Shown piece by piece: positions 1-64,000 of a DNA stretch of 64,000 nucleotides (its first letter is position 1; the number at the start of each line of letters is the position of its first letter). The DNA comes from Phaeacidiphilus oryzae TH49. GTDB lineage: Bacteria; Actinomycetota; Actinomycetes; Streptomycetales; Streptomycetaceae. The notes under the pieces are model-generated. The model had not been told where the DNA came from. It was given only the letters and a program-made list of their open reading frames with translations, and did not search any database. The DNA is taken from positions 2,674,055-2,738,054 of the forward strand of contig NZ_JQMQ01000005.1 of NCBI RefSeq assembly GCF_000744815.1. The letters run 5' to 3'. Made by a program: the position numbers and the translations under genes.

Positions 1-509
1 GGCGCCCGCCTCGGCGCTGTCCGCCCCGGCGGTCTCCGGCCCCGAGCCCGACCGCCCGGGGAAGCCCGGCCCGGCGGCCGGCGGCCCGACCACGGCCGGG
101 ACGGCGGCGGTCCGCGGACCGCTGCGGTCACCCGTGACACCGCCCGAGGCCGGCGGGTCCGTCCCCGCCCCGCGGGCGACGGACGCCGAGCCGGGCCAGG
201 ACGCCGGGGCGCCGGAAAGGGCCCCGGCCGGGGCACCACCGCGGCGCCCGCCGCCGCCTCCGCTCCGGCCCCGGCCTCCGCTCCGGCCCCGGCCCCCGCC
301 CCGATCGCGGCGCCGGTCCGCACCCTGACCATCCGAGGCGGCCGCCGCGTCGGCCGGGCCTGGGACGGCGGACGCCGGATCGGCCGGGCCCTCGTCCACA
401 GCGCCGCGGCGGTCGCGGCCGAGCGCCGCAACCGGCCGTCCCGCGGCTGGGCCGCGCGCTGGCCCGCGGCGGCGGCCGGCTCTGGGCGGACCTCCGCCCC
501 CTCGACCCG
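1..509 (+). other. Broken 5' part of the histidine-kinase reading frame (Ala/Pro-rich)
   Basis: No single open frame runs from the window edge into the kinase, but coding character passes from one frame to the next. Frame 2 gives an Ala/Pro/Gly-rich stretch to about base 235. Frame 1 then gives a run with nearly all G/C third positions, including TLTIRGGRRVGRAWDGG and ERRNRPSRGW, to about base 455. Frame 3 continues as ALARGGGRLWADLRPLDP straight into the kinase start at 510. The simplest reading is one long N-terminal extension interrupted by two indels, near 232-245 and 455-465. Whether these are real mutations or errors in GC-rich sequence cannot be decided here. Confidence 0.55.
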
Positions 510-1550
510 ATGCGGTCGATCAAGGCCAAGCTGGGCGCGCTGGTGATCGCCTCCGTCTGCATCTCGACGCTGATGGTGGTCGTCGCCCTGAACTCCTCCA
601 CCCAGATCCAGATCATCATGGTCTTCTCGGTGGTGGCCTCCCTCCTCCTCACCCAGCTGCTGGCGCACGGGATGACCGCGCCGCTGCGCGACATGACCGC
701 CGCCGCCCGCGCGATGGCCTCCGGCGACTACACCCGCCGGGTCCGCACCTCCTCCCGGGACGAGGTCGGCGAGCTCGCCGACACCTTCAACCGGATGGCC
801 GCCGACCTGGAGGCCGCCGACCGGCACCGGCGCGAGCTGATCGCCAACGTCAGCCACGAACTGCGGACCCCCATCGCCGCCCTCCACGCGGTGCTGGAGA
901 ACGTGGTGGACGGCGTGGTCCGCCCGGAGCCGCAGAACCTGGCGGCCGCGCTGGAGCAGACCGACCGGCTCGGCCGGCTGGTCGCCCACCTCCTCGACCT
1001 CTCCCGGCTGGACAACGGCGTGGTGCCGCTGGACGCCAAGGAGTTCGAGGTCGAGCCGTTCCTGGCGGGCGTGCTGCGCGGGCTCACGGTGGACGGCTCC
1101 ACCTCGGCCGGCGCCAGCCGCCGCCGTACCGACGTGACGCTGGAGCTGCACGTCGCCCCGGGGCTCTCGGCCGTCGCCGACCCGGAGCGGCTCCACCAGG
1201 TGGTGGCCAACCTGGTGGACAACGCCTGCAAGCACAGTCCGGAGAACGGCACGGTCTCGGTCTTCGCCCAGGCCGGGGATCTCGGCTCGGCCCCCGGCAG
1301 CCTCCGCCTGGAGGTGCTGGACCAGGGCCCGGGCATCCCCGAGGAGGACCGGGTCAAGGTCTTCGAACGGTTCCGCAGCGGCACCGCGACCACCGCGGCC
1401 GGCCCCGGCAGCGACGGTGGCACCGGCCTCGGCCTGGCCATCGCCCGCTGGGCGGTGGATCTCCACGGCGGCACGATCCGGGTCGCGGAGTCGCCGGTCG
1501 GTTGCCGGATCCAGGTCACTCTGCCGGGTAGCCTGCCTGGACAGGATTGA
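510..1550 (+). CDS. Membrane sensor histidine kinase, HAMP-HisKA-HATPase
   Basis: Two-component sensor kinase that autophosphorylates on His and passes phosphate to a response regulator, which must lie upstream of the window. Two hydrophobic segments (about residues 9-28 and 33-53) are followed by a HAMP domain (about 56-105). The phosphoacceptor box is NVSHELRTP with His116. The ATPase domain shows the N box (VVANLVDNACKHSP), DQGPGIPEED, an F box (VFERFRSG) and GGTGLGLAIA. The two membrane segments are nearly adjacent, so there is little extracytoplasmic sensor. ATG 510 is the first start in the intact frame, but the protein probably continues upstream through the broken 1-509 segment. Confidence 0.85.
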   Translation: MRSIKAKLGALVIASVCISTLMVVVALNSSTQIQIIMVFSVVASLLLTQLLAHGMTAPLRDMTAAARAMASGDYTRRVRTSSRDEVGELADTFNRMAADLEAADRHRRELIANVSHELRTPIAALHAVLENVVDGVVRPEPQNLAAALEQTDRLGRLVAHLLDLSRLDNGVVPLDAKEFEVEPFLAGVLRGLTVDGSTSAGASRRRTDVTLELHVAPGLSAVADPERLHQVVANLVDNACKHSPENGTVSVFAQAGDLGSAPGSLRLEVLDQGPGIPEEDRVKVFERFRSGTATTAAGPGSDGGTGLGLAIARWAVDLHGGTIRVAESPVGCRIQVTLPGSLPGQD

Positions 1551-1627
1551 CGCAGGATTGCGACAAACCGCGCCAGAGGGCCGAAGTTCGCATCGGCTTA
1601 CGACCCACGCCTCGCAATTTCGTGCCG

Positions 1628-1786
1628 ATTGCCCGTTTTGCGGGCAATTCTGTTGGCGGCCCGGAACGGGCAATCCGACACCATGCCCCCACGCGAGCCC
1701 CGTCTAACGCTGTTTTCGCGCCAATCTTCCCGGGATCACTGTGAGATGGGCGACGCTGGGCCGTCCAGGCCTGCGAGGATCACTGT
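1628..1786. promoter_or_regulatory. Inverted and direct repeats in the kgd upstream region
   Basis: The gap between the kinase and kgd (1551-1851) is less GC-rich than its surroundings. It holds a perfect 8-bp inverted repeat ATTGCCCG/CGGGCAAT (1628-1635 and 1641-1648, loop TTTTG). CGGGCAAT recurs at 1667-1674. The 10-mer GGATCACTGT occurs at 1733-1742 and again at 1777-1786. The hairpin could end the kinase transcript, though no T run follows it, or these could be operator sites for kgd. No regulator can be assigned. Confidence 0.3.
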
Positions 1787-1851
1787 CAGGGGCGTAGCCT
1801 TGTTTTCCGCTGTCCACCAACTTCAGGAAGCGGAAGAGGGCGGTTGCCGCC

Positions 1852-4800
1852 GTGTCGCCACAGTCCCCCCATACCTCGAGCACCTCGTCGCAAGCACCGC
1901 ACGACCAACAGTCGCCCGGGTCCGGTTTCGGCCCCAACGAGTGGCTGGTCGACGAGATCTACCAGCAGTACCTCCAGGATCCGAATTCAGTAGACCGAGC
2001 CTGGTGGGACTTTTTCGCCGACTACAAGCCGGGGACCGAGGTGACCACCCCGGACCCGAGCCCCGCGCAGTCCCCCGCGACGGACGCCTCGCCGGCGGCC
2101 CCGGCCGCACCCGCCGCGGCTCCCGCGGCGGCCCCACCCCGGCCCCGCTCCGGCGGCGGCAGCACCGGCCGCGGCCTCCGTGCCCGCGCCGGCCCCGCCC
2201 CGCCGGCACCGGCCGCGCCGGTGCCGCCCACTCCGAGCGCCAACTCCGTTGCACAGCACGTGAACTCGACGAATAGGGACAGCAAGACCGTGGCATCCAC
2301 GCCGTCCACTGCCGAAGCAGAGACCCCCGCCGGTCCGGAGCTCGTGGCCCTCCGGGGCCCGGCCAAGGCGGTGGCGGCCAACATGGACGCCTCCCTCACG
2401 ATGCCGACCGCGACCAGCGTGCGCGCCGTCCCGGCGAAGCTGCTGATCGACAACCGGATCGTGATCAACAACCACCTGAAGCGCGCTCGCGGCGGCAAGG
2501 TCTCCTTCACCCACATCATCGGCTACGCGATGGTGCAGGCGCTGAAGGCGATGCCGACGATGAACCACAGCTACCAGGTGAAGGACGGCAAGCCGACCCT
2601 GGTGAAGCCGGAGCACGTCAACCTGGGCCTGGCCATCGACCTGGTGAAGCCGAACGGCGACCGGCAGCTGGTGGTGGCCGCCATCAAGAAGGCGGAGACG
2701 CTCGACTTCTTCGGCTTCTGGCAGGCGTACGAGGACATCGTCCGCCGGGCCCGGCAGAACAAGCTGACGATGGACGACTTCTCCGGGGTGACCGCTTCCC
2801 TCACCAACCCCGGCGGCATCGGCACCGTCCACTCCGTCCCGCGGCTGATGCCCAACCAGGGCACCATCCTCGGCGTCGGCGCCATGGAGTACCCGGCCGA
2901 GTTCCAGGGCACCTCGCAGGAGACCCTGAACCGCCTGGGCGTCTCCAAGGTGATGACGCTGACCTCGACCTACGACCACCGGATCATCCAGGGCGCCGCC
3001 TCCGGCGAGTTCCTGCGCGCGATCCACCAGCTGCTGCTGGGCGAGGACGAGTTCTACGACAAGCTCTTCGAGTCGCTGCGCATCCCCTACGAGCCGGTGC
3101 GCTGGGCGACCGACGTGGCCGCGTCCCACGACAACGACGTGAACAAGACCGCCCGGGTGATGGAGCTCATCCACTCCTACCGGGTGCGCGGCCACCTGAT
3201 GGCGGACACCGACCCGCTGGAGTACAAGCAGCGGAAGCACCCCGACCTGGACGTCATCGCCCACGGCCTCACCCTGTGGGACCTGGAGCGGGAGTTCGCG
3301 GTCGGCGGCTTCGCCGGCCACGCCACCATGAAGCTCCGGGACATCCTCGGCGTGCTGCGCGACTCGTACTGCCGGACCACCGGCATCGAGTACATGCACA
3401 TCCAGGACCCCAAGCAGCGCCGCTGGATCCAGGCCCGGGTGGAGCGCGGCTTCGACAAGCCGGAGCGCGAGGAGCAGCTGCGGATCCTCCGCCGGCTGAA
3501 CGCCGCCGAGGCCTTCGAGACCTTCCTGCAGACCAAGTACGTCGGCCAGAAGCGGTTCTCGCTGGAGGGCGGCGAGTCGCTGATCCCGCTGCTGGACGCG
3601 CTGCTGGACTCGGCCGCGAGCCAGAAGCTGGACGAGGCCGTGATGGGGATGGCCCACCGGGGCCGCCTCAACGTGCTGGCCAACATCGTCGGCAAGTCCT
3701 ACGCCCAGATCTTCCGCGAGTTCGAGGGCAACCTCGACCCGAAGTCGATGCACGGCTCCGGCGACGTGAAGTACCACCTGGGCCAGGAGGGCAGCTTCAC
3801 CGGCCAGAACGGCGACCAGATCAAGGTCACCCTGGCCGCGAACCCCTCCCACCTGGAGACCGTCGACCCGGTGGTCGAGGGCATCGCCCGGGCCAAGGAG
3901 GACATCCTCGACAAGGCCGGCACCGCCTTCACCGTCCTCCCGCTGCAGATCCACGGCGACGCGGCCTTCGCGGGCCAGGGCGTGGTGGCCGAGACCCTCA
4001 ACATGTCGCAGCTGCGCGGCTACCGCACCGGCGGCACCGTCCACGTGGTGGTCAACAACCAGGTGGGCTTCACCGCCCCACCGACCGCGGCCCGCTCCTC
4101 CACCTACGCCACCGACGTGGCGCGGATGGTCGAGGCTCCGATCTTCCACGTGAACGGCGACGACCCGGAGGCCGTGGTCCGGGTGGCCCGGCTGGCCTTC
4201 GAGTTCCGCCAGGCGTTCAACAAGGACGTCGTCATCGACCTCATCTGCTACCGCCGCCGCGGTCACAACGAGGCCGACAACCCCTCCTTCACCAACCCGC
4301 AGATGTACGACCTGATCGACGCCAAGCGCTCGGTGCGCAAGCTGTACACCGAGGGCCTGATCGGTCGCGGCGACATCACCCTGGAAGAGGCCGAGCAGGC
4401 CCTGAAGGACTACCAGGACCAGCTGGAGAAGGTCTTCGCCGAGGTCCGGGAGGCGACCGCCGCCCCGCTGCCGGCCGCCACCGAGCGCCCGCAGGCGAAC
4501 TTCCCGGTCTCGGTGCAGACCGGCATCTCCGCCGAGGTCGCCAAGCGGATCGCCGAGTCGCAGGTCAACCTGCCGGACTGGCTGACCGTCCACCCGCGCC
4601 TGCTGCCGCAGCTGCAGCGCCGGGCGGCGATGATCGAGGACGGCACCATCGACTGGGCGATGGGCGAGGCCCTGGCCGTCGGCTCGCTGCTGATGGAGGG
4701 CCACCCGGTGCGGCTGGCCGGCCAGGACAGCCGCCGCGGCACCTTCGGCCAGCGGCACGCGGTGCTGGTGGACCGCAAGACCGGCCAGGACTACACCCCG

Positions 4801-5694
4801 CTGCTCTACCTCTCCGAGGACCAGGCCCGCTTCACGGTCTACGACTCCCTCCTCTCCGAGTACGCGGCGATGGGCTTCGAGTACGGCTACTCGCTGGCCC
4901 GCCCGGACTCGCTGGTGATGTGGGAGGCGCAGTTCGGCGACTTCGCCAACGGCGCCCAGTCCGCGATCGATGAGCTGATCTCGGCCGCGGAGATGAAGTG
5001 GGGCCAGACCTCCGGCGTCACCCTCCTCCTGCCGCACGGCTACGAGGGCCAGGGCCCGGACCACTCCTCGGCCCGGATCGAGCGCTTCCTCCAGATGTGC
5101 GCGGACCAGAACATGACGGTCGCCATGCCGACGCTGCCGTCGAACTACTTCCACCTGCTGCGGTGGCAGGTGCACAACCCGCACCACAAGCCGCTGATCG
5201 TCTTCACCCCGAAGTCGATGCTCCGGCTGAAGGCCAACAACGACCAGCTGGAGAACTTCACCAGCGGCGGCTTCCGCCCGGTGATCGGCGACACCACCGT
5301 CGACCCGGCGAACGTCCGCAAGGTCGTGATCACCGCAGGCAAGTTCTACTACGACCTGGCGGCGGCGCGGGAGGACCGCGGCGTCACCGACACCGCGATC
5401 GTCCGCGTCGAGCGGTTCTACCCGCTGCCGATCGCCGAGCTCCAGGAGGAGCTGGCCAGGTACGGCGAGAACGTCCAGTACGTCTGGGCGCAGGAGGAGC
5501 CGGCCAACCAGGGCGCCTGGCCGTTCATCGCGCTCAACCTGATCGACCACCTGGACGTGGTCGTCGGCCGCAACGCCAACGGCTCGCGGCTCCGCCGGGT
5601 GGCCCGGCCGTCCTCCTCCGCTCCGGCGGTGGGCTCGGCCAAGCGCCACCAGGAGCAGCAGAAGGCGCTCGTCGAAGAGGTCTTCTCGATCTGA
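1852..5694 (+). CDS. kgd: Fused E1o-E2o: 2-oxoglutarate dehydrogenase/decarboxylase with succinyltransferase domain
   Basis: TCA-cycle enzyme of the actinobacterial 2-oxoglutarate dehydrogenase complex. It decarboxylates 2-oxoglutarate with thiamine diphosphate and carries an E2-like acyltransferase domain. The 1280 residues show an N-terminal segment ([13 protein letters not shown], about 27-60), an Ala/Pro linker (about 65-130), the acyltransferase core (about 160-400) with the DHR motif at His376, then the E1 domain with [21 protein letters not shown], a diphosphate-binding stretch near [12 protein letters not shown], and RRRGHNEAD. No lipoyl domain is seen, as usual for this fusion. GTG 1852 follows a purine-rich site (GGAAGAGGG). 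The linker carries a locally shifted frame (see findings). Confidence 0.95.
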
Positions 5695-5714
5695 GAGGCT
5701 TCCCGGTGACACCC

Positions 5715-5743
5715 GGGCCCGGCACCCTCGCGGTGCCGGGCCC
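5715..5743 (+). terminator. Hairpin terminator after kgd
   Basis: Perfect 12-bp inverted repeat, GGGCCCGGCACC (5715-5726) and GGTGCCGGGCCC (5732-5743), with loop CTCGC, starting 21 bp after the kgd stop. There is no T tract, as is common for GC-rich actinobacterial terminators. The next gene's ribosome-binding site lies just downstream. Confidence 0.7.
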
Positions 5744-5771
5744 GCCCCGTTCCCCCACAGGAGTAGCACCC

Positions 5772-5951
5772 GTGTACTTCACCGACCGTGGCATCGAGGA
5801 GCTCCAGTCGCGGCGCGGCGACGAGCAGTTCGACTTCGCCTGGCTCTCCGACCGCCTCCAGGAGTTCGTCGACCTCAACCCCGAGTTCGAGATCCCGGTG
5901 GAGCGGCTGGCCACCTGGCTGGCCCGGCTGGACGACGAGGACGAGGACTGA
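5772..5951 (+). CDS. DUF6104 family small protein
   Basis: Acidic 59-residue protein beginning VYFTDRGIEELQSRRG and ending in an Asp/Glu tail (RLDDEDED). It resembles the small DUF6104 family found next to the oxoglutarate dehydrogenase gene in Streptomyces (recalled, not searched). GTG 5772 was chosen because CAGGAG sits about 8 bp upstream. There are no membrane segments or cysteines. Function is unknown. It lies behind a strong hairpin but could be reached by read-through from kgd. Confidence 0.75.
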   Translation: MYFTDRGIEELQSRRGDEQFDFAWLSDRLQEFVDLNPEFEIPVERLATWLARLDDEDED

Positions 5952-6012
5952 CCTCGCTCCGCTGACCTCCCGACTCCCCTGACCTCCCGACTCCCTTGAC
6001 TTCCCGGCGACG

Positions 6013-6043
6013 CGATATATCGTGAGAACCGAGAACACGATAT
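6013..6043. promoter_or_regulatory. Candidate PadR operator overlapping the promoter
   Basis: Inverted repeat ATATCGTG (6017-6024) and CACGATAT (6036-6043) separated by 11 bp. The overlapping palindrome CGATATATCG lies at 6013-6022, and a TTGACT hexamer at 5996-6001 could serve as a -35 element. The site sits 15 bp before the start of a gene co-transcribed with a PadR regulator, so autoregulation is the natural inference. Confidence 0.5.
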
Positions 6044-6057
6044 GTCGGGAGGCCAGC

Positions 6058-6939
6058 ATGTCCGCGTGGACCGTCGACGCGCCCACCAAACTCACCCTGG
6101 ACGGCGACGTCCGCAGACTCCGCGTCCGCACCGTCGCCGGCGCCGTCAACGTCGTCGCCAGCACGGAGGGCCCACCCCGACTGGAGGTCTCCGAGCTCGA
6201 CGGCCCACCCCTCCAGGTCACCCTGGAGAACGACGAGCTGACCGTCGGCTACGACGACCTCGGCTGGCCCGGGTTCAACTGGCGCTCCCTCGCCTCCGCC
6301 CTGGAGAACTGGGCCGGCCGCTCCTGGAAGCGCCGTGCCGTGGTCTCCCTCGCGGTGCCCCCGGAGACCGCCGTCGAGCTCGGCGCCGCCGTGGCCGACG
6401 TCGTCATCTCCGGCATCCGCGGGCGCGTCGGCGCGCACGGCGCCTCCGGCGAGACGACGGTCGTCCGCTGTTCGGGGCCGATCGAGGTGAACAGCGTCTC
6501 CGGCACCGTCCACGCCCAGCGGATCGCCGGCAACCTCAAGGTGCACACCGTCTCCGGGGACGTGGTGGTGGCCGAGGCCGGCGACGGCCACGTCCGGGGC
6601 AACACCGTCAGCGGCTCGGTCACCGTCGACCTCGACCACCGCGGCGAGACCGACGTCGAGGTCAACACGGTCTCCGGCGAGGTCGCCGTCCGCATCCCGC
6701 ATCCCGCCGACGCCACCGTGCAGATCGGCTCCACCAGCGGCGAGGTCTCCAACGCCTTCGACGAGCTCAAGGTCTCCGGCGGCTGGGGCTACAAGCGGAT
6801 CAGCGGCCGGCTCGGCAGCGGCCGCGGCAGGCTCCGGGTGACCACGGTCTCCGGCGGCATCGCCCTGCTCCGCCGCCCGCCGGAGCCGGAGGACGACGCG
6901 CCGCAGGACGGCATCCCCGAGGAAGGCACCTCCGCATGA
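6058..6939 (+). CDS. DUF4097-type beta-strand repeat protein
   Basis: 293-residue protein with many short repeats of the form VNTVSGEV, VHTVSGDV, GNTVSGSV and TTVSGGI. These are typical of DUF4097/adhesin-like right-handed beta-strand repeat proteins. There is no signal peptide, so it is probably cytoplasmic. The start follows GGGAGGC. The stop overlaps the ATG of the PadR gene (ATGA), so the two are translationally coupled. Biochemical role is unknown; a sensing or scaffold partner of the regulator is an inference from the operon. Confidence 0.75.
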   Translation: MSAWTVDAPTKLTLDGDVRRLRVRTVAGAVNVVASTEGPPRLEVSELDGPPLQVTLENDELTVGYDDLGWPGFNWRSLASALENWAGRSWKRRAVVSLAVPPETAVELGAAVADVVISGIRGRVGAHGASGETTVVRCSGPIEVNSVSGTVHAQRIAGNLKVHTVSGDVVVAEAGDGHVRGNTVSGSVTVDLDHRGETDVEVNTVSGEVAVRIPHPADATVQIGSTSGEVSNAFDELKVSGGWGYKRISGRLGSGRGRLRVTTVSGGIALLRRPPEPEDDAPQDGIPEEGTSA

Positions 6940-7835
6940 GCCCCGTCTTCGCCCACGGCCGCCTCCGCCTCTACCTGCTGAAGCTGCTGGACGAGGCGCC
7001 CCGCCACGGCTACGAGATCATCCGGCTCCTGGAGGAGCGCTTCCACGGCCTGTACGCGCCCTCGGCCGGCACCGTCTACCCCCGGCTGGCCAAGCTGGAG
7101 CAGGAGGGCCTGGTGACCAAGACCAGCGAGGGCGGTCGCAAGGTCTACCGGATCACCGACGCCGGCCGCTCCGAACTCGCCTCCCGCGCCGACGAGTTGG
7201 CCGCGCTGGAGGAGGAGATCGCGGACTCCGTCACCCAGCTCGCGGACCAGATCCGCGAGGACGTGCGGGACTCCGCGAGCGACCTCCGCGAGGAGATCCG
7301 CGCCGCCGCGCAGGCGGCCCGCACCGGCGGCCGCCAGGAGCGGACGCGAGGGGACGACTGGAGCCAGTGGAGCGACTGGCGCCAGGCCAAGGAGCAGGCC
7401 AAGGCCGCCAAGGAGGAGGCCCGGCGGGCCCGCGAGCAGGCCCGCTCGCTCAAGGACGAGGTGCGGCGCGCCTGGTCCTCCGGCGACTGGCCGACCGGCC
7501 TCACCGAGGGCATCTCCGAACTCACCCGCACCCTCTCCGGCCTCGGCAATCTGGGCGGGGCGAGCGGACCGGGCGGGACCGCCGGGAGCGCCGGCACCGC
7601 CGGGACCGCCGGGACCGCGCAGGCGCCGAAGCCCCCGGAGGACCGGCCGGCCTGGGCCCGCACCGATCCCGCCGCGGACCCCGCCCGCGAGCTGGAGCGC
7701 CTGCTGGACCGCTTCCGGGACGAGATCCGGGACACCGCCCGGGACCACGGCGTCACCCGCTCCCAGCTCGGTGCCGCCGCCGAGGAGCTGTCCGCCGCCG
7801 CGGCCCGGCTCCGCCGCACCCTCCGCGGCGGCTGA
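6936..7835 (+). CDS. PadR family transcriptional regulator with long C-terminal extension
   Basis: 299-residue regulator. The winged helix (about 5-85) includes LYLLKLLDEAPRHGYEII and GTVYPRLAKLEQEGLV, the recognisable PadR core. It is followed by a long charged, probably coiled-coil region (about 90-195, rich in E, R and A), a Gly/Ala/Thr linker (about 208-235), and a C-terminal helical segment. The extension makes it far longer than minimal PadR proteins. ATG 6936 overlaps the upstream stop. The likely target is the palindrome at 6017-6043. Confidence 0.85.
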   Translation: MSPVFAHGRLRLYLLKLLDEAPRHGYEIIRLLEERFHGLYAPSAGTVYPRLAKLEQEGLVTKTSEGGRKVYRITDAGRSELASRADELAALEEEIADSVTQLADQIREDVRDSASDLREEIRAAAQAARTGGRQERTRGDDWSQWSDWRQAKEQAKAAKEEARRAREQARSLKDEVRRAWSSGDWPTGLTEGISELTRTLSGLGNLGGASGPGGTAGSAGTAGTAGTAQAPKPPEDRPAWARTDPAADPARELERLLDRFRDEIRDTARDHGVTRSQLGAAAEELSAAAARLRRTLRGG

Positions 7836-7930
7836 CCGGGGACGGCGGCGCACTCTCGGCGCGCCGCCGCGACGCGCGTGTGATCGCTGCCTCGTTCCGC
7901 CGGGGCGGGGGCCGGGACTAGGGTCGCAGC

Positions 7931-8893
7931 ATGTTCGCTGCCTACGCCGCACGCATTGACCCCGAAGACCCTCTCAGCGGGCTGGAGTTGGGCGAACGCC
8001 CAGAGCCCGAGGCCCGCCCCGGCTGGAGCACGGTCACCGTCAAGGCCGCCTCGCTCAACCACCACGACCTGTGGTCGCTGCGCGGGGTGGGCCTGCCCGC
8101 CGAGCGGCTGCCGATGATCCTCGGCTGCGACGCCGCCGGCGTGGACGAGGACGGCAACGAGGTGGTCCTCCACTCCGTCGTCGGCCAGAGCGGCCACGGG
8201 GTCGGCCCCAAGGAGCCGCGCTCCATCCTCACCGAGCGCTACCAGGGCACCTTCGCCACCCAGGTCTCCGTCCCGACCTGGAACCTCATCCCCAAGCCGG
8301 CCGAGCTGAGCTTCGAGGAGGCCGCCTGCCTCCCCACCTCCTGGCTCACCGCCTACCGGATGCTCTTCACCAACTCCGGCACCAAGCCCGGCGACACCGT
8401 GCTGGTGCAGGGCGCGGGCGGCGGCGTGGCGACGGCCGCGATCGTCCTCGGCAAGGCGGCGGGCCTGCGGGTCTGGGTCACCAGCCGGGACGAGGCCAAG
8501 CGCGCCCGCGCGCTGGAGCTGGGCGCCGACGGCGCGTACGAGTCCGGTGCGCGCCTGCCGGAGCGGGTGGACGCGGTGCTGGAGACGGTGGGCGCGGCGA
8601 CCTGGTCGCACTCCATCAAGTCGCTGCGGCCCGGCGGGACCCTGGTCATCTCCGGCGCCACCAGCGGCGACCGCCCGAAGGCGGCCGAGCTGACCCGGAT
8701 CTTCTTCCTGGAGCTGAAGGTCGTCGGCTCGACGATGGGCTCCAAGGAGGAGCTGACCGGTCTCCTCAACCTCTGCGCGACGGCGGGCGTCCGCCCGGTG
8801 ATCGACTCCACCTACCCGCTGGCCGAGGCGAAGGACGCCTTCGCCAAGATGTCCAAGGGCGACCTCTTCGGCAAGCTGATCCTGAAGCCGTAA
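7931..8893 (+). CDS. MDR superfamily NAD(P)-dependent oxidoreductase (quinone oxidoreductase-like)
   Basis: 320-residue medium-chain dehydrogenase. The N-terminal GroES-like fold (about 1-125) has SLNHHDLWSLRG and GCDAAGVDEDGNEV. The Rossmann domain has the nucleotide motif VQGAGGGVATAAI (about 158-170). The cluster of cysteines that binds structural zinc in alcohol dehydrogenases is absent, which suggests a zinc-independent quinone or enoyl reductase. Substrate is unknown. It is convergent with the malic enzyme gene. Confidence 0.85.
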   Translation: MFAAYAARIDPEDPLSGLELGERPEPEARPGWSTVTVKAASLNHHDLWSLRGVGLPAERLPMILGCDAAGVDEDGNEVVLHSVVGQSGHGVGPKEPRSILTERYQGTFATQVSVPTWNLIPKPAELSFEEAACLPTSWLTAYRMLFTNSGTKPGDTVLVQGAGGGVATAAIVLGKAAGLRVWVTSRDEAKRARALELGADGAYESGARLPERVDAVLETVGAATWSHSIKSLRPGGTLVISGATSGDRPKAAELTRIFFLELKVVGSTMGSKEELTGLLNLCATAGVRPVIDSTYPLAEAKDAFAKMSKGDLFGKLILKP

Positions 8894-8930
8894 CCCCCGT
8901 GGCGCCGCGCTGCGACGGCGCCGCGGGGTT

Positions 8931-8976
8931 CCCCGCGCCCCTGAGTCCGCCCTGCGGGCCCATCAGGGGCGCGGGG
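8931..8976. repeat. GC-rich palindromic repeat, copy A
   Basis: 14-bp perfect inverted repeat, CCCCGCGCCCCTGA (8931-8944) and TCAGGGGCGCGGGG (8963-8976), with an 18-nt loop. It contains the core shared by the intergenic family seen at 13.9, 24.7, 34.3, 41.0, 49.7 and 58.5 kb. It lies between two convergent genes and could end transcription from both sides. Confidence 0.7.
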
Positions 8977-8984
8977 TCACGTCA

Positions 8985-10181
8985 TCACGCCCGCGCCACG
9001 CCGTCCGCGCGCGCTGCCGCCGCGACCGCGTCCGCAACCGCGGGGGCGACCCGCGGGTCGAACGGCGACGGGATGACCTTGTCGGCGGAGAGTTCGCCGT
9101 CGACCACGGACGCCAGCGCCTCCGCCGCCGCCACCTTCATCCCCTCGGTGATCTGCGAGGCCCGGACCCGCAGCGCCCCCGCGAAGATCCCCGGGAACGC
9201 CAGCACGTTGTTGATCTGGTTCGGGAAGTCCGACCGCCCGGTCGCCACCACCGCGGCGTACTTCGCCGCGACCTCCGGCAGCACCTCCGGCGTCGGGTTG
9301 GCCATCGCGAAGATGAAGCAGCCCTCGGCCATGGTGGCCACGATCTCCTCCGGCACGTTGCCGCCGGAGACGCCGATGAAGACGTCCGCCCCGGCCAGCG
9401 CGTCGGCCAAGGTGCCGGTCAGCGCCGCCTTGTTGGTGATCCCGGCGATCTCCGACTTCACCGCGGTGAGGTCGGTCCGGCCCGGCTCGACGACGCCCTT
9501 GCGGTCGCACAGCGCGACGTCGCCGATGCCCGCGCTGAGGAGGATCTTGGCGATCGCGATGCCGGCCGCGCCCGCACCGGAGATGACCGCCCGCAACTCG
9601 CCCAGCTCACGCCCGCTCAGCTTCGCGGCGTTGCGCAGCGCGGCGAGGGTGACCACGGCGGTGCCGTGCTGGTCGTCGTGGAAGACCGGGATGTCCAGCC
9701 GCTCCTTGAGCCTGCGCTCGATCTCGAAGCACCGCGGCGCTGCGATGTCCTCGAGGTTGACGCCGCCGAAGGAGGGCGCGAGGCGGGCGACGGTCTCCAC
9801 GATCTCGTCCACGCCCGTGCAGTCCAGGGCCAGCGGAACCGCGTCCACCCCGCCGAACTGCTTGAACAGGATGGCCTTGCCCTCCATCACGGGCAGTGAG
9901 GCCTCGGGGCCGATGTCGCCGAGGCCGAGGACGGCCGTGCCGTCCGTGACCACGGCGACCACGTTCGACTTCCAGGTGTACTCGTGCACCAGTTCCGGCT
10001 GCTCCGCGATGCCGGAGCAGACCCGCGCCACCCCGGGGGTGTACGCGAGGGACAGGTCGTCAGCATTGTTGACCGGCACGGTCGCGCTGATCTCCAGCTT
10101 TCCGCCGCGATGCAGGCCGAAAGCCGGATCGATGGGTTCGGCGGACCCAGCCGTGCGGGGTTCGATGATCTCCGCTGCCAC
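8985..10181 (-). CDS. NAD(P)-dependent malic enzyme
   Basis: Oxidative decarboxylation of malate to pyruvate, linking the TCA cycle to gluconeogenesis and NAD(P)H supply. Motifs: [44 protein letters not shown] and a Rossmann stretch [26 protein letters not shown] lies near the C-terminus. GTG 10181 gives 398 residues and follows AAGAGG at about 5 bp, matching the usual start of the family (VAAEIIEPR). A longer open frame reaches 10283, but that extension looks like upstream DNA rather than protein. Confidence 0.93.
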
Positions 10182-10527
10182 GATGACCTCTTCGTCGTTC
10201 GGGGTGAGGGTTTGCGGTGCTCTCCGGTCGGTGCCGGTGCTGACCCTAGCCGGGACAAAGCCCTCGCACCTAGGGCTTTCCATCCCTTAACGCGTATGTC
10301 ACGTCGGTCACGCGACCGCCAGGGGGTACTTGGGGTGTCGAGCGGCGGGGGCTACGGCGCGCTTCGGCTGCCGTTCCGGTGCCGTACATCAACGACGGGG
10401 GTCACCCGTTACGCAAGTTTGACACATCGAAAGGCCCGCGCGGGAGGCGGGGGGTGGCACAGTATCCGTGCTCAGCCCGCACGACAGCAAGGTCAGCAAG
10501 GTCGGCATCCACCTCAGGGAGCTCACC

Positions 10528-11526
10528 ATGGCCCGACGCTCGTCCGCAAGGCTCGCACCTCTCAGCCCCCGCACTCCCCTCTCCGCCCTCGGCGCCCTCG
10601 TCGCCGCCGGCGCGCTGCTCACCGTCTCCGCCTGCAGCTCGAACGCGACCGGCTCCGGGGGCGGCGGCTCCAGCAGCTCCTCCGGCGGCGGCGGTTCCTC
10701 AACGGCCGCCTCCGCCATCCCCTCTGAGTCCCCGGACACGGCGCTGACCTCGATGGTCCCGTCGGCGCTGAAGAGCGCCGGCGCCATCCGGATCGCCACC
10801 GACGCCTCCTACGCGCCCAACGAGTTCAAGGACTCCGGCGGGAACATCGTCGGGATGGACGTCGACCTGGGCACCGCCATCGCCCAGAAGCTCGGCCTCA
10901 AGGCGCAGTTCCAGAACGCCACCTTCGACGGCATCATCGGCGGCGTCCTGGCCAGGAAGTACGACATCTCGCTCTCCTCCTTCACCATCACCGCGGCCCG
11001 CGAGAAGCAGGTCGACATGGTCAGCTACTTCACCGCCGGAATGCAGTTCGCGGTGAAGGCCGGCAACCCCTCGAAGATCCCGGCGAGCGGCTACCCGACG
11101 AACGTCTGCGGCTTCAAGACCTCCGTCCAGACCGGCACCACCGAGGCCGACGACATCTCCGGCCACATCAACCCGGCCTGCACCAAGGCCGGCAAGAAGC
11201 CGATCCCGAACGGCGGAGACAAATTCGACCAGCAAACCGACGCCACGACCTCCCTCGCCAGCGGTCGAGATGACGTGATGTACGCGGACTCCCCGGTCGT
11301 CGCATACGCGGTCACCCAGTCCCACGGACAGGTGCAGGCCCTTGGCGGCGTGTACGCCAGCCAGCCCTACGGCGTCGTCATCCCCAAGGGCGGCCGGCTC
11401 CCCCAGGCCGTGCAGGGCGCGATCAAGGACCTGATGGCGGACGGCACCTACAAGAAGATCCTCGCCAAGTGGCACGTCGACTCCGGGGCGATCGCCACCT
11501 CGGCCGTCAATCCCGCGGCGCAGTGA
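10528..11526 (+). CDS. ABC transporter substrate-binding lipoprotein, polar amino acid type
   Basis: Extracytoplasmic binding protein of a three-gene importer. The signal peptide ends in lipobox LTVSAC (lipid-anchored Cys36), followed by a Ser/Gly-rich linker. The SBP family-3 fold is indicated by [51 protein letters not shown] and a C-terminal [17 protein letters not shown] 10528 is preceded by CAGGGAG. The stop overlaps the permease start (TGATG). The ligand, such as glutamate or another amino acid, cannot be fixed from sequence. Confidence 0.9.
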
Positions 11527-12506
11527 TGGCGCCGGACGACACCCCGGCCACCACCCAGCAGCAGCCCCCCGAGGAGATCCGGGCCGTCCCGGTCCGCCAC
11601 CCGGGCCGCTGGGTGGCGGTCGCGGTGCTCGCCGTGCTGGCCGCGATGTTCGGCCACCTGGTCGCCACCAACAAGGCCCTCCAGCTCTCGGTGGTGCGCC
11701 AGTACGTCTTCAACCCCGCCATCACCCACGGCGTGGTCGTCACCCTGGAGTTGACGATCCTGTCGATGCTGATCGGCGTGGCCGGCGGGATCCTGCTGGC
11801 CGTCATGCGGCTGTCGCCCAACCCGGTGCTCTCCGGCGTCTCCTGGCTGTACCTCTGGGTCTTCCGCGGGACGCCGGTCCTGGTCCAGCTGCTGGTCTGG
11901 AACTTCCTCGGGGCGCTGGTGCCGGTGGTCTCGATCGGCGTCCCGTTCGGCCCGGGCTTCGCCTCCACCTCGTACAACACCCTGGTGCCGACGTTCACGG
12001 CGGCGCTGCTGGGACTGGGCCTCAACGAGGCCGCGTACATGGCGGAGATCGTCCGGGCCGGGATCCTCTCGGTCGACGAGGGGCAGAACGAGGCGGCCTC
12101 CTCGCTCGGCATGACCCGCGGTCAGACCCTGCGCAGGATCGTGCTGCCGCAGGCCATGCGCATGATCATCCCGCCCACCGGCAACGAGATCATCTCGATG
12201 CTGAAGACCACCTCGCTGGTGAGCGTGATCGCGCTGGAGGAACTGACCCGGGCCACCGAGGACATCTACGCCCGGACCTTCCAGAACATCCCGATGCTGA
12301 TGGTCGCCTGCTGCTGGTACCTGTTCCTCACCTCGCTGCTGACCATCGCCCAGTACTACGTGGAGCGGCACTACGCCCGGGGCGCCAACCGCGAGCTGCC
12401 GCCGACCCCCTGGCAGCGCGTCAGGCGCACCCTCTTCTCGCTCCGCCGCCAGCCGGTGCCCACGGCCGCGGCGGCCCAGGCAGCACCACCGGGAGCAGCC
12501 AGATGA
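11526..12506 (+). CDS. Amino acid ABC transporter permease
   Basis: 326-residue inner-membrane permease of the HisM/GlnP type with about five to six membrane segments: near 30-50, then 70-90 ([19 protein letters not shown]), 110-140, 165-185 and 265-290. The EAA loop reads [23 protein letters not shown] and couples to the ATPase. [18 protein letters not shown] is typical of the family. It overlaps the binding-protein gene by one base and the ATPase gene by four, so the three genes form one operon and one complex. The long cytoplasmic C-tail is Arg/Pro-rich. Confidence 0.9.
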
Positions 12507-13264
12507 ACGTGATGGTCCGTGCCGAGTCCGTGCACAAGCGCTTCGGCCTGCTGGAGGTCCTGCGCGGGGTCGATCTGGAGGTGTCGGAGCGCGAGGTGTG
12601 CTGCCTCATCGGCCCGTCCGGCTCCGGGAAGTCCACGTTCCTGCGCTGCATCAACCACCTGGAGAAGATCAACGCCGGCCGGCTGTGGGTGGGCGGCGAG
12701 CTGGTCGGCTACCGCGAACACGGCGGCCGGCTGCACGAGTTGAGGGACCGCGAGGTGGCCAGGAAGCGCCGGGACATCGGGATGGTCTTCCAGCGGTTCA
12801 ACCTCTTCCCGCACATGACGGCGATGGAGAACGTGGTGGAGGCGCCGATCCGGGTGCTCGGCCGCGGCAGGGCCGAGGCCAGGGAGACCGCGCGGCGGCT
12901 CCTCGACCGGGTCGGCCTGGCCGCCAAGGCCGACGCCTACCCCGCGCAGCTCTCCGGCGGCCAGCAGCAGCGGGTGGCGATCGCCCGCGCCCTCGCCATG
13001 GACCCCAAGCTGATGCTCTTCGACGAGCCCACCTCGGCGCTCGACCCGGAGCTGGTGGGGGAGGTGCTGGACGTCATGCGGGGGCTCGCCGAGGAGGGGA
13101 TGACGATGATCGTCGTCACCCACGAGATGGGCTTCGCCCGGGAGGTCGGCGACTCGCTGGTCTTCCTGGACCAGGGGGTGATCATCGAATCCGGCCGCCC
13201 GCGGGAGGTGCTGTCCGCTCCGCGCCACGAGCGCACCCGGTCGTTCCTCTCCAAGGTGTTGTGA
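12503..13264 (+). CDS. Amino acid ABC transporter ATP-binding protein
   Basis: 253-residue ATPase driving the importer. Walker [11 protein letters not shown]-loop [11 protein letters not shown], signature LSGGQQQR, Walker [10 protein letters not shown] and switch histidine VVTHEMGFA are all intact. It is the last gene of the operon. It resembles GlnQ/GluA-type ATPases for polar amino acids. Confidence 0.93.
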
Positions 13265-13321
13265 TCGCCGTAATACCCTGTCCCGATAGGCAGTCGTTAC
13301 CCCAGGATCCAGGACCCGCGA

Positions 13322-13864
13322 GTGGACCTCACCTCGTACGCCGATCTCGCCGTCCGGCTGGTCAACACCGAGCAGCCGGAGCGCGGCACGGACGCGCTCA
13401 CCACGGTGGAGGCGATCCGCGCGCTCTTCCCCGCGGGCAGCCGCGGGGAGCGGCTCGCCGACGAGTCGGACCTGCCCCGGCTGCGGGCGGTCCGCACCCG
13501 TCTGCGGGCGGTCTTCACCTCGGCCGCGGAGGGCGACCAGCCACGGGCCGTCGCCCTCCTCAACGAGCTCCTCGCGCAGTACCCGGTGAGCGCGGAGATC
13601 ACCGCCCACTCCGGCGAGGGCTGGCATCTCCACCTCGCGGAGAGCAACACCCCGACCGCGACGGCGATCTGCGCGGGCACGGCGTCCGCGGGCCTCGCCG
13701 CCCACCTCACCCGGCACGGCGCGGAACGCCTCGGCGTCTGCGCGGCCGCCCCCTGCCGCAACGCCTACCTGGACACCTCCACCAACCGCTCCCGCCGCTA
13801 CTGCAGCGACCGCTGCGCGACCCGCCACAACGTCGCCGCCCACCGAGCCCGCCGCCGCGGGTAG
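13322..13864 (+). CDS. CGNR zinc-finger (ABATE domain) regulator
   Basis: 180-residue protein. The N-terminal ABATE-like domain (about 5-130) is followed by a treble-clef finger with cysteines in CAAAPCRNAYLD and RYCSDRCATRHNVAAHRAR (about 138-178), the CGNR family signature. These proteins are predicted stress-linked DNA-binding regulators. GTG 13322 begins about 57 bp after the ABC ATPase stop. Target genes are unknown. Confidence 0.85.
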   Translation: MDLTSYADLAVRLVNTEQPERGTDALTTVEAIRALFPAGSRGERLADESDLPRLRAVRTRLRAVFTSAAEGDQPRAVALLNELLAQYPVSAEITAHSGEGWHLHLAESNTPTATAICAGTASAGLAAHLTRHGAERLGVCAAAPCRNAYLDTSTNRSRRYCSDRCATRHNVAAHRARRRG

Positions 13865-13866
13865 CG

Positions 13867-13975
13867 GCGCCCCGCACGCAGCGCCCCGCACGCAGCGCCC
13901 CGAACGCAGCGCCGAAGGCGCAAGTGAAGGGGCGCGGGGAACTGCGCGACCAGCCACCAACGGCGCCGCACCCGG
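13867..13975. repeat. GC-rich intergenic repeat, copy B, with 14-bp tandem array
   Basis: Three tandem 14-bp units GCGCCCCGCACGCA at 13867-13880, 13881-13894 and 13895-13908 (third unit with one change) lead into the family core AGGGGCGCGGGGAACTGCGC (from 13928) and an ACGGCGCCGCA tail near 13960. Only one arm of the palindrome is present. The element lies between the convergent CGNR and sodX genes; I see no gene in the gap 13865-14076. Confidence 0.65.
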
Positions 13976-14076
13976 CAAAGGCCCCCGGGTGGCAACCCGG
14001 ACTCCGTACCCCGCCCGCCGCAGCCCGCCGCAGCCCGCGCCTCCGGCGCGAACGGCGGGTGGGAAAAAGGAACCGC

Positions 14077-14571
14077 TCAGTTCTCCGGCAGCACCCGCCG
14101 GAACAACCCCAGCCGCCGCGCCACGCCCGGGATCCGCTCCAGCGACCTCCGCCACCGCGCCCGCTCGACGAACGCCGGAGGCGCCAGCCACGCCGTCTTG
14201 GGCCGCAGCCGGCACAGCACCCGCCCCAGCACCAGCTCCTCCGGCACCACGCCGAAGTCCCGGCTGTCGCCCTCCACCAGCGAGTTGTCCGAGAGCAGCC
14301 ACCAGCCCCCGATCCGCCGCTCCACCGCCCGCTTCACCAGCAGCAGGTCCTGCCGCAGCGGATGCCGTGCGACCACCACCGAGCCCTCCCGCACCCGCGC
14401 CCCGTACCAGCAGACCAGCCGGTCACCGTGGGCGAGCGTGGGAGCCATCGACGGCCCGTCGACGTCGACCACCCCCAGCAGCCCCGGCGCCCGCCCGCCG
14501 CCCTCCGGCGGCTCCTCCAGGAGGAACCCGGGTTCGCCGCCCCGGTCGCCGGCCTGCCGCTTCGCTGCCAT
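14077..14571 (-). CDS. sodX: Nickel superoxide dismutase maturation protease (S26 family)
   Basis: Signal-peptidase-like protease thought to trim the SodN propeptide so that the mature N-terminus can bind nickel. The catalytic Ser lies in DVDGPSMAPTL and the general-base Lys in DLLLVKRAV, followed by LLSDNS, which fits S26 peptidases. No membrane anchor is seen. It is divergent from sodN, the usual pairing. ATG 14571 gives 164 residues and is preceded by AGGGATGG; an ATG three codons upstream (14580) and a longer frame to 14622 are possible. Confidence 0.88.
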   Translation of the reverse strand: MAAKRQAGDRGGEPGFLLEEPPEGGGRAPGLLGVVDVDGPSMAPTLAHGDRLVCWYGARVREGSVVVARHPLRQDLLLVKRAVERRIGGWWLLSDNSLVEGDSRDFGVVPEELVLGRVLCRLRPKTAWLAPPAFVERARWRRSLERIPGVARRLGLFRRVLPEN

Positions 14572-14783
14572 CCCAACCATCCCTACACACCCGCCACGCT
14601 CAGTGCTCTCACGCCCTGACAAGACCTAAGCGGAACGCACCCGCTCCGTCTTCCATCTTCTCGGAGCCGGCCCGGAAGTCCACCGCCCATACCGCTTTTG
14701 TCCTAGGACCCGGGGGCAGACGCGAGAAAGAAGCCGATCGAGAGTAGTGTCACCCCGGGAAGACGATCACAGGAAGGACTCCC

Positions 14784-15179
14784 ATGTTCTCTCGACTGTT
14801 CGCGCCGCGGGTCACCGTCCACGCTCACTGCGACCTGCCCTGCGGTGTCTACGACCCGGCCCAGGCCCGCATCGAGGCGGAGTCTGTGAAGGCGGTCCAG
14901 GAGAAGTACCAGGCGAACGAGGACCCGCACTTCCGTGCGCGGGCCACGGTCATCAAGGAGGAGCGCGCGGAGCTGGCCAAGCACCACGTCTCCGTCCTCT
15001 GGAGCGACTACTTCAAGGCCCCGCACTTCGAGAAGTACCCCCAGCTCCACCAGCTGGTGAACGACACCCTCAAGGCCCTGAGCGCCGCCAAGGGCTCCAC
15101 CGACCCGGCGACCGGCCAGAAGGCGCTGGACCTGATCGCCGAGATCGACAAGATCTTCTGGGAGACCAAGCGCGGCTGA
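14784..15179 (+). CDS. sodN: Nickel-dependent superoxide dismutase
   Basis: Dismutates superoxide in the cytoplasm with a nickel centre. The precursor has a 14-residue propeptide (MFSRLFAPRVTVHA). The mature protein begins HCDLPCGVYDP, the nickel hook, with ligands His1, Cys2 and Cys6 of the mature form. Mature length is 117 residues, the normal size. ATG 14784 follows AGGAAGG. The divergent sodX supplies maturation. In Streptomyces, sodN is induced by nickel; I do not recognise a specific operator here. Confidence 0.97.
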   Translation: MFSRLFAPRVTVHAHCDLPCGVYDPAQARIEAESVKAVQEKYQANEDPHFRARATVIKEERAELAKHHVSVLWSDYFKAPHFEKYPQLHQLVNDTLKALSAAKGSTDPATGQKALDLIAEIDKIFWETKRG

Positions 15180-15204
15180 ACCGGCCGACACCGCGTCAAC
15201 CTCC

Positions 15205-15242
15205 GAGGCCGCATCCGCCCCCCACGGGCCGGGTGCGGCCTC
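15205..15242 (+). terminator. Hairpin terminator after sodN
   Basis: Inverted repeat GAGGCCGCA (15205-15213) and TGCGGCCTC (15234-15242), 26 bp after the sodN stop, followed by GTCGTTCC. It precedes the acetyltransferase gene. Confidence 0.65.
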
Positions 15243-15307
15243 GTCGTTCCCCCGCCCGGATTCCTCCGCAGTTGCTTCATGGACACGATCGCGGTAAAGC
15301 TCAGCGC

Positions 15308-15844
15308 ATGGAACAGGGGATCATCGACGCGGGGAGGATCAGACTCCGCCCGTTCAGCGGCGCGGACATCGGTTGGGTGTACCAGGTGTCACTCGACCCC
15401 GCGATCCAGCACTACATCCACGTTCCGATCCCCTACGGCCCGCAGGAGGCCAGGTACTTCGTCGAGGAGCTCGCGATCGCCGGCTGGCACCGGCGCACCC
15501 GCGTGGAGTTCCTGGTCGAGGACGCCGCCTCCGGTCGGCGCCTGGGCCGGGTCGGGATCGGCCTGGTCACGCCGGGCCAGGGGGACCTGGGCTTCTGGAC
15601 CGCCCCGGACGCCCGCGGCCAGGGCGTGGCCACCGAGGCGGTGCGCGCGGTCTGCGGCTGGGCGTTCACCGTGCTCGGCCTCGACCTGCTGGAGTGGCGC
15701 GGCGAGGTCGGCCACTTCGAGGCGCTGCGGGTGATCGAGAAGACCGGCTTCCGGCTGGAGGCGGGGCTGCGCAAGCGGCTGGTCCACCGCGGCGGCCGGG
15801 TGGACGCCTGGGTGGCCTCGCTGCTGGCCACCGAGCTGGTCTGA
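15308..15844 (+). CDS. GNAT family N-acetyltransferase (RimJ/RimL-like)
   Basis: 178-residue acetyltransferase starting IDAGRIRLRPFSGADI, with the acetyl-CoA site in GFWTAPDARGQGVATEAVRA (R/Q-x-x-G-x-A pattern) and VIEKTGFRLEAGLRKRLVH near the C-terminus. This layout matches GNATs that acetylate protein N-termini or small amines; the substrate is unknown. It stands alone after the sodN terminator. Confidence 0.85.
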   Translation: MEQGIIDAGRIRLRPFSGADIGWVYQVSLDPAIQHYIHVPIPYGPQEARYFVEELAIAGWHRRTRVEFLVEDAASGRRLGRVGIGLVTPGQGDLGFWTAPDARGQGVATEAVRAVCGWAFTVLGLDLLEWRGEVGHFEALRVIEKTGFRLEAGLRKRLVHRGGRVDAWVASLLATELV

Positions 15845-15921
15845 GCGCGGGTGCCGCGCCGGGGTCCGCCGGCTCTATGCTGATGCACCGTCAACGCCTG
15901 TGCGCAGTGGGGGGAGCCGCG

Positions 15922-16618
15922 ATGAGCGACCGGCAGGACAGGGACAGGGACAGGGACAGCGAGCGCAGGCCGGGCCTCCGGGCCTCGGACGCCGAGCGCG
16001 AGGCCGTGGTGGACCGGCTGAACGCCGCCGTCGGCGAGGGCCGCCTCGATCTGGAGGAGTTCAGCGAGCGCCTCGATCTCGCCCTCTCCGCGCGCACCCG
16101 CGAGGAGCTGGACCCCCTTCTGGAGGATCTGCCGTCGGCTCCTGCCGCGGAGGAGGCCGGGAAGGCCGGGGAGGCACCGCCGCGGCGGCTGGCGGGTGCC
16201 CGAGCGCAATCTCCACATCAGCCTGCTCGGCGGGGTCGACTGGGACCTCACCCAGGCCGAGCTGTCCGCCCCGGTGGTCACCCTCCACCAGTACTCGCTG
16301 GTCGGCGGCACCAGCATCGCCGTCCCACCGGGGGTCCGGGTGGAGGCCCTGGGCTTCGGGATCCTCGGTGGCCGGTCGGTCGCGGTGGACGAGCGCGGGC
16401 TCGGGCCGAACGCGCCGGTGCTGCGGGTGGTCTCGTTCTCGGTCATCGGCGGCATCCACATCCGCAGCAGCCGCCGGCTCTCCCGCGACTACGAGGCCGC
16501 CCTGATGGCCCGTGAGGAGCGCCGTGCGGCCCGCAGGATGGTCCGCGAGGGGCTCCGGGAGTCCCGGCGCGAACTCCGCCGGGAACTGCGCTCCCAGCGC
16601 CGCGCACGGCGCTACTGA
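15922..16618 (+). pseudogene. DUF1707 protein with single-base frameshift
   Basis: The first part (from ATG 15922) encodes the DUF1707 signature GLRASDAEREAVVDRLN, then EGRLDLEEFSERLDLAL. Near 16190 the frame is lost; removing one base in CGGCTGGCGGGTG restores RRWRVPERNLHISLLGGV and a full C-terminal domain ending SQRRARRY at 16618. The repaired product would be 231 residues. The C-terminal part resembles the cell-wall-active antibiotic-response domain often fused to DUF1707. A (GACAGG)n run lies at 15937-15960. This is either a true pseudogene or a sequence error; intact codon use on both sides favours error. Confidence 0.75.
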
Positions 16619-16637
16619 CGCCCCGTCACGGAGCCGC

Positions 16638-17363
16638 TCAGGCGGGGGCGGGACGGCCGGGGAGGCCCAGCCGGTCCGCCGTGTCCTCCACCGTCCAGGC
16701 GAAGAACCCGTCGGCGGGGTCGGCGCTGCCGACGAGATGGCCGAAGAGCTCGAAGCCGATCATCCCGATGAGCTGGATCCACACCCCGATCGCCCGGGCC
16801 AGCACCGTCCCCGACAGGTTCGGCGCCAGCTCCGCTCCCAGCCGCCTCAGCTGCTCCGCGAACTCACCGCGGACGGCCGGCGGATCCCCCGCCGGCCGCA
16901 GCTCCCCGGCGTGCTCCTCCAGCAGCCCGAGCATCAGTACGGGCACCCGGGCGGCCGGCTGCACGGTCTCCTTGGGCGCGGCGTAGCCCGGCACCGGCGT
17001 CCCGTAGAGGAGGGCGTACTCGTGGGGATGGGCCTTCGACCAGGCGCGCACCGCCCGGGCCAGCGCCCGCCAGCACCCCCGTACGCCCTCCGCCGCGCGC
17101 TCGCGCCGGGCGTGGGCGACCGCCCGCTCCGCCGCCTCGCCCAGTGCGTCGTAGGCATCCATGATCAGCGCCGTGAGGAGCTCGTCCCGACTGGCGAAAT
17201 AGCGGTACAGCGCGGAGGACGCCATCCCCAGCTCTCTGGCCACGGCTCTCAGCGAGAGGCGCTGCGGGCCGTCGGCGGCGAGCTGGCGGCGCGCCTCCGT
17301 CTTGATCTCCTGGGTGAGCTGGGCGCGGGCACGGGCCCTCGCCCCTTCGATCGCCGGTGCCAT
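16638..17363 (-). CDS. TetR family transcriptional regulator (WHG-type C-terminal domain)
   Basis: 241-residue repressor. The HTH (about 15-65) shows SLRAVARELGMASSALYRYF, the TetR recognition region. The C-terminal part has AHPHEYALLYGTPVPGY, typical of the WHG ligand-binding domain. It is divergent from a deazaflavin-dependent oxidoreductase, and two palindromes in the shared intergenic region (17386-17403 and 17442-17458) are likely its operators. Confidence 0.88.
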   Translation of the reverse strand: MAPAIEGARARARAQLTQEIKTEARRQLAADGPQRLSLRAVARELGMASSALYRYFASRDELLTALIMDAYDALGEAAERAVAHARRERAAEGVRGCWRALARAVRAWSKAHPHEYALLYGTPVPGYAAPKETVQPAARVPVLMLGLLEEHAGELRPAGDPPAVRGEFAEQLRRLGAELAPNLSGTVLARAIGVWIQLIGMIGFELFGHLVGSADPADGFFAWTVEDTADRLGLPGRPAPA

Positions 17364-17385
17364 GCGTACCAGTCTGCCATGAAAA

Positions 17386-17458
17386 CGAGAGCACTGCTCT
17401 TGACGCGGAGCAGGGGACGCGTCATAGTCGAGTCAAGAAAACGAGAGCACCGCTCTCG
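17386..17458. promoter_or_regulatory. Paired TetR operators and promoter in a divergent region
   Basis: A perfect palindrome CGAGAGC-ACC-GCTCTCG lies at 17442-17458. A near copy CGAGAGCACTGCTCTTG lies at 17386-17402. Both are preceded by GAAAA. Between them is a good promoter for the rightward gene: TTGACG (17400-17405), a 17-bp spacer and CATAGT (17423-17428). One operator overlaps the -35 and the other lies just past the expected transcription start, a layout suited to tight repression. Confidence 0.7.
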
Positions 17459-17486
17459 AAAAGGATCACCGCCCTCGGAGGCCGAG

Positions 17487-17963
17487 ATGTCCGACCAGCC
17501 CCGCCTGCTCAAGCCGACCGGCACCATGCAGCAGCTGAGCGACCGCTTCTTCCGAGGCACCCTGACCGCCCTGGCCAAGGCCGGCATCGGCACCATGGGC
17601 ACCCACATCCTGGCCGTCCGCGGCCGCAAGTCCGGCGAGTGGCGCACCACTCCGGTCTTCCCTCTGGAGTACGAGGGCGCCCGCTACCTGGTCGCCCCCC
17701 GCGGCCACACCCAGTGGGTCCGCAACATGCGGGTGACCGGCGGCGGCGAGCTCCGGCTCGGCCGCAGGACGGAGGCCTTCACCGCCACCGAACTGGCCGA
17801 CGACGACAAGCTGAAGACGGACGTCCTGCGCGCCTACCTCACCAAGTGGACCTTCCTCGACAAGCAGTTCTTCCCCGAGCTCTCCCCCACCGCCCCGGAC
17901 GAGGACTACGCCGCCCAGGCCCCCGGCTACCCGGTCTTCCGCATCACCCCCGCGGCGAGCTGA
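17487..17963 (+). CDS. Nitroreductase/deazaflavin-dependent oxidoreductase
   Basis: 158-residue protein of the split-barrel family (F420-dependent nitroreductase Ddn type). Motifs: GTHILAVRGRKSGEWRTTPV and LVAPRGHTQWVRNMRVTGG, where this family contacts F420. It probably reduces an organic substrate with F420H2. ATG 17487 follows GGAGGCC. It is divergent from, and probably repressed by, the adjacent TetR protein. The natural inducer is unknown. Confidence 0.85.
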   Translation: MSDQPRLLKPTGTMQQLSDRFFRGTLTALAKAGIGTMGTHILAVRGRKSGEWRTTPVFPLEYEGARYLVAPRGHTQWVRNMRVTGGGELRLGRRTEAFTATELADDDKLKTDVLRAYLTKWTFLDKQFFPELSPTAPDEDYAAQAPGYPVFRITPAAS

Positions 17964-18079
17964 CCCGCCGCCCGGCACCAGGCCGCCGCCCCGGCCACCG
18001 CCCCCGACCCGCCCCGCAGTCGGCGCGAGTCCGGGGCGGTGGCCCCCGCGCTGTCAGCCGGAGGCCTTAGGCTGCCACC

Positions 18080-18571
18080 ATGATCCGCACCGCCACCCCG
18101 GGCGACGTCCCGGAGATCCACGCCATGGTTCGCGAACTCGCCGAGTACGAGCGCGCGCTGAGCGAGGCTCAGGCCACCGAGGAACAGCTGCACGACGCCC
18201 TCTTCGGCGAGCATCCGGCGGCCTTCGCACTGATCGCCGAGGCGGACGAGGGGCCGTCGGCGGGCGCCACGGTCGGCTTCGCCCTCTGGTTCCTCAACTT
18301 CTCCACCTGGCGCGGGGTGCACGGGGTCTACCTGGAGGACCTCTTCGTCCGCCCGGAATTCCGCGGCGGCGGCCACGGCAAGGCGCTCCTCGTCGAACTG
18401 GCCCGGATCTGCCACGAGCGGGGCTACGGTCGCCTCGAGTGGTCGGTCCTGGACTGGAACGAACCGTCCATCGGCTTCTACAAGTCGCTCGGCGCGGTCC
18501 CGATGGACGAGTGGACGGTCTTCCGGCTGACCGATGACGCCCTCAACAGGCTTGCCACGCTGCGTACCTGA
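18080..18571 (+). CDS. GNAT family N-acetyltransferase (diamine acetyltransferase-like)
   Basis: 163-residue GNAT. It shows IRTATPGDVPEIHAMVREL at the start, YLEDLFVRPEFRGGGHGKAL (acetyl-CoA binding), and LEWSVLDWNEPSIGFYKSLGA near the end. The arrangement is like spermidine/spermine or thialysine acetyltransferases, so a small-amine substrate is likely but not proven. It is a single gene upstream of the anti-sigma/sigH pair. Confidence 0.87.
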   Translation: MIRTATPGDVPEIHAMVRELAEYERALSEAQATEEQLHDALFGEHPAAFALIAEADEGPSAGATVGFALWFLNFSTWRGVHGVYLEDLFVRPEFRGGGHGKALLVELARICHERGYGRLEWSVLDWNEPSIGFYKSLGAVPMDEWTVFRLTDDALNRLATLRT

Positions 18572-18714
18572 CGGATTACCATAAGTGACGACCGTCCATG
18601 CGAATGCGCCGACCCGCTGTCCGGTCGGCTTCGGATCGCGGTAGCGTCGCGCAGAACAGCAGCACGGCACACGGCATGAGCAGAGCATGCGCGCACAACA
18701 CCTCGGAGGTGAGG

Positions 18715-19158
18715 GTGTCCCAGAACGTCGGCGAGCCCGATACGCAGACCCCCGACACGAAGGCTGTAGACACTCAAGACTTCGTCGAGGTCCGGTTGCC
18801 CGCGGCGGGGGCATACCTCTCCGTACTCCGCACCGCGACGGCCGGCTTGGCGGCCCGTCTCGACTTCACCCTCGACGAGATCGAGGACCTTCGCATCGCC
18901 GTGGACGAGGCCTGCGCCATCCTGCTCCAGCAGGCGGTCCCCGGCTCGGTGCTGTCCTGTGTCTTCCGCCTGGTCGGCGACGCCCTTCGGGTGACCGTCT
19001 CGGCGCCGACCACGGACGGCCGGGCGCCCGAGCGCGACACCTTCGCCTGGACGGTGCTCACCGCGCTGGCCGGCGAGGTCGAGTCCTCGGTCTCGGACGA
19101 TCGGACCGTCAGCATCAGCCTGCACAAGAAGCGCGGTGCGGGCCCCGGCCAGCCGTGA
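18715..19158 (+). CDS. RsbW-like anti-sigma factor, partner of SigH
   Basis: 147-residue GHKL-type anti-sigma regulatory protein. FVEVRLPAAGAYLSVLRT and EIEDLRIAVDEACAILL carry the N-box region of RsbW/SpoIIAB kinases; the C-terminal half is VSISLHKKRG. It should bind and silence the SigB/SigF-type sigma factor encoded next. GTG 18715 follows GGAGG by 5 bp. Position and sequence match the PrsH/UshX type beside sigH in Streptomyces (recalled). Confidence 0.87.
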   Translation: MSQNVGEPDTQTPDTKAVDTQDFVEVRLPAAGAYLSVLRTATAGLAARLDFTLDEIEDLRIAVDEACAILLQQAVPGSVLSCVFRLVGDALRVTVSAPTTDGRAPERDTFAWTVLTALAGEVESSVSDDRTVSISLHKKRGAGPGQP

Positions 19159-19209
19159 CCCCGCCCGCTGGGTGCGGCACGGTAGAGACGCAGACGTAAG
19201 GACGCACTG

Positions 19210-20253
19210 GTGACAGCCTTGGACCGGCCGGGCCCGCCCACGCCTGAACGGCGCTGGGACGGCCCTCGCACGCTGCCCAACCAGTCGTCCCCTTCGGTGG
19301 ACGAGAAGGCGGAGGAGAGCATGTCGGGCGAGCAGCGGGAGCACCCCGTAGGCCCCGAACGCCCCGAGCAGCGCGAGCCGGCGGAGGCCGCGCCCACCAC
19401 GGAGGCCGCCCCCGCGGAGGCCGCGACCCCCGCGGAGGTCGCCGAGGCCGCCGAGGTCGTGGCCGCGGCCTCGGCCGTCGGCCGCGGCGGCCACGGCGCC
19501 CCGGACCGCGCCGCGGCCCGGGCGCTCTTCGTGCGCCTCAGCGGTCTGCCGGAGGGCTCCCCGGAGCGGGTGGAACTGCGCAATCAGCTGGTGCGGATGC
19601 ACATCCCGCTGGTCGAGCACCTGGCCCGGCGGTTCCGCAACCGCGGCGAGCCGCTGGACGACCTGACGCAGGTCGCCACCATCGGCCTGATCAAGTCGGT
19701 CGACCGCTTCGACCCCGAGCGCGGGGTGGAGTTCTCGACCTACGCCACGCCGACCATCGTCGGCGAGATCAAGCGCCACTTCCGGGACAAGGGGTGGGCG
19801 GTCCGCGTCCCCCGCCGCCTCCAGGAGCTGCGCCTCGCCCTGACCAGCGCCACCGGCGAGCTCTCCCAGCAGCACGGCCGCTCACCCACCGTCCACGAGC
19901 TGGCCGAGCGGCTCGGCATCTCGGAGGAGGAGGTGCTGGAGGGCCTGGAGTCCGCCAACGCGTACTCCACCCTCTCCCTCGACGTCCCGGACACGGACGA
20001 CGAGTCCCCCGCGGTCGCCGACACGCTGGGCGCCGAGGACGACGCGCTGGAGGGGGTCGAGTACCGCGAGTCCCTCAAGCCGCTGCTCGCCCAACTCCCG
20101 CCCCGGGAGCAGAAGATCCTGGTCCTCCGCTTCTTCCGGAACATGACCCAGTCCCAGATCGCCCAGGAGGTCGGCATCTCCCAGATGCACGTCTCCCGCC
20201 TGCTCGCCCGGACGCTGGCCCAGCTCCGCGAGAAGCTGCTGGTCGAGGAGTAG
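19210..20253 (+). CDS. sigH: Stress/development sigma factor, SigB/SigF family (SigH type)
   Basis: Group 3 sigma factor. An Ala/Glu-rich N-terminal region (about 45-95) is followed by sigma-2 (NQLVRMHIPLVEHLARRF and DLTQVATIGLIKSVDRFD), sigma-3 (GRSPTVHELAERLGISEEEV) and sigma-4 (RFFRNMTQSQIAQEVGISQM). GTG 19210 gives 347 residues. An internal ATG at 19321 has a much better GGAGGAG site and would give 310 residues. SigH in S. coelicolor is made as several isoforms, so both starts may be used. It is probably co-transcribed with the anti-sigma gene 51 bp upstream. Confidence 0.92.
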   Translation: MTALDRPGPPTPERRWDGPRTLPNQSSPSVDEKAEESMSGEQREHPVGPERPEQREPAEAAPTTEAAPAEAATPAEVAEAAEVVAAASAVGRGGHGAPDRAAARALFVRLSGLPEGSPERVELRNQLVRMHIPLVEHLARRFRNRGEPLDDLTQVATIGLIKSVDRFDPERGVEFSTYATPTIVGEIKRHFRDKGWAVRVPRRLQELRLALTSATGELSQQHGRSPTVHELAERLGISEEEVLEGLESANAYSTLSLDVPDTDDESPAVADTLGAEDDALEGVEYRESLKPLLAQLPPREQKILVLRFFRNMTQSQIAQEVGISQMHVSRLLARTLAQLREKLLVEE

Positions 20254-20255
20254 CC

Positions 20256-20280
20256 CCGGGATTCGCCCGGCGAATCCCGG
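20256..20280. terminator. Bidirectional hairpin terminator between sigH and a membrane gene
   Basis: Perfect 11-bp inverted repeat CCGGGATTCGC (20256-20266) and GCGAATCCCGG (20270-20280) with a 3-nt loop, immediately after the sigH stop and just before the end of the convergent gene. Confidence 0.7.
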
Positions 20281-20285
20281 CGGCG

Positions 20286-20768
20286 CTACGCCTCAGGCCA
20301 CAGCGCGCGCGTCGAGCGGGGGTGGAGGAGCAGCACGATGCCGGCCACGCCGACCAGCCCCACCAGGACGCCGATCGCCTTCATCGCGCCCCCGGTCTGC
20401 CACCCGAAGTAGGTGACGGCCAGGCACAGGGTGTCGATCAGCACCGCCGGACTCCGCCCCCACCGCCGCAGCCGCAGCAGCGCCCGGCCCGCCAGCAGCG
20501 GCAGCAGTCCCATCAGCAGCACGATGACCCCGCCGAACTCGGTCAGCCCGACCCCGGTGTGGGTGCGGCTCACCAGTCCTTCGACTATCTGGTAGACCCC
20601 CCATCCGGCCAGCGCCGCGCCCTGCAGGAAGGCCAGCGACGCCCCGGCGACCAGCGTCCACGGCCGGCCGCCGGCGTCGCGCGTGGGGGAGGCGTTCGAA
20701 CCCGCGGTACCCGCGGAGCCCGCGGTGCCCGGGGAACCGGTAGAGGGGGAGGCTGCGTTGGCGGTCAC
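20286..20768 (-). CDS. Small integral membrane protein, function unknown
   Basis: 160 residues with a Ser/Thr/Gly/Ala-rich N-terminal 35 residues, then four hydrophobic segments (about 40-60, 75-93, 108-125 and 130-150), including GGVIVLLMGLLPLLAGRALL and IGVLVGLVGVAGIVLLL. No catalytic motif is seen. It is a conserved neighbour of sigH and the lipid kinase gene in Streptomyces (recalled). GTG start; it is divergent from the lipid kinase gene. Confidence 0.75.
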   Translation of the reverse strand: MTANAASPSTGSPGTAGSAGTAGSNASPTRDAGGRPWTLVAGASLAFLQGAALAGWGVYQIVEGLVSRTHTGVGLTEFGGVIVLLMGLLPLLAGRALLRLRRWGRSPAVLIDTLCLAVTYFGWQTGGAMKAIGVLVGLVGVAGIVLLLHPRSTRALWPEA

Positions 20769-20840
20769 CCCAGCAGACTACGCTCCCCGACCCCCGCACC
20801 CGTCGCCCCCCGGTACCAACCGGTAGGTAATCTGAAGGGC

Positions 20841-21785
20841 ATGCGTGCACTCCTGGTCGTCAACCCGAAGGCGACCACCACGAGCGGGCGGACCAGGGAC
20901 GTACTCGCGCATGCCCTCGCGAGCGACCTGAAGCTGGAGGTGGCGACCACCGCCTATCGCGGCCACGCCCGCGACCTGGCGCGGGACGCCGTCGCGGACC
21001 GGGTCGACCTGGTGGTCTCGCTCGGCGGCGACGGCACCGTCAACGAGGTGGTCAACGGACTGCTCGCGGACGGTCCGCGCCCGAACCTGCCGCGGCTGGC
21101 CGTCGTCCCCGGCGGCTCGACCAATGTCTTCGCCCGCGCGCTGGGCCTGCCCAACGACCCGGTGGAGTCGACCGGCATCCTGCTGGACGCCCTCAACTCC
21201 GGCCGGGAGCGCGCGATCGGGCTCGGCCTGGCCTCCTCCGAGGGGCTGCCGGACCGCTGGTTCACCTTCACCGCCGGCTTCGGCTTCGACGCCGCCGTGG
21301 TCGGCCGGGTCGAGCAGCACCGCAAGAACGGCCGCCGCTCCACCCACGGCCTCTACGTCGACCAGGCGGTGCGGCACTTCTTCGGCGAGGGGCGGCGCCG
21401 CAAGGAAGGGCCGATCACCCTGGAGTTCCCGGGCGAGGACCCGGTCCCGGGCCTCTCCCTGGCCATAGTGAGCAACACCTCGCCCTGGACCTTCCTCGGC
21501 AACCGCCCGGTCTACGCCTCGCCGGAGGCCTCCTTCGAGACCGACCTGGACGTCTTCGGGTTGACCCGGCTGTCAGTGCTGCGCACGCTCCGTACTCTCC
21601 CCCAACTGCTCGACGGCGAGGCGCCCGGACCGCGCGGTAAGTACGTGGTGGCCTACCACGATCTGCCGTCCTTCACCTTGCAATCGCAGGAATCCACACC
21701 GTTCCAGGTGGACGGCGACCACCTTGGAGAGCGGAAGAAGGTCAGTTTCACAGGCGTGCGACAGGCACTGCGTGTGATTGTGTGA
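20841..21785 (+). CDS. Diacylglycerol/lipid kinase family protein
   Basis: 314-residue DAGK-catalytic-domain protein. ALLVVNPKATTTSGRT begins the nucleotide-binding fold. VSLGGDGTVNEVVNGLL is the GGDGT motif, and VVPGGSTNVFARALGLP is the second conserved block. FTFTAGFGFDAAVVGRVE and IVSNTSPWTFLGNRP follow, as in YegS-like lipid kinases. It probably phosphorylates a lipid at the membrane. ATG 20841 follows GAAGGG. Confidence 0.9.
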   Translation: MRALLVVNPKATTTSGRTRDVLAHALASDLKLEVATTAYRGHARDLARDAVADRVDLVVSLGGDGTVNEVVNGLLADGPRPNLPRLAVVPGGSTNVFARALGLPNDPVESTGILLDALNSGRERAIGLGLASSEGLPDRWFTFTAGFGFDAAVVGRVEQHRKNGRRSTHGLYVDQAVRHFFGEGRRRKEGPITLEFPGEDPVPGLSLAIVSNTSPWTFLGNRPVYASPEASFETDLDVFGLTRLSVLRTLRTLPQLLDGEAPGPRGKYVVAYHDLPSFTLQSQESTPFQVDGDHLGERKKVSFTGVRQALRVIV

Positions 21786-21788
21786 CCG

Positions 21789-21808
21789 CCAGGGCCTTTC
21801 GGCCTTGG
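21789..21808 (+). terminator. Hairpin terminator after the lipid kinase gene
   Basis: 8-bp stem CCAGGGCC (21789-21796) and GGCCTTGG (21801-21808) with one G-T pair and loop TTTC, directly after the stop codon. Confidence 0.5.
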
Positions 21809-22143
21809 ACTCGAACGTCCAACCGGGCATCACTCCATCGAAGTACAGGGTGTGACCTAAGCGACACCAAGGATTCAAAATTTCCTTCCTGTAGGGGGTT
21901 GTATCCGAGGCCGAGGTTTGCGAACCTCTACATGGCGATCGGGACGGCGACACGATCGATCACAGCGATCGATCGGCAGGCCACCCGAATCGTCCGAATC
22001 CACCGCATCGCAGCACGTGCCCAGCCCCCACCCGGGGCCATGGCCCGTCTCCGCGTCCGGATTCGTGAAAGCGTTCACATTCACAAGCCACCATTCAGAG
22101 TGTCGTGCGGGAGAGACCCGCCGGCAGGAGGAGTTGGACCACC
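21809..22143 (+). promoter_or_regulatory. Long wblE leader with several palindromes
   Basis: This 335-bp stretch has no gene I can support and is lower in GC than the flanks, as expected of a promoter region. It holds two GATCGATC palindromes (within 21953-21973) and the inverted repeat GTGAA-AGCG-TTCAC (22065-22078). I cannot assign a sigma factor or regulator to any of these. The ribosome-binding site GGAGGAG (22127-22133) closes it. Confidence 0.4.
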
Positions 22144-22395
22144 ATGGACTGGCGCCACCGCGCTGTCTGCCGCGAAGAAGACCCTGAGCTGTTCTTCCCG
22201 ATCGGCAACACTGGTCCCGCCCTGCTGCAGATCGAAGAAGCGAAGGCCGTGTGCCGTCGCTGCCCGGTCATGGAGCAGTGTCTGCAGTGGGCCCTGGAGA
22301 CCGGTCAGGACGCCGGTGTGTGGGGTGGCATGAGCGAGGACGAGCGTCGTGCGATGAAGCGCCGCGCTGCCCGCAACCGCGCCCGCACCGCCTGA
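22144..22395 (+). CDS. wblE: WhiB-like iron-sulfur transcription factor
   Basis: 83-residue Wbl protein. The four [4Fe-4S] ligands are Cys9, Cys37, Cys40 and Cys46 (C-x27-C-x2-C-x5-C). The GVWGG turn and the basic C-terminal AT-hook-like tail (RRAMKRRAARNRAR) are present. It begins MDWRHRAVCREEDPELFF, as in WblE/WhiB1, and acts with the housekeeping sigma factor. ATG 22144 has GGAGGAG upstream. It sits between the lipid kinase and the PAS kinase, the position of wblE in S. coelicolor (recalled). Confidence 0.92.
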   Translation: MDWRHRAVCREEDPELFFPIGNTGPALLQIEEAKAVCRRCPVMEQCLQWALETGQDAGVWGGMSEDERRAMKRRAARNRARTA

Positions 22396-22639
22396 CCCGA
22401 CTAGCCGAACACGCTGACGCGGCGTCAACTCGCCGCAGCAGCGGTCGGATTCGGATCCGGGTCAGATCGGATCCGGCGAACGACAGATCAACAGATCAAC
22501 AGATGATCGAGGCGAGGCCCGCTGTTCAGGCCCCGCCTTTCGAAGCCCGCCGGGCACCGCGCCGGATCCTGAATCCGGGGCGCGTCCCCGGAGGGGCGAC
22601 CCGCGCGGCCCCCTGGTGCCGATGGTTTGATACCGTCGG
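22396..22639. other. Noncoding gap after wblE
   Basis: No gene is supported here. The stretch holds a short tandem array of an 8-mer, ACAGATCA, three times with one change (22483-22506), and several GGATCCGG-like words. The approximate inverted repeat GGT-TTGAT-ACC at 22624-22634 lies just before the predicted small RNA. Confidence 0.4.
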
Positions 22640-22785
22640 GTACGTAGGGGCGCCCCACGGGGCACCAGCGGGACTGACCCGCACCGAGAGCCCCTGCTCC
22701 GGCCGACTCCCCCCGACGGCCGGAGCAGGTTTGAGAGGCCCTGCCGACCCTCCCCCCCGGTCGGCAGGGCCTCGCTTTCGTTCTC
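22640..22785 (+). ncRNA. Candidate small RNA with tandem terminal hairpins (scr5239-like)
   Basis: In the convergent gap between wblE and the PAS kinase, a highly structured stretch reads as four stem-loops. They are GGCGCCCC/GGGGCACC near 22649-22667, GCGGG/CCCGC near 22668-22682, a perfect 13-bp stem at 22693-22705/22717-22729, and a perfect 15-bp stem at 22735-22749/22759-22773. The last is followed by GCTTTCGTT on the plus strand, which sets orientation. S. coelicolor has a conserved 159-nt small RNA, scr5239, named after the kinase gene SCO5239, so a homologue here is plausible. The 5' end is a guess and the promoter is not clear. Confidence 0.55.
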
Positions 22786-22858
22786 CGGGCCCGCAGGCCG
22801 CGGGCCGCAGGCCGCGCCCACCAGCCCGCACCACGAGGGCTCGCGGGCACCGGCGCCC

Positions 22859-24316
22859 TCAGTCCAGCGGCACGTCCAGGACCACCTTGGTGCCGCCCCC
22901 GGGCGCCGGGGTCATGTCGAAGCGGCCGAGGAGCTCCCCGGTCACCAGCGTGCGGACGATCTGCAGCCCCAGGTTTCCGGTCCGCTGCGGGTCGAAGCCC
23001 TCGGGCAGACCGCGGCCGTCGTCCTGGATGGTGATCAGCAGCCGCTTGCCGCCGCGCTCGGCGGAGACCTCGACGGTGCCGGAGTCCTTGGTCCCGTAGC
23101 CGTGCTCCAGGGCGTTCTGCAGCAGCTCGGTGAGGATCATCGCCAGCGGGGTGGCGACCGCCGCCGAGAGGATGCCGAAGCTTCCGCTGCGGCGCGCCCG
23201 CACCCGGCCGTCCTGGGAGAGCTCCATCACCATGCCGAGCACCCGGTCGGCGATCTCGTCGAAGGCGACCCGCTCGTCCAGGTTCTGCGACAGCGTCTCG
23301 TGGACGATGGCGATCGAGCCGACCCGGCGGACGGCCTCGTCCAGCGCCGCCCGGGCCGGGTCCGACTCCAGCCGGCGGGACTGCAGCCGCAGCAGGGCGG
23401 CCACCGTCTGCAGATTGTTCTTCACCCGGTGGTGGATCTCCCGGATGGTGGCGTCCTTGGTCATCAACTCGCGCTCGCGGCGGCGCAGTTCGGTGACGTC
23501 CCGGAGCAGCACCAGGGAGCCGATATGGGTGCCCTTGGGCTTCAGCGGGATGGCCCGCAGCTGGACCACCCCGTCCTTGGTCTCCACCTCGGTCTGCCGC
23601 GGGGCCCAGCCGCTGGCCAGCTTCACCAGCGCCTCGTGGACGGGGCCGCGGGCGGGCGCCAGCTCGGAGGTGAGCTTGCCCAGGTGGTTGCCGACCAGGT
23701 CGGCGGAGAGGCCGATCCGGTGGTAGGCGGAGACCGCGTTGGGGCTGGCGTAGGTGACCACCCCGTCCGCGTCCATCCGGATCAGGCCGTCGCCGACCCG
23801 CGGCGAGACGTCCATGTCGGCCTGCTCCCCCGGGAACGGGAAGGAGCCGGCCGCGATCATCTGCGCCAGGTCGGAGGCGGACTGGAGGTAGGTCAGCTCC
23901 AGCCGCGAGGGGGTGCGGACGGAGAGGAGGTTGGTGTTGCGGGCGATCACGCCGAGCACCCGCTCCCGGAAGAGGATCGGGATGGACTCGATGCGGACCG
24001 GCACCTCCTCCCGCCACTCCGGGTCGCCCTCCCGGACGATCCGGGCCTCGTCCAGCGCGGTGTCCAGCATCGGCCGCCGGCCGCGCGGCACCAGGTGGCC
24101 GACCATGTCGTCCTGGTACGAGGTGGGGCCGGTGTTGGGGCGCATCTGCGCGACGGAGACGTAGTGGGCGCCGTCCCGGGTGGGGACCCACAGCACGAGG
24201 TCGGCGAAGGAGAGGTCGGCGAGCAGCTGCCACTCGGAGACCAGCATGTGCAGCCACTCGACCTCTTCGCCGGTCAGGTCGGTGTGGTGGCGTACGAGTT
24301 CGCTCAGGGACGGCAT
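22859..24316 (-). CDS. PAS-domain sensor histidine kinase (HisKA_2 type), SCO5239-like
   Basis: 485-residue soluble kinase. The N-terminal domain begins MPSLSELVRHHTDLT and covers about 1-160, GAF-like; a PAS domain follows (about 175-280) with GLIRMDADGVVTYASPNAV. The phosphoacceptor is in TIREIHHRVKNNLQT (about 294), and the ATPase domain has LTELLQNALEHGY and IQDDGRGLPEGF. No membrane segments; a cytoplasmic signal is likely. No response regulator gene is adjacent. A DasR-like operator lies about 93 bp upstream of the start. Confidence 0.88.
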   Translation of the reverse strand: MPSLSELVRHHTDLTGEEVEWLHMLVSEWQLLADLSFADLVLWVPTRDGAHYVSVAQMRPNTGPTSYQDDMVGHLVPRGRRPMLDTALDEARIVREGDPEWREEVPVRIESIPILFRERVLGVIARNTNLLSVRTPSRLELTYLQSASDLAQMIAAGSFPFPGEQADMDVSPRVGDGLIRMDADGVVTYASPNAVSAYHRIGLSADLVGNHLGKLTSELAPARGPVHEALVKLASGWAPRQTEVETKDGVVQLRAIPLKPKGTHIGSLVLLRDVTELRRRERELMTKDATIREIHHRVKNNLQTVAALLRLQSRRLESDPARAALDEAVRRVGSIAIVHETLSQNLDERVAFDEIADRVLGMVMELSQDGRVRARRSGSFGILSAAVATPLAMILTELLQNALEHGYGTKDSGTVEVSAERGGKRLLITIQDDGRGLPEGFDPQRTGNLGLQIVRTLVTGELLGRFDMTPAPGGGTKVVLDVPLD

Positions 24317-24408
24317 GGGGGGAGCGTAACCGGGCGGCGCGGGGGCTGCGCGCGGGGCGCGGTCGGGCGGGGCCCGGAGAAGACCGCGTCAAGGGCTGGA
24401 CAACGCCA

Positions 24409-24424
24409 ATTGGTCTAGTCCACA
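24409..24424. promoter_or_regulatory. DasR-type operator (dre) upstream of the PAS kinase gene
   Basis: ATTGGTCTAGTCCACA closely matches the DasR consensus A(C/T)TGGTCTAGACCA(C/G/A)T, with two departures. It lies upstream of the leftward kinase gene and 5 kb from dasR. It suggests N-acetylglucosamine-linked control of the kinase. No rightward gene begins nearby. Confidence 0.6.
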
Positions 24425-24660
24425 ATGAGCTCTGCACAACTCGAGCGGGTCGGCCGCGTATCTGCCCTGACCGCGACCGGACCGCTCGACACCGTCGGCG
24501 CGAAGCGCCGCCGCGCGCGATCAGGCGGGCCCGCACACCCGCCGCGCACGGCCGGCGCGACTGTGGGCGCCGACGAGACCGGGCTGCGGTGCCGCGGAGG
24601 GCTGAGGGTCCCTCCTTGGCGCTGCAGCCCGTTGTTTTTGCGGGCCCGTAGTTCCCGCTT
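24425..24660. other. Noncoding gap before repeat copy C
   Basis: I see no gene. A weak open frame from 24425 has no ribosome-binding site and runs into repeat DNA. The stretch is GC-rich with short runs such as GTTGTTTTTGCGGGCC near 24631. Confidence 0.4.
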
Positions 24661-24760
24661 CGCGCAGTTCCCCGCGCCCCTGCGTTCGGCGCCGAAGGCG
24701 CGAATACAGGGGCGCGGGGAACTGCGCGGCCGACCCGCTACGGCGCCGCAGACGCCATCG
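24661..24760. repeat. GC-rich palindromic repeat, copy C (22-bp perfect arms)
   Basis: The 22-bp arm starting CGCGCAGTTCCCCGCGCCCC (24661-24682) is exactly repeated in inverted form at 24707-24728. An inner palindrome TTCGGCGCCGAA lies in the loop and an ACGGCGCCGCA tail near 24740. It lies between the kinase promoter region and the end of the SIS gene. It is the most regular copy of the family. Confidence 0.8.
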
Positions 24761-24779
24761 ACCAGCAGGCCGGAGTCCG

Positions 24780-25835
24780 TCAGTGCGTCTCCGTCACCTT
24801 CGCCAGCGCCCGCGGCGCGTCCGGGTCCTGGCCGCGGGCGATGGTGACCTCGTAGGCCAGCATCTGGAGCGGCAGGATCTCCAGGATCGGCTGGACCTCC
24901 TCCGCCAGCCCGCCCGGCAGGGCGAAGCCCGCCGAGGCCTGCGCGACCTGCGCCTCCGAGCCGATGACCACCAGGTCCGCGCCCCGCCCGCGCAGCCGGT
25001 CCAGCACCGGCTGCAGCGCCTCGCCGCCGCGGCCCTCGGTGACGATCGCGATCACCGGCGAGACGTTGTCCACCATCGCCAGCGGCCCGTGCAGCAGGTC
25101 GGCCCCGGAGAAGGAGAGGGCGGGGATGTAGCTGGTCTCCATCAGCTTGAGGGCGGCCTCCTTGGCCGTCGGGTAGCCGTACCCGCGGGAGGTCAGGACC
25201 AGCCGCTCCGCGAAGCGGTAGCGCTGGGCCAGCTCCTTCACCTCGGCGCCGCGCGCCAGCACGCCCTCGGCCAGCTCCGGCAGCTTCTCGGCGGCCGCCG
25301 CGTCGCCGCCCCGCAGGCCCTCGACGAAGAGGTAGAGCGCCAGGAGCTCGGCGGTGTAGGTCTTGGTCGCGGGCAGCGCCTTCTCCGGCCCGGCCAGCAC
25401 GTCGATGTGGAACTCGGAGACCTCGGCCAGCGGCGAGGCCGCGTTGTTGGTGACGGCGAGGGTGATCGCGCCGGCCTCCCGCGCGGCCTTGGTGGAGGCC
25501 ACCAGGTCGGGCGAACCGCCGGACTGACTGACCGTCACCACCAGGCAGTCGGTGAGGTCCTGCCTGGCGCCGTAGGCGGTGACCGTGGACATCGAGGCGA
25601 GGCCGGCCGGCAGGCCGAGCTGGATCTCCAGCAGGTACTTGGCGTAGAGCGCGGCGTTGTCGCTGGTGCCGCGGGCGGTGAGCTGGACGAACCGGGGCTT
25701 TCGCGCCGCGATCTCCTGGGCGATCCGCCGGATCTCCGGCGCGCCCTCCTGGAGGATGCGGCGGAGTACGGCCGGCTGCTCGGCCATCTCGGCGGCCATG
25801 ATGCGGCCGGGCGTCTGGCCGGAGGTTGCGGACAC
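24780..25835 (-). CDS. SIS-domain sugar isomerase/deaminase (glucosamine-6-phosphate type)
   Basis: 351-residue tandem SIS protein like the GlmS isomerase half and AgaS/NagB2. First SIS: ARGTSDNAALYAKYLL and VSQSGGSPDLVASTKAARE (phosphosugar-binding serines). Second: SRGYGYPTAKEAALKLMETS. It probably converts glucosamine-6-phosphate for glycolysis, downstream of chitobiose uptake. GTG 25835 was chosen because GGGAGG lies 7 bp upstream; longer frames have no site. It is divergent from dasA and shares the intergenic region with its operators, so DasR control is plausible. Confidence 0.85.
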   Translation of the reverse strand: MSATSGQTPGRIMAAEMAEQPAVLRRILQEGAPEIRRIAQEIAARKPRFVQLTARGTSDNAALYAKYLLEIQLGLPAGLASMSTVTAYGARQDLTDCLVVTVSQSGGSPDLVASTKAAREAGAITLAVTNNAASPLAEVSEFHIDVLAGPEKALPATKTYTAELLALYLFVEGLRGGDAAAAEKLPELAEGVLARGAEVKELAQRYRFAERLVLTSRGYGYPTAKEAALKLMETSYIPALSFSGADLLHGPLAMVDNVSPVIAIVTEGRGGEALQPVLDRLRGRGADLVVIGSEAQVAQASAGFALPGGLAEEVQPILEILPLQMLAYEVTIARGQDPDAPRALAKVTETH

Positions 25836-26195
25836 GGGAGCCTCCCGAACTGAGTCGTGCTGGTCAGGGCTGGCGGCCAGTCCGCACACGGGCCGCGTTT
25901 CAGCTCCGATCCTAAGGGCCCGTCCCGCCGGGGGCACATCGTCACTCCTCCACCTGGCGGCACCGGCCGGGCCGGCCCGGCCGCCCCCCGTGGACCGCCG
26001 CAGGCCGCCGTGGACCGCCGCAGACCATTGGCGCCTGCCGACGGGCCGGGCACGGCGGATCGGGTATCCGCGGACATTCCCCCCGCGAACGGCCTGAACG
26101 GGCGTCAGCAGCACATCCGACCAAGGGCGTTGACCCTCGCCCCAGGGCTCCGGTCAAGCGTTGATAACGGACCGCGCGAACCCTTGACGCTCCGC

Positions 26196-26235
26196 ATTGG
26201 TACGTGCCAACCTCCGTCCATTGGTCTACACCAAT
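26196..26235. promoter_or_regulatory. Two DasR-type operators upstream of dasA
   Basis: ATTGGTCTACACCAAT at 26220-26235 is a good dre site with perfect ATTGGT/ACCAAT arms, ending 14 bp before the dasA start codon. A weaker copy, ATTGGTACGTGCCAAC, lies exactly 24 bp upstream at 26196-26211. TTGACG (26184-26189) is the likely -35. The sites overlap the expected promoter and start region, as for a repressor. The rest of the gap 25836-26249 shows no gene. Confidence 0.75.
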
Positions 26236-26249
26236 CAACGGAGGATGCC

Positions 26250-27581
26250 TTGAAGCGCAAGATTGCAGCGGCGGCGGCGATCGCCACCGCAACCGTCCTC
26301 TCCGCGGCAGCATGTTCTTCGTCCGGCACCTCCACCACCGGAGCGCAGGGCACGCTGAGCACGGACGGCAAGGGCAAGACGATCACCGTCTGGCTCCAGC
26401 AGGACGCCGAGAAGGGCTGGATGGACGTCGTCAAGTCGGCCGAGGACCAGTTCACCAAGGAGACCGGCGCCAAGGTCAGCATCCAGTGGCAGACCTGGCC
26501 CAACTACTCGGTGAAGCTCGACACCGCGCTGCTCTCCGGCAACGCCCCCGACGCGGTCGAGTTCGGCAACACCCAGACCGCCAAGTACATAGCGGCCGGG
26601 GCGCTGGTCGACCTCACCGGTGTGAAGTCCAAGTTCTCCAACTCCGGGAGCTGGCTGGACTCGCTGGCGGCCTCCGGCCAGAGCCCGCAGGGCAAGACCT
26701 ACGCCGTCCCCTACTACGCCGGCGTGCGCACCCTGATCTACCGCAAGGACATCTTCGCCGCCGCCGGGGTCACCACTCCCCCCACCACCTTCGCCGAGCT
26801 CAAGGCCGACCTGGACAAGGTGAAGGCGAAGAACGCGGGCAAGTCCGGCTTCTCCACCCTCTACCTGCCCGGCAAGGACTGGTACGTGGCCACCGCCTTC
26901 GGCGCCGACACCTACGGCACCGACGGCGTCATCGCCAACCAGACCAACGGCAGCTGGGCCGGCACCCTGACCGAGCCCAACTTCATCAAGGGCGTCAAGA
27001 CCTGGCAGCAGTTCCAGCAGGACTACTCGGTCGGCGGCACCACCGTGGACGAGTCCAACCAGGACCAGCTGATGGCCAAGGGCAACATCGCCGCCATCGT
27101 CGGCCTGGGCTACGAGGCCTCCACGGTCAGTTCGAACGCCCCCGGCGCCGGCGGCAACCCCGCCCTCGCCGACAAGCTGGCCACCGTGGCGCTGCCCAGC
27201 GCGAGCGGCAACGGCACCATGCCGCAGATGCTCGGCGGCTCGGACATGGCGGTGCCGAGCAAGGCCAAGAACCCCGGCCTGGGCGCCGAGTTCGTCCGGA
27301 TCTTCACCGACACCCAGCGGCAGACCATGCTGGCCAAGTACGCCATCCCCAACAACAAGACGCTGATGTCGAAGTACGAGTCGGTCTCCCCGGGGAACCA
27401 GGCCTCCGGCCAGGCGGCCTCCGGCAAGACCTGGTTCATCCCCAACTCCCAGTTCTGGAGCCAGGCCTCCGACGAGACCGCGCTGCAGAACGCGTACTCG
27501 GCGATCGCCGGCGGCGCGGACCCGCAGAAGTCCCTGGCCACCGCGCAGACCACGATCCTGGGCGACCTGAACGGCAGCTGA
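26250..27581 (+). CDS. dasA: Chitobiose-binding lipoprotein of the Das ABC transporter
   Basis: 443-residue extracellular solute-binding protein (family 1). The signal peptide ends in SAAAC with lipidated Cys22, followed by a Ser/Gly/Thr linker. The SBP fold includes KTITVWLQQDAEKGW, GNAPDAVEFGNTQ, VPYYAGVRTLIYRKDIF and GGSDMAVPSKAKNPG. In Streptomyces DasA captures (GlcNAc)2 from chitin. The start is TTG 26250 after GGAGG; an ATG at 26245 stops after two codons. The mRNA leader overlaps the dre operator. Confidence 0.92.
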   Translation: MKRKIAAAAAIATATVLSAAACSSSGTSTTGAQGTLSTDGKGKTITVWLQQDAEKGWMDVVKSAEDQFTKETGAKVSIQWQTWPNYSVKLDTALLSGNAPDAVEFGNTQTAKYIAAGALVDLTGVKSKFSNSGSWLDSLAASGQSPQGKTYAVPYYAGVRTLIYRKDIFAAAGVTTPPTTFAELKADLDKVKAKNAGKSGFSTLYLPGKDWYVATAFGADTYGTDGVIANQTNGSWAGTLTEPNFIKGVKTWQQFQQDYSVGGTTVDESNQDQLMAKGNIAAIVGLGYEASTVSSNAPGAGGNPALADKLATVALPSASGNGTMPQMLGGSDMAVPSKAKNPGLGAEFVRIFTDTQRQTMLAKYAIPNNKTLMSKYESVSPGNQASGQAASGKTWFIPNSQFWSQASDETALQNAYSAIAGGADPQKSLATAQTTILGDLNGS

Positions 27582-27695
27582 CGGCACTCGGTACGGGTGC
27601 GGGGCGCGGAGTCCGGCTACGGCCCGCGACCCCGCCCCGCCCCGTCCCCAGGCCGCGCAGCGCGAGGACGACCACCCCGGGAGGACTGACAGAGG

Positions 27696-28706
27696 ATGAC
27701 CGCGATCGACAATGGGACCGCCGCCGGCGCACGCCGGGGCGGGCCGGCCGGCGGCCGCCCGGGTGCGGGGCCGGACGGCCGCCGCCGGCGCGAGCACCGG
27801 CGTGAACGGCGGAGCGGCGGAGGGCTCCCCTACGCCCTGATCCTGCCCGCCACGGCGGTGCTGCTCGGCGTCGTCGGATACCCGCTGGTCAGACTGGTCC
27901 AGCTCGCCCTGCAGAACGCCAACGACTACCTCCACCTGGCCAATCCGGCGCTGATCAAGTACATCGGCTTCGCCACCTTCCAGAAGGTGCTGTCCGACCC
28001 GACCTTCTGGACCTCGGTCGAGCGGAGTCTGATCTTCACCGCCGAGGTGGTGGTCGCCTCGATCGTGCTGGCGCTGGCCGTGGCCGCGCTGCTCGGCCGG
28101 GTCAGCGGCTGGGTGCGGGTGACCGTCCTCACCGTGCTGATGTTCGTCTGGGCGATCCCGGCGATCGTCAGCGGCACGCTCTTCCGCTGGCTCTTCGCCA
28201 ACAACGGCGGGGCCGTCGACTACCTCTGCTACCTGCTGGGCGGCAAGGGGATGCTGCACCACGACTGGTTCGTGGACGCGAACCAGGGCCTCTACGTGGT
28301 GGTCGCGGCGGTCGTGGTCTGGGGGGCGCTGCCCTTCCTGGTGCTGGGCTTCCACGCGGCGATCGGCCAGGTCCCGCGGGAGCTGACGGAGGCGGCCCGG
28401 ATCGACGGGGCCTCCGCCTGGCAGGGCTTCCGGCACGTCGTCCTGCCGGTGATCCGGCCGTTCCTGGGGATCGCCACCGCCCTCAGCTTCATCTGGGACT
28501 TCCAGGTCTTCCCGCAGATCATGGCGCTGCGGGCGGGCTCCCCCGAGGCCGGCTACCAGGTCATCGGGGTCTACCTCTACGAGAAGGGCGTCGGCAGCTC
28601 GCACTACAGCAGCAGCGCGGTGATCTCCATCGCGATGATCCTGCTGATGCTGACCGCCCTGGTGCTGTACATCCGGCAGGCGCTGCGGACGGGAGAGTCG
28701 GACTGA
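27696..28706 (+). CDS. dasB: Das transporter permease, MalF type
   Basis: 336-residue permease. A Gly/Arg-rich N-terminal 40 residues precede six membrane segments, the first about 46-66 (YALILPATAVLLGVVGYPL). The EAA loop is EAARIDGASAWQGFRHVVLP. It forms the channel with DasC. It overlaps dasC by one base (TGATG). No ATPase gene lies in the operon; Streptomyces sugar importers of this class share the ATPase MsiK encoded elsewhere. Confidence 0.92.
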   Translation: MTAIDNGTAAGARRGGPAGGRPGAGPDGRRRREHRRERRSGGGLPYALILPATAVLLGVVGYPLVRLVQLALQNANDYLHLANPALIKYIGFATFQKVLSDPTFWTSVERSLIFTAEVVVASIVLALAVAALLGRVSGWVRVTVLTVLMFVWAIPAIVSGTLFRWLFANNGGAVDYLCYLLGGKGMLHHDWFVDANQGLYVVVAAVVVWGALPFLVLGFHAAIGQVPRELTEAARIDGASAWQGFRHVVLPVIRPFLGIATALSFIWDFQVFPQIMALRAGSPEAGYQVIGVYLYEKGVGSSHYSSSAVISIAMILLMLTALVLYIRQALRTGESD

Positions 28707-29593
28707 TGGCTGATCGACGAGCACCGGCCGCCCGGCTCTCCACGGGCTTCTCCGGCCCCGGCCGCAGCCGGGCGATGACCGGGGTGTGGAACACGGTGGC
28801 CCTGGTCTTCGCCGCGGTGATGGCCTTCCCGCTCTACTGGCTGCTGCTGACGGCCGTGCAGCCGGGCCGGGACCTGCTGAGCGCGTACCCGAAGTTCTGG
28901 CCGACCGGTATCCAGTTCGGCAGCTTCCGCACCGTCTTCGCGGACTCCAACTTCGCCACCGACCTGCTGAACACGGCGATCATCACGGTGGGCGCGATCG
29001 TCCTCGGCCTCGCGGTCGGCTTCATGGCCGCGGTGGGCGTCGCCCGCTTCCGGTTCGCCGGGCGCAACCCGTTCGTGGTCGCCATGCTGATCGTGCAGAT
29101 GGTGCCGCTGGTGGCGCTGGTCATCCCGCTCTTCATCGTGCTGGACCGGGTGGGCCTCTACGACCAGCTGTTCGGGGTGGTGCTGGCCTATCTGGTGTTC
29201 ACCATCCCGTACGTGGTGTGGACCCTGCGGACCTTCATCGTCAACATCCCGCGGGAGCTGGACGAGGCGGCGATGGTGGACGGCTGCACCCAGTGGGGCG
29301 CGTTCTTCCGGGTGGTCCTGCCGCTGACCGTGCCCGGCCTGATCACCACCGGCGTCTACTGCTGGATCCAGGCCTGGAACGAGTTCGCCATCGCCAACAC
29401 CCTGCTGACCAGCGCGGGGAAGCAGACCTCGATGGTCTGGCTGACCGGCTGGAGCGCCTCGCAGACCCATGGCGCGGACTACGGCGCGCAGATGGCCGGC
29501 AGCCTGCTGATCTCGCTTCCGGTGATCATCCTGTTCACCCTCCTGCAGAAGCGCCTGGCCGGCGGCCTGACCGCGGGCGCGGTCAAGGGCTGA
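28706..29593 (+). CDS. dasC: Das transporter permease, MalG type
   Basis: 295-residue permease with six membrane segments, first about 28-50 (WNTVALVFAAVMAFPLYWLL). The EAA loop is DEAAMVDGCTQWGAFFRVVLP. It is the second channel subunit of the chitobiose importer, translationally coupled to dasB. Confidence 0.92.
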   Translation: MADRRAPAARLSTGFSGPGRSRAMTGVWNTVALVFAAVMAFPLYWLLLTAVQPGRDLLSAYPKFWPTGIQFGSFRTVFADSNFATDLLNTAIITVGAIVLGLAVGFMAAVGVARFRFAGRNPFVVAMLIVQMVPLVALVIPLFIVLDRVGLYDQLFGVVLAYLVFTIPYVVWTLRTFIVNIPRELDEAAMVDGCTQWGAFFRVVLPLTVPGLITTGVYCWIQAWNEFAIANTLLTSAGKQTSMVWLTGWSASQTHGADYGAQMAGSLLISLPVIILFTLLQKRLAGGLTAGAVKG

Positions 29594-29675
29594 CGACCCC
29601 GGCAGGGCGATCGCACGCCAACCCCACGTCAACACGTACGGAATCCCGCCCGAGGGACGAGGAGTAACGCAAACC

Positions 29676-31217
29676 ATGGATGACCTGCGGAGTGACGCTG
29701 GCGCGGTGCTGCAGCCCGGATTCGCCGGGCTGACCGCCCCCGAGTGGGTGCGCAGGGCGATCGGCGAACGCGCCCTCGGCGGCGTCGCGCTCTACGGGCG
29801 GAACGTCCGGGACACCGCCCAGGTCGCCGCGCTCACCGGGGAGCTGTACGCCCTCAATCCGGAGATCCTGGTGGCCACCGACGAGGAGGGCGGCGACGTC
29901 ACCCGGCTGGAGACCGACAGCGGCTCCTCCTACCCCGGCAACCTCGCGCTGGGCGCGGTGGACGACACCGAGCTGACCGAGGCGGTCGCCCGCTCGATCG
30001 GCCGGGACCTGGCCGGCGTCGGCATCGGCCTGGACTACGCGCCGGACGCGGACGTCAACTCCAACCCGGACAACCCGGTGATCGGCGTCCGCTCCTTCGG
30101 CGGGGACGGCGAGCTGGCCGCCCGGCACACCGCCGCCTACGTCCGCGGGCTGCAGTCGGCGGGGGTCGCGGCCTGCGCCAAGCACTTCCCCGGGCATGGG
30201 GACACCGCCGTCGACTCCCACCTCGGGCTGCCCCGGATCGAGTTGGACGAGGAGGCCTTCGCCGAGCACCTCCGGCCGTTCCGGGCCGCGATCGAGGCCG
30301 GGGTACGGGCGGTGATGACCGCCCACATCCTCTTCCCCGCCTACGACGAGGCGCTGCCGGCCACCATGTCCCGGCGGATCCTCACCGGGCTGCTCCGCGA
30401 GGAGCTGGGCTTCGGCGGGCTGATCGTCACCGACGGCATCGAGATGGCCGCGATCTCCGGCACCCACGGGGTGGCGGCCGGCACCGTACGGGCGATCGCC
30501 GGCGGCGCCGACACCATCTGCGTCGGCGGCGGCCTGCGCGACGAGGACGCCTTCACCTATCTGCGGGACGCCCTGGTCTGGGCGGTCCGGGAGGGCCGGC
30601 TCCCCGAGGAGCGGCTGCACGAGGCCGCCGAGCGCAACCGGGCGGCGGCGGCCTGGGCGCGCGAGGGGCGCGAGGCGTCGGCCGGAGGCGGGGGCGTGCG
30701 CACCGGCGCCAACGGCCACCGGGCCATCGGCCTGACGGCCGCCCGGCGGGCGCTCCACCTGGAGGGGAAGCTGACGCCGCTGCACGGCGTGCCGCACGTA
30801 CTCGAGTTCACTCCGGTGGCGAACATCGCGGTGGGCGACGAGACCGCCTGGGGCGTGGCCGGCCCCCTCGCCGAGCTGGTCCCCGGGACCACCATGACCC
30901 GGGTGACCGCCCCGTCGGGGGGCGGGGCGGTCCCCCGGGTGGACATCGAGCCGCTGGTCGGCGCGGCCGTCGGCCGGCCGCTGGTGGCCGTGGTCCGCGA
31001 CGTCCACCGTTACGAGTGGATGCGCCGGGCGGTACTGGCGATCACCGAACGCCGCCCGGACACCGTCGTGGTGGAGGTCGGCACCGGCCACGGCCTGCAC
31101 GAACTGTTCGCGGCCAACGGCACCACGGTGCTGGCGACCCGCGGCAGCGCCCGGGTCTGCGGCGTCGCCGCGGCCGAGGCACTGACCGGGCGCACCCCGG
31201 ACCCCGCGGGGACCTGA
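29676..31217 (+). CDS. dasD: GH3 beta-N-acetylhexosaminidase
   Basis: 513-residue family 3 glycosidase of the NagZ type. The loop KHFPGHGDTAVDSHLGLP carries the Asp180/His182 dyad that replaces the usual acid/base in N-acetylglucosaminidases. LIVTDGIEMAAISG carries the nucleophile Asp253. A C-terminal alpha/beta domain (about 355-513) follows. No signal peptide, so it cleaves imported chitobiose in the cytoplasm. It begins 82 bp after dasC and is probably part of the same operon. Confidence 0.88.
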   Translation: MDDLRSDAGAVLQPGFAGLTAPEWVRRAIGERALGGVALYGRNVRDTAQVAALTGELYALNPEILVATDEEGGDVTRLETDSGSSYPGNLALGAVDDTELTEAVARSIGRDLAGVGIGLDYAPDADVNSNPDNPVIGVRSFGGDGELAARHTAAYVRGLQSAGVAACAKHFPGHGDTAVDSHLGLPRIELDEEAFAEHLRPFRAAIEAGVRAVMTAHILFPAYDEALPATMSRRILTGLLREELGFGGLIVTDGIEMAAISGTHGVAAGTVRAIAGGADTICVGGGLRDEDAFTYLRDALVWAVREGRLPEERLHEAAERNRAAAAWAREGREASAGGGGVRTGANGHRAIGLTAARRALHLEGKLTPLHGVPHVLEFTPVANIAVGDETAWGVAGPLAELVPGTTMTRVTAPSGGGAVPRVDIEPLVGAAVGRPLVAVVRDVHRYEWMRRAVLAITERRPDTVVVEVGTGHGLHELFAANGTTVLATRGSARVCGVAAAEALTGRTPDPAGT

Positions 31218-31283
31218 GCCGCTTCCGGGTGAAGACATGCCACCATAGGGCGAACTGGCCAGTCAGAGGGAGAAGACAGCGGG

Positions 31284-32051
31284 ATGACCACCGAAGGGGT
31301 CCAGCAGGACGACTCGAACGCCGCTCCCACCGCGGTGGTCAGCGCCCGCGTGCCGAAGTACTACCGCCTCAAGCGGCATCTCCTGGAGATCACCCGGACC
31401 CAGGCCCCCGGCACCCCCGTGCCGCCGGAGCGCACCCTGGCCCTGGAGTTCGAGACCTCCCGCACCACCGTCCGGCAGGCGCTCCAGGAGCTGGTGGTCG
31501 AGGGCCGGCTGGAGCGCATCCAGGGCAAGGGCACCTTCGTGGCCAAGCCCAAGGTGTCCCAGGCGCTCCAACTGACCTCGTACACCGAGGACATGAGGGC
31601 GCAGGGCCTGGAGCCGACCTCCCGCCTGCTGGAGGTGGGCTACATCAGCGCGGACGACCGGCTGGCCGGCCTGCTGGACATCCGCCCGGGCGGCCGGGTC
31701 CTGCGCATCGAGCGCCTCCGGCTGGCCAACGGCGACCCGATGGCGATCGAGACCGCCCACCTCTCGGCCAAGCGCTTCCCGGCCCTCCGCCGCAACCTCG
31801 TCAAGCACTCCTCGCTCTACGCGGCCCTGGCCGAGGTGTACGGGGTGGCGGTGGCCGAGGCCGAGGAGACCATCGAGACCTCGCTGGCCACCCCGCGCGA
31901 GGCCGGGCAGCTCGGCACCGACGTCGGCCTGCCGATGCTGCTCCTCTCCCGGCACTCCTTCGACGACCGGGGCGAGCCGGTGGAATGGGTGCGCTCGGTC
32001 TACCGCGGCGACCGCTACAAGTTCACCGCCCGGCTTCGCCGACCGAATTGA
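31284..32051 (+). CDS. dasR: GntR/HutC family regulator of N-acetylglucosamine metabolism
   Basis: 255-residue regulator. The winged helix (about 24-95) has [12 protein letters not shown] and [20 protein letters not shown], ending in [13 protein letters not shown]. The UTRA effector domain (about 110-250) has [15 protein letters not shown] and [16 protein letters not shown]. DasR represses das and nag genes at dre sites and is released by GlcN-6-P or GlcNAc-6-P. Encoded next to dasABCD with dre sites in the window, so the assignment is firm. GGGAG lies ahead of ATG 31284. Confidence 0.93.
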
Positions 32052-32230
32052 CGGTTCGTCAGTTCACGCGGAATACCGCGAGGCTTTTCCGGACTTGACC
32101 GGATTACGCCCGATGTCGATCGCCCAGAACGCGGGATTATCCGTCGGACCTCGTGACTTGGCGATGCCTTTGCCATAGATTTCCTGCCTCATCAGGATTG
32201 CATAAGCACGAGCATTCTCGGAGCCGCGCC

Positions 32231-32569
32231 ATGGCAGAGTCACCGCCGCCCGCCGCCGTTCCTGAGCCGAGGGGCCCGCAGAGCCCCTCCTCAGCGGACG
32301 GCCTTCCCGTGATCACCCCCACCAGGGTGGTCGTGGCCATATTGGTCATCGCGCCCTTCGTGGCTCTGCTGTGGGTCTCCTCCTACTCCAAGACCGGTCC
32401 CACGCTGGGCGGTTGGCCGTTCTTCTACTGGTACCAGATGATCTGGGTACTGATCTCGGCCGCACTCACCGCGATCGCGTACGTCCTGGTCCGGCGTGAG
32501 GAGAAGGCGCGCAAGGCGCTCCGCGCGGCACGCGCCGGCGCCGCCGAAGGAGAGGCCGAGCAGCGATGA
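32231..32569 (+). CDS. DUF3311 small membrane subunit of a monocarboxylate transporter
   Basis: 112-residue protein with a Pro-rich N-terminus and two hydrophobic segments: about 36-52 (VVVAILVIAPFVALLWV) and 67-88 (WYQMIWVLISAALTAIAYV). The FFYWYQ motif is typical of DUF3311. It overlaps the next gene by ATGA and is the standard small partner of MctP-type symporters. ATG 32231 follows CGGAG. Confidence 0.87.
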   Translation: MAESPPPAAVPEPRGPQSPSSADGLPVITPTRVVVAILVIAPFVALLWVSSYSKTGPTLGGWPFFYWYQMIWVLISAALTAIAYVLVRREEKARKALRAARAGAAEGEAEQR

Positions 32570-34197
32570 ACCACGGACTCAACGGAGTCGCCCTCGGCGT
32601 CTTCATCTTCTTCTTCGCCCTGGTCACCGTGCTGGGCTTCCTCGCCGCCCGCTGGCGCCGCGCGGACAACGCGCTGCACCTGGACGAGTGGGGGCTCGGC
32701 GGCCGCAGCTTCGGCACCTGGATCACCTGGTTCCTGCTGGGCGGCGACCTGTACACCGCGTACACCTTCATCGCCGTCCCGGCGGCGGTCTTCGGCACCG
32801 GCGGGGCCGGCTTCTTCGCGGTGCCGTACACGATCATCTGCTACCCGCTGGTCTTCCTCTTCCTGCCGCGGCTCTGGTCGGTCTCCCACCGGCGCGGGTA
32901 CGTCACCCCCGCCGACTTCGTGAAGGGCCGCTACGGCTCGCGCGGGCTCTCCCTGGCCGTCGCGCTCACCGGCATCCTCGCCACCATGCCGTACATCGCC
33001 CTCCAGCTGGTGGGCATCCAGGCGGTGCTGGACACCCTGGGCCTGGGCGGGTCGAGCGGGTTCATGAAGGACCTGCCGCTGCTGATCGCGTTCGCCGTGC
33101 TGGCCGCGTACACCTACTCGTCCGGCCTGCGCGCCCCCGCGCTGATCGCGTTCGTCAAGGACACCCTGATCTACATCGTGATCATCGTGGCCGCGATCTA
33201 CATCCCGATGCGGCTGGGCGGCTGGGGCCACGTCTTCCACTCCGCGGCCGACTCGCTGTCCAAGACCAACCCGGCCACCGGCAAGCCCAAGGGCTCGCTG
33301 ATCGTCGGCGCGCAGGGCCAGTGGGCGTACGCCACCCTCGCCCTCGGCTCGGCGATGGCCCTGTTCATGTACCCGCACTCGGTCACCGGCGTCCTCTCCT
33401 CCAAGAGCCGGGTGACGGTCCGCCGCAACACCGCGGTGCTGCCCGCCTACTCGCTGATGCTGGGCTTCCTCGCCCTCCTGGGCTTCATGGCGATCGCGGC
33501 CGGCGTCGGCAAGGGCGTCACCGGCTTCAACGCGCAGCTGGCGGTCCCCGAGCTGTTCGACCGGATGTTCCCGAGCTGGTTCACCGGCATCGCCTTCGCC
33601 GCGATCGGCATCGGCGCGCTGGTCCCCGCGGCCATCATGTCGATCGCCGCCGCCAACCTGTTCACCCGGAACGTCTTCCGCGACTTCATCAAGCCGGACG
33701 CCACCCCGGAGCAGGAGACCAAGGTCTCCAAGATCGTCTCGCTGCTGGTGAAGGTGGGGGCGCTGGTCTTCGTCCTGGGCATGGACAAGTCCTTCGCCAT
33801 CAACCTCCAGCTGCTGGGCGGGATCTGGATCCTGCAGACCTTCCCGTCCCTGGTCGGCGGCCTCTTCACCCGCTGGTTCCACCGCTGGGCGCTGCTCATC
33901 GGCTGGGCGGCGGGCATGGCCTACGGCACCTGGGGCGCGTACAGCGTGGCGGCGCCGGGCAAGCCGGGCTCGCACTTCGGCGGCTCCAGCGTCAACATCC
34001 CCGGCCTGGGCCACACCGGTTACGTGGGCCTGACCGCCTTCGTCCTGAACGCGGTCGTCGCGGTGGTCTTCACCCTGATCTTCCGCGCCCTGAAGGCCCC
34101 CGCCGGCCGGGACGAGACCCAGCCGTCCGACTACACGGCCGACAAGGGCGACCCCGAGACCGCCGAGGACCTCCCCCTGGCCCCGACGGCAAGCTGA
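32566..34197 (+). CDS. mctP: Sodium:solute symporter, monocarboxylate uptake permease
   Basis: 543-residue SSS-family transporter with about 13 membrane helices. LGGRSFGTWITWFLLGGDL and the RGYVTPADFVKGRYGSRG loop are typical of MctP, which takes up lactate, pyruvate and alanine. SYSLMLG-type helices and KSFAINLQLLGGIWI follow. Translationally coupled to DUF3311. The exact substrate is inferred from the family. Confidence 0.88.
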   Translation: MNHGLNGVALGVFIFFFALVTVLGFLAARWRRADNALHLDEWGLGGRSFGTWITWFLLGGDLYTAYTFIAVPAAVFGTGGAGFFAVPYTIICYPLVFLFLPRLWSVSHRRGYVTPADFVKGRYGSRGLSLAVALTGILATMPYIALQLVGIQAVLDTLGLGGSSGFMKDLPLLIAFAVLAAYTYSSGLRAPALIAFVKDTLIYIVIIVAAIYIPMRLGGWGHVFHSAADSLSKTNPATGKPKGSLIVGAQGQWAYATLALGSAMALFMYPHSVTGVLSSKSRVTVRRNTAVLPAYSLMLGFLALLGFMAIAAGVGKGVTGFNAQLAVPELFDRMFPSWFTGIAFAAIGIGALVPAAIMSIAAANLFTRNVFRDFIKPDATPEQETKVSKIVSLLVKVGALVFVLGMDKSFAINLQLLGGIWILQTFPSLVGGLFTRWFHRWALLIGWAAGMAYGTWGAYSVAAPGKPGSHFGGSSVNIPGLGHTGYVGLTAFVLNAVVAVVFTLIFRALKAPAGRDETQPSDYTADKGDPETAEDLPLAPTAS

Positions 34198-34202
34198 CCC
34201 AC

Positions 34203-34411
34203 GCGCCGCGCGCCCCGAGCGCAGCGCCGCAGGCGCAGGCAAGGGGCGCGGGGAACTGCGCGGCCCGCACGCAACGGCGCCGCACCCGGCAGCGGAGTCT
34301 GGGTTGCAGCCCAGTGGCCGTTGCCGAGTGCGGCGCCGTTTGCGGCCGGCCGCGCAGTTCCCCGCGCCCCTGCGCGCGCCTGCGGCGCAGTGCCCGGGGC
34401 GGCGCCGTTTG
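34203..34411. repeat. GC-rich repeat, copy D: two whole elements in inverted orientation
   Basis: A 44-bp arm (34242-34285, core AGGGGCGCGGGGAACTGCGC, ending in ACGGCGCCGCAC) is repeated inverted at 34328-34371 with only a few mismatches. Between them is a small hairpin CTGGG/CCCAG. Flanking GCGCAGCGCCGCAGGCGC words match other copies. The element fills the whole gap between the convergent mctP and def genes; no gene is seen. Confidence 0.8.
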
Positions 34412-34413
34412 CG

Positions 34414-35022
34414 TCAGTCGTTCGGGACCGTCTCGTAGCCGACCGTCTTCTTCGCCATCTGGCGCATCGCGTCCTTGCGGTCCCGCTTCGACAGCCGGTC
34501 GATGTACAGGTAGCCGTTCAGGTGGTCGGTCTCGTGCTGCAGGCAGCGCGCGAAGAAACCGGTCCCCTCGACGCTCACCTCGTTGCCCTCGCGGTCCCGC
34601 CCGCGGGCCACCGCGAAGTCCGGGCGGGCCAGGTCCACGTACGCCCCCGGCACGGACAGGCAGCCCTCCGGCGACTCGTCCAGCGTCCGCTCCGCCGGGT
34701 CCAGCTCGTCCAGCACCGGGTTGGCCAGCACCCCGACATGCCGGACGCCCTCGTCGTCGGGGCAGTCGTAGACGAAGACCCGCTGGTCGACGCCGATCTG
34801 GTTGGCCGCGAGGCCGACCCCGTCCGCCGCGTACATCGACACGAACATGTCGTCGACCAGCGCCTGGAACTCCGCGCCGAAGTCGGTGACCGGCTTGCAG
34901 GGGCGGTGCAGCACCGGGTTGCCGACCACCGTGATCGGCCGAACGGTCCCCTTGGAGGTGTCCGGAAGCTCGCCGACCACCTTCTGGTCGACCTGCCGCT
35001 CTTCCGCCTGCTGCTCCGCCAT
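34414..35022 (-). CDS. def: Peptide deformylase
   Basis: Removes the formyl group from the N-terminal Met of new proteins. All three metal-site motifs are present: [18 protein letters not shown] (Cys ligand) and QHETDHLNG (two His ligands and the catalytic Glu). ATG 35022 gives 202 residues. The best Shine-Dalgarno (GAGGAAGG) is somewhat far upstream, so a GTG four codons earlier is possible. The N-terminal 25 residues are acidic and not part of the fold. Confidence 0.93.
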
Positions 35023-35096
35023 CGCCCGTGTCACGCCTTCCTCGACCTGTCCCTTGCGAAGGACCAGGTTACGGGTCCCGGCGGGATGGTTCCGCC

Positions 35097-36071
35097 TCAG
35101 CAGACCTCTTCGAGGTCCCGGTACCCGCGGGCCTCCGGCCGCGCCGCCACCCAGCGGTCCAGCAGCGCCCCGACCAGCTTCGGCGGGGCCGCGAGACCGC
35201 ACTCCCGCTCCGGCACCCAGGAGGCGCCGAGCGAGCGGTGGCTGAGATGCCCGCCCAGATGCCCGTCGTCATGCGGGTCGTGGTGGCCGGTGAGGCCGTC
35301 GTCGATGTCCATCCGGCTCTCCGAGCAGGTGCGGCAGAGCAGCCGCACCGAGGAGGTCCAGTCCTCGGCGGCGTACCCGGCCTCGGAGACCAGCCGCTCC
35401 AGCGCGTCCCGGTCCCGCTCCTCGGCGGCCTGCAGCAGCACCACGTACGTCGGCACGGGGGACGGCGCCCACAGCTCGATCTCGTCGAAGACGGGGTACG
35501 GCACCCCGTCGGCGACCCGCTCGCCGTGCGGGGCGCCGTCGTGCAGCACCACCTCGCCCCAGCGGCGGCCCGAGGAGGGCAGCGGGATGGACAGCACCTC
35601 GACCCGTGCCGGATCGATCCGCCGGCCCCAGACCACCTCGGACTCCCCGGCCGGGGAGAGCCGCACCGGGGTGGTGCCGAAGTCCAGCGCCACCGGGCCC
35701 TCGCCGACCGGCACCTTCAGCCCGTACGCCTGCCAGGCGCGGCGGGCCAGCGGCCAGTCCTGGAGGGCGGTGGCGGCGATCCCCAGGTTCCACCAGTCGG
35801 GGGCGCCCGGGTGCCGGTCCAGCAGGGCGACGGCGCGCAGCCCGGCGGCCCGCGCCTGCTCCCAGTCCCGCTTGAACTTGTGCAGCAGGGCCAGGTTGTA
35901 CCAGGAGTCGGAGAGCCAGGGCTCGAGGTCGGCGGCCATCACCAGGAGGGCCCCGGCGTCCTCGTAGCGCCCGTCACCGATCAGCGTGAAGGCCCGGTCG
36001 GTCGTCCGCCGCCAAGTGGCGGACGGCCGGTGCCGCGCCCGGTTGAAGATCCTCACGTTTCGGCCTGCCAC
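35097..36071 (-). CDS. Tetratricopeptide-type protein with Cys/His-rich C-terminal region
   Basis: 324 residues. A TPR-like first third (about 20-120; [55 protein letters not shown]). A middle beta-rich domain (about 125-235) has [20 protein letters not shown]. The C-terminal part has CRTC and a His-rich stretch ([17 protein letters not shown]) that could bind metal. Family function unknown to me. It lies just upstream of def on the same strand. Confidence 0.7.
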
Positions 36072-36237
36072 TGTCTGTCCGCCCGGCGCCTTCCGGCCCG
36101 GGTCCCCTGCGGAATGTGTGCGTCCCTGTCTCTCGTGGTCAGCCGCTCACCCCGTTCCCTGCCCAATTGCCAAGGCCCGGAAGCCTTTCGGCGACCCCCG
36201 CTCGGCATCCAACCACGACCGGGCCGAACGGCGCTCC

Positions 36238-37710
36238 CTACGACCGAGTACAGACCCGGGCCAGCGCCTCCACAACCCGGGGATCGAACTCACGAGCGGA
36301 TCGGAGGCGCAGGCGTTCCAGGACCTCCAGCCGGTCCGCGAGGCGCTCCTGAGCCCCTCCGGCCCCGATCACCCCCGTTCCCCCACCCGCGCCGACGGCC
36401 GTCCCCACGGCCGCCCCCACCGCGGCCCCCCGTTCGAGCTCCTCCTCGGCGGTCAGGTCCGCGAAGGCGTTCGCGGCCCGGATGATCCGCGCGGCCAGCG
36501 GCGGGGCCGACCGGTGCGGGCCGGGCCGGTACGGCTCCGCCTGGCGGGCCACGATCTCGGCCACCTCGGCGATCTCCGCGCTCGCGCCCGTCCGCAGCAC
36601 CACCTCGCTGCCCAGCTCCGCGATCCGCCGCTGCTCGTCCTCCGCGAGGATCACCGTGGCCCCGCCCGGCACCGCGTCCACCAGCGACAACTGCCCCAGG
36701 TCGTGCATCAGCGCGGCCTGCTCCAGAATCCGCAGGTCGCGCTCGCCGAGGCCCAGCTCGCGGCCGGTGAGCCTGGCCAGGTCGGCCACCCGGCGGGCAT
36801 GCCCGGGCAGGGTGTAGCCGGCCACCTCGGAGGCCCTGGCCAGCGAGCGCACGGTCTGCCACTGGGTGGCCCGGACCGCCGCGTACCGGCCGAAGGAGGC
36901 CTGGGTGAGGAGCAGCGGCACGGAGAAGAGCGGGAGGGCCCACAGCCCCACCTCGCCGACCGCCACCGCCATCACCATCCCGGTGGCCACGATCGCCGAG
37001 CCGATCCCGAGCAGCGCCTTCACCTCGTCCCGCAGCGTCCGGCCGAAGGCGGTCCGGCAGCCCGCCCGGCAGTACCGCAGGACGGCCGCGAGGAGGACGT
37101 CGCAGATCGCGGCCAGGGCCGCGCAGGCGGCCAGGAAGAGGCCGTAGAGCGGCCCGCGGACGCCCAGCGCGTCCAGCGTCCCGGAGTCGTAGAGGGGCTG
37201 GAAGAGCACCGCGATGAAGAGCACCACCAGCAGCCGCCTGGCGTGCACCGCGGGATCCGGCAGCCGCCGCCGGACCAGGTGCGGGACCAGCCCCACCAGG
37301 CCGCCGACCCAGGCCACCGCCACCACCTGGAACACCCCGTGGCTGGTCGCCCGCCCCTGGTCCGGGCCCAGCAGGGCGTACGCCAGCGCGCCCGCGGAGC
37401 CCAGCGGGGCCTGCTCCCGGTCCCCCGGCAGGGCCGTGCGCACCAGCTCGCCCACGGCGACGAAGGCGCCGAAGGCCAGCGCCACCCCGGGCTGGGCGAG
37501 GCCGCGCCAGGCGGTCACCGCCACCGAGACGCAGGCCGCCAGCCCGGCAGCGCCGTACACGCCGGCCCCGACGGCCGCACCGAGGGTGGCCGCCAGGGGG
37601 CCGCCGCCCAGCGGCGCGCCCCTCCCGGCCCGGCGCACGGCCTCCGCTACCGGGCCCAGGGACGCCCACCGGGCGATCAGCGGGGGGATCGGGCGCACCG
37701 GCCCGCTCAT
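36238..37710 (-). CDS. Membrane HD-domain protein, degenerate HD-GYP
   Basis: 490 residues. The N-terminal 280 residues are hydrophobic with several membrane helices. The C-terminal HD domain (about 300-480) keeps HARRVADLARLTGRELGLG and ALMHDLGQLSLVD, the first His and the HD pair. It lacks the later HH and GYP motifs of cyclic-di-GMP phosphodiesterases. It overlaps the stop of the upstream true HD-GYP gene (ATGA). Probably a regulatory partner rather than an enzyme; this is inference. Confidence 0.75.
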   Translation of the reverse strand: MSGPVRPIPPLIARWASLGPVAEAVRRAGRGAPLGGGPLAATLGAAVGAGVYGAAGLAACVSVAVTAWRGLAQPGVALAFGAFVAVGELVRTALPGDREQAPLGSAGALAYALLGPDQGRATSHGVFQVVAVAWVGGLVGLVPHLVRRRLPDPAVHARRLLVVLFIAVLFQPLYDSGTLDALGVRGPLYGLFLAACAALAAICDVLLAAVLRYCRAGCRTAFGRTLRDEVKALLGIGSAIVATGMVMAVAVGEVGLWALPLFSVPLLLTQASFGRYAAVRATQWQTVRSLARASEVAGYTLPGHARRVADLARLTGRELGLGERDLRILEQAALMHDLGQLSLVDAVPGGATVILAEDEQRRIAELGSEVVLRTGASAEIAEVAEIVARQAEPYRPGPHRSAPPLAARIIRAANAFADLTAEEELERGAAVGAAVGTAVGAGGGTGVIGAGGAQERLADRLEVLERLRLRSAREFDPRVVEALARVCTRS

Positions 37711-39581
37711 TCAGGCCGCCTCAGCGTCCGCGGCCGGGCCGCCCCGGCCGGGCTGCGGACGGGCGCTCTCGCGGCCCGGACGGGGCCGGCAGCCGTCCTG
37801 GAACCGAGCGCCCGCGCCTCCACCCGCTGCCGCTCGTGCTCGCGCCGGCCCTCCCGGTCGGGTGGGTCCGCACGCGCCCACGGGTTCTCCCGCTCCCGCT
37901 GGTTCTCGCGCTCCAACCGGTCCGCACGCTCGCCGCCGTCCGCCGGGCCGGCCGGCCGGTCGTCCCCCTGTCCGCACCCGCAACCGCAGCCGCTCAGCGG
38001 GGCCCGCTCCAGGCCGCGGTTCTCCGGGAGGCCCAGCGGGATGTCCGGCACCCCCTCCATCTCGGGTCCCGACGGGCCGGGCTCGACCTGCCAGCCGTGC
38101 CGGCCGACCGCCGAGACCAGCGCGCCGACCATCACCGGGTCGAACTGGCTCCCCGAGCACCGCCGCAGCTCGGTCACCGCCTCCGCGACCGGGCGGGCGC
38201 GCCGGTAGGACCGGGTGGAGGTCATCGAGTCGAAGGCGTCGGCCACCGCGATCACCCGGGCGAACTCCGGGATCGCGTCGCCGGCCAGGCCGAACGGGTA
38301 GCCGCGGCCGTCCCAGCGCTCGTGGTGGTGGAGGATGCCGGCGCGGGCCTCCCCCAGGAAGGAGATCCCGCGCACCATCTCGTGCCCGTACTCGGGATGC
38401 AGCTCGATCGCCCGGCGCTCGGCCGGGGTCAGCGGGCCGTTCTTGCGCAGCACCCGGGTCGGCACGCCCAGCTTGCCGATGTCGTGGAGGGTCCCGGCGA
38501 CCCGCAGCGAGGCGATCCGCTCCTCGTCCATCCCCAGCTGGCCGGCCATCAGCACGGCGGCCCGGCCGACCCGCTCCGAGTGCCCGCGGGTGTAGGAGTC
38601 CTTGATCTCCACTGCCTGGACCAGGGCCCGGACGGTGGCCGCGTGCGCCGCCTGCTCCCTGGCGTACAGCCGGAGCACCCACGCCGAGACGGTCAGCGGC
38701 AGCAGCACCAAGGCCCCCGCGAAGGCCCCGTAAGGTCCCTGCCAGAGCACCACCATCAGCAGCCCGACGAGGCCGTGCGCCAGCGCGGGGAGGAGGCTGC
38801 GGCGGAGCAGCCCCCGAGTCGCGGTCCGCCGGTCGACCCCTTCGACCAGCATCCGGGCCCCGGCCACCAGCGCCGCTCCGGTCAGCACATACGCGAGGGT
38901 GGCCGGCCAGGCCGGGATCAGCAGGGCCGGCAGCGACAGCCCGCGCCCGCCCTCGACCCCGCCGCCGGGCAGCGCCGCCCGGAGCAGCCGCGGCCCGTCC
39001 AGCAGCCGGAAGACCAGGCCCGCGCAGTTCGCGGCCAGCGCCAGCTGGGCCGCGTTCCACAGCGGCCGCAGCACCCGTCGCGGCTCCCCGCCGCCCGCGG
39101 ACCGCCGGGCGTACACCGCGGCCAGCAGGAGGCCCGGCAGCGGTACCAGTCCGGCCGCCGCCGGGGGCAGCATCAGCACCGCCCCGATGAGCACCGGGAA
39201 GTAGGGCGCACCCACCGCCCTGAAGTGTGCTGATTCGTTTTGGCAATTGCCTCGGCGATGGTCCGAGCGAAGTCCGGCCCATTCGCAGCCGAAGGCCAGC
39301 AGGGTCAGCACCGCCGCCCGGGCCGGAGCGTCCGGCAGGGGGCCCGCGGAGAGGAGCCGCGCGCCGGGCAGCACCGCCGCCGCGCCGGGCAGCAGGGTGA
39401 GCGTGGAGACGGCGGCGAGCGCGGCCGTCGCGGCGAGATAACCGCCGGCGGTGGGTCGCGGGCGCAGCGCCGGCCGCCGCACAACGGCGGTGGACGTCGT
39501 GGAAATCTCGGCCTCCCCCTGCCAACGTGCAACCAACGTCTGTCGTCGCCCCACAAGATAAGTCGGGAAGCGGACGCGCAA
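37707..39581 (-). CDS. Membrane HD-GYP domain protein (predicted cyclic-di-GMP phosphodiesterase)
   Basis: 624 residues. Residues about 40-325 form many hydrophobic segments. The HD-GYP domain (about 330-505) has HSERVGRAAVLMAGQLG, TLHDIGKLGVP, ILHHHERWDGRGYP and ADAFDSMTS, so the metal and GYP residues are intact. A charged C-tail (about 550-600) is rich in Arg/Glu and Pro. It hydrolyses or senses c-di-GMP, a controller of Streptomyces development. Paired with the degenerate protein downstream. A lower-GC patch near 39200-39260 gives unusual sequence (GNCQNESAHFRAV). Confidence 0.82.
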   Translation of the reverse strand: MRVRFPTYLVGRRQTLVARWQGEAEISTTSTAVVRRPALRPRPTAGGYLAATAALAAVSTLTLLPGAAAVLPGARLLSAGPLPDAPARAAVLTLLAFGCEWAGLRSDHRRGNCQNESAHFRAVGAPYFPVLIGAVLMLPPAAAGLVPLPGLLLAAVYARRSAGGGEPRRVLRPLWNAAQLALAANCAGLVFRLLDGPRLLRAALPGGGVEGGRGLSLPALLIPAWPATLAYVLTGAALVAGARMLVEGVDRRTATRGLLRRSLLPALAHGLVGLLMVVLWQGPYGAFAGALVLLPLTVSAWVLRLYAREQAAHAATVRALVQAVEIKDSYTRGHSERVGRAAVLMAGQLGMDEERIASLRVAGTLHDIGKLGVPTRVLRKNGPLTPAERRAIELHPEYGHEMVRGISFLGEARAGILHHHERWDGRGYPFGLAGDAIPEFARVIAVADAFDSMTSTRSYRRARPVAEAVTELRRCSGSQFDPVMVGALVSAVGRHGWQVEPGPSGPEMEGVPDIPLGLPENRGLERAPLSGCGCGCGQGDDRPAGPADGGERADRLERENQRERENPWARADPPDREGRREHERQRVEARALGSRTAAGPVRAARAPVRSPAGAARPRTLRRPE

Positions 39582-39650
39582 GGCGTTCTCTGCTCTTTAC
39601 GCCGTCCGGAGTCGTTTCCCCTCACTCGAAAGGGTGAGACGGCAGCAGAA

Positions 39651-39696
39651 CGGCGTACGCCCCCGGCGACTGATGTCGCGTCAGGGGCGTACGCCG
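39651..39696 (-). terminator. Long hairpin terminator after rsrA
   Basis: 13-bp arms CGGCGTACGCCCC (39651-39663) and GGGGCGTACGCCG (39684-39696) are perfect, with a nested GCGAC/GTCGC hairpin (39666-39670/39675-39679). It lies between the end of rsrA and the start of the HD-GYP gene on the same strand. Confidence 0.7.
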
Positions 39697-39760
39697 ATCG
39701 GTATCGCTCGGTCGTCGCTCAGGGGAACCGCGGGTGAACCGGAGAGGGCCGGGAGGCGAC

Positions 39761-40051
39761 TCAGGTCTGCTGGACCGGCTCGTCCTCCTGCGGCAGCCCG
39801 GCCCGGATCCGCTCGATCCTGGCCAGCACCTTGCCGCGCAGATCGCTCGGCGCGGTGTCGCAGCCGCAGGAGCGCTTCACCAGCGCCTTGATCGCCTGCT
39901 CCAGGCCGTACTTCTGCAGGCACGGCGAGCACTCGTCGAAGTGCTGGCGCAGCTTGGCGTAGTCGTCCTCGCCCATCTCGTTGTCGAGGAACTCATAGAG
40001 GTGGTCGAGCACCTCGCCGCAGTCCGTGTCGTGGTGGTTGCCGCAGCTCAT
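39761..40051 (-). CDS. rsrA: Redox-sensing anti-sigma factor of SigR
   Basis: 96-residue zinc-binding ZAS protein. Zinc/thiol ligands Cys11, His37, Cys41 and Cys44 ([10 protein letters not shown]) are conserved, plus Cys3 and the CGC pair near the end. Disulfide stress forms a disulfide and ejects zinc, releasing SigR. The ATG overlaps the sigR stop (ATGA), giving coupled synthesis. Confidence 0.96.
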
Positions 40052-40725
40052 GAGCCCGCGCCTTTCCCGTTCTCCCCGGGGCCTCCGCCGGCCGGGACCA
40101 GTCCACGGTCACGGGCGTAGTCCTCGAGCATCCCGCGGAGCTGACGCCGTCCGCGGTGCAGTCGGGACATCACCGTACCGATGGGTGTTCCCATGATGTC
40201 GGCGATCTCCTTGTAGGCAAACCCCTCTACGTCCGCGAGGTAGACGGCGATCCGGAACTCCTCCGGGATCGCCTGCAGGGCCTGCTTCACATCACTGTCC
40301 GGCAGATGATCCAGCGCCTGCGCCTCGGCCGAACGCAGACCTGTCGACATGTGCGACTCGGCGCGGGCCAGCTGCCAGTCCTCGATCTCCTCCGCACCGG
40401 TGCGCTGCGGCTCGCGCTGCTTCTTCCGGTAGGAGTTGATGAACGTGTTGGTCAGGATCCGGTACAGCCAGGCCTTGAGGTTGGTGCCCTCGCGGAACTG
40501 GTGGAAGGAGGCGAACGCCTTGGCGAAGGTCTCCTGCAGCAGATCCTCCGCGTCCGCGGGGTTGCGGGTCATCCGCAGCGCGGCGGAGTACATCTGGTCC
40601 AGGTAGCCCAGCGCGTCCCGCTCGAAGCGTGCGCTTCGCTCGGCTTCGGACTCTTCGGCGGAGACGCGGAACGTCTCGTCTCCTCCGGTCCCCCCGGCTC
40701 CCTCGGTCTCGGCGACCGGACCCAC
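40048..40725 (-). CDS. sigR: Thiol-stress ECF sigma factor
   Basis: ECF sigma factor for the mycothiol/thioredoxin regulon. Sigma-2 has [20 protein letters not shown] and [18 protein letters not shown]; sigma-4 has [20 protein letters not shown] and [22 protein letters not shown] 40725 (VGPVAETEG) matches the start of S. coelicolor SigR and gives 225 residues. An in-frame ATG at 40866 gives a 47-residue N-terminal extension like the unstable SigR-prime isoform made from the autoregulated promoter. Confidence 0.95.
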
Positions 40726-40906
40726 CTCCTCGGCGACGAACCCCCGGTCCACGACGGCGGACCGGTCCGACAGGGAGGATATCGGGCTCGCCGCGGAAAC
40801 GCCCGCGACAGGCCATGCACCCCAGTTCTGCGGCTGGGGGCGAGGCGGGCATGCGGCTGAAACCATGAAGCGCTGCCTTCCACTCGGGCGTTCGGCGGAC
40901 GTGCCG

Positions 40907-40936
40907 AACAACCACCCCCGCCCCCGAACCATTCCC
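40907..40936 (-). promoter_or_regulatory. SigR-dependent autoregulatory promoter of sigR
   Basis: On the minus strand GGGAAT (40936-40931), then exactly 18 bp, then GTTGTT (40912-40907). This fits the SigR consensus GGGAAT-N18-GTTG. A start a few bases downstream would make an mRNA covering the ATG at 40866, so it should yield the extended SigR isoform. Confidence 0.8.
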
Positions 40937-40976
40937 GCCGGCCGGAAGCCCCGCCCCGAGCGCAGCGCCGAGGCGC

Positions 40977-41059
40977 GGGTAAGAGGCGCGGGGAACTGCG
41001 CGGCCAGCCGACTGCGGGCAGTCGCCAGCCGGGCGCGCACTTCCCCGCGCCCCTTACCC
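40977..41059. repeat. GC-rich palindromic repeat, copy E
   Basis: 26-bp arms at 40977-41002 and 41034-41059, with two mismatches. The left arm contains GGCGCGGGGAACTGCGCG and the right TTCCCCGCGCCCC. A nested GACTGC/GCAGTC hairpin is in the loop. It lies between the sigR promoter and the end of the hydrolase gene; no gene in the gap. Confidence 0.75.
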
Positions 41060-41130
41060 GCCCTTCGGGCTCACCGGGGTCCGGGGCGGCAGCCCCGGGA
41101 AACGGGAAGGGGCGGGGCCGGGGCAGGACG

Positions 41131-41787
41131 CTAGGCGCGGAGCGACAGGAGCCAGTCGGTAGCGGCGCGGGTCAGCGTGGTCAGGGACTCCTCCTGGGTG
41201 ACCGGCGCGCGCTTGGGGACGGCGAAGCCGTGGTCGCCCGCCGGCACCGGGACCAGGCGCATGGCGGACGGCAGCGCCGGGAACTCCTCCGGCCGCCCGA
41301 ACGGATCCCGCTCCCCCTGCAGGACCAGCACCGGCACCCCCGCGCCCAGCAGCTCCTCCGCCCGGGACCTCTCCGGCCTGCCCGGCGGATGCAGCGGAAA
41401 GGACAGCGCCAGCACCGCCGACGCCCCCGTCTCCCGCCCGACCCGGCACGCCACCCGCGCCCCCGCGCTCCGCCCGCCGGCGACGACGGTCAGCCCCTTC
41501 GTCTCCCCCGACTCCTCCAGCGCGGCCGCGACCGCCCGCCACCCCTCGTCCAGCCGGGCCGGCGCCGGCGCCAGCCGCTTGCCGGCCACCCGCCACGGCT
41601 GCTCCACCAGCCCCACGGTCACCCCGTGCGCCGGCAGCGCCTCGGCCAGCGCGACGAGGTCGCGGGCCTCGATCCCGCCACCGGCCCCGTGCGAGACCAG
41701 CAGCAGGCACCACGGCTCCCCGACTGCCCGCCGAAAGGTGACCCGCGCCGGACCGGCCGGGGTCTCCACCATGATCTGATCGCTCAT
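41131..41787 (-). CDS. Alpha/beta-hydrolase family protein
   Basis: 218-residue hydrolase with the nucleophile elbow VVAGGRSAGARVA (Ser in GRSAG), an oxyanion loop SHGAGGG, GERDPFG (acid) and GDHGF (His) near the end, the triad of the KANL3/Tex30-like dienelactone hydrolase group. Substrate unknown. Starts in the stop codon of the SRAP gene (TGATG). Confidence 0.83.
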   Translation of the reverse strand: MSDQIMVETPAGPARVTFRRAVGEPWCLLLVSHGAGGGIEARDLVALAEALPAHGVTVGLVEQPWRVAGKRLAPAPARLDEGWRAVAAALEESGETKGLTVVAGGRSAGARVACRVGRETGASAVLALSFPLHPPGRPERSRAEELLGAGVPVLVLQGERDPFGRPEEFPALPSAMRLVPVPAGDHGFAVPKRAPVTQEESLTTLTRAATDWLLSLRA

Positions 41788-42563
41788 CAGAACAGCGTCG
41801 CACCCTCCGGGCCGAGGTCCTCGCCTATCCGCCGCTCCAGCTCGGGCCCGTTGTTGCGCACCGAGTTCACCTCGGTGGACACCGGCCACATCGCCATCTG
41901 CCCCGGCTGCGGCGGCACCAGCAGCGAGCGCAGCTCGTCCACGTCGTCCACCGACGGGTCCAGCCAGCGGTCCCAGCTGCCGGGCCGCATCACCAGCGGC
42001 ATCCGGGGGTGGATCCGGCCCAGCTCGTCCTCGGCCTCCGTGGTGATCACGGTGCAGGTCGCCCACCAGGCGGCCGGGTCGTCGTCCGGCCGGGTCCGGT
42101 CCCGCCAGAACTCGAAGAGCCCGGCCATCGCCATCACCGAGCCGTCCGCCGGGGAGATGAAGTACGGCTGCTTCTTCGCCTTCTTCCCCTTCCCGTCCGC
42201 GGAAGCCGTCTCGTCCGTCATCCACTCGTAGTACCCGTCGGCCGGCAGCAGGCAGCGCCGGGAGGCGAAGGCCCGCCGGTAGGAGGGCTTCTCGTGGACC
42301 GTCTCGGCCCGGGCGTTGATCATCTTCACCCCGGTGTCGGGTGACTTGGACCACGACGGGACCAGGCCCCAGCGCAGCAGCCGCAGCTGCCGCCGGACCG
42401 CCCCGCCCTCCTCCTTCACCGGGCGCTCCAGGATGGCCGGCACCTGCTTGGTCGGGGCGATGTTGTAGTCCGGGGCGTAGGTCTCGGCGCTGTCCCAGCG
42501 CTCGACCTCGAAGAGTTCGACCAGGTCCTCGGGCTTCCGGCTCGACGCATAACGACCGCACAT
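41787..42563 (-). CDS. SOS response-associated peptidase (SRAP/YedK family)
   Basis: 258-residue SRAP protein. After Met removal, Cys2 (MCGRYASS) is the catalytic residue that crosslinks to abasic sites in single-stranded DNA. Conserved NARAET, RRCLLPADGYYEW and HPRMPLVM (His) are present. It shields abasic sites during replication. ATG 42563 was chosen because Cys must be residue 2. Divergent from the M50 gene. Confidence 0.93.
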   Translation of the reverse strand: MCGRYASSRKPEDLVELFEVERWDSAETYAPDYNIAPTKQVPAILERPVKEEGGAVRRQLRLLRWGLVPSWSKSPDTGVKMINARAETVHEKPSYRRAFASRRCLLPADGYYEWMTDETASADGKGKKAKKQPYFISPADGSVMAMAGLFEFWRDRTRPDDDPAAWWATCTVITTEAEDELGRIHPRMPLVMRPGSWDRWLDPSVDDVDELRSLLVPPQPGQMAMWPVSTEVNSVRNNGPELERRIGEDLGPEGATLF

Positions 42564-42705
42564 GCGTACCACCCTGCCACCTGCGGTTCGGGCACGGTGT
42601 GAATACCGCGTGAACCGGCGACTGTCCTCCGGTCGTCCTCTCGTGGGAGGCTGCGCACCCCCGGACAGCCCAACGACCCCCGACACATCCGCGAGGCACC
42701 GACGC

Positions 42706-43419
42706 ATGCAGGCTCAGTCCATCAGCGACGTCTGGCAGCAGGTCACCGGAGTCCAGGCGGCCCCGCCCTCCTGGGCGGTGCTGACCGCCGGCGCGATCGC
42801 CCTGGCCGCCGTGCTGCCCACGGCCGTGTGGCGGTACACCCGGAACCTGGTGACCATCGCCCACGAGGGCGGCCACGCCCTGACAGCGGTGCTGATGCGG
42901 CGCCGGCTGCACGGCATACGCCTCCACTCGGACACCTCCGGTCTGACCGTCTCCTCCGGCAAGCCGTACGGGCCCGGGATGGTGCTGACCGCCGCCGCGG
43001 GCTACATCGCCCCCTCGCTGCTGGGCCTGGGCGGCGCCTGGCTGCTGACCGACGGTCACCTGACCGCGCTGCTGTGGGCCTTCGTCCTGCTGCTCCTCTG
43101 CGTCCTGATCGAGGTGCGCAACGCCTACGGGGCGGTGACGGTGCTGGTCACCGGCGCGGTCTGCTTCGCGGTCTCCTGGTTCGGCTCGGCGCTGGTGCAG
43201 GCCTTCTTCGGCTACCTCGCGGTGTGGTTCCTGCTGCTGGCCGGGATGCGGCCGGTCGTCGAGCTCCAGCGCAAGCGGCGGCGCGGCGGCGCGCCGGACT
43301 CGGACGCCGATCAGCTGGGCCGGTTGACCAAGGTGCCCGGCGTGCTGTGGGTGACTCTGTTCTTCGCGGTCTCGCTCGTCTGCCTCGCCACCGGCGGGCG
43401 GTGGCTGCTCCGCGCATAG
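42706..43419 (+). CDS. M50 family membrane metallopeptidase
   Basis: 237-residue membrane protein with the zinc motif HEGGH (in VTIAHEGGHALTAVLM, about residues 53-57). About six hydrophobic segments. It belongs to the YdaD-like/M50B group of small site-2-protease-like proteins; substrate unknown. GAGG 9 bp upstream supports ATG 42706. Confidence 0.82.
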   Translation: MQAQSISDVWQQVTGVQAAPPSWAVLTAGAIALAAVLPTAVWRYTRNLVTIAHEGGHALTAVLMRRRLHGIRLHSDTSGLTVSSGKPYGPGMVLTAAAGYIAPSLLGLGGAWLLTDGHLTALLWAFVLLLLCVLIEVRNAYGAVTVLVTGAVCFAVSWFGSALVQAFFGYLAVWFLLLAGMRPVVELQRKRRRGGAPDSDADQLGRLTKVPGVLWVTLFFAVSLVCLATGGRWLLRA

Positions 43420-43446
43420 GGGCCGGGGCTCGGTAGGGTTGGGGCC

Positions 43447-44805
43447 ATGCGAGACGACCTCCACTGGCCTGCCCCGACCGCCTCCCTCCCGGTCGACGCG
43501 ACCGTCACCGTGCCCGGTTCCAAATCGGTCACCAACCGGGCGCTGGTGCTGGCCGCTCTCGCCGCCGAGCCGGCCTATATCCGCCGCCCCCTGCGCAGCC
43601 GGGACACCCTGCTGATGGCCGGGGCGCTGCGGTCACTCGGGGTGACCATCGAGGACATCCCCAACTCCGCCACCAACACCCCCGGCGGCGGCGACGCCTG
43701 GCGGGTGCTGCCGACCGGCCTCCACGGCCCCACCCGGGTGGACGTGGGCAACGCCGGCACGGTGATGCGCTTCCTGCCGCCGGTGGCCGCCCTCGCCGAC
43801 GGCCCGGTCTTCTTCGACGGCGACCCCCGCTCCCACGAGCGGCCGCTGGGCGGGGTGATCTCCGGACTGCGCGCGCTCGGCGCCCGGATCGACGACGAGG
43901 GACGCGGGGCGCTGCCGCTGACCGTCCACGGCACGGGTGCCCTGGACGGCGGAACGGTGACCGTGGACGCCTCGTCCTCCTCGCAGTTCGTCAGCGCGCT
44001 GCTGCTCTCCGGGCCGCGCTTCAACCAGGGCGTCGAGGTGCGGCACGTGGGCGCCCCGGTGCCCTCGCTGCCGCACATTCGGATGACGGTGGACATGCTG
44101 CGGCTGGCCGGCGCCCAGGTCGACGCGCCGGAGGACGGCGGCGAGCCGGACGTCTGGCGGGTCACTCCGGGGGCGCTGCTCGGCCGGGACATGGTGGTCG
44201 AGCCGGACCTCTCCAACGCGGCCCCGTTCCTGGCCGCCGCGCTGGTCACCGCCGGCACGGTGACCGTCCGCGACTGGCCGACCCGGACCACCCAGCCGGG
44301 TGACGAGCTGCGCCCGATCTTCACCGCCATGGGCGGCTCCTGCGCGTTCACCCCGGACGGGCTGCGCTTCACCGGTTCCGGGAAGGTGCGCGGAATCGAC
44401 GCGGACCTCCACGAGGTCGGCGAGCTCACCCCGGTGATCGCCGCGGTGGCCGCGCTGGCCGACGGCCCCTCCACCCTGCGCGGCATCGCCCACCTGCGGA
44501 TGCACGAGACCGACCGGCTGGCCGCGATCGCCAAGGAGCTCAACGAGCTGGGCGGCGACGTCCGGGAGACCGAGGACGGTCTGGAGATCCGCCCGCGCCC
44601 GCTGCACGGCGGCGTCTTCCACACCTACGAGGACCACCGGCTGGCCACCGCGGCCGCGGTGCTCGGGCTGGTCGTGCCGGGCGTCGAGGTGGAGAACGTG
44701 GCCACCACGGCGAAGACCCTGCCGGACTTCCCCGAGCTGTGGCAGGAGCTGCTGAGCGGCGGCCGGCCGTCCGGGGCCGAGTCGGTCCCCGCCGGCCGGG
44801 CCTGA
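43447..44805 (+). CDS. aroA: 3-phosphoshikimate 1-carboxyvinyltransferase (EPSP synthase)
   Basis: Transfers enolpyruvate from PEP to shikimate-3-phosphate in aromatic amino-acid synthesis. 452 residues. Motifs: VPGSKSVTNRALVLAAL, VGNAGTVMRFLPP, DPRSHERPLGGV, HLRMHETDRLAAIAKELN and EDHRLATAAAVLGL. Followed 9 bp later by rsgA. Confidence 0.96.
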   Translation: MRDDLHWPAPTASLPVDATVTVPGSKSVTNRALVLAALAAEPAYIRRPLRSRDTLLMAGALRSLGVTIEDIPNSATNTPGGGDAWRVLPTGLHGPTRVDVGNAGTVMRFLPPVAALADGPVFFDGDPRSHERPLGGVISGLRALGARIDDEGRGALPLTVHGTGALDGGTVTVDASSSSQFVSALLLSGPRFNQGVEVRHVGAPVPSLPHIRMTVDMLRLAGAQVDAPEDGGEPDVWRVTPGALLGRDMVVEPDLSNAAPFLAAALVTAGTVTVRDWPTRTTQPGDELRPIFTAMGGSCAFTPDGLRFTGSGKVRGIDADLHEVGELTPVIAAVAALADGPSTLRGIAHLRMHETDRLAAIAKELNELGGDVRETEDGLEIRPRPLHGGVFHTYEDHRLATAAAVLGLVVPGVEVENVATTAKTLPDFPELWQELLSGGRPSGAESVPAGRA

Positions 44806-44814
44806 CGGTACGTC

Positions 44815-45852
44815 ATGCGCCAGTACGGCAAGGACGCCGACGAGGACGACATCCGGGTCCGCCCGGGCAGGCGCGGCTCCCGGCCGCGCAGCCGGAACCG
44901 CCCCAAGCACGAGGACGCCGACGAGGGCCGGGTGCTCACCGTCGACCGGGGCCGGTTCACCGTCCTGGTCGAGGAGGACAGCCGGCGGGAGCGCGCGATC
45001 CACGCCGTGAAGGCCCGCGAGCTGGGCCGCAAGGGCGTCGTGGTCGGGGACAGGGTCGCGGTGGTCGGCGACCTGTCCGGCGAGGCCGGCTCGCTGGGCC
45101 GGATCGTCCGGGTCGAGGACCGCTCCTCGGTGCTGCGGCGCACCGCCGACGACGACGATCCCTACGAGCGGATCGTGGTGGCCAACGCCGACCAGCTGGC
45201 GATCGTCACCGCCCTGGCCGACCCCGAGCCGCGCCCGCGGCTGATCGACCGCTGCCTGGTGGCGGCGTACGACGCGGGGATGGAGCCGCTGCTGGTGCTG
45301 ACCAAGTCGGACCTGGCCTCGGCGGCGCCGCTGCTGGAGACCTACGCCCCGCTGGGGATCAAGCACGTGGTGACCCGCCACGACCGGTTCGACGAGCCGG
45401 CCGAGCCCGGCGACGCGGACGAGGTCGAGCAGGTGCGCGAGCTGCTGCGGGGCCGTTGGACCGTCTTCGTCGGCCACTCCGGGGTGGGCAAGACCACCCT
45501 GGTCAACGCGCTGGTGCCGGAGGACAGACGGCGGGCGACCGGGCGGGTGAACACGGTGACCGGGCGCGGGAGGCACACCACCACCTCGGCGATGGCGCTG
45601 CAGCTTCCCGGTGCGGACGGGTGGGTGGTGGACACCCCCGGCTTCCGCTCCTTCGGGCTGTCGCATGTGGATCCCTCCCGGGTGATCCACGCCTTCCCGG
45701 ACCTGGGGCCGGGGACGGCCGAGTGCCCACGCGCCTGCTCGCACGACGAGCCGGACTGCGCCCTGGACGCCTGGGTCGCCGCCGGCCACGCGGACCCCGC
45801 GCGGCTGGCCTCCCTGCGCCGGCTGCTGCGGACCCGCGAGGAGAGCGACTAG
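44815..45852 (+). CDS. rsgA: Ribosome small-subunit maturation GTPase
   Basis: 345-residue circularly permuted GTPase. An N-terminal OB fold (about 35-110), G4 LTKSDLAS, G1 GHSGVGKTTL (about 220), G3 DTPGFRSFG, then a zinc knuckle CPRACSHDEPDC. Assists late 30S assembly. Its start lies 10 bp after aroA, so co-transcription is likely. Confidence 0.95.
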   Translation: MRQYGKDADEDDIRVRPGRRGSRPRSRNRPKHEDADEGRVLTVDRGRFTVLVEEDSRRERAIHAVKARELGRKGVVVGDRVAVVGDLSGEAGSLGRIVRVEDRSSVLRRTADDDDPYERIVVANADQLAIVTALADPEPRPRLIDRCLVAAYDAGMEPLLVLTKSDLASAAPLLETYAPLGIKHVVTRHDRFDEPAEPGDADEVEQVRELLRGRWTVFVGHSGVGKTTLVNALVPEDRRRATGRVNTVTGRGRHTTTSAMALQLPGADGWVVDTPGFRSFGLSHVDPSRVIHAFPDLGPGTAECPRACSHDEPDCALDAWVAAGHADPARLASLRRLLRTREESD

Positions 45853-45978
45853 GCGGAGCCCCCGCCGACGGCAGCGCCCCGCCAAATGGCGGGCCGGGGG
45901 CGCGGCGTGGGGGTATCCGGGGGAGCTTGCGGGCACCATGGGCCAAGGTCCGTCACGTCTTCCCGTACGGGGGTTCGC

Positions 45979-46302
45979 ATGGCTTGGCTCGCGGTGATCC
46001 TCGCCGGTCTGCTGGAGACCGGCTTCGCGGTCTGCCTCAAGCTGAGCGACGGCTTCACCCGGATCTGGCCGACCATCGCGTTCGCCTGCTTCGCCGTCTC
46101 CAGCTTCGGCCTGCTGACCCTCGCCCTGAAGCGGCTGGACGTGGGCCCGGCGTACGCGGTCTGGACGGGCATCGGCGCCTCCGGCACGGCCCTCTACGGG
46201 ATGATCTGGCTGGGCGACACCGTCTCGGTGCTCAAGATCGTCTCGATCTGCCTGGTGCTCGCCGGCGTCGTCGGCCTCCAGCTCAGCGGCGCGGCCCACT
46301 GA
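45979..46302 (+). CDS. SMR family efflux transporter (SugE/Gdx-like)
   Basis: 107 residues with four membrane helices. WLAVILAGLLETGFAVCLK has the essential Glu of helix 1. The GFTRIWPT stretch resembles the guanidinium-exporter (Gdx/SugE) subgroup rather than EmrE. I found no guanidine riboswitch upstream. The palindrome CCCGTACGGG lies shortly before the start. Confidence 0.85.
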   Translation: MAWLAVILAGLLETGFAVCLKLSDGFTRIWPTIAFACFAVSSFGLLTLALKRLDVGPAYAVWTGIGASGTALYGMIWLGDTVSVLKIVSICLVLAGVVGLQLSGAAH

Positions 46303-46325
46303 CCGGGACCGCGACTGATCAGGCG

Positions 46326-46808
46326 TCAGAGCTCGGTCGGAGCGGTGCTGTTGGCGTCCCGGAGGGCGCGCATCAGCCCCGCCGCCTCGGCCGCCCGGCG
46401 CTCGCCGAGCGGGCCGAGGAAGTGCTCGCGGAGCAGCGCGGCATGCCGCCGCCTGCCCTCCTCGGCGATCCGGCGGCCGGCCGGGGTGAGCACCACATAC
46501 GTCACCCGCCGGTCCGCCGGGCAGCCCTGACGCTCCACCAGTCCGGCCCCCACCAGCCGGTCGGCCAGCTTGGTGAACCCCCCGCTGGTCAGCGAGACCT
46601 CGTTGGCCAGCCGGGTCATCGGCAGCTGATGGCCGGGGGTGCGCAGCAGCCGCAGCAGCACCTCGAACCAGGGACCCGGCAGGTCGACCCCCTCGACCGG
46701 GCCCACCTGGACCCGCCTGGTGGTGCGGTCGTACGCCTCCACGACCAGCCCCCACCAGGTGATGAGCTCCTCGTCGTCCACCCCGGTCGCCCGCTCCACC
46801 GCTGCCAT
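46326..46808 (-). CDS. MarR family transcriptional regulator
   Basis: 160-residue winged-helix protein. PMTRLANEVSLTSGGFTKLAD is the recognition helix region and ERQGCPADRRVTYVVLT is the wing. Convergent with the SMR gene, 23 bp away, and divergent from hisN. Target unknown; the SMR pump or itself are candidates. Confidence 0.86.
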   Translation of the reverse strand: MAAVERATGVDDEELITWWGLVVEAYDRTTRRVQVGPVEGVDLPGPWFEVLLRLLRTPGHQLPMTRLANEVSLTSGGFTKLADRLVGAGLVERQGCPADRRVTYVVLTPAGRRIAEEGRRRHAALLREHFLGPLGERRAAEAAGLMRALRDANSTAPTEL

Positions 46809-46904
46809 GGGTCCACATTAACCAGCCGCGGGGGGCGGGCGGAGCCGCGCGCGGGGGCGGGGCGCGGTGGTCCCCCGGGGCCCGCGTGTCATAGCGTTCG
46901 CCCC

Positions 46905-47699
46905 ATGCCCGACTTCCACGATGATCTGCGGCTGGCCCACGTCCTCGCCGACCACGCCGACTCGGTCACCACCGAGCGCTTCAAGGCGCTCGATCTGCGG
47001 GTCGAGACCAAGCCCGATCTGACCCCCGTGAGCGACGCCGACAAGGCCGCAGAGGACGTGGTCCGCAGCGTGCTGAGCCGGGCCCGGCCGCGGGACGCGG
47101 TGATGGGCGAGGAGCACGGCGTGACCGGGCACGGGCCCCGCCGCTGGGTGATCGACCCCATCGACGGCACCAAGAACTACGTCCGCGGGGTGCCCGTCTG
47201 GGCCACCCTGATCTCGCTCCTCGAACTGGGCCCCGGCGGCGAGGAGCCGGTCGTCGGCCTGGTCTCCGCCCCGGCGCTGGGCAAGCGCTGGTGGTCGGCG
47301 AAGGGTTCCGGCGCGTTCACCGGGCGCTCGCTGGCCCGGGCGACCCGGCTGCAGGTCTCCGACGTCTCCCGGCTCTCCGACGCCTCCCTCTCGTACTCCT
47401 CGCTGACCGGCTGGGAGGAGCGCGGGCTGCTGCCGAACTTCGTCGACCTGTCCAGGAAGGTCTGGCGGACGCGCGCCTTCGGCGACTTCTGGTCCTACAT
47501 GATGGTGGCCGAGGGCGCGGTGGACCTGGCCGCGGAACCCGAGCTGTCGCTCTGGGACATGGCGGCCCCCTGCGCGATCGTCACCGAGGCCGGCGGCCGG
47601 TTCACCGACCTCCAGGGCCGGCCCGGCGTCCACGGTCCGAACGCGGTGGCGTCCAACGGGCTGCTCCACGAGGCGCTGCTCGGCAGCCTCAACGCCTGA
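46905..47699 (+). CDS. hisN: Histidinol-phosphatase, inositol monophosphatase family
   Basis: 264 residues. Metal-site motifs GEEHG, WVIDPIDGTKNYVRG and WDMAAPCAIVTEAGG are intact. In actinobacteria this fold serves as HisN, the penultimate step of histidine synthesis. It is away from the his operon, as usual in Streptomyces. Confidence 0.9.
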   Translation: MPDFHDDLRLAHVLADHADSVTTERFKALDLRVETKPDLTPVSDADKAAEDVVRSVLSRARPRDAVMGEEHGVTGHGPRRWVIDPIDGTKNYVRGVPVWATLISLLELGPGGEEPVVGLVSAPALGKRWWSAKGSGAFTGRSLARATRLQVSDVSRLSDASLSYSSLTGWEERGLLPNFVDLSRKVWRTRAFGDFWSYMMVAEGAVDLAAEPELSLWDMAAPCAIVTEAGGRFTDLQGRPGVHGPNAVASNGLLHEALLGSLNA

Positions 47700-47838
47700 C
47701 GAACCGTCGGCTCCACTTTCCGGGCGCACTCCGCCGATTGACACTCCGTCACCACGTGCGCGGGTGCTAGTCAGGAGCACGGAAGCATGTGAACATGTGA
47801 AAACCCTGCTCGCACCACTTCCGAGGAGGCCTGACGCC

Positions 47839-48264
47839 ATGCTCGTGGCAGACGTGATGACCCCGCTCGCCCTGACCATCGGACCCGCCCACACCCTCCG
47901 TGACGCCGCCCGGCTGATGGCCGGCCGCCGCGTCGGCTCAGCCGTCGTCGTCGACCCGGAGACCGCCGGCCTCGGCATCATCACCGAGCGGGACATCCTC
48001 GTCTCCCTCGGACTCGGCGAGGACCCGGACCGCGAGACCGCGGACGCCCACACCACCACCGAGGTCGTCTTCGCCGCCCCCGGCTGGACCCTCGCCCGGG
48101 CCGCGGACGCGATGCTGCGCGGCGGCTTCCGGCACCTGGTGGTGGTCGACGGGGGCGAGATCGCCGGCGTCCTCTCCGTCCGGGACGTCCTCCGCGGCTG
48201 GTCGGCCGCGCGGACGGGCGGGACCGGACTCGGACAGTCCGGGGAACTGGTCGGGACGGGCTGA
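47839..48264 (+). CDS. Two-CBS-domain protein
   Basis: 141 residues made of a CBS pair: VADVMTPLALTIGPAHTLRD to TERDILVSL (about 1-62), and EVVFAAPGWTLARAADAML to SVRDVLRGW (about 70-127). CBS pairs bind adenosyl ligands and sense energy state. GAGGAGG (47823-47829) supports ATG 47839; an upstream start at 47764 has none. Confidence 0.88.
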   Translation: MLVADVMTPLALTIGPAHTLRDAARLMAGRRVGSAVVVDPETAGLGIITERDILVSLGLGEDPDRETADAHTTTEVVFAAPGWTLARAADAMLRGGFRHLVVVDGGEIAGVLSVRDVLRGWSAARTGGTGLGQSGELVGTG

Positions 48265-48325
48265 TCAACTCCCCGCCGGTCCAGGTACGGTGGGGGCAAT
48301 CCGGCCCGACACCCAGCGAGGCTCC

Positions 48326-49024
48326 ATGTCCTGGATCAGCGATCAGCTGCTGCACCTCAACGGCGCTCTCGTCCTGGTCGTCGTCTTCCTCCTGCCCGCC
48401 CTGGAGTCCTCGGTCTTCCTGGGCTTCGTGATCCCCGGCGAGACCGCCGTGGTGGTCGGCGGGGTCACCGCCTACTACGGCCGGATGCCGCTGTGGGCGG
48501 TGCTCGCGGCGGCCCTCCTGGGCGCGGTCATCGGCGACAGCGTCGGCTACGCGGTCGGCAAGCGCTGGGGGGACGCGGTCCTGGGCCGGATCCCCCAGCG
48601 GCTGATCAAGCCCGCGCACATCCGGCAGAGCAAGGAACTGATCGCCCGGCTCGGCGGCCGGGCGGTCTTCACCGGGAGGTTCGCGGCGGCCCTGCGGGCG
48701 CTGGTCCCCGGGCTCTGCGGGGTCTCCCGGATGCCGTACCGCACCTTCGCCCTGTGGAACGTCCTCGGCGGGATGGTCTGGGCCACCGGCTTCGTCCTCC
48801 TCGGCTATCTGGCGGGGGCCAGCTGGCACAGGGTCGAGCACTACGCCTCGGTGGCCGGCTGGGTGCTGGTGGCCGTGGTGGTGGTCGCGATCGCCGTCCT
48901 CCTGCTGCTGAAGCGGCGCCACGAGCGGCGGGCGGCGGCACGCTTCGAGGCGGACCCGCAGGCGGGCGGCGGCGCCGGGGAGGGCGGAGAGGCCGGGGAG
49001 GCCGAGCGCGTCTCCGCCTCCTGA
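48326..49024 (+). CDS. DedA family membrane protein
   Basis: 232-residue DedA/SNARE-associated protein, a predicted lipid transporter/flippase. ESSVFLGFVIPGETAVVVGG and FTGRFAAALRALVPGLCGVSRM carry the conserved E/G-R motifs; four to five membrane helices. A charged Gly/Glu C-tail follows. ATG 48326 follows GAGG. Confidence 0.88.
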   Translation: MSWISDQLLHLNGALVLVVVFLLPALESSVFLGFVIPGETAVVVGGVTAYYGRMPLWAVLAAALLGAVIGDSVGYAVGKRWGDAVLGRIPQRLIKPAHIRQSKELIARLGGRAVFTGRFAAALRALVPGLCGVSRMPYRTFALWNVLGGMVWATGFVLLGYLAGASWHRVEHYASVAGWVLVAVVVVAIAVLLLLKRRHERRAAARFEADPQAGGGAGEGGEAGEAERVSAS

Positions 49025-49060
49025 GCCCCATCCGCCACTTGGACTTCGTCCAGGATCATA

Positions 49061-49098
49061 CGGTGGCCAAAACCACACCAGATCGGAACTGGCCACCG
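49061..49098. promoter_or_regulatory. Long-spaced dyad upstream of the Fur-family gene
   Basis: CGGTGGCCA (49061-49069) and TGGCCACCG (49090-49098) form perfect 9-bp arms with a 20-nt, A-rich centre, ending 19 bp before the start. TAATCT at about 49105 could be a -10. A smaller hairpin GGAC-TTC-GTCC precedes it near 49041. It may be a self-operator or a terminator for the DedA gene. Confidence 0.4.
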
Positions 49099-49117
49099 GG
49101 CTGCTAATCTCAATGTC

Positions 49118-49558
49118 ATGAGTGACCTGCTGGAACGACTTCGGGAACGCGGCTGGCGGCTCACCGCGCAGCGGCGGGTCGTCGCCGAGGTGCTCGGTGG
49201 GGACGACGCCGCGGACGGCGCCCACATCCACCTGACCGCCGACGAGGTCCACGCGAGGGCGGCCGACCGCCTGCCGGAGATCTCCCGCGCGACCGTGTAC
49301 AACACCCTCGGCGAGCTGGTCTCGCTGGGCGAGGTCGTCGAGGTCGCGACGGACGGGCGGGCCAAGCGGTACGACCCCAACGCCCACCACGCCCACCAGC
49401 ACCTGGTCTGCGAGTCCTGCGGAGCGATCCGGGACGTCCACCCCAGCGCCGACCCGATCGCGGCGCTGCCGGACGCGGAGCGGTACGGCTTCACCGTCTC
49501 CGCGGCGGACGTCACCTACCGCGGCCTGTGCCCTGATTGCGCTGGGGCGCGCGCTTAG
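49118..49558 (+). CDS. Fur family metalloregulator (PerR/CatR-like)
   Basis: 146-residue regulator. Winged helix: RLTAQRRVVAEVLGG and EISRATVYNTLGELVSLGEV. Metal-site region HAHQHLVCESCG and a second CPDC pair give a four-Cys structural zinc site. The group controls peroxide defence or iron, zinc or nickel uptake; which metal cannot be told. Located 61 bp after its candidate dyad. Confidence 0.9.
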   Translation: MSDLLERLRERGWRLTAQRRVVAEVLGGDDAADGAHIHLTADEVHARAADRLPEISRATVYNTLGELVSLGEVVEVATDGRAKRYDPNAHHAHQHLVCESCGAIRDVHPSADPIAALPDAERYGFTVSAADVTYRGLCPDCAGARA

Positions 49559-49610
49559 TCGCCTACGGGGGCCTTTCTTCTTCACCGTTCGCGTCTGCGG
49601 GTCGGGGGCG

Positions 49611-49726
49611 GGCGGGCCGCGCAGTTCCCCGCGCCCCTGTTTTCGCGCCTTCGGCGCTGAAAACGGGGCACGGCTGATTCGCGGCCCGAAGGGCCAGGCG
49701 AATCAGGGGCGACTGCGCGGCCCGCC
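49611..49726. repeat. GC-rich palindromic repeat, copy F, branched
   Basis: 15-bp outer arms GGCGGGCCGCGCAGT (49611-49625) and ACTGCGCGGCCCGCC (49712-49726) are perfect. The inner part holds two further hairpins: CCCCTGTTTTCGCGCC against GCGCTGAAAACGGGG, and CTGATTCGC against GCGAATCAG around GGCCC/GGGCC. It can fold as a three-way junction. It lies between the convergent Fur-family and Sel1 genes. Confidence 0.75.
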
Positions 49727-49757
49727 GGCCACCGACCCGCAGAAGGCGCGGCGCCCG

Positions 49758-51953
49758 CTACGCCGTCAGCCCCGTCGCCAGTGACTCGCGCAGCGCGCGC
49801 GCTCGTTCGGTGACGCTCTTGGGGCCGGCGGACTCGGCGCGCTCGCACCAGACCCGCGCCTGCGACAGCTCCCCGCGCCGCGCCGCGATCAGCGCCAGCC
49901 GCAGCGCCGCCCGCCCGTGCCCGGCGTCCGCCGCGCGGATGTACCAGAGCATCGCCTCGGCCTCGCTGCCCTGCCGGGCCAGCAGCAGCCCGAGGTTGAA
50001 GGCCCCGCTCCTGCTCCCCGCCTCCGCCGCGCGCCGGTACCAGACCGCCGCCTGCGCCAGATCGCCCTGCTCGGAGGCGCGGACGCCCATCCGAACCTGC
50101 GCCCGGCGGTGGCCCTTCTCCGCCGCGACCGCGTACCAGTGGTCGCGCTCGGCCGCCGGCCCCTCCCCCTGGGTGTGCCGCTCCAGCAGGGAGGCGAGGG
50201 CGAAGGCGCCCTCCACCGAGCCGCCCCGCGCGGCCTGGCGGTAGCGCCGCTCGGCGCCCGGCAGGTCGCCGCGCTTCTCCCGGGCGGAGCCCAGCTGCAG
50301 CGAGGCCTCGGCGTGACCGCGTGCCGCGGCGCGCGCGTACCACTCCAGCGCGGACTCCTCCTCGCCGCGCCGGGCGTGGAGGATGCCCAGGTTGAACGCG
50401 GCGTCCACGCTGCCCGCCTCGGCCGCCTTGGAGAACCACGGCTCGGCGCCCTCCCGCTCGCCGCGTTCCAGCAGCAGCACGGCCAGCGCGTTGCAGGCGT
50501 CCCGGTGCCCGGCGTAGGCCGCCCGGCGGTACCACTGCTCGGCGGACTCCATCCGGCCCGCCTCGGCGCAGAGCAGCCCGAGGTTGAAGGCCCCGTTGTG
50601 GTCGCCGCAGTCCAGCGCCGCGCGGTACCAGCGTTCGGCCTCGGCGCGGTTGCCGCGGTCGGCGGCCAGCGCGCCCAGCGCGTTGGCCGCGCTGCCGTCG
50701 CCGGCCCGGGCGGCCTCCCGCCACCACTCGGCGGCGGCCTCCCCCTCTCCGCCGTCCCGCAGCAGGAAGCCGAGGGCGGTGGCCGCCCGCGGCTCTCCGC
50801 CCTGCGCGGCCTGCCGATACCAGTGCCCCGCCTCGTCCGACTCGCCGCGCCCCTCCAGCAGCTCGCCCAGCCGCAGCGCGGCGGCCGCGTGCGAGCGGGC
50901 GGCGGCCCGGCGGAACCAGGGCTCGGCGTCGTCCGGCGCGCCGGCGGCCTGCCGCAGCCGGCCGAGCCGGTACGCCGCCTCCCGGTGGCCGGCCTCGGCC
51001 GCGGTGCGGAACCAGTGCTCGGCGGCGTCCGGGTCGTGGTGGAGCTCCAGGTGCTCGGCGAGGGCGAAGGCCCCGCCGACATGCCCCTGCTCGGCGGCGT
51101 GCCGCAGCCAGTACTCGCTGCCGGGCTCGTCGCCCCGGTCGCGGAGGTGGAGCCCGAGGGCGTGGGCCGCGGGCGCGCTGCCGGCCACGGCCGCCTGCCG
51201 CCACCAGTACGCGGCCTCGTCCCGCAGCCCGCGCTGGTGCAGCAGCATGCCGAGGTTGTTCGCGCCGGCTCGCAGCCCCGCGCCGGCGGCCCGGCGCAGG
51301 TGCGGCTCGGCCTCGTCCAGCTCCCCGCGGCGGAGCAGCAGCGAGCCGAGGAGGCTCGCCGCGCCCGGATCGCCGGCTTCGGCGGCCCGCCGGTAGCGCG
51401 ACTCCAGGGCCGCCTCCTCGCGGGCGGCCAGGGCGGCCTCGAAGCCCTCGCGCGAGGGGGCCTCCACGGGTTCCTCGGAGGTGTCGTCGGCGAGCACCCC
51501 GGCGTCGTCGTGCTCGTCCGCCTCCTCCATCGCGGGGGCCTCGGCGGATTCCTCGAAGTCGGTGGGCCCCCGGGGGGTCTCGGGGCTGGGACGGGCGCCA
51601 GGCCGATCTGACGTTTCGTCAGCAGCCGTACCCTCGGCGGTAGTCGGCGCGGAGTTGGGGTAACCTGCTGCGGCCGCCGCACGAAGCGCGGCCTCCGCCG
51701 GCCGGAGCGGAAGGTCCGATCCGGCATCGGTACGCTGTCCCGGGACAGGACTTGACGAGACGTCGGCGGCGTCCGTCTGCTTCGCCGCCGCGCCTGCGCG
51801 TCGTCCTGCAATTACCGACATGTCGACTCCCGCGTCCTCCCCCACCTCCCCTTCGGGAGTCGGGGGCGCCCCCAGGCGAGCGGGCACCGGCGGTCCGACC
51901 GGGAGCTCGCGACCGAGGCCGACTGCCGCCTGCGGCCGCGCGCTGTCCCCCAT
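49758..51953 (-). CDS. Sel1/TPR-repeat protein
   Basis: 731 residues. The first about 185 are low complexity (Pro/Ala/Glu/Asp). The rest is about fifteen tandem 36-residue Sel1-like repeats of the form AEPHLRRAAGAGLRAGANNL, AEHWFRTAAEAGHREAAYRL and so on, which should form a solenoid for protein contacts. No membrane segment or enzyme motif. ATG 51953 opens the frame after a lower-GC leader; a longer frame to 52061 looks non-coding. Confidence 0.8.
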   Translation of the reverse strand: MGDSARPQAAVGLGRELPVGPPVPARLGAPPTPEGEVGEDAGVDMSVIAGRRAGAAAKQTDAADVSSSPVPGQRTDAGSDLPLRPAEAALRAAAAAGYPNSAPTTAEGTAADETSDRPGARPSPETPRGPTDFEESAEAPAMEEADEHDDAGVLADDTSEEPVEAPSREGFEAALAAREEAALESRYRRAAEAGDPGAASLLGSLLLRRGELDEAEPHLRRAAGAGLRAGANNLGMLLHQRGLRDEAAYWWRQAAVAGSAPAAHALGLHLRDRGDEPGSEYWLRHAAEQGHVGGAFALAEHLELHHDPDAAEHWFRTAAEAGHREAAYRLGRLRQAAGAPDDAEPWFRRAAARSHAAAALRLGELLEGRGESDEAGHWYRQAAQGGEPRAATALGFLLRDGGEGEAAAEWWREAARAGDGSAANALGALAADRGNRAEAERWYRAALDCGDHNGAFNLGLLCAEAGRMESAEQWYRRAAYAGHRDACNALAVLLLERGEREGAEPWFSKAAEAGSVDAAFNLGILHARRGEEESALEWYARAAARGHAEASLQLGSAREKRGDLPGAERRYRQAARGGSVEGAFALASLLERHTQGEGPAAERDHWYAVAAEKGHRRAQVRMGVRASEQGDLAQAAVWYRRAAEAGSRSGAFNLGLLLARQGSEAEAMLWYIRAADAGHGRAALRLALIAARRGELSQARVWCERAESAGPKSVTERARALRESLATGLTA

Positions 51954-52167
51954 GGCTCCATGGTCGCACCACCCGCAACCCGCGTACACCTGGTATACCG
52001 CAACTCCCGAGGTTGCTTCAGCGCTTTGTCGATTTCCCGACTCATCCACCGCACAAACCACTTGTCCGGGTGGGAATGTGACGGCGCATCAAAAGATGCT
52101 GCGCGCCCCTCGCGCGCACCGCACACCCCGCGCCCATGGTTTGCGCACAGTCGCCGACCACGCACGC

Positions 52168-52207
52168 AGGACGAGGGCCCGGTTCCGTAGAACCGGGCCC
52201 TCGTCCT
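52168..52207 (-). terminator. Terminator of the downstream initiator tRNA gene
   Basis: 18-bp perfect stem: AGGACGAGGGCCCGGTTC (52168-52185) and its complement (52190-52207), loop CGTA. It lies 7 bp past the 3' end of the tRNA. Confidence 0.85.
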
Positions 52208-52213
52208 GATGAG

Positions 52214-52287
52214 TAGCGGGGACAGGATTTGAACCTGCGACCTCTGGGTTATGAGCCCAGCGAGCTACCGAGCTGCTCCACCCCGCG
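52214..52287 (-). tRNA. Initiator tRNA-fMet (CAT), copy 1
   Basis: 74 nt without encoded CCA. Anticodon CAT in a loop closed by three G-C pairs (GGG/CCC) and an unpaired first position (C1 opposite U72) mark an initiator, not elongator, tRNA. T-loop GGTTCAAATCC. Identical to the copy at 53280-53353. Confidence 0.95.
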
Positions 52288-52302
52288 TCGGTGAAGTTGA
52301 CT

Positions 52303-53133
52303 TTACGTCACCTCACCGACCAGTGCAAATCCGTCTCCCCCGGCCTGCCGCCCGTCCGCCCGCGCCGGCGCCATCGCGTTCCGCATCCGGGGCTCCGGCA
52401 TCCGCAGCTCCACCATCCGCCGCCAGCCGTACGCCTCCTCGTAGAGCCACAGCCCGTAGACGCCGGCCGCCAGCAGCCCGCGCTTCCAGGACGGCCAGCC
52501 GAGGATCTCGCCCATCCGCCGCATCACCGCGAGGCCGACCCCCCGGTGGGTGCGGATCTCCGCCTTCGCCGTACGGCGGAGGAGCTCGCGGATGTAGCCG
52601 CCGTGGCCGGCGGCGCTGAGCCGCAGCAACTCCTCGTGGCAGTACGCGAGATGGTTGTCCTCGTCGGCGGAGATCATCCGCACCGCCCGGCCGATCTCCG
52701 GATCGTCGCCGAAGACCCGCACCATCAGCCGCATGTCCTCGGAGGCCCGCTGCTCGGTCACCCTGCTGTGCACCAGGTAGGTGATCACGTCGCGGTCGGT
52801 CAGCGGACGGTCGTCCTTGAGGCGCTCGTGGATCAGGCCGATGCCCTGGCGCTCCAGGAGCATGCAGTAGTCGGCGTCGTCGGGGACGTCCACCGGCCCG
52901 ACACCGCGCTTGCGCATCAGCCGGTCGAAGATCCGCCCGTGCTTGCGCTCGTCCGCGCCATGCCGGGCGATCTTGGGGGCCAGCTCGCGGTCGCGGACCA
53001 GCGAGGCGATCCGCTCGTTCTCCCATCCGCCCTGGTCCTCACCGGACGCGGCGATGCTGCAGAAGAGTTGGTAGGCCCGGTCATCAGCGTAGATCTCTCG
53101 GAACACCGATCCCGCGGTCAGCACGATGATCAC
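52303..53133 (-). CDS. Ferritin-like domain membrane-associated protein
   Basis: 276 residues. A four-helix ferritin-like region (about 20-165) has repeated Glu and His pairs: ERKHGRIFDRLM, EQRASEDMRLMVRVFG and SADEDNHLAYCHEELLRL, which fit a di-iron site. The C-terminal part (about 200-250) is GILGWPSWKRGLLAAGVYGLWLY-like and hydrophobic. Probably a di-iron oxidase or oxygen-stress protein; function unknown. It sits between two identical tRNA genes on the same strand. Confidence 0.72.
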   Translation of the reverse strand: MIIVLTAGSVFREIYADDRAYQLFCSIAASGEDQGGWENERIASLVRDRELAPKIARHGADERKHGRIFDRLMRKRGVGPVDVPDDADYCMLLERQGIGLIHERLKDDRPLTDRDVITYLVHSRVTEQRASEDMRLMVRVFGDDPEIGRAVRMISADEDNHLAYCHEELLRLSAAGHGGYIRELLRRTAKAEIRTHRGVGLAVMRRMGEILGWPSWKRGLLAAGVYGLWLYEEAYGWRRMVELRMPEPRMRNAMAPARADGRQAGGDGFALVGEVT

Positions 53134-53239
53134 CCCGTCTCAGCGAGTACACCACCGGCCACGCTAAGCAGGGCTCCGGGGATCCGCACGCGGGATACGA
53201 CGCCTGGACTACACACCGGAAGCGCCCGGAACGAGGAAA

Positions 53240-53267
53240 AGGCCCTCCGGATTTCTCCGGAGGGCCT
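53240..53267 (-). terminator. Terminator of the upstream initiator tRNA gene
   Basis: 12-bp perfect stem AGGCCCTCCGGA (53240-53251) and TCCGGAGGGCCT (53256-53267), loop TTTC, 12 bp past the tRNA 3' end. On the minus strand it is followed by TTTTCCTCG. Confidence 0.85.
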
Positions 53268-53279
53268 CGTCCCACTTGG

Positions 53280-53353
53280 TAGCGGGGACAGGATTTGAAC
53301 CTGCGACCTCTGGGTTATGAGCCCAGCGAGCTACCGAGCTGCTCCACCCCGCG
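53280..53353 (-). tRNA. Initiator tRNA-fMet (CAT), copy 2
   Basis: 74 nt, base-for-base identical to 52214-52287, with its own terminator. Initiator features as in copy 1: CAT anticodon, three G-C pairs, mismatched first pair. Confidence 0.95.
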
Positions 53354-53403
53354 TCGTTGTGTGCCAACCGTAGCACGTACGCCGACGACCAGGGAAATCC
53401 GAT

Positions 53404-55851
53404 TCAGGGCGCCCGTTCCAGCACCTGGCGCAGGGCGTCCGGCAGGTCGCCCGCGACGGCCGTGCGGGAGCCGTAGTCGACCCGGACCGAGCGCAGGCGG
53501 AGTCCCCGGTCGTCCACCCGCGCGGCATAGGCCGGGCGGATCTCCAGCAGCGCCCCGTCGTACGGGAGTATCAGCTCCCTGCCGTAGGTGATCCCGTCCC
53601 CCGCCGGTGCCGCGGTGTCCGTGCCCGCGGGGACCGGGGCGGGCGCCGAGTCGGCCGGGAGCTGGAGGAGGCGCAGGGCTCCGTAGTCCGGGCCGGGCGT
53701 GGAGCCCGCGGTCAGGCAGGCCGTCACCCGCCCGTCCGGGCCGGCGAAGCCCGCGGCCAGCGCGTAGCCGCCGGACTGCCCGCCGACCTGCCCTCCGGTG
53801 TCTCCGCCGGCCTTCTCCGCGGCCGCCCCGGTGCCGCCGCCCTGGACGGCGCCGCCCTGGACGGCGGCGTAGGCCGGGGTGGAGACCGGCTTCCAGACCT
53901 GCGAGCCGGAGAGGAAGACCGCGGGGTCGGTGACGTGGTACCGGGCCAGCACCGTCCGCTGGGCGGCGAACAGGTCGGTGGGGTACCGCAGCTGCGGCAG
54001 CAGCCCGGCGGGGATCGCGGAGCGCGGGCGGACGGTGCCGGGGAACGCCTTCATCCAGGTGCGCAGCACCGGGTCCGAGGAGTCCCACTGATAGAGCGTC
54101 ACCTCGCCGGTGTACGCGTCGACGGTGGCCTTCACCGCGTCCCGGACGTAGTCCACCGCGCGGCCGGTGCCGCCTAGGGCGCTCCTGGTCGCGTCCGGGT
54201 AGTCGGTCGCGGTGGTGTAGCCGTCCACCACCCACTCGATCCGCCCGCCGACCAGCGCCGGATACGGGGCGGAGTCGACGGTGAGCCACGGCGCCGCCGC
54301 GGCCACCCGCTGCTGCGGGCTGCGGTCGTAGAGGAGCCGCGAGCCGGCGCCGACGGCGCCCGAGAGCAGCAGCCGGGGATCGGCCAGCCGGACGGCGTAC
54401 GCGGCCCGGGAGAGCGGATCGCCCATCGCCACGCCCGTGCGGCCCGGGCCCGCGGCGGAGCCGGTCACGGCGTAGTCCGCGGCGCCGGTCGCGGAGTAGT
54501 ACACCCGCCGCTGGTAGTCCCCGGGGACGGCGGTGGCGGTCGCGGCGCCGCCGCTGTCCTGGGAGAGCCGGAGGAGCCCGGTGCCGTAGGTGTCGCGCAG
54601 ATGCCGGTCGGTCCAGCTGCCGGAGCCGCCGCCGGGGGCGCGGACGGCGAGCAGGGCGCCCTGGTCCACCCCGGCCGAGACCCCGTACGCGTCGGCGGCC
54701 AGCGTCGGGTCGAGCAGCTGGATCGACCGCAGCGCGGCCGAGTAGCCGGCCGCCGCCGGCCGGGTGCTCGCCGTGGCGGTGCTCAGCCCGGTGAGTCCGA
54801 AGGCCTCCCTGGTGGCCGTGATGTTGCGCTGGACGTACGGCAGCTCGCGGGCGGTGTCGGTGGCCCGGGTGCCGCTGCCGTCGAGCATCATCGGGTAGAC
54901 CCCGGCCGTGAGGAGGCCGGTCAGGGCCAGCACCGCGACCCCGGTGAGGCCGGGGGTCCAGCTGCGGCCCAGCGGGGTGCCCAGGATCAGCAGCAGGGCG
55001 CAGGCCGCGGCCGCGCAGCAGAGGAGGGTCTTGGCGGGCAGCATGCCGTTGGCGTCCGTCCAGCGCAGGCCGGTCCAGCCGGGGGCGGCCTTCAGGGCGG
55101 AGGCGCGAACGGCGAGCCCGTACCGGTCCAGCCAGTAGCCGACCGCCTTCACCGCGAGCACCGCGCCGATCAGCGCGCCGAGGTGGTACTGCGCGCAGCG
55201 GTCGATCCTGGCCCCCGGCCCCTGGGTGCGGACCGCCCCGTACAGGTAGTGCACCAGCAGCGCGGCCAGCAGCGAGACGAGCAGCGCGGCCACCCCGAAG
55301 GCGACCGTGAAGCGGTACCACGGGAGTTCGAAGGTGTAGAAGGAGGCGTCCAGATGGAACTGCGGGTCCCGGGCGCCGAACGGGGTCGAGTGCAGCCAGG
55401 CCAGGCAGGTCCGCCACTGGGCGGCGGCGATCCAGCCGGCCAGGCCGCCGGTGAGGAGGCAGACGCCGAGGAGGGTCCCGCCCCGGCGGCCGGCCAGCCC
55501 GGTGCGGACCCGCTGCAGGCCGAGCTGCTCGCCGCACATCGCCGGCAGCGGCGGCCGCACCCGGTACGCCACCAGGACGTTCACCCCCACCAGGGCCGCC
55601 GCGAAGCCGCCGAACGCGGCGAAGAGGGCGGCCTGCGCGGTCATCCTGGTGGTCAGCACGGAGCCGTAGCCGATCGCCCGGTACCAGAGCCAGTCCGTCC
55701 AGCAGACCGCGGCGGCCAGCGCCAGGCCCGCGGCGGCCAGCACCGTGCCGGCCACCGCCACCAGCAGCAGGGCGGTCCGGCGGGAGCGGATGCGCGCGCG
55801 CAGGGGCCTGGCGCCCCGGCCGTCATCGGCCGGAGGCATCTGGAACACCAC
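53404..55851 (-). CDS. UPF0182 family membrane protein
   Basis: 815 residues. Seven N-terminal membrane segments (about 23-330), with VCWTDWLWYRAIGYGSVLTT, FHLDASFYTFELPWYRF and YWLDRYGLAVRASA, are the family hallmarks. A large extracytoplasmic domain follows (LPYVQRNITATREAFGL, VTLYQWDSSDPVLRTWMKAF). Family members are usually nearer 900-1000 residues, so this one is short. GTG 55851 has AGGAGG 7 bp upstream. Function unknown. Confidence 0.85.
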   Translation of the reverse strand: MVFQMPPADDGRGARPLRARIRSRRTALLLVAVAGTVLAAAGLALAAAVCWTDWLWYRAIGYGSVLTTRMTAQAALFAAFGGFAAALVGVNVLVAYRVRPPLPAMCGEQLGLQRVRTGLAGRRGGTLLGVCLLTGGLAGWIAAAQWRTCLAWLHSTPFGARDPQFHLDASFYTFELPWYRFTVAFGVAALLVSLLAALLVHYLYGAVRTQGPGARIDRCAQYHLGALIGAVLAVKAVGYWLDRYGLAVRASALKAAPGWTGLRWTDANGMLPAKTLLCCAAAACALLLILGTPLGRSWTPGLTGVAVLALTGLLTAGVYPMMLDGSGTRATDTARELPYVQRNITATREAFGLTGLSTATASTRPAAAGYSAALRSIQLLDPTLAADAYGVSAGVDQGALLAVRAPGGGSGSWTDRHLRDTYGTGLLRLSQDSGGAATATAVPGDYQRRVYYSATGAADYAVTGSAAGPGRTGVAMGDPLSRAAYAVRLADPRLLLSGAVGAGSRLLYDRSPQQRVAAAAPWLTVDSAPYPALVGGRIEWVVDGYTTATDYPDATRSALGGTGRAVDYVRDAVKATVDAYTGEVTLYQWDSSDPVLRTWMKAFPGTVRPRSAIPAGLLPQLRYPTDLFAAQRTVLARYHVTDPAVFLSGSQVWKPVSTPAYAAVQGGAVQGGGTGAAAEKAGGDTGGQVGGQSGGYALAAGFAGPDGRVTACLTAGSTPGPDYGALRLLQLPADSAPAPVPAGTDTAAPAGDGITYGRELILPYDGALLEIRPAYAARVDDRGLRLRSVRVDYGSRTAVAGDLPDALRQVLERAP

Positions 55852-55957
55852 GGCGGCACCTCCTGCGCGGGGCGTGCGTCGTTCGAAACGCCCCGCTGAT
55901 GCAACTCGACCGGGCGCGGGCGGAGTTCCCGAGAGCTCGGCGTGTGAGGATAGGCGC

Positions 55958-56503
55958 ATGTCAGAAACGCCTTCCGTGCCGCCCGCAGCCACCCCGCTCA
56001 CCCGGGCCGTGCTGGAGATCGACGCCTTCGCCGCCACCATGGGCTGGGACCTCCCGGCCCGGCTCTTCGCGCTGGTCGACACGGCCGAGCTGGTCCGCAA
56101 CGAGCCCTCGCTGGCCTCCCGGCTCGGCCTGGACGCCGATGCCCCGAGCGGACTGACGCCCATCGAGCAGGAGGAGCTGCCGGCCGGCAAGCAGCTGGAC
56201 GAGTTTCTGGCGACGATCGCCTGGCCGGACGCGGTGGCCGGGTGCGCCCTCGTGGTCGAGCGGCAGATGCTGCCGCCGTCGGCGGAGGCGCAGCTGCCGG
56301 AGGGGCTGTCCGAGGCGAAGCTGGCCGCCTGGGTCGCGGAGCATCCGGAGCGGGAGGAGGTGCGGATGACCGTCGCGGTGCTGCGGAGCGGCGCGCGCGA
56401 GACGGCTCTCCGCCTCCGCTCCAAGGACACCGCCAACGAGGTCCTCACCGGCCCCGACCTGGTCCCCGCGCTGGCGGAGGCGCTGTCCGCGACGTTCGCG
56501 TAA
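55958..56503 (+). CDS. PPA1309 family protein
   Basis: 181-residue soluble protein of the actinobacterial PPA1309 family. It has TRAVLEIDAFAATMGWDLP, FALVDTAELVRNEP and a C-terminal VLTGPDLVPALAEALSATF. No catalytic motif. Divergent from UPF0182 and convergent with the YlbL-type protease, its usual neighbours. Function unknown. Confidence 0.8.
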   Translation: MSETPSVPPAATPLTRAVLEIDAFAATMGWDLPARLFALVDTAELVRNEPSLASRLGLDADAPSGLTPIEQEELPAGKQLDEFLATIAWPDAVAGCALVVERQMLPPSAEAQLPEGLSEAKLAAWVAEHPEREEVRMTVAVLRSGARETALRLRSKDTANEVLTGPDLVPALAEALSATFA

Positions 56504-56520
56504 CGGCGAGCGGCCCGGTG

Positions 56521-57582
56521 TCAGCCCTTGCAGGCGGGAAGCTCGGAGGTCCTGCCGGACCGGATCCTCGCCAGGTCGTCGAGCGCCTGCTTGAGGGTGT
56601 CCACCTTGATCAGCCGCAGCCCCGCCGGGGTGTTCGCGGCGGCCTCCGCGCAGTTGGCGGAGGGGGTGAAGAAGTACCGGGCCCCGGCGTTCCTGGCGGC
56701 GATGGTCTTCATCGAGATGCCGCCGATCGGTCCGACCTTCCCGTCGGCGTCCATCGTCCCGGTACCGGCCACGAACCTCCCGCCGGTCAGGTCGGTCGGC
56801 TGCAGCTTGTCGATGATCCCCAGCGAGAACATCAGCCCGGCGCTCGGGCCGCCCACCTCGGCCAGGTTGATGTCCACCTTGAACGGGAAGGTGTGCTCGG
56901 TCGACGGGACGATGCCCACCATCGCCTTGCCGGTCTGCGGGGACTTCACGGTCGGGACCGGGACCCGCTTGGCCGCCGAGGCCGGCTTGCCGTTCGGGAC
57001 CACGGTGAACACCACGTCCTGCCCCGGCTTGTGCCTGACCACGAGCGGGGCCACCTTGTCCGGATCGGTGACCGCGGTGCCGTCCACGGCGGTGATCACG
57101 TCCCCGGCGTGCAGCCGGCCCTGCGCCGGCGCGCCCTCGACGACCGTGCCGACCACGACCTCGCTGCCCACCTTGTAGCCGAGCTGGGTCAGCGCGGCCG
57201 CGGTGGCGGTGTCCGTGGAGGAGGCGAACTCCTCGGCGTTCATCTGCTCGGACTGCTGCTCGGTCTGGTTGTCCGGGTAGAGGGTGGCCTTGGGGACCAC
57301 GTCGGTGTCCCGGCTGACCCAGCCGACCAGCATCTCGGCCAGGTTCATCCGGAAGTCCGCGGTGCTGACCTGAACCGTCGTCATGTTGAGGTGGCCACTG
57401 GTGTCGTACGTCCTGGGGCCGCCGCTGACCTGGATGACCGGCTTGCCGTTCTGCTCGCCCAGGGTGTTGTAGGTCGGCCCGGGGCTCATCTCCGAGTACG
57501 GGACCGGCAGCAGAAAGGCCGCGGCGAGCAGCCCTATCAGCAGAAACGTTGAGGCGAGCAGGGTCGCTGACCGACGTGGCAT
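56521..57582 (-). CDS. PDZ-Lon-type serine protease (YlbL family)
   Basis: 353 residues. One N-terminal membrane segment (about 8-28), PGPTYNTLG, a PDZ domain (about 125-205, ALTQLGYKVGSEVVVG and HAGDVITAVDG), then a Lon-like C domain. Its catalytic Ser lies in VGGPSAGLMFSLGIID and Lys in GGISMKTIAARNAGA. Acts outside the cytoplasmic face. The start MPRRSAT at 57582 precedes the membrane anchor. Confidence 0.88.
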   Translation of the reverse strand: MPRRSATLLASTFLLIGLLAAAFLLPVPYSEMSPGPTYNTLGEQNGKPVIQVSGGPRTYDTSGHLNMTTVQVSTADFRMNLAEMLVGWVSRDTDVVPKATLYPDNQTEQQSEQMNAEEFASSTDTATAAALTQLGYKVGSEVVVGTVVEGAPAQGRLHAGDVITAVDGTAVTDPDKVAPLVVRHKPGQDVVFTVVPNGKPASAAKRVPVPTVKSPQTGKAMVGIVPSTEHTFPFKVDINLAEVGGPSAGLMFSLGIIDKLQPTDLTGGRFVAGTGTMDADGKVGPIGGISMKTIAARNAGARYFFTPSANCAEAAANTPAGLRLIKVDTLKQALDDLARIRSGRTSELPACKG

Positions 57583-57634
57583 GCCATGACAGTACGGGAC
57601 GTCGCTGTGCGCCCGCGCGCGGGAACGCCGTACG

Positions 57635-57814
57635 TCAGGACGAGAGGTCCTGCGGCGGGGCCGACTCGCGCTCCATCGCCTCGCGGAAGCGCTGGTAGCC
57701 CGCCACCGACTCGCCGTCGCCGATGGACCGCCGAGCGCGGGAGGCCCAGGTCGCCCACAGGCCGGCGCAGAGTCCGGCCCCGAGCGGAATGATCCACCAG
57801 GCGAGTGCACCCAT
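57635..57814 (-). CDS. 59-residue single-pass membrane protein
   Basis: Small gene: MGALAWWIIPLGAGLCAGL is a membrane anchor, followed by WASRARRSIGDGESVAGYQR and a charged tail ending DLSS. GGGAG 7 bp upstream supports ATG 57814. All third positions are G or C. Same strand and 52 bp upstream of the YlbL gene, and downstream of moaE. Conserved in this place in Streptomyces as I recall; function unknown. Confidence 0.75.
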   Translation of the reverse strand: MGALAWWIIPLGAGLCAGLWATWASRARRSIGDGESVAGYQRFREAMERESAPPQDLSS

Positions 57815-57967
57815 GTTCGTACTCCCAGCGCGTTACGGGCCTATCAGCAGATTAACCACCTGGCCTGTGAACGCGTATCGGGCCATCCGGGTTACTGGCC
57901 CGGTGTACCAAGCACTCTGCTGCGTGATGTGCGAACGCCCACTTGACCCGTCCGGGTGGCGCGGAGC

Positions 57968-58402
57968 TCAGTCGCAGGCGCCGACCCATTCGTCCGCGCC
58001 GTCCTCGAAGACCTGGCGCTTCCAGATCGGCACCTCGTGCTTGAGGGTGTCGATCAGCTCGCGGCAGGCCTGGAAGGCCTCGCCGCGATGCGGGCAGGAG
58101 ACCGCGGCGATCACCGCGATGTCGCCGATGCCGAGGGTTCCGGTGCGGTGGACGGCGGCCAGGGCGCGGACGGGGTGGTCGGCGGCGATCTTCTCCGCGA
58201 TGCGGCGGAGCTCCTGCTCGGCGGTGGGGTGGGCGGAGTACTCGAGGGAGACCACGCCGGAGCGGCCTCCGTCGTGGTCCCGAACGGTGCCGACGAAGAC
58301 GGCGGTGCCGCCGGCGGAGGGGTCTCCGACGGCCGCGTAGACCTCGTCGAGGGACAGCGCGCGGTCCCGCAGCGCGAGCAGGCGAATGGGATTGGCGTCC
58401 AT
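57968..58402 (-). CDS. moaE: Molybdopterin synthase large subunit
   Basis: 144 residues. It joins sulfur to precursor Z with MoaD. Catalytic Lys in DTLKHEVPIWKRQ; also GTAVFVGTVRDHDGG, LEYSAHP and HRTGTLGIGDIAV. ATG 58402 has GGAGAAG upstream. No moaD is adjacent. Confidence 0.93.
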   Translation of the reverse strand: MDANPIRLLALRDRALSLDEVYAAVGDPSAGGTAVFVGTVRDHDGGRSGVVSLEYSAHPTAEQELRRIAEKIAADHPVRALAAVHRTGTLGIGDIAVIAAVSCPHRGEAFQACRELIDTLKHEVPIWKRQVFEDGADEWVGACD

Positions 58403-58510
58403 CAGGCAATCTTCTCCCATGGGGGGCGCGTGGGGGGCCGGAGACGGCGAATCAGGCTCCGGCGGCTGCAGCTGCAGCTGCGCGGTGGCGGTGGCGCGAT
58501 GGCGGCGGGT

Positions 58511-58533
58511 CGCGCGGTTGCCCACGCCCCTGA
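58511..58533. repeat. Degenerate remnant of the GC-rich repeat, copy G
   Basis: CGCGCGGTTGCCCACGCCCC-TGA matches the family arm CGCGCAGTTCCCCGCGCCCC-TGA with three changes. It lies in the gap 58403-58653 between moaE and the epimerase gene, which otherwise shows only a CTGCAG-rich run and no gene. No inverted partner arm. Confidence 0.5.
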
Positions 58534-58653
58534 TGTGGTGCCCTCGACGTGGAGACCCGGGGCGCCGTCGGTGGGGGTCGGGTCCCGGAGCTGCGACCCG
58601 AGGGGCCGGGCCCGCCCACGGCCCCGCCGGAGGGACGCCGAGTACGCCGCGGC

Positions 58654-59787
58654 CTACCCCCGGCGGCGCCGCCGCGCCCGGCGTACCAGTGCCGCCGTGC
58701 CGACCAGCGCGACCGTCGCGCCCGCGGCGCCCAGGGTGGCCCCCGCCGCGTCCCGGCCGCCGAGGCGGCGGCCGGCCACCGCGTGGTGGCCCTCGGTCGA
58801 GGCCAGCAGCTCGGCCAGCACCTCCTCGTTGCCGAAGCGGGGGCGCCAGCCGGCCTCGTGCAGCCGGCTGCCGGAGACCACCCAGGGGTACATCGTGTAC
58901 GCCAGGTCACCGGCCGGGGCCGGGGTGAGGCCCAGCCGGTGGAGGCGCGCGGCCGTGCCGAGCGCCAGCGAGGCCGGCAGTTCCATCCGCCGGATCCCGG
59001 AGAGCTCCTCGACCTCCTCCTGCTCCAGCCAGCCGTCGCAGCCGACCGTGACCTCCCCCTCGACCAGCCCGAGCGCCGCGTACTCCAGCGCCGAGGCGAG
59101 GTCCTCGACGTGGCAGAACTGCCAGCAGGGCCGGGAGCCCGCCACCACCAGCAGCCGCGGCGCCTCGAAGTGCCTGGTCAGCACGGTGTCCACGTCGCGG
59201 CCCACGACCACCGCCGGGCGGAGCACGGTCACCGACATCCCCGGGTGGACCCGGGGGGCGCGGCGGCCGAGGCGCTCGATCTCCAGCAGGTCGCCGACCA
59301 GCGTGGCCTCCTCGGTCGCCCGCAGCGGGGCGTCCTCGGCGAGCGGCACCTCGTTGTCGGCCATCGCCCCGTAGACCATCGCCGAGGTGCAGAGGACCAC
59401 GCGGTGGACGCCGGCCGCGGCGGCCGCGGTCAGCACGGTCTGGGTGCCCCGCACGTTGTACGCCGTGCGGGCCCGCGGGTCGGAGTCCATCCCCAGGTCG
59501 AGGGCGAGGTGGACGACGACGTCGGCGCCGGAGAGGCGGTCGGCGAGCAGCGGGTCGCGGACGTCCAGCACCCGCCACTGCACCCCGGCCGTCTCGCCGC
59601 GCCGTTCGTCGATCGCGACCACCCGCCGGACGTGCGGGGACGCGGCCAGCCGCTCGGTCAGCACGGCGCCGGCCCCGGAGGCCGCGCCGGTGACGGCGAC
59701 CACCAGCTGCGGCCCGTCGTAGTCCGGGCTGGGACGCTCGCTTTCGCCGGTCAGCCCAGAGCGAACGTCCGATTGCGGGGAACTCAC
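58654..59787 (-). CDS. NAD-dependent epimerase/dehydratase (extended SDR)
   Basis: 377 residues. Rossmann start VVAVTGAASGAGAVL, active-site region VVLCTSAMVYGA (Ser/Tyr), and NVRGTQTVLTAAAAAGVHRV. A C-terminal hydrophobic stretch (about 345-370) ending RRARRRRRG may anchor it to the membrane. GTG 59787 has GGAGAG upstream. Divergent from the DUF2342 gene. Substrate unknown. Confidence 0.83.
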   Translation of the reverse strand: MSSPQSDVRSGLTGESERPSPDYDGPQLVVAVTGAASGAGAVLTERLAASPHVRRVVAIDERRGETAGVQWRVLDVRDPLLADRLSGADVVVHLALDLGMDSDPRARTAYNVRGTQTVLTAAAAAGVHRVVLCTSAMVYGAMADNEVPLAEDAPLRATEEATLVGDLLEIERLGRRAPRVHPGMSVTVLRPAVVVGRDVDTVLTRHFEAPRLLVVAGSRPCWQFCHVEDLASALEYAALGLVEGEVTVGCDGWLEQEEVEELSGIRRMELPASLALGTAARLHRLGLTPAPAGDLAYTMYPWVVSGSRLHEAGWRPRFGNEEVLAELLASTEGHHAVAGRRLGGRDAAGATLGAAGATVALVGTAALVRRARRRRRG

Positions 59788-59981
59788 CGGCTCTCCTCCA
59801 CTGTTTAGGTTGGGAGCGTAGGTTGGAAGTTGTCTGCTTGGGATCAGCTGCTTGGTATCAGCTGGGGCAGGTTTCGCGACCATCCTGCCGCAACACCAAG
59901 TACAAGACTGGCAAGACCATCCCTGCCCGACGCGTAGCGCAGCGGCTGCGGGCGCGCGGGGCCGACGAGATCGAGGAACTC

Positions 59982-61655
59982 GTGAGCGACATCCCCTTCG
60001 GATTCGGAGTACCGCCCGAGGAGCCCGACGACGACAAGCCAGGCCAGCAGGGTGGCAGCGGCGCCGACCGCGACAAGTCCTCCGGCAAGGGCGGCGAGCA
60101 CGCCCCCACCGGCAAGCACGACGATGAGAACGGCGGCGGCGGGAACGACGGCGGCAAGAAGGACGACGGGAAGGGCGAGCCCGAGAAGAGCGGCAAGGAG
60201 GAGGGCGGGGAGACGCCTGCCGGCGACGAGCCGTTCTCGTTCGGCTTCGGCGGTCCGGGCTCCGGCTCCGGCGGGAACCCGCTGGGCGCGCTCTTCGGCG
60301 GCCTCGGCGGCCCCGGGGGGATGGGCGGCCTCGGCGGCGCCGGGGACAATCCCCTCGGCGCCTTCGGCAATCTGAACCCCTCCGACCTCGGCGCGGCCTT
60401 CCAGCAGCTCGGTCAGATGCTCTCCGGCGCGACCGACGGCGGCCCGGTCAACTGGGACCTGGCGCGGGACATCGCCCGCCAGGCCGTGGTCCAGGAGAAC
60501 GCGCCGGCGGGCAAGGACCGCTCGGTCGGCGCCTCGGAGAAGTCCGCGGTCGAGGAGGCGCTGCGGCTCGCCGAGCTGTGGCTGGACGGCACCACCGCCT
60601 TCCCCTCCTCCGGCGGCGCCACCAAGGCCTGGAGCCGGGCGGAGTGGATCGAGGGCACCCTGCCGGCCTGGAAGCAGCTGGTGGACCCGGTCGCGGAGCG
60701 GGTGGCCGGCGCCATGGGCGGCGTGGTCCCCGAGGAGATGCAGGCCATGGTCGGCCCGCTGCTCGGCGTGATGCGCTCGATGGGCGGCGCCATGTTCGGC
60801 ACCCAGATCGGCCAGGCGCTCGGCGGACTCGCCGGCGAGGTGGTCGGCTCCACGGACATCGGACTGCCGCTGGCCCCCGCCGGGCAGACCGCCCTGCTGC
60901 CGCAGAACGTGGCCGCGTTCAGCGAGGGCCTGTCCGTGCCGGAGGACGAGGTGCGGCTCTACCTGGCCCTGCGCGAGGCCGCCCACCAGCGGCTCTTCTC
61001 CCACGTGCCGTGGCTGCGGGCGCACCTCTTCGGCGCGGTCGAGGCGTACGCGCGCGGCATCTCGGTGGACACCTCGCGGCTCGAGGACCTGGTCGGCCAG
61101 ATCGACCCGAGCAACCCGGAGGCCCTTCAGGAGGCCATGGCCAGCGGGATGTTCCAGCCGCAGGACACCCCCGAGCAGAAGGCCGCGCTGGCCCGCCTGG
61201 AGACCGCCCTCGCGCTGGTCGAGGGCTGGGTGGACGCGGTGGTGCACGCCGCCGCGGCCCCGCATCTGCCGCACGCCGAGGCGCTGCGCGAGACGCTGCG
61301 CCGCCGCCGGGCCTCCGGCGGTCCGGCCGAGCAGACCTTCGCCACGCTGGTCGGCCTGGAACTGCGCCCGCGCCGGCTGCGGGACGCCTCCCGGCTGTGG
61401 GCCTCGCTGGCCGACGCCCGTGGGACGGACGGCCGGGACGGACTGTGGGCGCATCCCGATATGCTGCCCACCGCCTCGGACCTGGACGACCCGGACGGCT
61501 TCGTCCACCGCGAGGAGCTGGTCGGCGAGATCGACTTCGACAGGCTCCTCCAGCAGGGCTCCGAGGAGTCCGACGCGGATTCGGGCCCGGAGCCGGGCTC
61601 GGACGGGCCGGAGAAGAAGCAGAAGCCAGAGGAGCCGGGGGACGCCGCCGAATGA
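59982..61655 (+). CDS. Zinc-dependent metalloprotease-like protein, DUF2342 family
   Basis: 557 residues. The N-terminal 135 are charged then Gly-rich low complexity (ends PLGAFGNLNPSDLGAAF). The conserved domain has GGVVPEEMQAMVGPLLGVM, GTQIGQALGGLAGEVVGSTD, LYLALREAAHQRLFSHVPWL and FVHREELVGEIDF. The AAHQRLF stretch is the family's metal-site region but lacks a standard HExxH. GTG 59982 has GAGGA 5 bp upstream. Coupled to the NUDIX gene (ATGA). Confidence 0.82.
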   Translation: MSDIPFGFGVPPEEPDDDKPGQQGGSGADRDKSSGKGGEHAPTGKHDDENGGGGNDGGKKDDGKGEPEKSGKEEGGETPAGDEPFSFGFGGPGSGSGGNPLGALFGGLGGPGGMGGLGGAGDNPLGAFGNLNPSDLGAAFQQLGQMLSGATDGGPVNWDLARDIARQAVVQENAPAGKDRSVGASEKSAVEEALRLAELWLDGTTAFPSSGGATKAWSRAEWIEGTLPAWKQLVDPVAERVAGAMGGVVPEEMQAMVGPLLGVMRSMGGAMFGTQIGQALGGLAGEVVGSTDIGLPLAPAGQTALLPQNVAAFSEGLSVPEDEVRLYLALREAAHQRLFSHVPWLRAHLFGAVEAYARGISVDTSRLEDLVGQIDPSNPEALQEAMASGMFQPQDTPEQKAALARLETALALVEGWVDAVVHAAAAPHLPHAEALRETLRRRRASGGPAEQTFATLVGLELRPRRLRDASRLWASLADARGTDGRDGLWAHPDMLPTASDLDDPDGFVHREELVGEIDFDRLLQQGSEESDADSGPEPGSDGPEKKQKPEEPGDAAE

Positions 61656-62209
61656 CCCTGCACGCCGACGCCGTACGGACGTTGACCGCCTGGACCCCGC
61701 CGGCCGCGCTGCCCGGGCAGCGGGAGCTGCGCGCGGAGTACCTGGAGCACCTGGACGACCATCCGGACGGCGTGTGGCGGTCGAACCGCCCGGCGCACAT
61801 CACCGCGAGTGCGATGGTGGTGGACCCGGAGGCCGGTCGGATGCTGCTCACTCTTCACCCGAAGGTGGGACTCTGGCTCCAGCTCGGCGGGCACTGCGAG
61901 CCGGAGGACGTCTCGCTGGGCGGGGCCGCGCTGCGCGAGGCGACCGAGGAGTCGGGTATCGAGGGCCTGACCATCGACGCGGAGCCGGTGAAGCTGGACC
62001 GCCACCAGGTGTACTGCGCGGGCCGGCAGGAGCCGCCGAGCTGGCATCTGGACGTGCAGTACCTGGCGGTGGCGCCGGCCGGCGCCGAACCGCTGATCAG
62101 TGACGAGTCCCTGGACTTGCGCTGGTTCCGGTGGAACGCGCCGCCGGAGCCCACGGACGAGTCGGTGCGGGTGCTCGCGGAGCAGGCGCGGCAGCGGTAC
62201 GGCGGCTGA
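61652..62209 (+). CDS. NUDIX hydrolase
   Basis: 185 residues. Nudix box GGHCEPEDVSLGGAALREAT then EESGI, with the REATEES core for metal binding; slightly longer spacer than the standard box. Begins MTLHADAVRTLTAW. Substrate unknown. Its last codons and stop lie in a 24-bp tandem repeat. Confidence 0.87.
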   Translation: MTLHADAVRTLTAWTPPAALPGQRELRAEYLEHLDDHPDGVWRSNRPAHITASAMVVDPEAGRMLLTLHPKVGLWLQLGGHCEPEDVSLGGAALREATEESGIEGLTIDAEPVKLDRHQVYCAGRQEPPSWHLDVQYLAVAPAGAEPLISDESLDLRWFRWNAPPEPTDESVRVLAEQARQRYGG

Positions 62210-62268
62210 GCCGGCGGGGGGTACGGAGGCTGAGCCGGCCGGGAGTACGGAGGCTGGGACGGCCGGGG
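62197..62268 (+). repeat. 24-bp tandem repeat (3 units) across the NUDIX stop codon
   Basis: Units start GTACGGNGGCTGAGCCGGC at 62197, 62221 and 62245, each 24 bp. The gene's stop is inside the first unit, so later units copy the final codons and stop without being translated. Confidence 0.75.
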
Positions 62269-62281
62269 CGCGCCGCCCGCG

Positions 62282-62920
62282 TCAGCCGGTGCTGCGCGGC
62301 GACGGGACGTGCGGGAGGCGGGCGGCGGCGACCACGCCCTCCAGATAGCCGCGGGCCCGCTCGGTCTTCGGGTAGGCGTCCAGCAGCGCCCAGAACCCGG
62401 GGCCGTGGTCCGGCACCAGCAGATGCGCCAGCTCGTGCAGCAGCACGTAGTCGATGACGTAGTCCGGCATCCCCTGAAGGCGGTGGGAGAGCCTGATGGT
62501 GCCCTCACTGGGGGTGCAGGAGCCCCAGCGGCTGTTCTGGTTGGTGACCCAGCGGACGCTGCGCGGGACCGCCCGGCCGTCCAGGAAGCGGACGCTCAAG
62601 TCGGCGGCGCGAGCTGCGAGTTCCTCGTCCCCGAAGACCCGGCGGCTCTCCTGTGCGGCGAGCTTGTCGAGCATCAGGGCGACCCAGCGCTTCTCCTCGG
62701 CGGCGGACATCCGGGCCGGGATCAGCACGACCGTGCGGTCGCCCTCCCGGTAGGCGGAGACCGTGCGGCGGCGGCGGGCGCTGCGCCTCACCTCGACGTG
62801 CTCAGGAGGCCCCTGCACCGCGGGGGCCATGCTCCCGGCGGCAGCCGGGACACGCCGACGCGGCGCCCCAGGGCGGGAGTCCCGTTCGGCGACCACGGGC
62901 AAGACGGTACCGAATGGCAC
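62282..62920 (-). CDS. YgjP-like (M48-type) metallopeptidase domain protein
   Basis: 212 residues. Zinc motif HELAH in VLLHELAHLLVPDHGPGFW with the third-ligand region. RWVTNQNSRWGSCTP and IRLSHRLQGMPDYVIDYV match YgjP/WLM proteases. The N-terminal 45 residues are basic and disordered. GTG 62920 has a weak site; a start at about 62830 is possible. Divergent from the ThiF gene. Confidence 0.83.
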   Translation of the reverse strand: MPFGTVLPVVAERDSRPGAPRRRVPAAAGSMAPAVQGPPEHVEVRRSARRRRTVSAYREGDRTVVLIPARMSAAEEKRWVALMLDKLAAQESRRVFGDEELAARAADLSVRFLDGRAVPRSVRWVTNQNSRWGSCTPSEGTIRLSHRLQGMPDYVIDYVLLHELAHLLVPDHGPGFWALLDAYPKTERARGYLEGVVAAARLPHVPSPRSTG

Positions 62921-63020
62921 CGACAGAAGTCCCTACCGCTGGCCGAAAATCATCCCTCGCACGACGCGGATCACATGGGCAAAAGCGGGTGAACACGGGC
63001 GATCGATGCGAACCGGCTGG

Positions 63021-63056
63021 GGATTAATCCGATGATCACCCACAGCCTGTGGATAA
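63021..63056. promoter_or_regulatory. Palindrome and DnaA-box-like site upstream of the ThiF gene
   Basis: GGATTAATCC (63021-63030) is a perfect 10-bp palindrome. TGTGGATAA (63048-63056) is the exact complement of TTATCCACA, a canonical DnaA box, set in CACAG-C-CTGTG. Lower GC than the flanks. A single box, so promoter control rather than an origin. Confidence 0.4.
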
Positions 63057-63123
63057 CTCTCCGCGCAGCTCACCCCCTTCCGGGCAGACTCGGTGTCCCA
63101 CCGCAGGGCACTCGGAGGCCGAC

Positions 63124-64000
63124 ATGCGACCTTGGCTCAAACCAGCTCTCCGCCGGATCTGGCGGGACCGCCGGACCGTCCAGTTCGGGGTGGGCCCGGC
63201 GCACGCCGTGCTGATCCACCCGCGGAGCCCCGGCGAGTCCGCGCTGCTCGACCTGCTGGACGGCACCCGCGAGCTGCCCGAACTGGTCGAGCGGGCGGCG
63301 GGGCTCGGGCTGGAGGAGGCGGACGTCCGCCGGGTGCTCTCCGACCTGGAACGGGCCCGGGTGCTGGACGACGCGGACCGGCAGCAGGCCGTCCTGGAGG
63401 GAGTTCCGGAGCTGTCGCCGGCCGCCCTCCGCCGGCTCGGACCCGAGCTGTCCGCGCTGAGCCTGGCCCGTCCCGAGCCCGGCGGAGGCGCGGTCGCGCT
63501 GGCCGCCCGGCGGGAGGCCTGGGTGCGGGTGCACGGCGCCGGACGGGTCGGCGCCGCAGTGGCCGCGCAGCTGGCCGCGGCCGGGGTGGGCCGGGTCGAG
63601 GTGGTGGACGGCGGCCGGGTCTCCCCCACCGATCCCCTCCCCGGCGGCCTCCGCCCCGCGGACATCGGCCGGCTCCGCGCCGGCGCCGCCGCCGAGGCCG
63701 TACGCCGCGCCTCCCCGACCGAGGAGGCGGAACGCCGGGAGCGGCGGGGAGCGGGCGGGGCGGCGGCCCCGGCAGCCGCGGCCGGGCGGCGGACGGACGG
63801 CTGCTGCTCGTCCGAGGCGAGGTCCGAGGCGACGTGCGAGGCGAGGTCCGAGCGGACCGCCCGCCATGCCGACGGCCGATTCGCGGGCGGCCCGGGCGCC
63901 GGCTGCCCGGCGGCGAGGAGGCAGGGCACCGACGGCGCCGGCCACCGGCTGGACGGGTCCGCGGCGGGCGGCGCGGCGGCGAGCGCGGCCGCCGGCCCGG
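63124..64000 (+). CDS. ThiF/E1-like adenylyltransferase family protein (3' end outside window)
   Basis: 292 residues visible, no stop. MRPWLKPALRRIWRDRRTVQ begins a peptide-binding N domain (about 1-110, LIHPRSPGESALLDLLDGT), followed by the start of a Rossmann fold (VRVHGAGRVGAAVAAQLAAA, about 137-158). This is the layout of TOMM/RiPP cyclodehydratase-like ThiF proteins, and of a conserved Streptomyces gene of unknown role. From about 195 the sequence becomes a low-complexity insert with EARSEATCEARS repeats. The catalytic part lies beyond the window. Confidence 0.75.
   Translation, partial: MRPWLKPALRRIWRDRRTVQFGVGPAHAVLIHPRSPGESALLDLLDGTRELPELVERAAGLGLEEADVRRVLSDLERARVLDDADRQQAVLEGVPELSPAALRRLGPELSALSLARPEPGGGAVALAARREAWVRVHGAGRVGAAVAAQLAAAGVGRVEVVDGGRVSPTDPLPGGLRPADIGRLRAGAAAEAVRRASPTEEAERRERRGAGGAAAPAAAAGRRTDGCCSSEARSEATCEARSERTARHADGRFAGGPGAGCPAARRQGTDGAGHRLDGSAAGGAAASAAAGP

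Follow-up and report, generated by a model that had tools for sequence, protein, structure and literature searches.

Mai et al. reportedly found in 2019 that the 6C RNA of Mycobacterium tuberculosis binds several mRNAs via its C-rich loops without chaperones. For the M. abscessus RNA B11, the passages cited from PMC10470900 describe repression of a reporter whose 5' UTR contains a run of six G; one C-rich loop, whichever of the two, is enough for this repression, and mutation of both abolishes it. C-rich loops were also described in other Streptomyces small RNAs by Moody et al., with their function left open in the part of that paper cited here (PMC3765725). Another small RNA to be considered is scr5239, which is encoded upstream of SCO5239 (PMC4365011). 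It has 159 nt in five consecutive stem-loops, of which P4 contacts targets (PMC4365011, PMC7025569), and the dre core TGGTCTAGTCCA (the DasR site) stands 49 nt before its start (PMC4398421).

The window, meaning the whole 64-kb stretch of Phaeacidiphilus oryzae DNA analyzed here, contains a convergent gap between an ORF ending at 22395 on the plus strand and a kinase ORF running from 24316 to 22859 on the minus strand, as the earlier note had recognized. We take the first ORF to be wblE, as that note did; NCBIfam models gave no match to it. It was listed from 22105, and the ATG at 22144 was adopted as its start. The features on which the comparison rests are the following:

22144 to 22395, plus strand: wblE (WhiB-like protein), an ORF and the constant upstream neighbor of the element.
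22511 to 22537, plus strand: terminator-like hairpin after wblE, recognized by eye, with arms GGCGAGGCC and GGCCCCGCC and one mismatch, followed by TTTC.
22626 to 22636, plus strand: promoter-like box TTTGATACCGT of the extended -10 type (TG-n-TACCGT), a conserved block with a putative promoter role.
22643 to 22782, plus strand: predicted small RNA of about 140 nt (fold z -7.8), its start placed from the box and its end from the U-rich tail.
22649 to 22682, plus strand: two small 5' stem-loops, not conserved among the relatives looked at.
22693 to 22729, plus strand: hairpin 1, a 13-bp stem with loop ACUCCCCCCGA, the loop block being identical in 79 of 80 loci; covariation.
22735 to 22773, plus strand: hairpin 2, a 15-bp stem with loop CUCCCCCCC and a U-rich tail to about 22782; fold and covariation.
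22859 to 24316, minus strand: PAS / histidine-kinase-type gene, homologue of SCO5239, the convergent neighbor of the element.

At 22643-22782 on the plus strand, four successive stem-loops are predicted, two small ones and then two long ones. The long ones are perfect stems of 13 bp (22693-22729, loop ACTCCCCCCGA) and 15 bp (22735-22773, loop CTCCCCCCC), so the architecture given in the earlier note is borne out by both the stem count and the fold. This stretch has a minimum free energy of -92.6 kcal/mol; 200 dinucleotide shuffles gave -62.6 +/- 3.8 (z = -7.8), and none of them was equally stable. The 64-kb window has four stems of 13 bp or longer that are perfectly Watson-Crick paired and close a loop of 3-12, two of them being the hairpins of the element, whereas dinucleotide shuffles of the window (n = 8) have none. 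The two small 5' stem-loops vary in sequence and shape among the three relatives folded, and the conserved part is restricted to the last two hairpins. On the plus strand, 3' of the last stem, there is a U-rich stretch (GCTTTCGTT in the window), with GTTT at this place in 16 of 20 aligned element sequences. Hairpin 2 is probably an intrinsic terminator, although a generic terminator scan gave no site at the stems of the element, which counts against it as a textbook terminator. The predicted RNA would end at this hairpin, near 22780, after about 140 nt. In another part of the window, two tRNA genes with equal scores lie about 1 kb apart on the minus strand (52214-52287 and 53280-53353), and a 19-bp perfect hairpin (52167-52208) adjoins the first of them.

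The earlier note had read these stem-loops as scr5239, taking the gap for the place where Streptomyces encodes it. The element does resemble scr5239 in having several stem-loops and the same kinase gene nearby, but the Rfam model of scr5239 (RF02605), in the kind of covariance search that the note had proposed, has no match at the element at E <= 5, nor at E <= 1. The structure differs too, with four predicted stem-loops in about 140 nt, two of them conserved, against five in 159 nt. Position is equally discordant, since the element lies downstream of the kinase gene, unlike scr5239, which is upstream with the dre 49 nt before its start. In Streptomyces, the gap is not the scr5239 locus: RF02605 matches upstream of the kinase gene with 96-162 bits in all 7 Streptomyces loci tested. 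It also matches there in 6 of the 8 element-bearing loci tested, with 37-51 bits (cut-off 64), while in the other two (L002 and L003) the sequence does not reach the region upstream of the kinase gene. The dre core is found within 600 nt upstream of the kinase gene in 79 of the 80 kinase loci (L005-L084) collected by kinase protein search, 78 of these being exact and one having a mismatch, and loci with an element-free gap have the dre upstream of the kinase gene too, with one exception. The corresponding features of the window are:

24411 to 24422, plus strand: dre core TGGTCTAGTCCA (DasR site; motif as given in the part of PMC4398421 cited), preceding the real scr5239 homologue.
24460 to 24635, plus strand: predicted scr5239 homologue of the window genome, from a model match, with the start placed by the 49-nt dre spacing and the end by a stem and a T run.

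The match comes from a covariance model made of 13 scr5239 relatives, the window being left out, and lies at 24531-24626 on the plus strand (34.8 bits, E 5.7e-6). It covers the 3' 88 of 148 model positions, and the next best match in the 64 kb has 10.6 bits. In the window's own region upstream of the kinase gene, RF02605 finds nothing at E <= 1; therefore, the homologue predicted there has diverged. It is upstream of the kinase gene, points away from it and is 1.7 kb from the element. From these sequence comparisons we conclude that the window genome has a diverged scr5239 at the published place, across the kinase gene from the element and with its dre, and that the element is something else; that the element could be scr5239 itself is extremely improbable. 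With this identity falls the link to agarase and methionine synthase that the note had derived from it for the hairpins, and the place of scr5239 in this lineage is corrected. What stands of the earlier interpretation is a small RNA on the plus strand, about 140 nt long and with its 3' end near 22780, which is still the best reading.

Some other observations were made around the scr5239 homologue. Lineages differ in the orientation of the dre-scr5239 unit: the dre points away from the kinase gene in 50 loci and toward it in 29, every one of the latter named Streptomyces, and in 1 locus no dre was found. A long inverted repeat, gcgcagttccccgcgcccctg ... caggggcgcggggaactgcgc, is found at 24660-24729, directly downstream of the homologue, and gives chance microRNA matches. 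The sole sigma-70-like match in 21500-24500 is TGGACA-18-CACAAT at 24397-24426 on the plus strand, overlapping the dre of the homologue.

For the distribution of the element, a covariance model (R1) was built from 20 sequences, and 150 family genomes were searched with it. In 55 of them it matched strongly (96.6 bits or more), namely in the own genome of the window (g1), 14 genomes of g3, 3 of g11 and 37 of g18, and the next-best score was 35.2 bits. We take g3 to be Streptacidiphilus, g11 Peterkaempfera, g18 Kitasatospora and g9 Streptomyces. Within genera, besides the own genome, the element is present in all 14 g3 genomes, all 3 g11 genomes and 69 of 70 g18 genomes; the remaining g18 genome is an assembly in about 1260 contigs. 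The order-level search (293 genomes) gave four strong matches, confined to g1, g3 and g18, with g9 making up 24 of the 28 genomes among the matches listed, and the class-level search (296 genomes) gave a strong match in the own genome only. The R1 scores are bimodal, 96-125 bits against 36 or less for anything else among the matches listed; 26 candidates were scored per genome in the family search and 13 in the order and class searches, so weak relatives could be missed. One case is the Scr3202 locus of genome G008, which is absent from the matches of the genome search though it has 40 bits when scored directly. Among the 80 named kinase loci, 17 carry the element, under the names Kitasatospora, Peterkaempfera or Streptomyces, and 56 of the 73 named loci with wblE within reach are devoid of it. 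A strictly conserved, predicted small-RNA gene is in this way added to genera with little small-RNA coverage in the open-licence literature.

The wblE side of the element is constant. A wblE homologue is found 180-380 nt upstream, on the same strand, in all 80 loci examined. These loci come from the 43 best-scoring of 69 g18 genomes, all 14 g3 genomes and all 3 g11 genomes, and also take in 17 named loci, the window and two repeats (L002, L003); the named ones may duplicate genomes counted without names. Aligning 64 distinct stretches of about 350 nt, we found two prominent blocks between wblE and the hairpins, TTGATACYGT and GATCAAC-N4-TGATCAAGG-like. The latter block (GATCAAC-N4-TGATCRAGG-like; 22494-22512 in the window) is common to element-bearing loci and stands directly before the terminator-like hairpin of wblE, a hairpin that was not flagged by the generic terminator scan (22511-22537). 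The other block, in the form TTGRTACYGT, is exact in 64 of the 80 loci and present as a looser pattern in 78, the window copy being TTGATACCGT at 22627-22636. We take this block to be an extended -10 box, which suggests a promoter with a transcription start near 22643. A generic sigma-70 scan found no promoter at the element. A pair like TTGATA-N17-TATTGT was seen by eye, in Kitasatospora-type loci only; a two-hexamer promoter was discarded, as the sigma-70 scan has no match at the element and the box common to all loci is of the extended -10 type. Upstream of wblE there is a palindrome, GTGAAAGCGTTCAC (22065-22078), that resembles a Rex operator. The passage cited from PMC6344877 says that wblE is repressed by Rex.

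The common strand and the constant neighborhood would also be expected if the element were cut from the wblE mRNA as a 3'-UTR-derived small RNA, or were the stable 3' end of this mRNA. Such 3'-UTR small RNAs are known in Streptomyces (PMC3919588, in the part cited), and RNAs such as scr5239 and those of the 6C type may be mistaken for UTRs (PMC8388888, for scr5239). However, a terminator-like hairpin separates wblE from the element, and the conserved promoter-like box is directly upstream of the latter, which makes an origin from the wblE transcript rather improbable.

The kinase gene is opposite the element in all 59 g18/Kitasatospora-type loci, in all 5 g11/Peterkaempfera loci and in the window, and a double or bidirectional terminator was considered that would serve both convergent genes and have no function as an RNA. 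The convergent gap and the strong GC hairpins with a U-rich tail would suit it; hairpin 2 resembles ordinary terminators, as do 4 of the 5 weak R1 matches inspected. On the other hand, wblE already has a terminator-like hairpin of its own, with the conserved promoter-like box in between, and the 15 g3 loci (14 genomes) keep the element with no kinase gene in the 1.5-kb flank. A terminator shared with the kinase gene is thus not the reason for the conservation.

The pattern of variation bears on the same alternative. The 80 loci reduce to 34 distinct hairpin sequences, in which 98.7% of the cells pair. Five of the 28 pairs have changed on both sides in these 34 sequences, a pair count reached by 4 of 500 shuffles, and the both-side changes total 44 cells, a cell count reached by none of the 500. 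When partners were slid by 1-3 columns, the controls showed 0 or 1 both-side-changed pair. The number of pair types is not above that of the shuffles (330/500), hairpin 1 has three pairs that fail to form in 5, 1 and 6 of the 34 sequences, and the stem variation is partly clade-inherited. In the loops, 79 of the 80 loci share one and the same loop-1 block, CCGACTCCCCCCGACG, and the exception has one C fewer; loop 2 consists of 6-9 C after CA, CT or CAT in the 80 loci. As a rough control, the 63 named loci without the element were each searched, on that side of the kinase gene, for their longest perfect hairpin of 8 bp or more. There were 40 different loops in the 47 loci having such a hairpin, the other 16 having none, and a few stretches end short of wblE. 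A loop that is invariant in 79 of 80 loci while the stems vary does not agree with termination as the sole role, and we consider this explanation unlikely. Conservation of the loops beyond the stems points to a function of the loops. The element is very likely a small plus-strand RNA gene, to judge by its sequence and predicted fold.

We suggest, with a probability of about 0.72, that the element is an independent gene for a 6C-like double C-loop small RNA, fixed downstream of wblE in part of the Streptomycetaceae, whose loops would pair with G-rich ribosome-binding sites. Transcription would begin at the box-proximal start near 22643 and end at hairpin 2. The C-rich loops (ACUCCCCCCGA; CUCCCCCCC) could then pair with G-rich stretches at the ribosome-binding sites of several mRNAs and, by analogy with what is reported for mycobacterial 6C/B11, this pairing may block translation. 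C-rich loops can pair widely in a G+C-rich genome, where matches between loop and ribosome site would be uninformative. As far as we searched, we found no description of this RNA in the open-licence literature, and it would be new at the wblE locus.

Some of the known C-loop RNAs give matches to the element. In a lax-filter Rfam scan of the window element, 6C (RF01066) reaches 47.4 bits with a cut-off of 47, while filtered scans do not report the element as 6C; the other lax-filter matches are C-rich-loop small RNAs and chance microRNA families. With 8 relatives of the element, the 6C model gives 41.7, 40.7, 40.6 and 40.0 bits in four, below the cut-off, and the other four are unlisted at E <= 0.1. 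As for other models, one of the eight has 42.4 bits with Scr3202 and one 31.5 with ar14, and L002 and L003 are unlisted for any of these C-loop models at E <= 0.1. The proteobacterial C-loop RNAs ar14 (30.8 bits, cut-off 58.8), sX13 (19.8, cut-off 50) and CcsR1 (19.4, cut-off 65.3) have sub-threshold matches in the window element that are driven by the C-rich loops.

The reverse comparison, with R1, gives 22.1 bits for the own genome's 6C, less than for some ordinary terminators (up to 33.6). We fetched 8 weak R1 matches from elsewhere in the family and, of the 5 inspected in sequence, 4 look like ordinary terminators. Therefore, a weak R1 score is not evidence of 6C kinship, and common descent with 6C is weakened. 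Further copies of the element were discarded as an explanation for these matches, and no ssd, HAD-hydrolase or wblE match was found in any of the 8 stretches. One of them, at 2050-2153 of L173 on the minus strand (genus g6), is a double hairpin with two C7 loops and 35.2 bits with R1, perhaps a further C-loop RNA.

Scr3202 (RF02833) is similar to the element in having two C-loop hairpins with a ACUCCCCCCGG-like loop 1, and each model finds the other RNA at a low score. The Scr3202 model, whose cut-off is 52, scores the element of the window at 40.7 bits and that of L010 at 42.4, both too low, and R1 gives 35.3-40.0 bits on the 4 of 12 Scr3202 loci tested, against 35.2 for the best other place (L173). 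A filtered search missed the window's own 40.7-bit match, and weak Scr3202 relatives may go unlisted likewise. Despite the mutual cross-scores, membership of the element in this family was rejected, as the scores are below the cut-off and the locus is another one: Scr3202 follows a sigma-factor ORF in the one locus read (L157), presumably an hrdD-like gene, whereas the element follows wblE. Scr3202 is above the cut-off in 17 of the 150 family genomes, all of g9, none of which has a strong element match, so the two distributions are complementary as far as sampled. It is conceivable, though doubtful, that the Streptomycetaceae carry a lineage-specific second double C-loop RNA besides 6C, namely Scr3202 in Streptomyces and the wblE-linked RNA in Kitasatospora, Streptacidiphilus, Peterkaempfera and the genus of the window. 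These would be mutual functional replacements and, together with 6C, broad blockers of translation start with overlapping targets.

Compared with the known systems, the element is closest in design to 6C (RF01066; scr3558 in S. coelicolor, B11 in mycobacteria) and shares with scr5239 (RF02605) little more than the nearby kinase gene, while differing from it in sequence, structure and position. As in 6C, there are two stem-loops about 5 nt apart, each with at least 6 C in the loop (ACUCCCCCCGA, CUCCCCCCC), and hairpin 2 is at the 3' end. Its 47.4 bits are within the 41-56 bits of the best 6C matches of 25 family genomes, of which the gene neighbors were checked in the own genome only. Since the 6C score leans on C runs, descent from 6C does not follow from it. 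The loci are different: 6C is between the HAD-IB hydrolase and ssd genes, as is the own genome's 6C (G000:C5:3813530-3813608, 51.1 bits), while the element is downstream of wblE. The occurrence differs as well, the element being found in four genera and 6C matches in 38 of 41 genomes. Of the genomes searched for 6C, the 6 that bear the element (G000, G002, G010, G021, G026 and G032) each have a 6C match elsewhere too. By its predicted structure, the element is a 6C-like double C-loop RNA and the second in its genome beside 6C. C-loop RNAs of the 6C design thus occur twice in one genome and, with a second one beside 6C (gene scr3558), their redundancy becomes testable.
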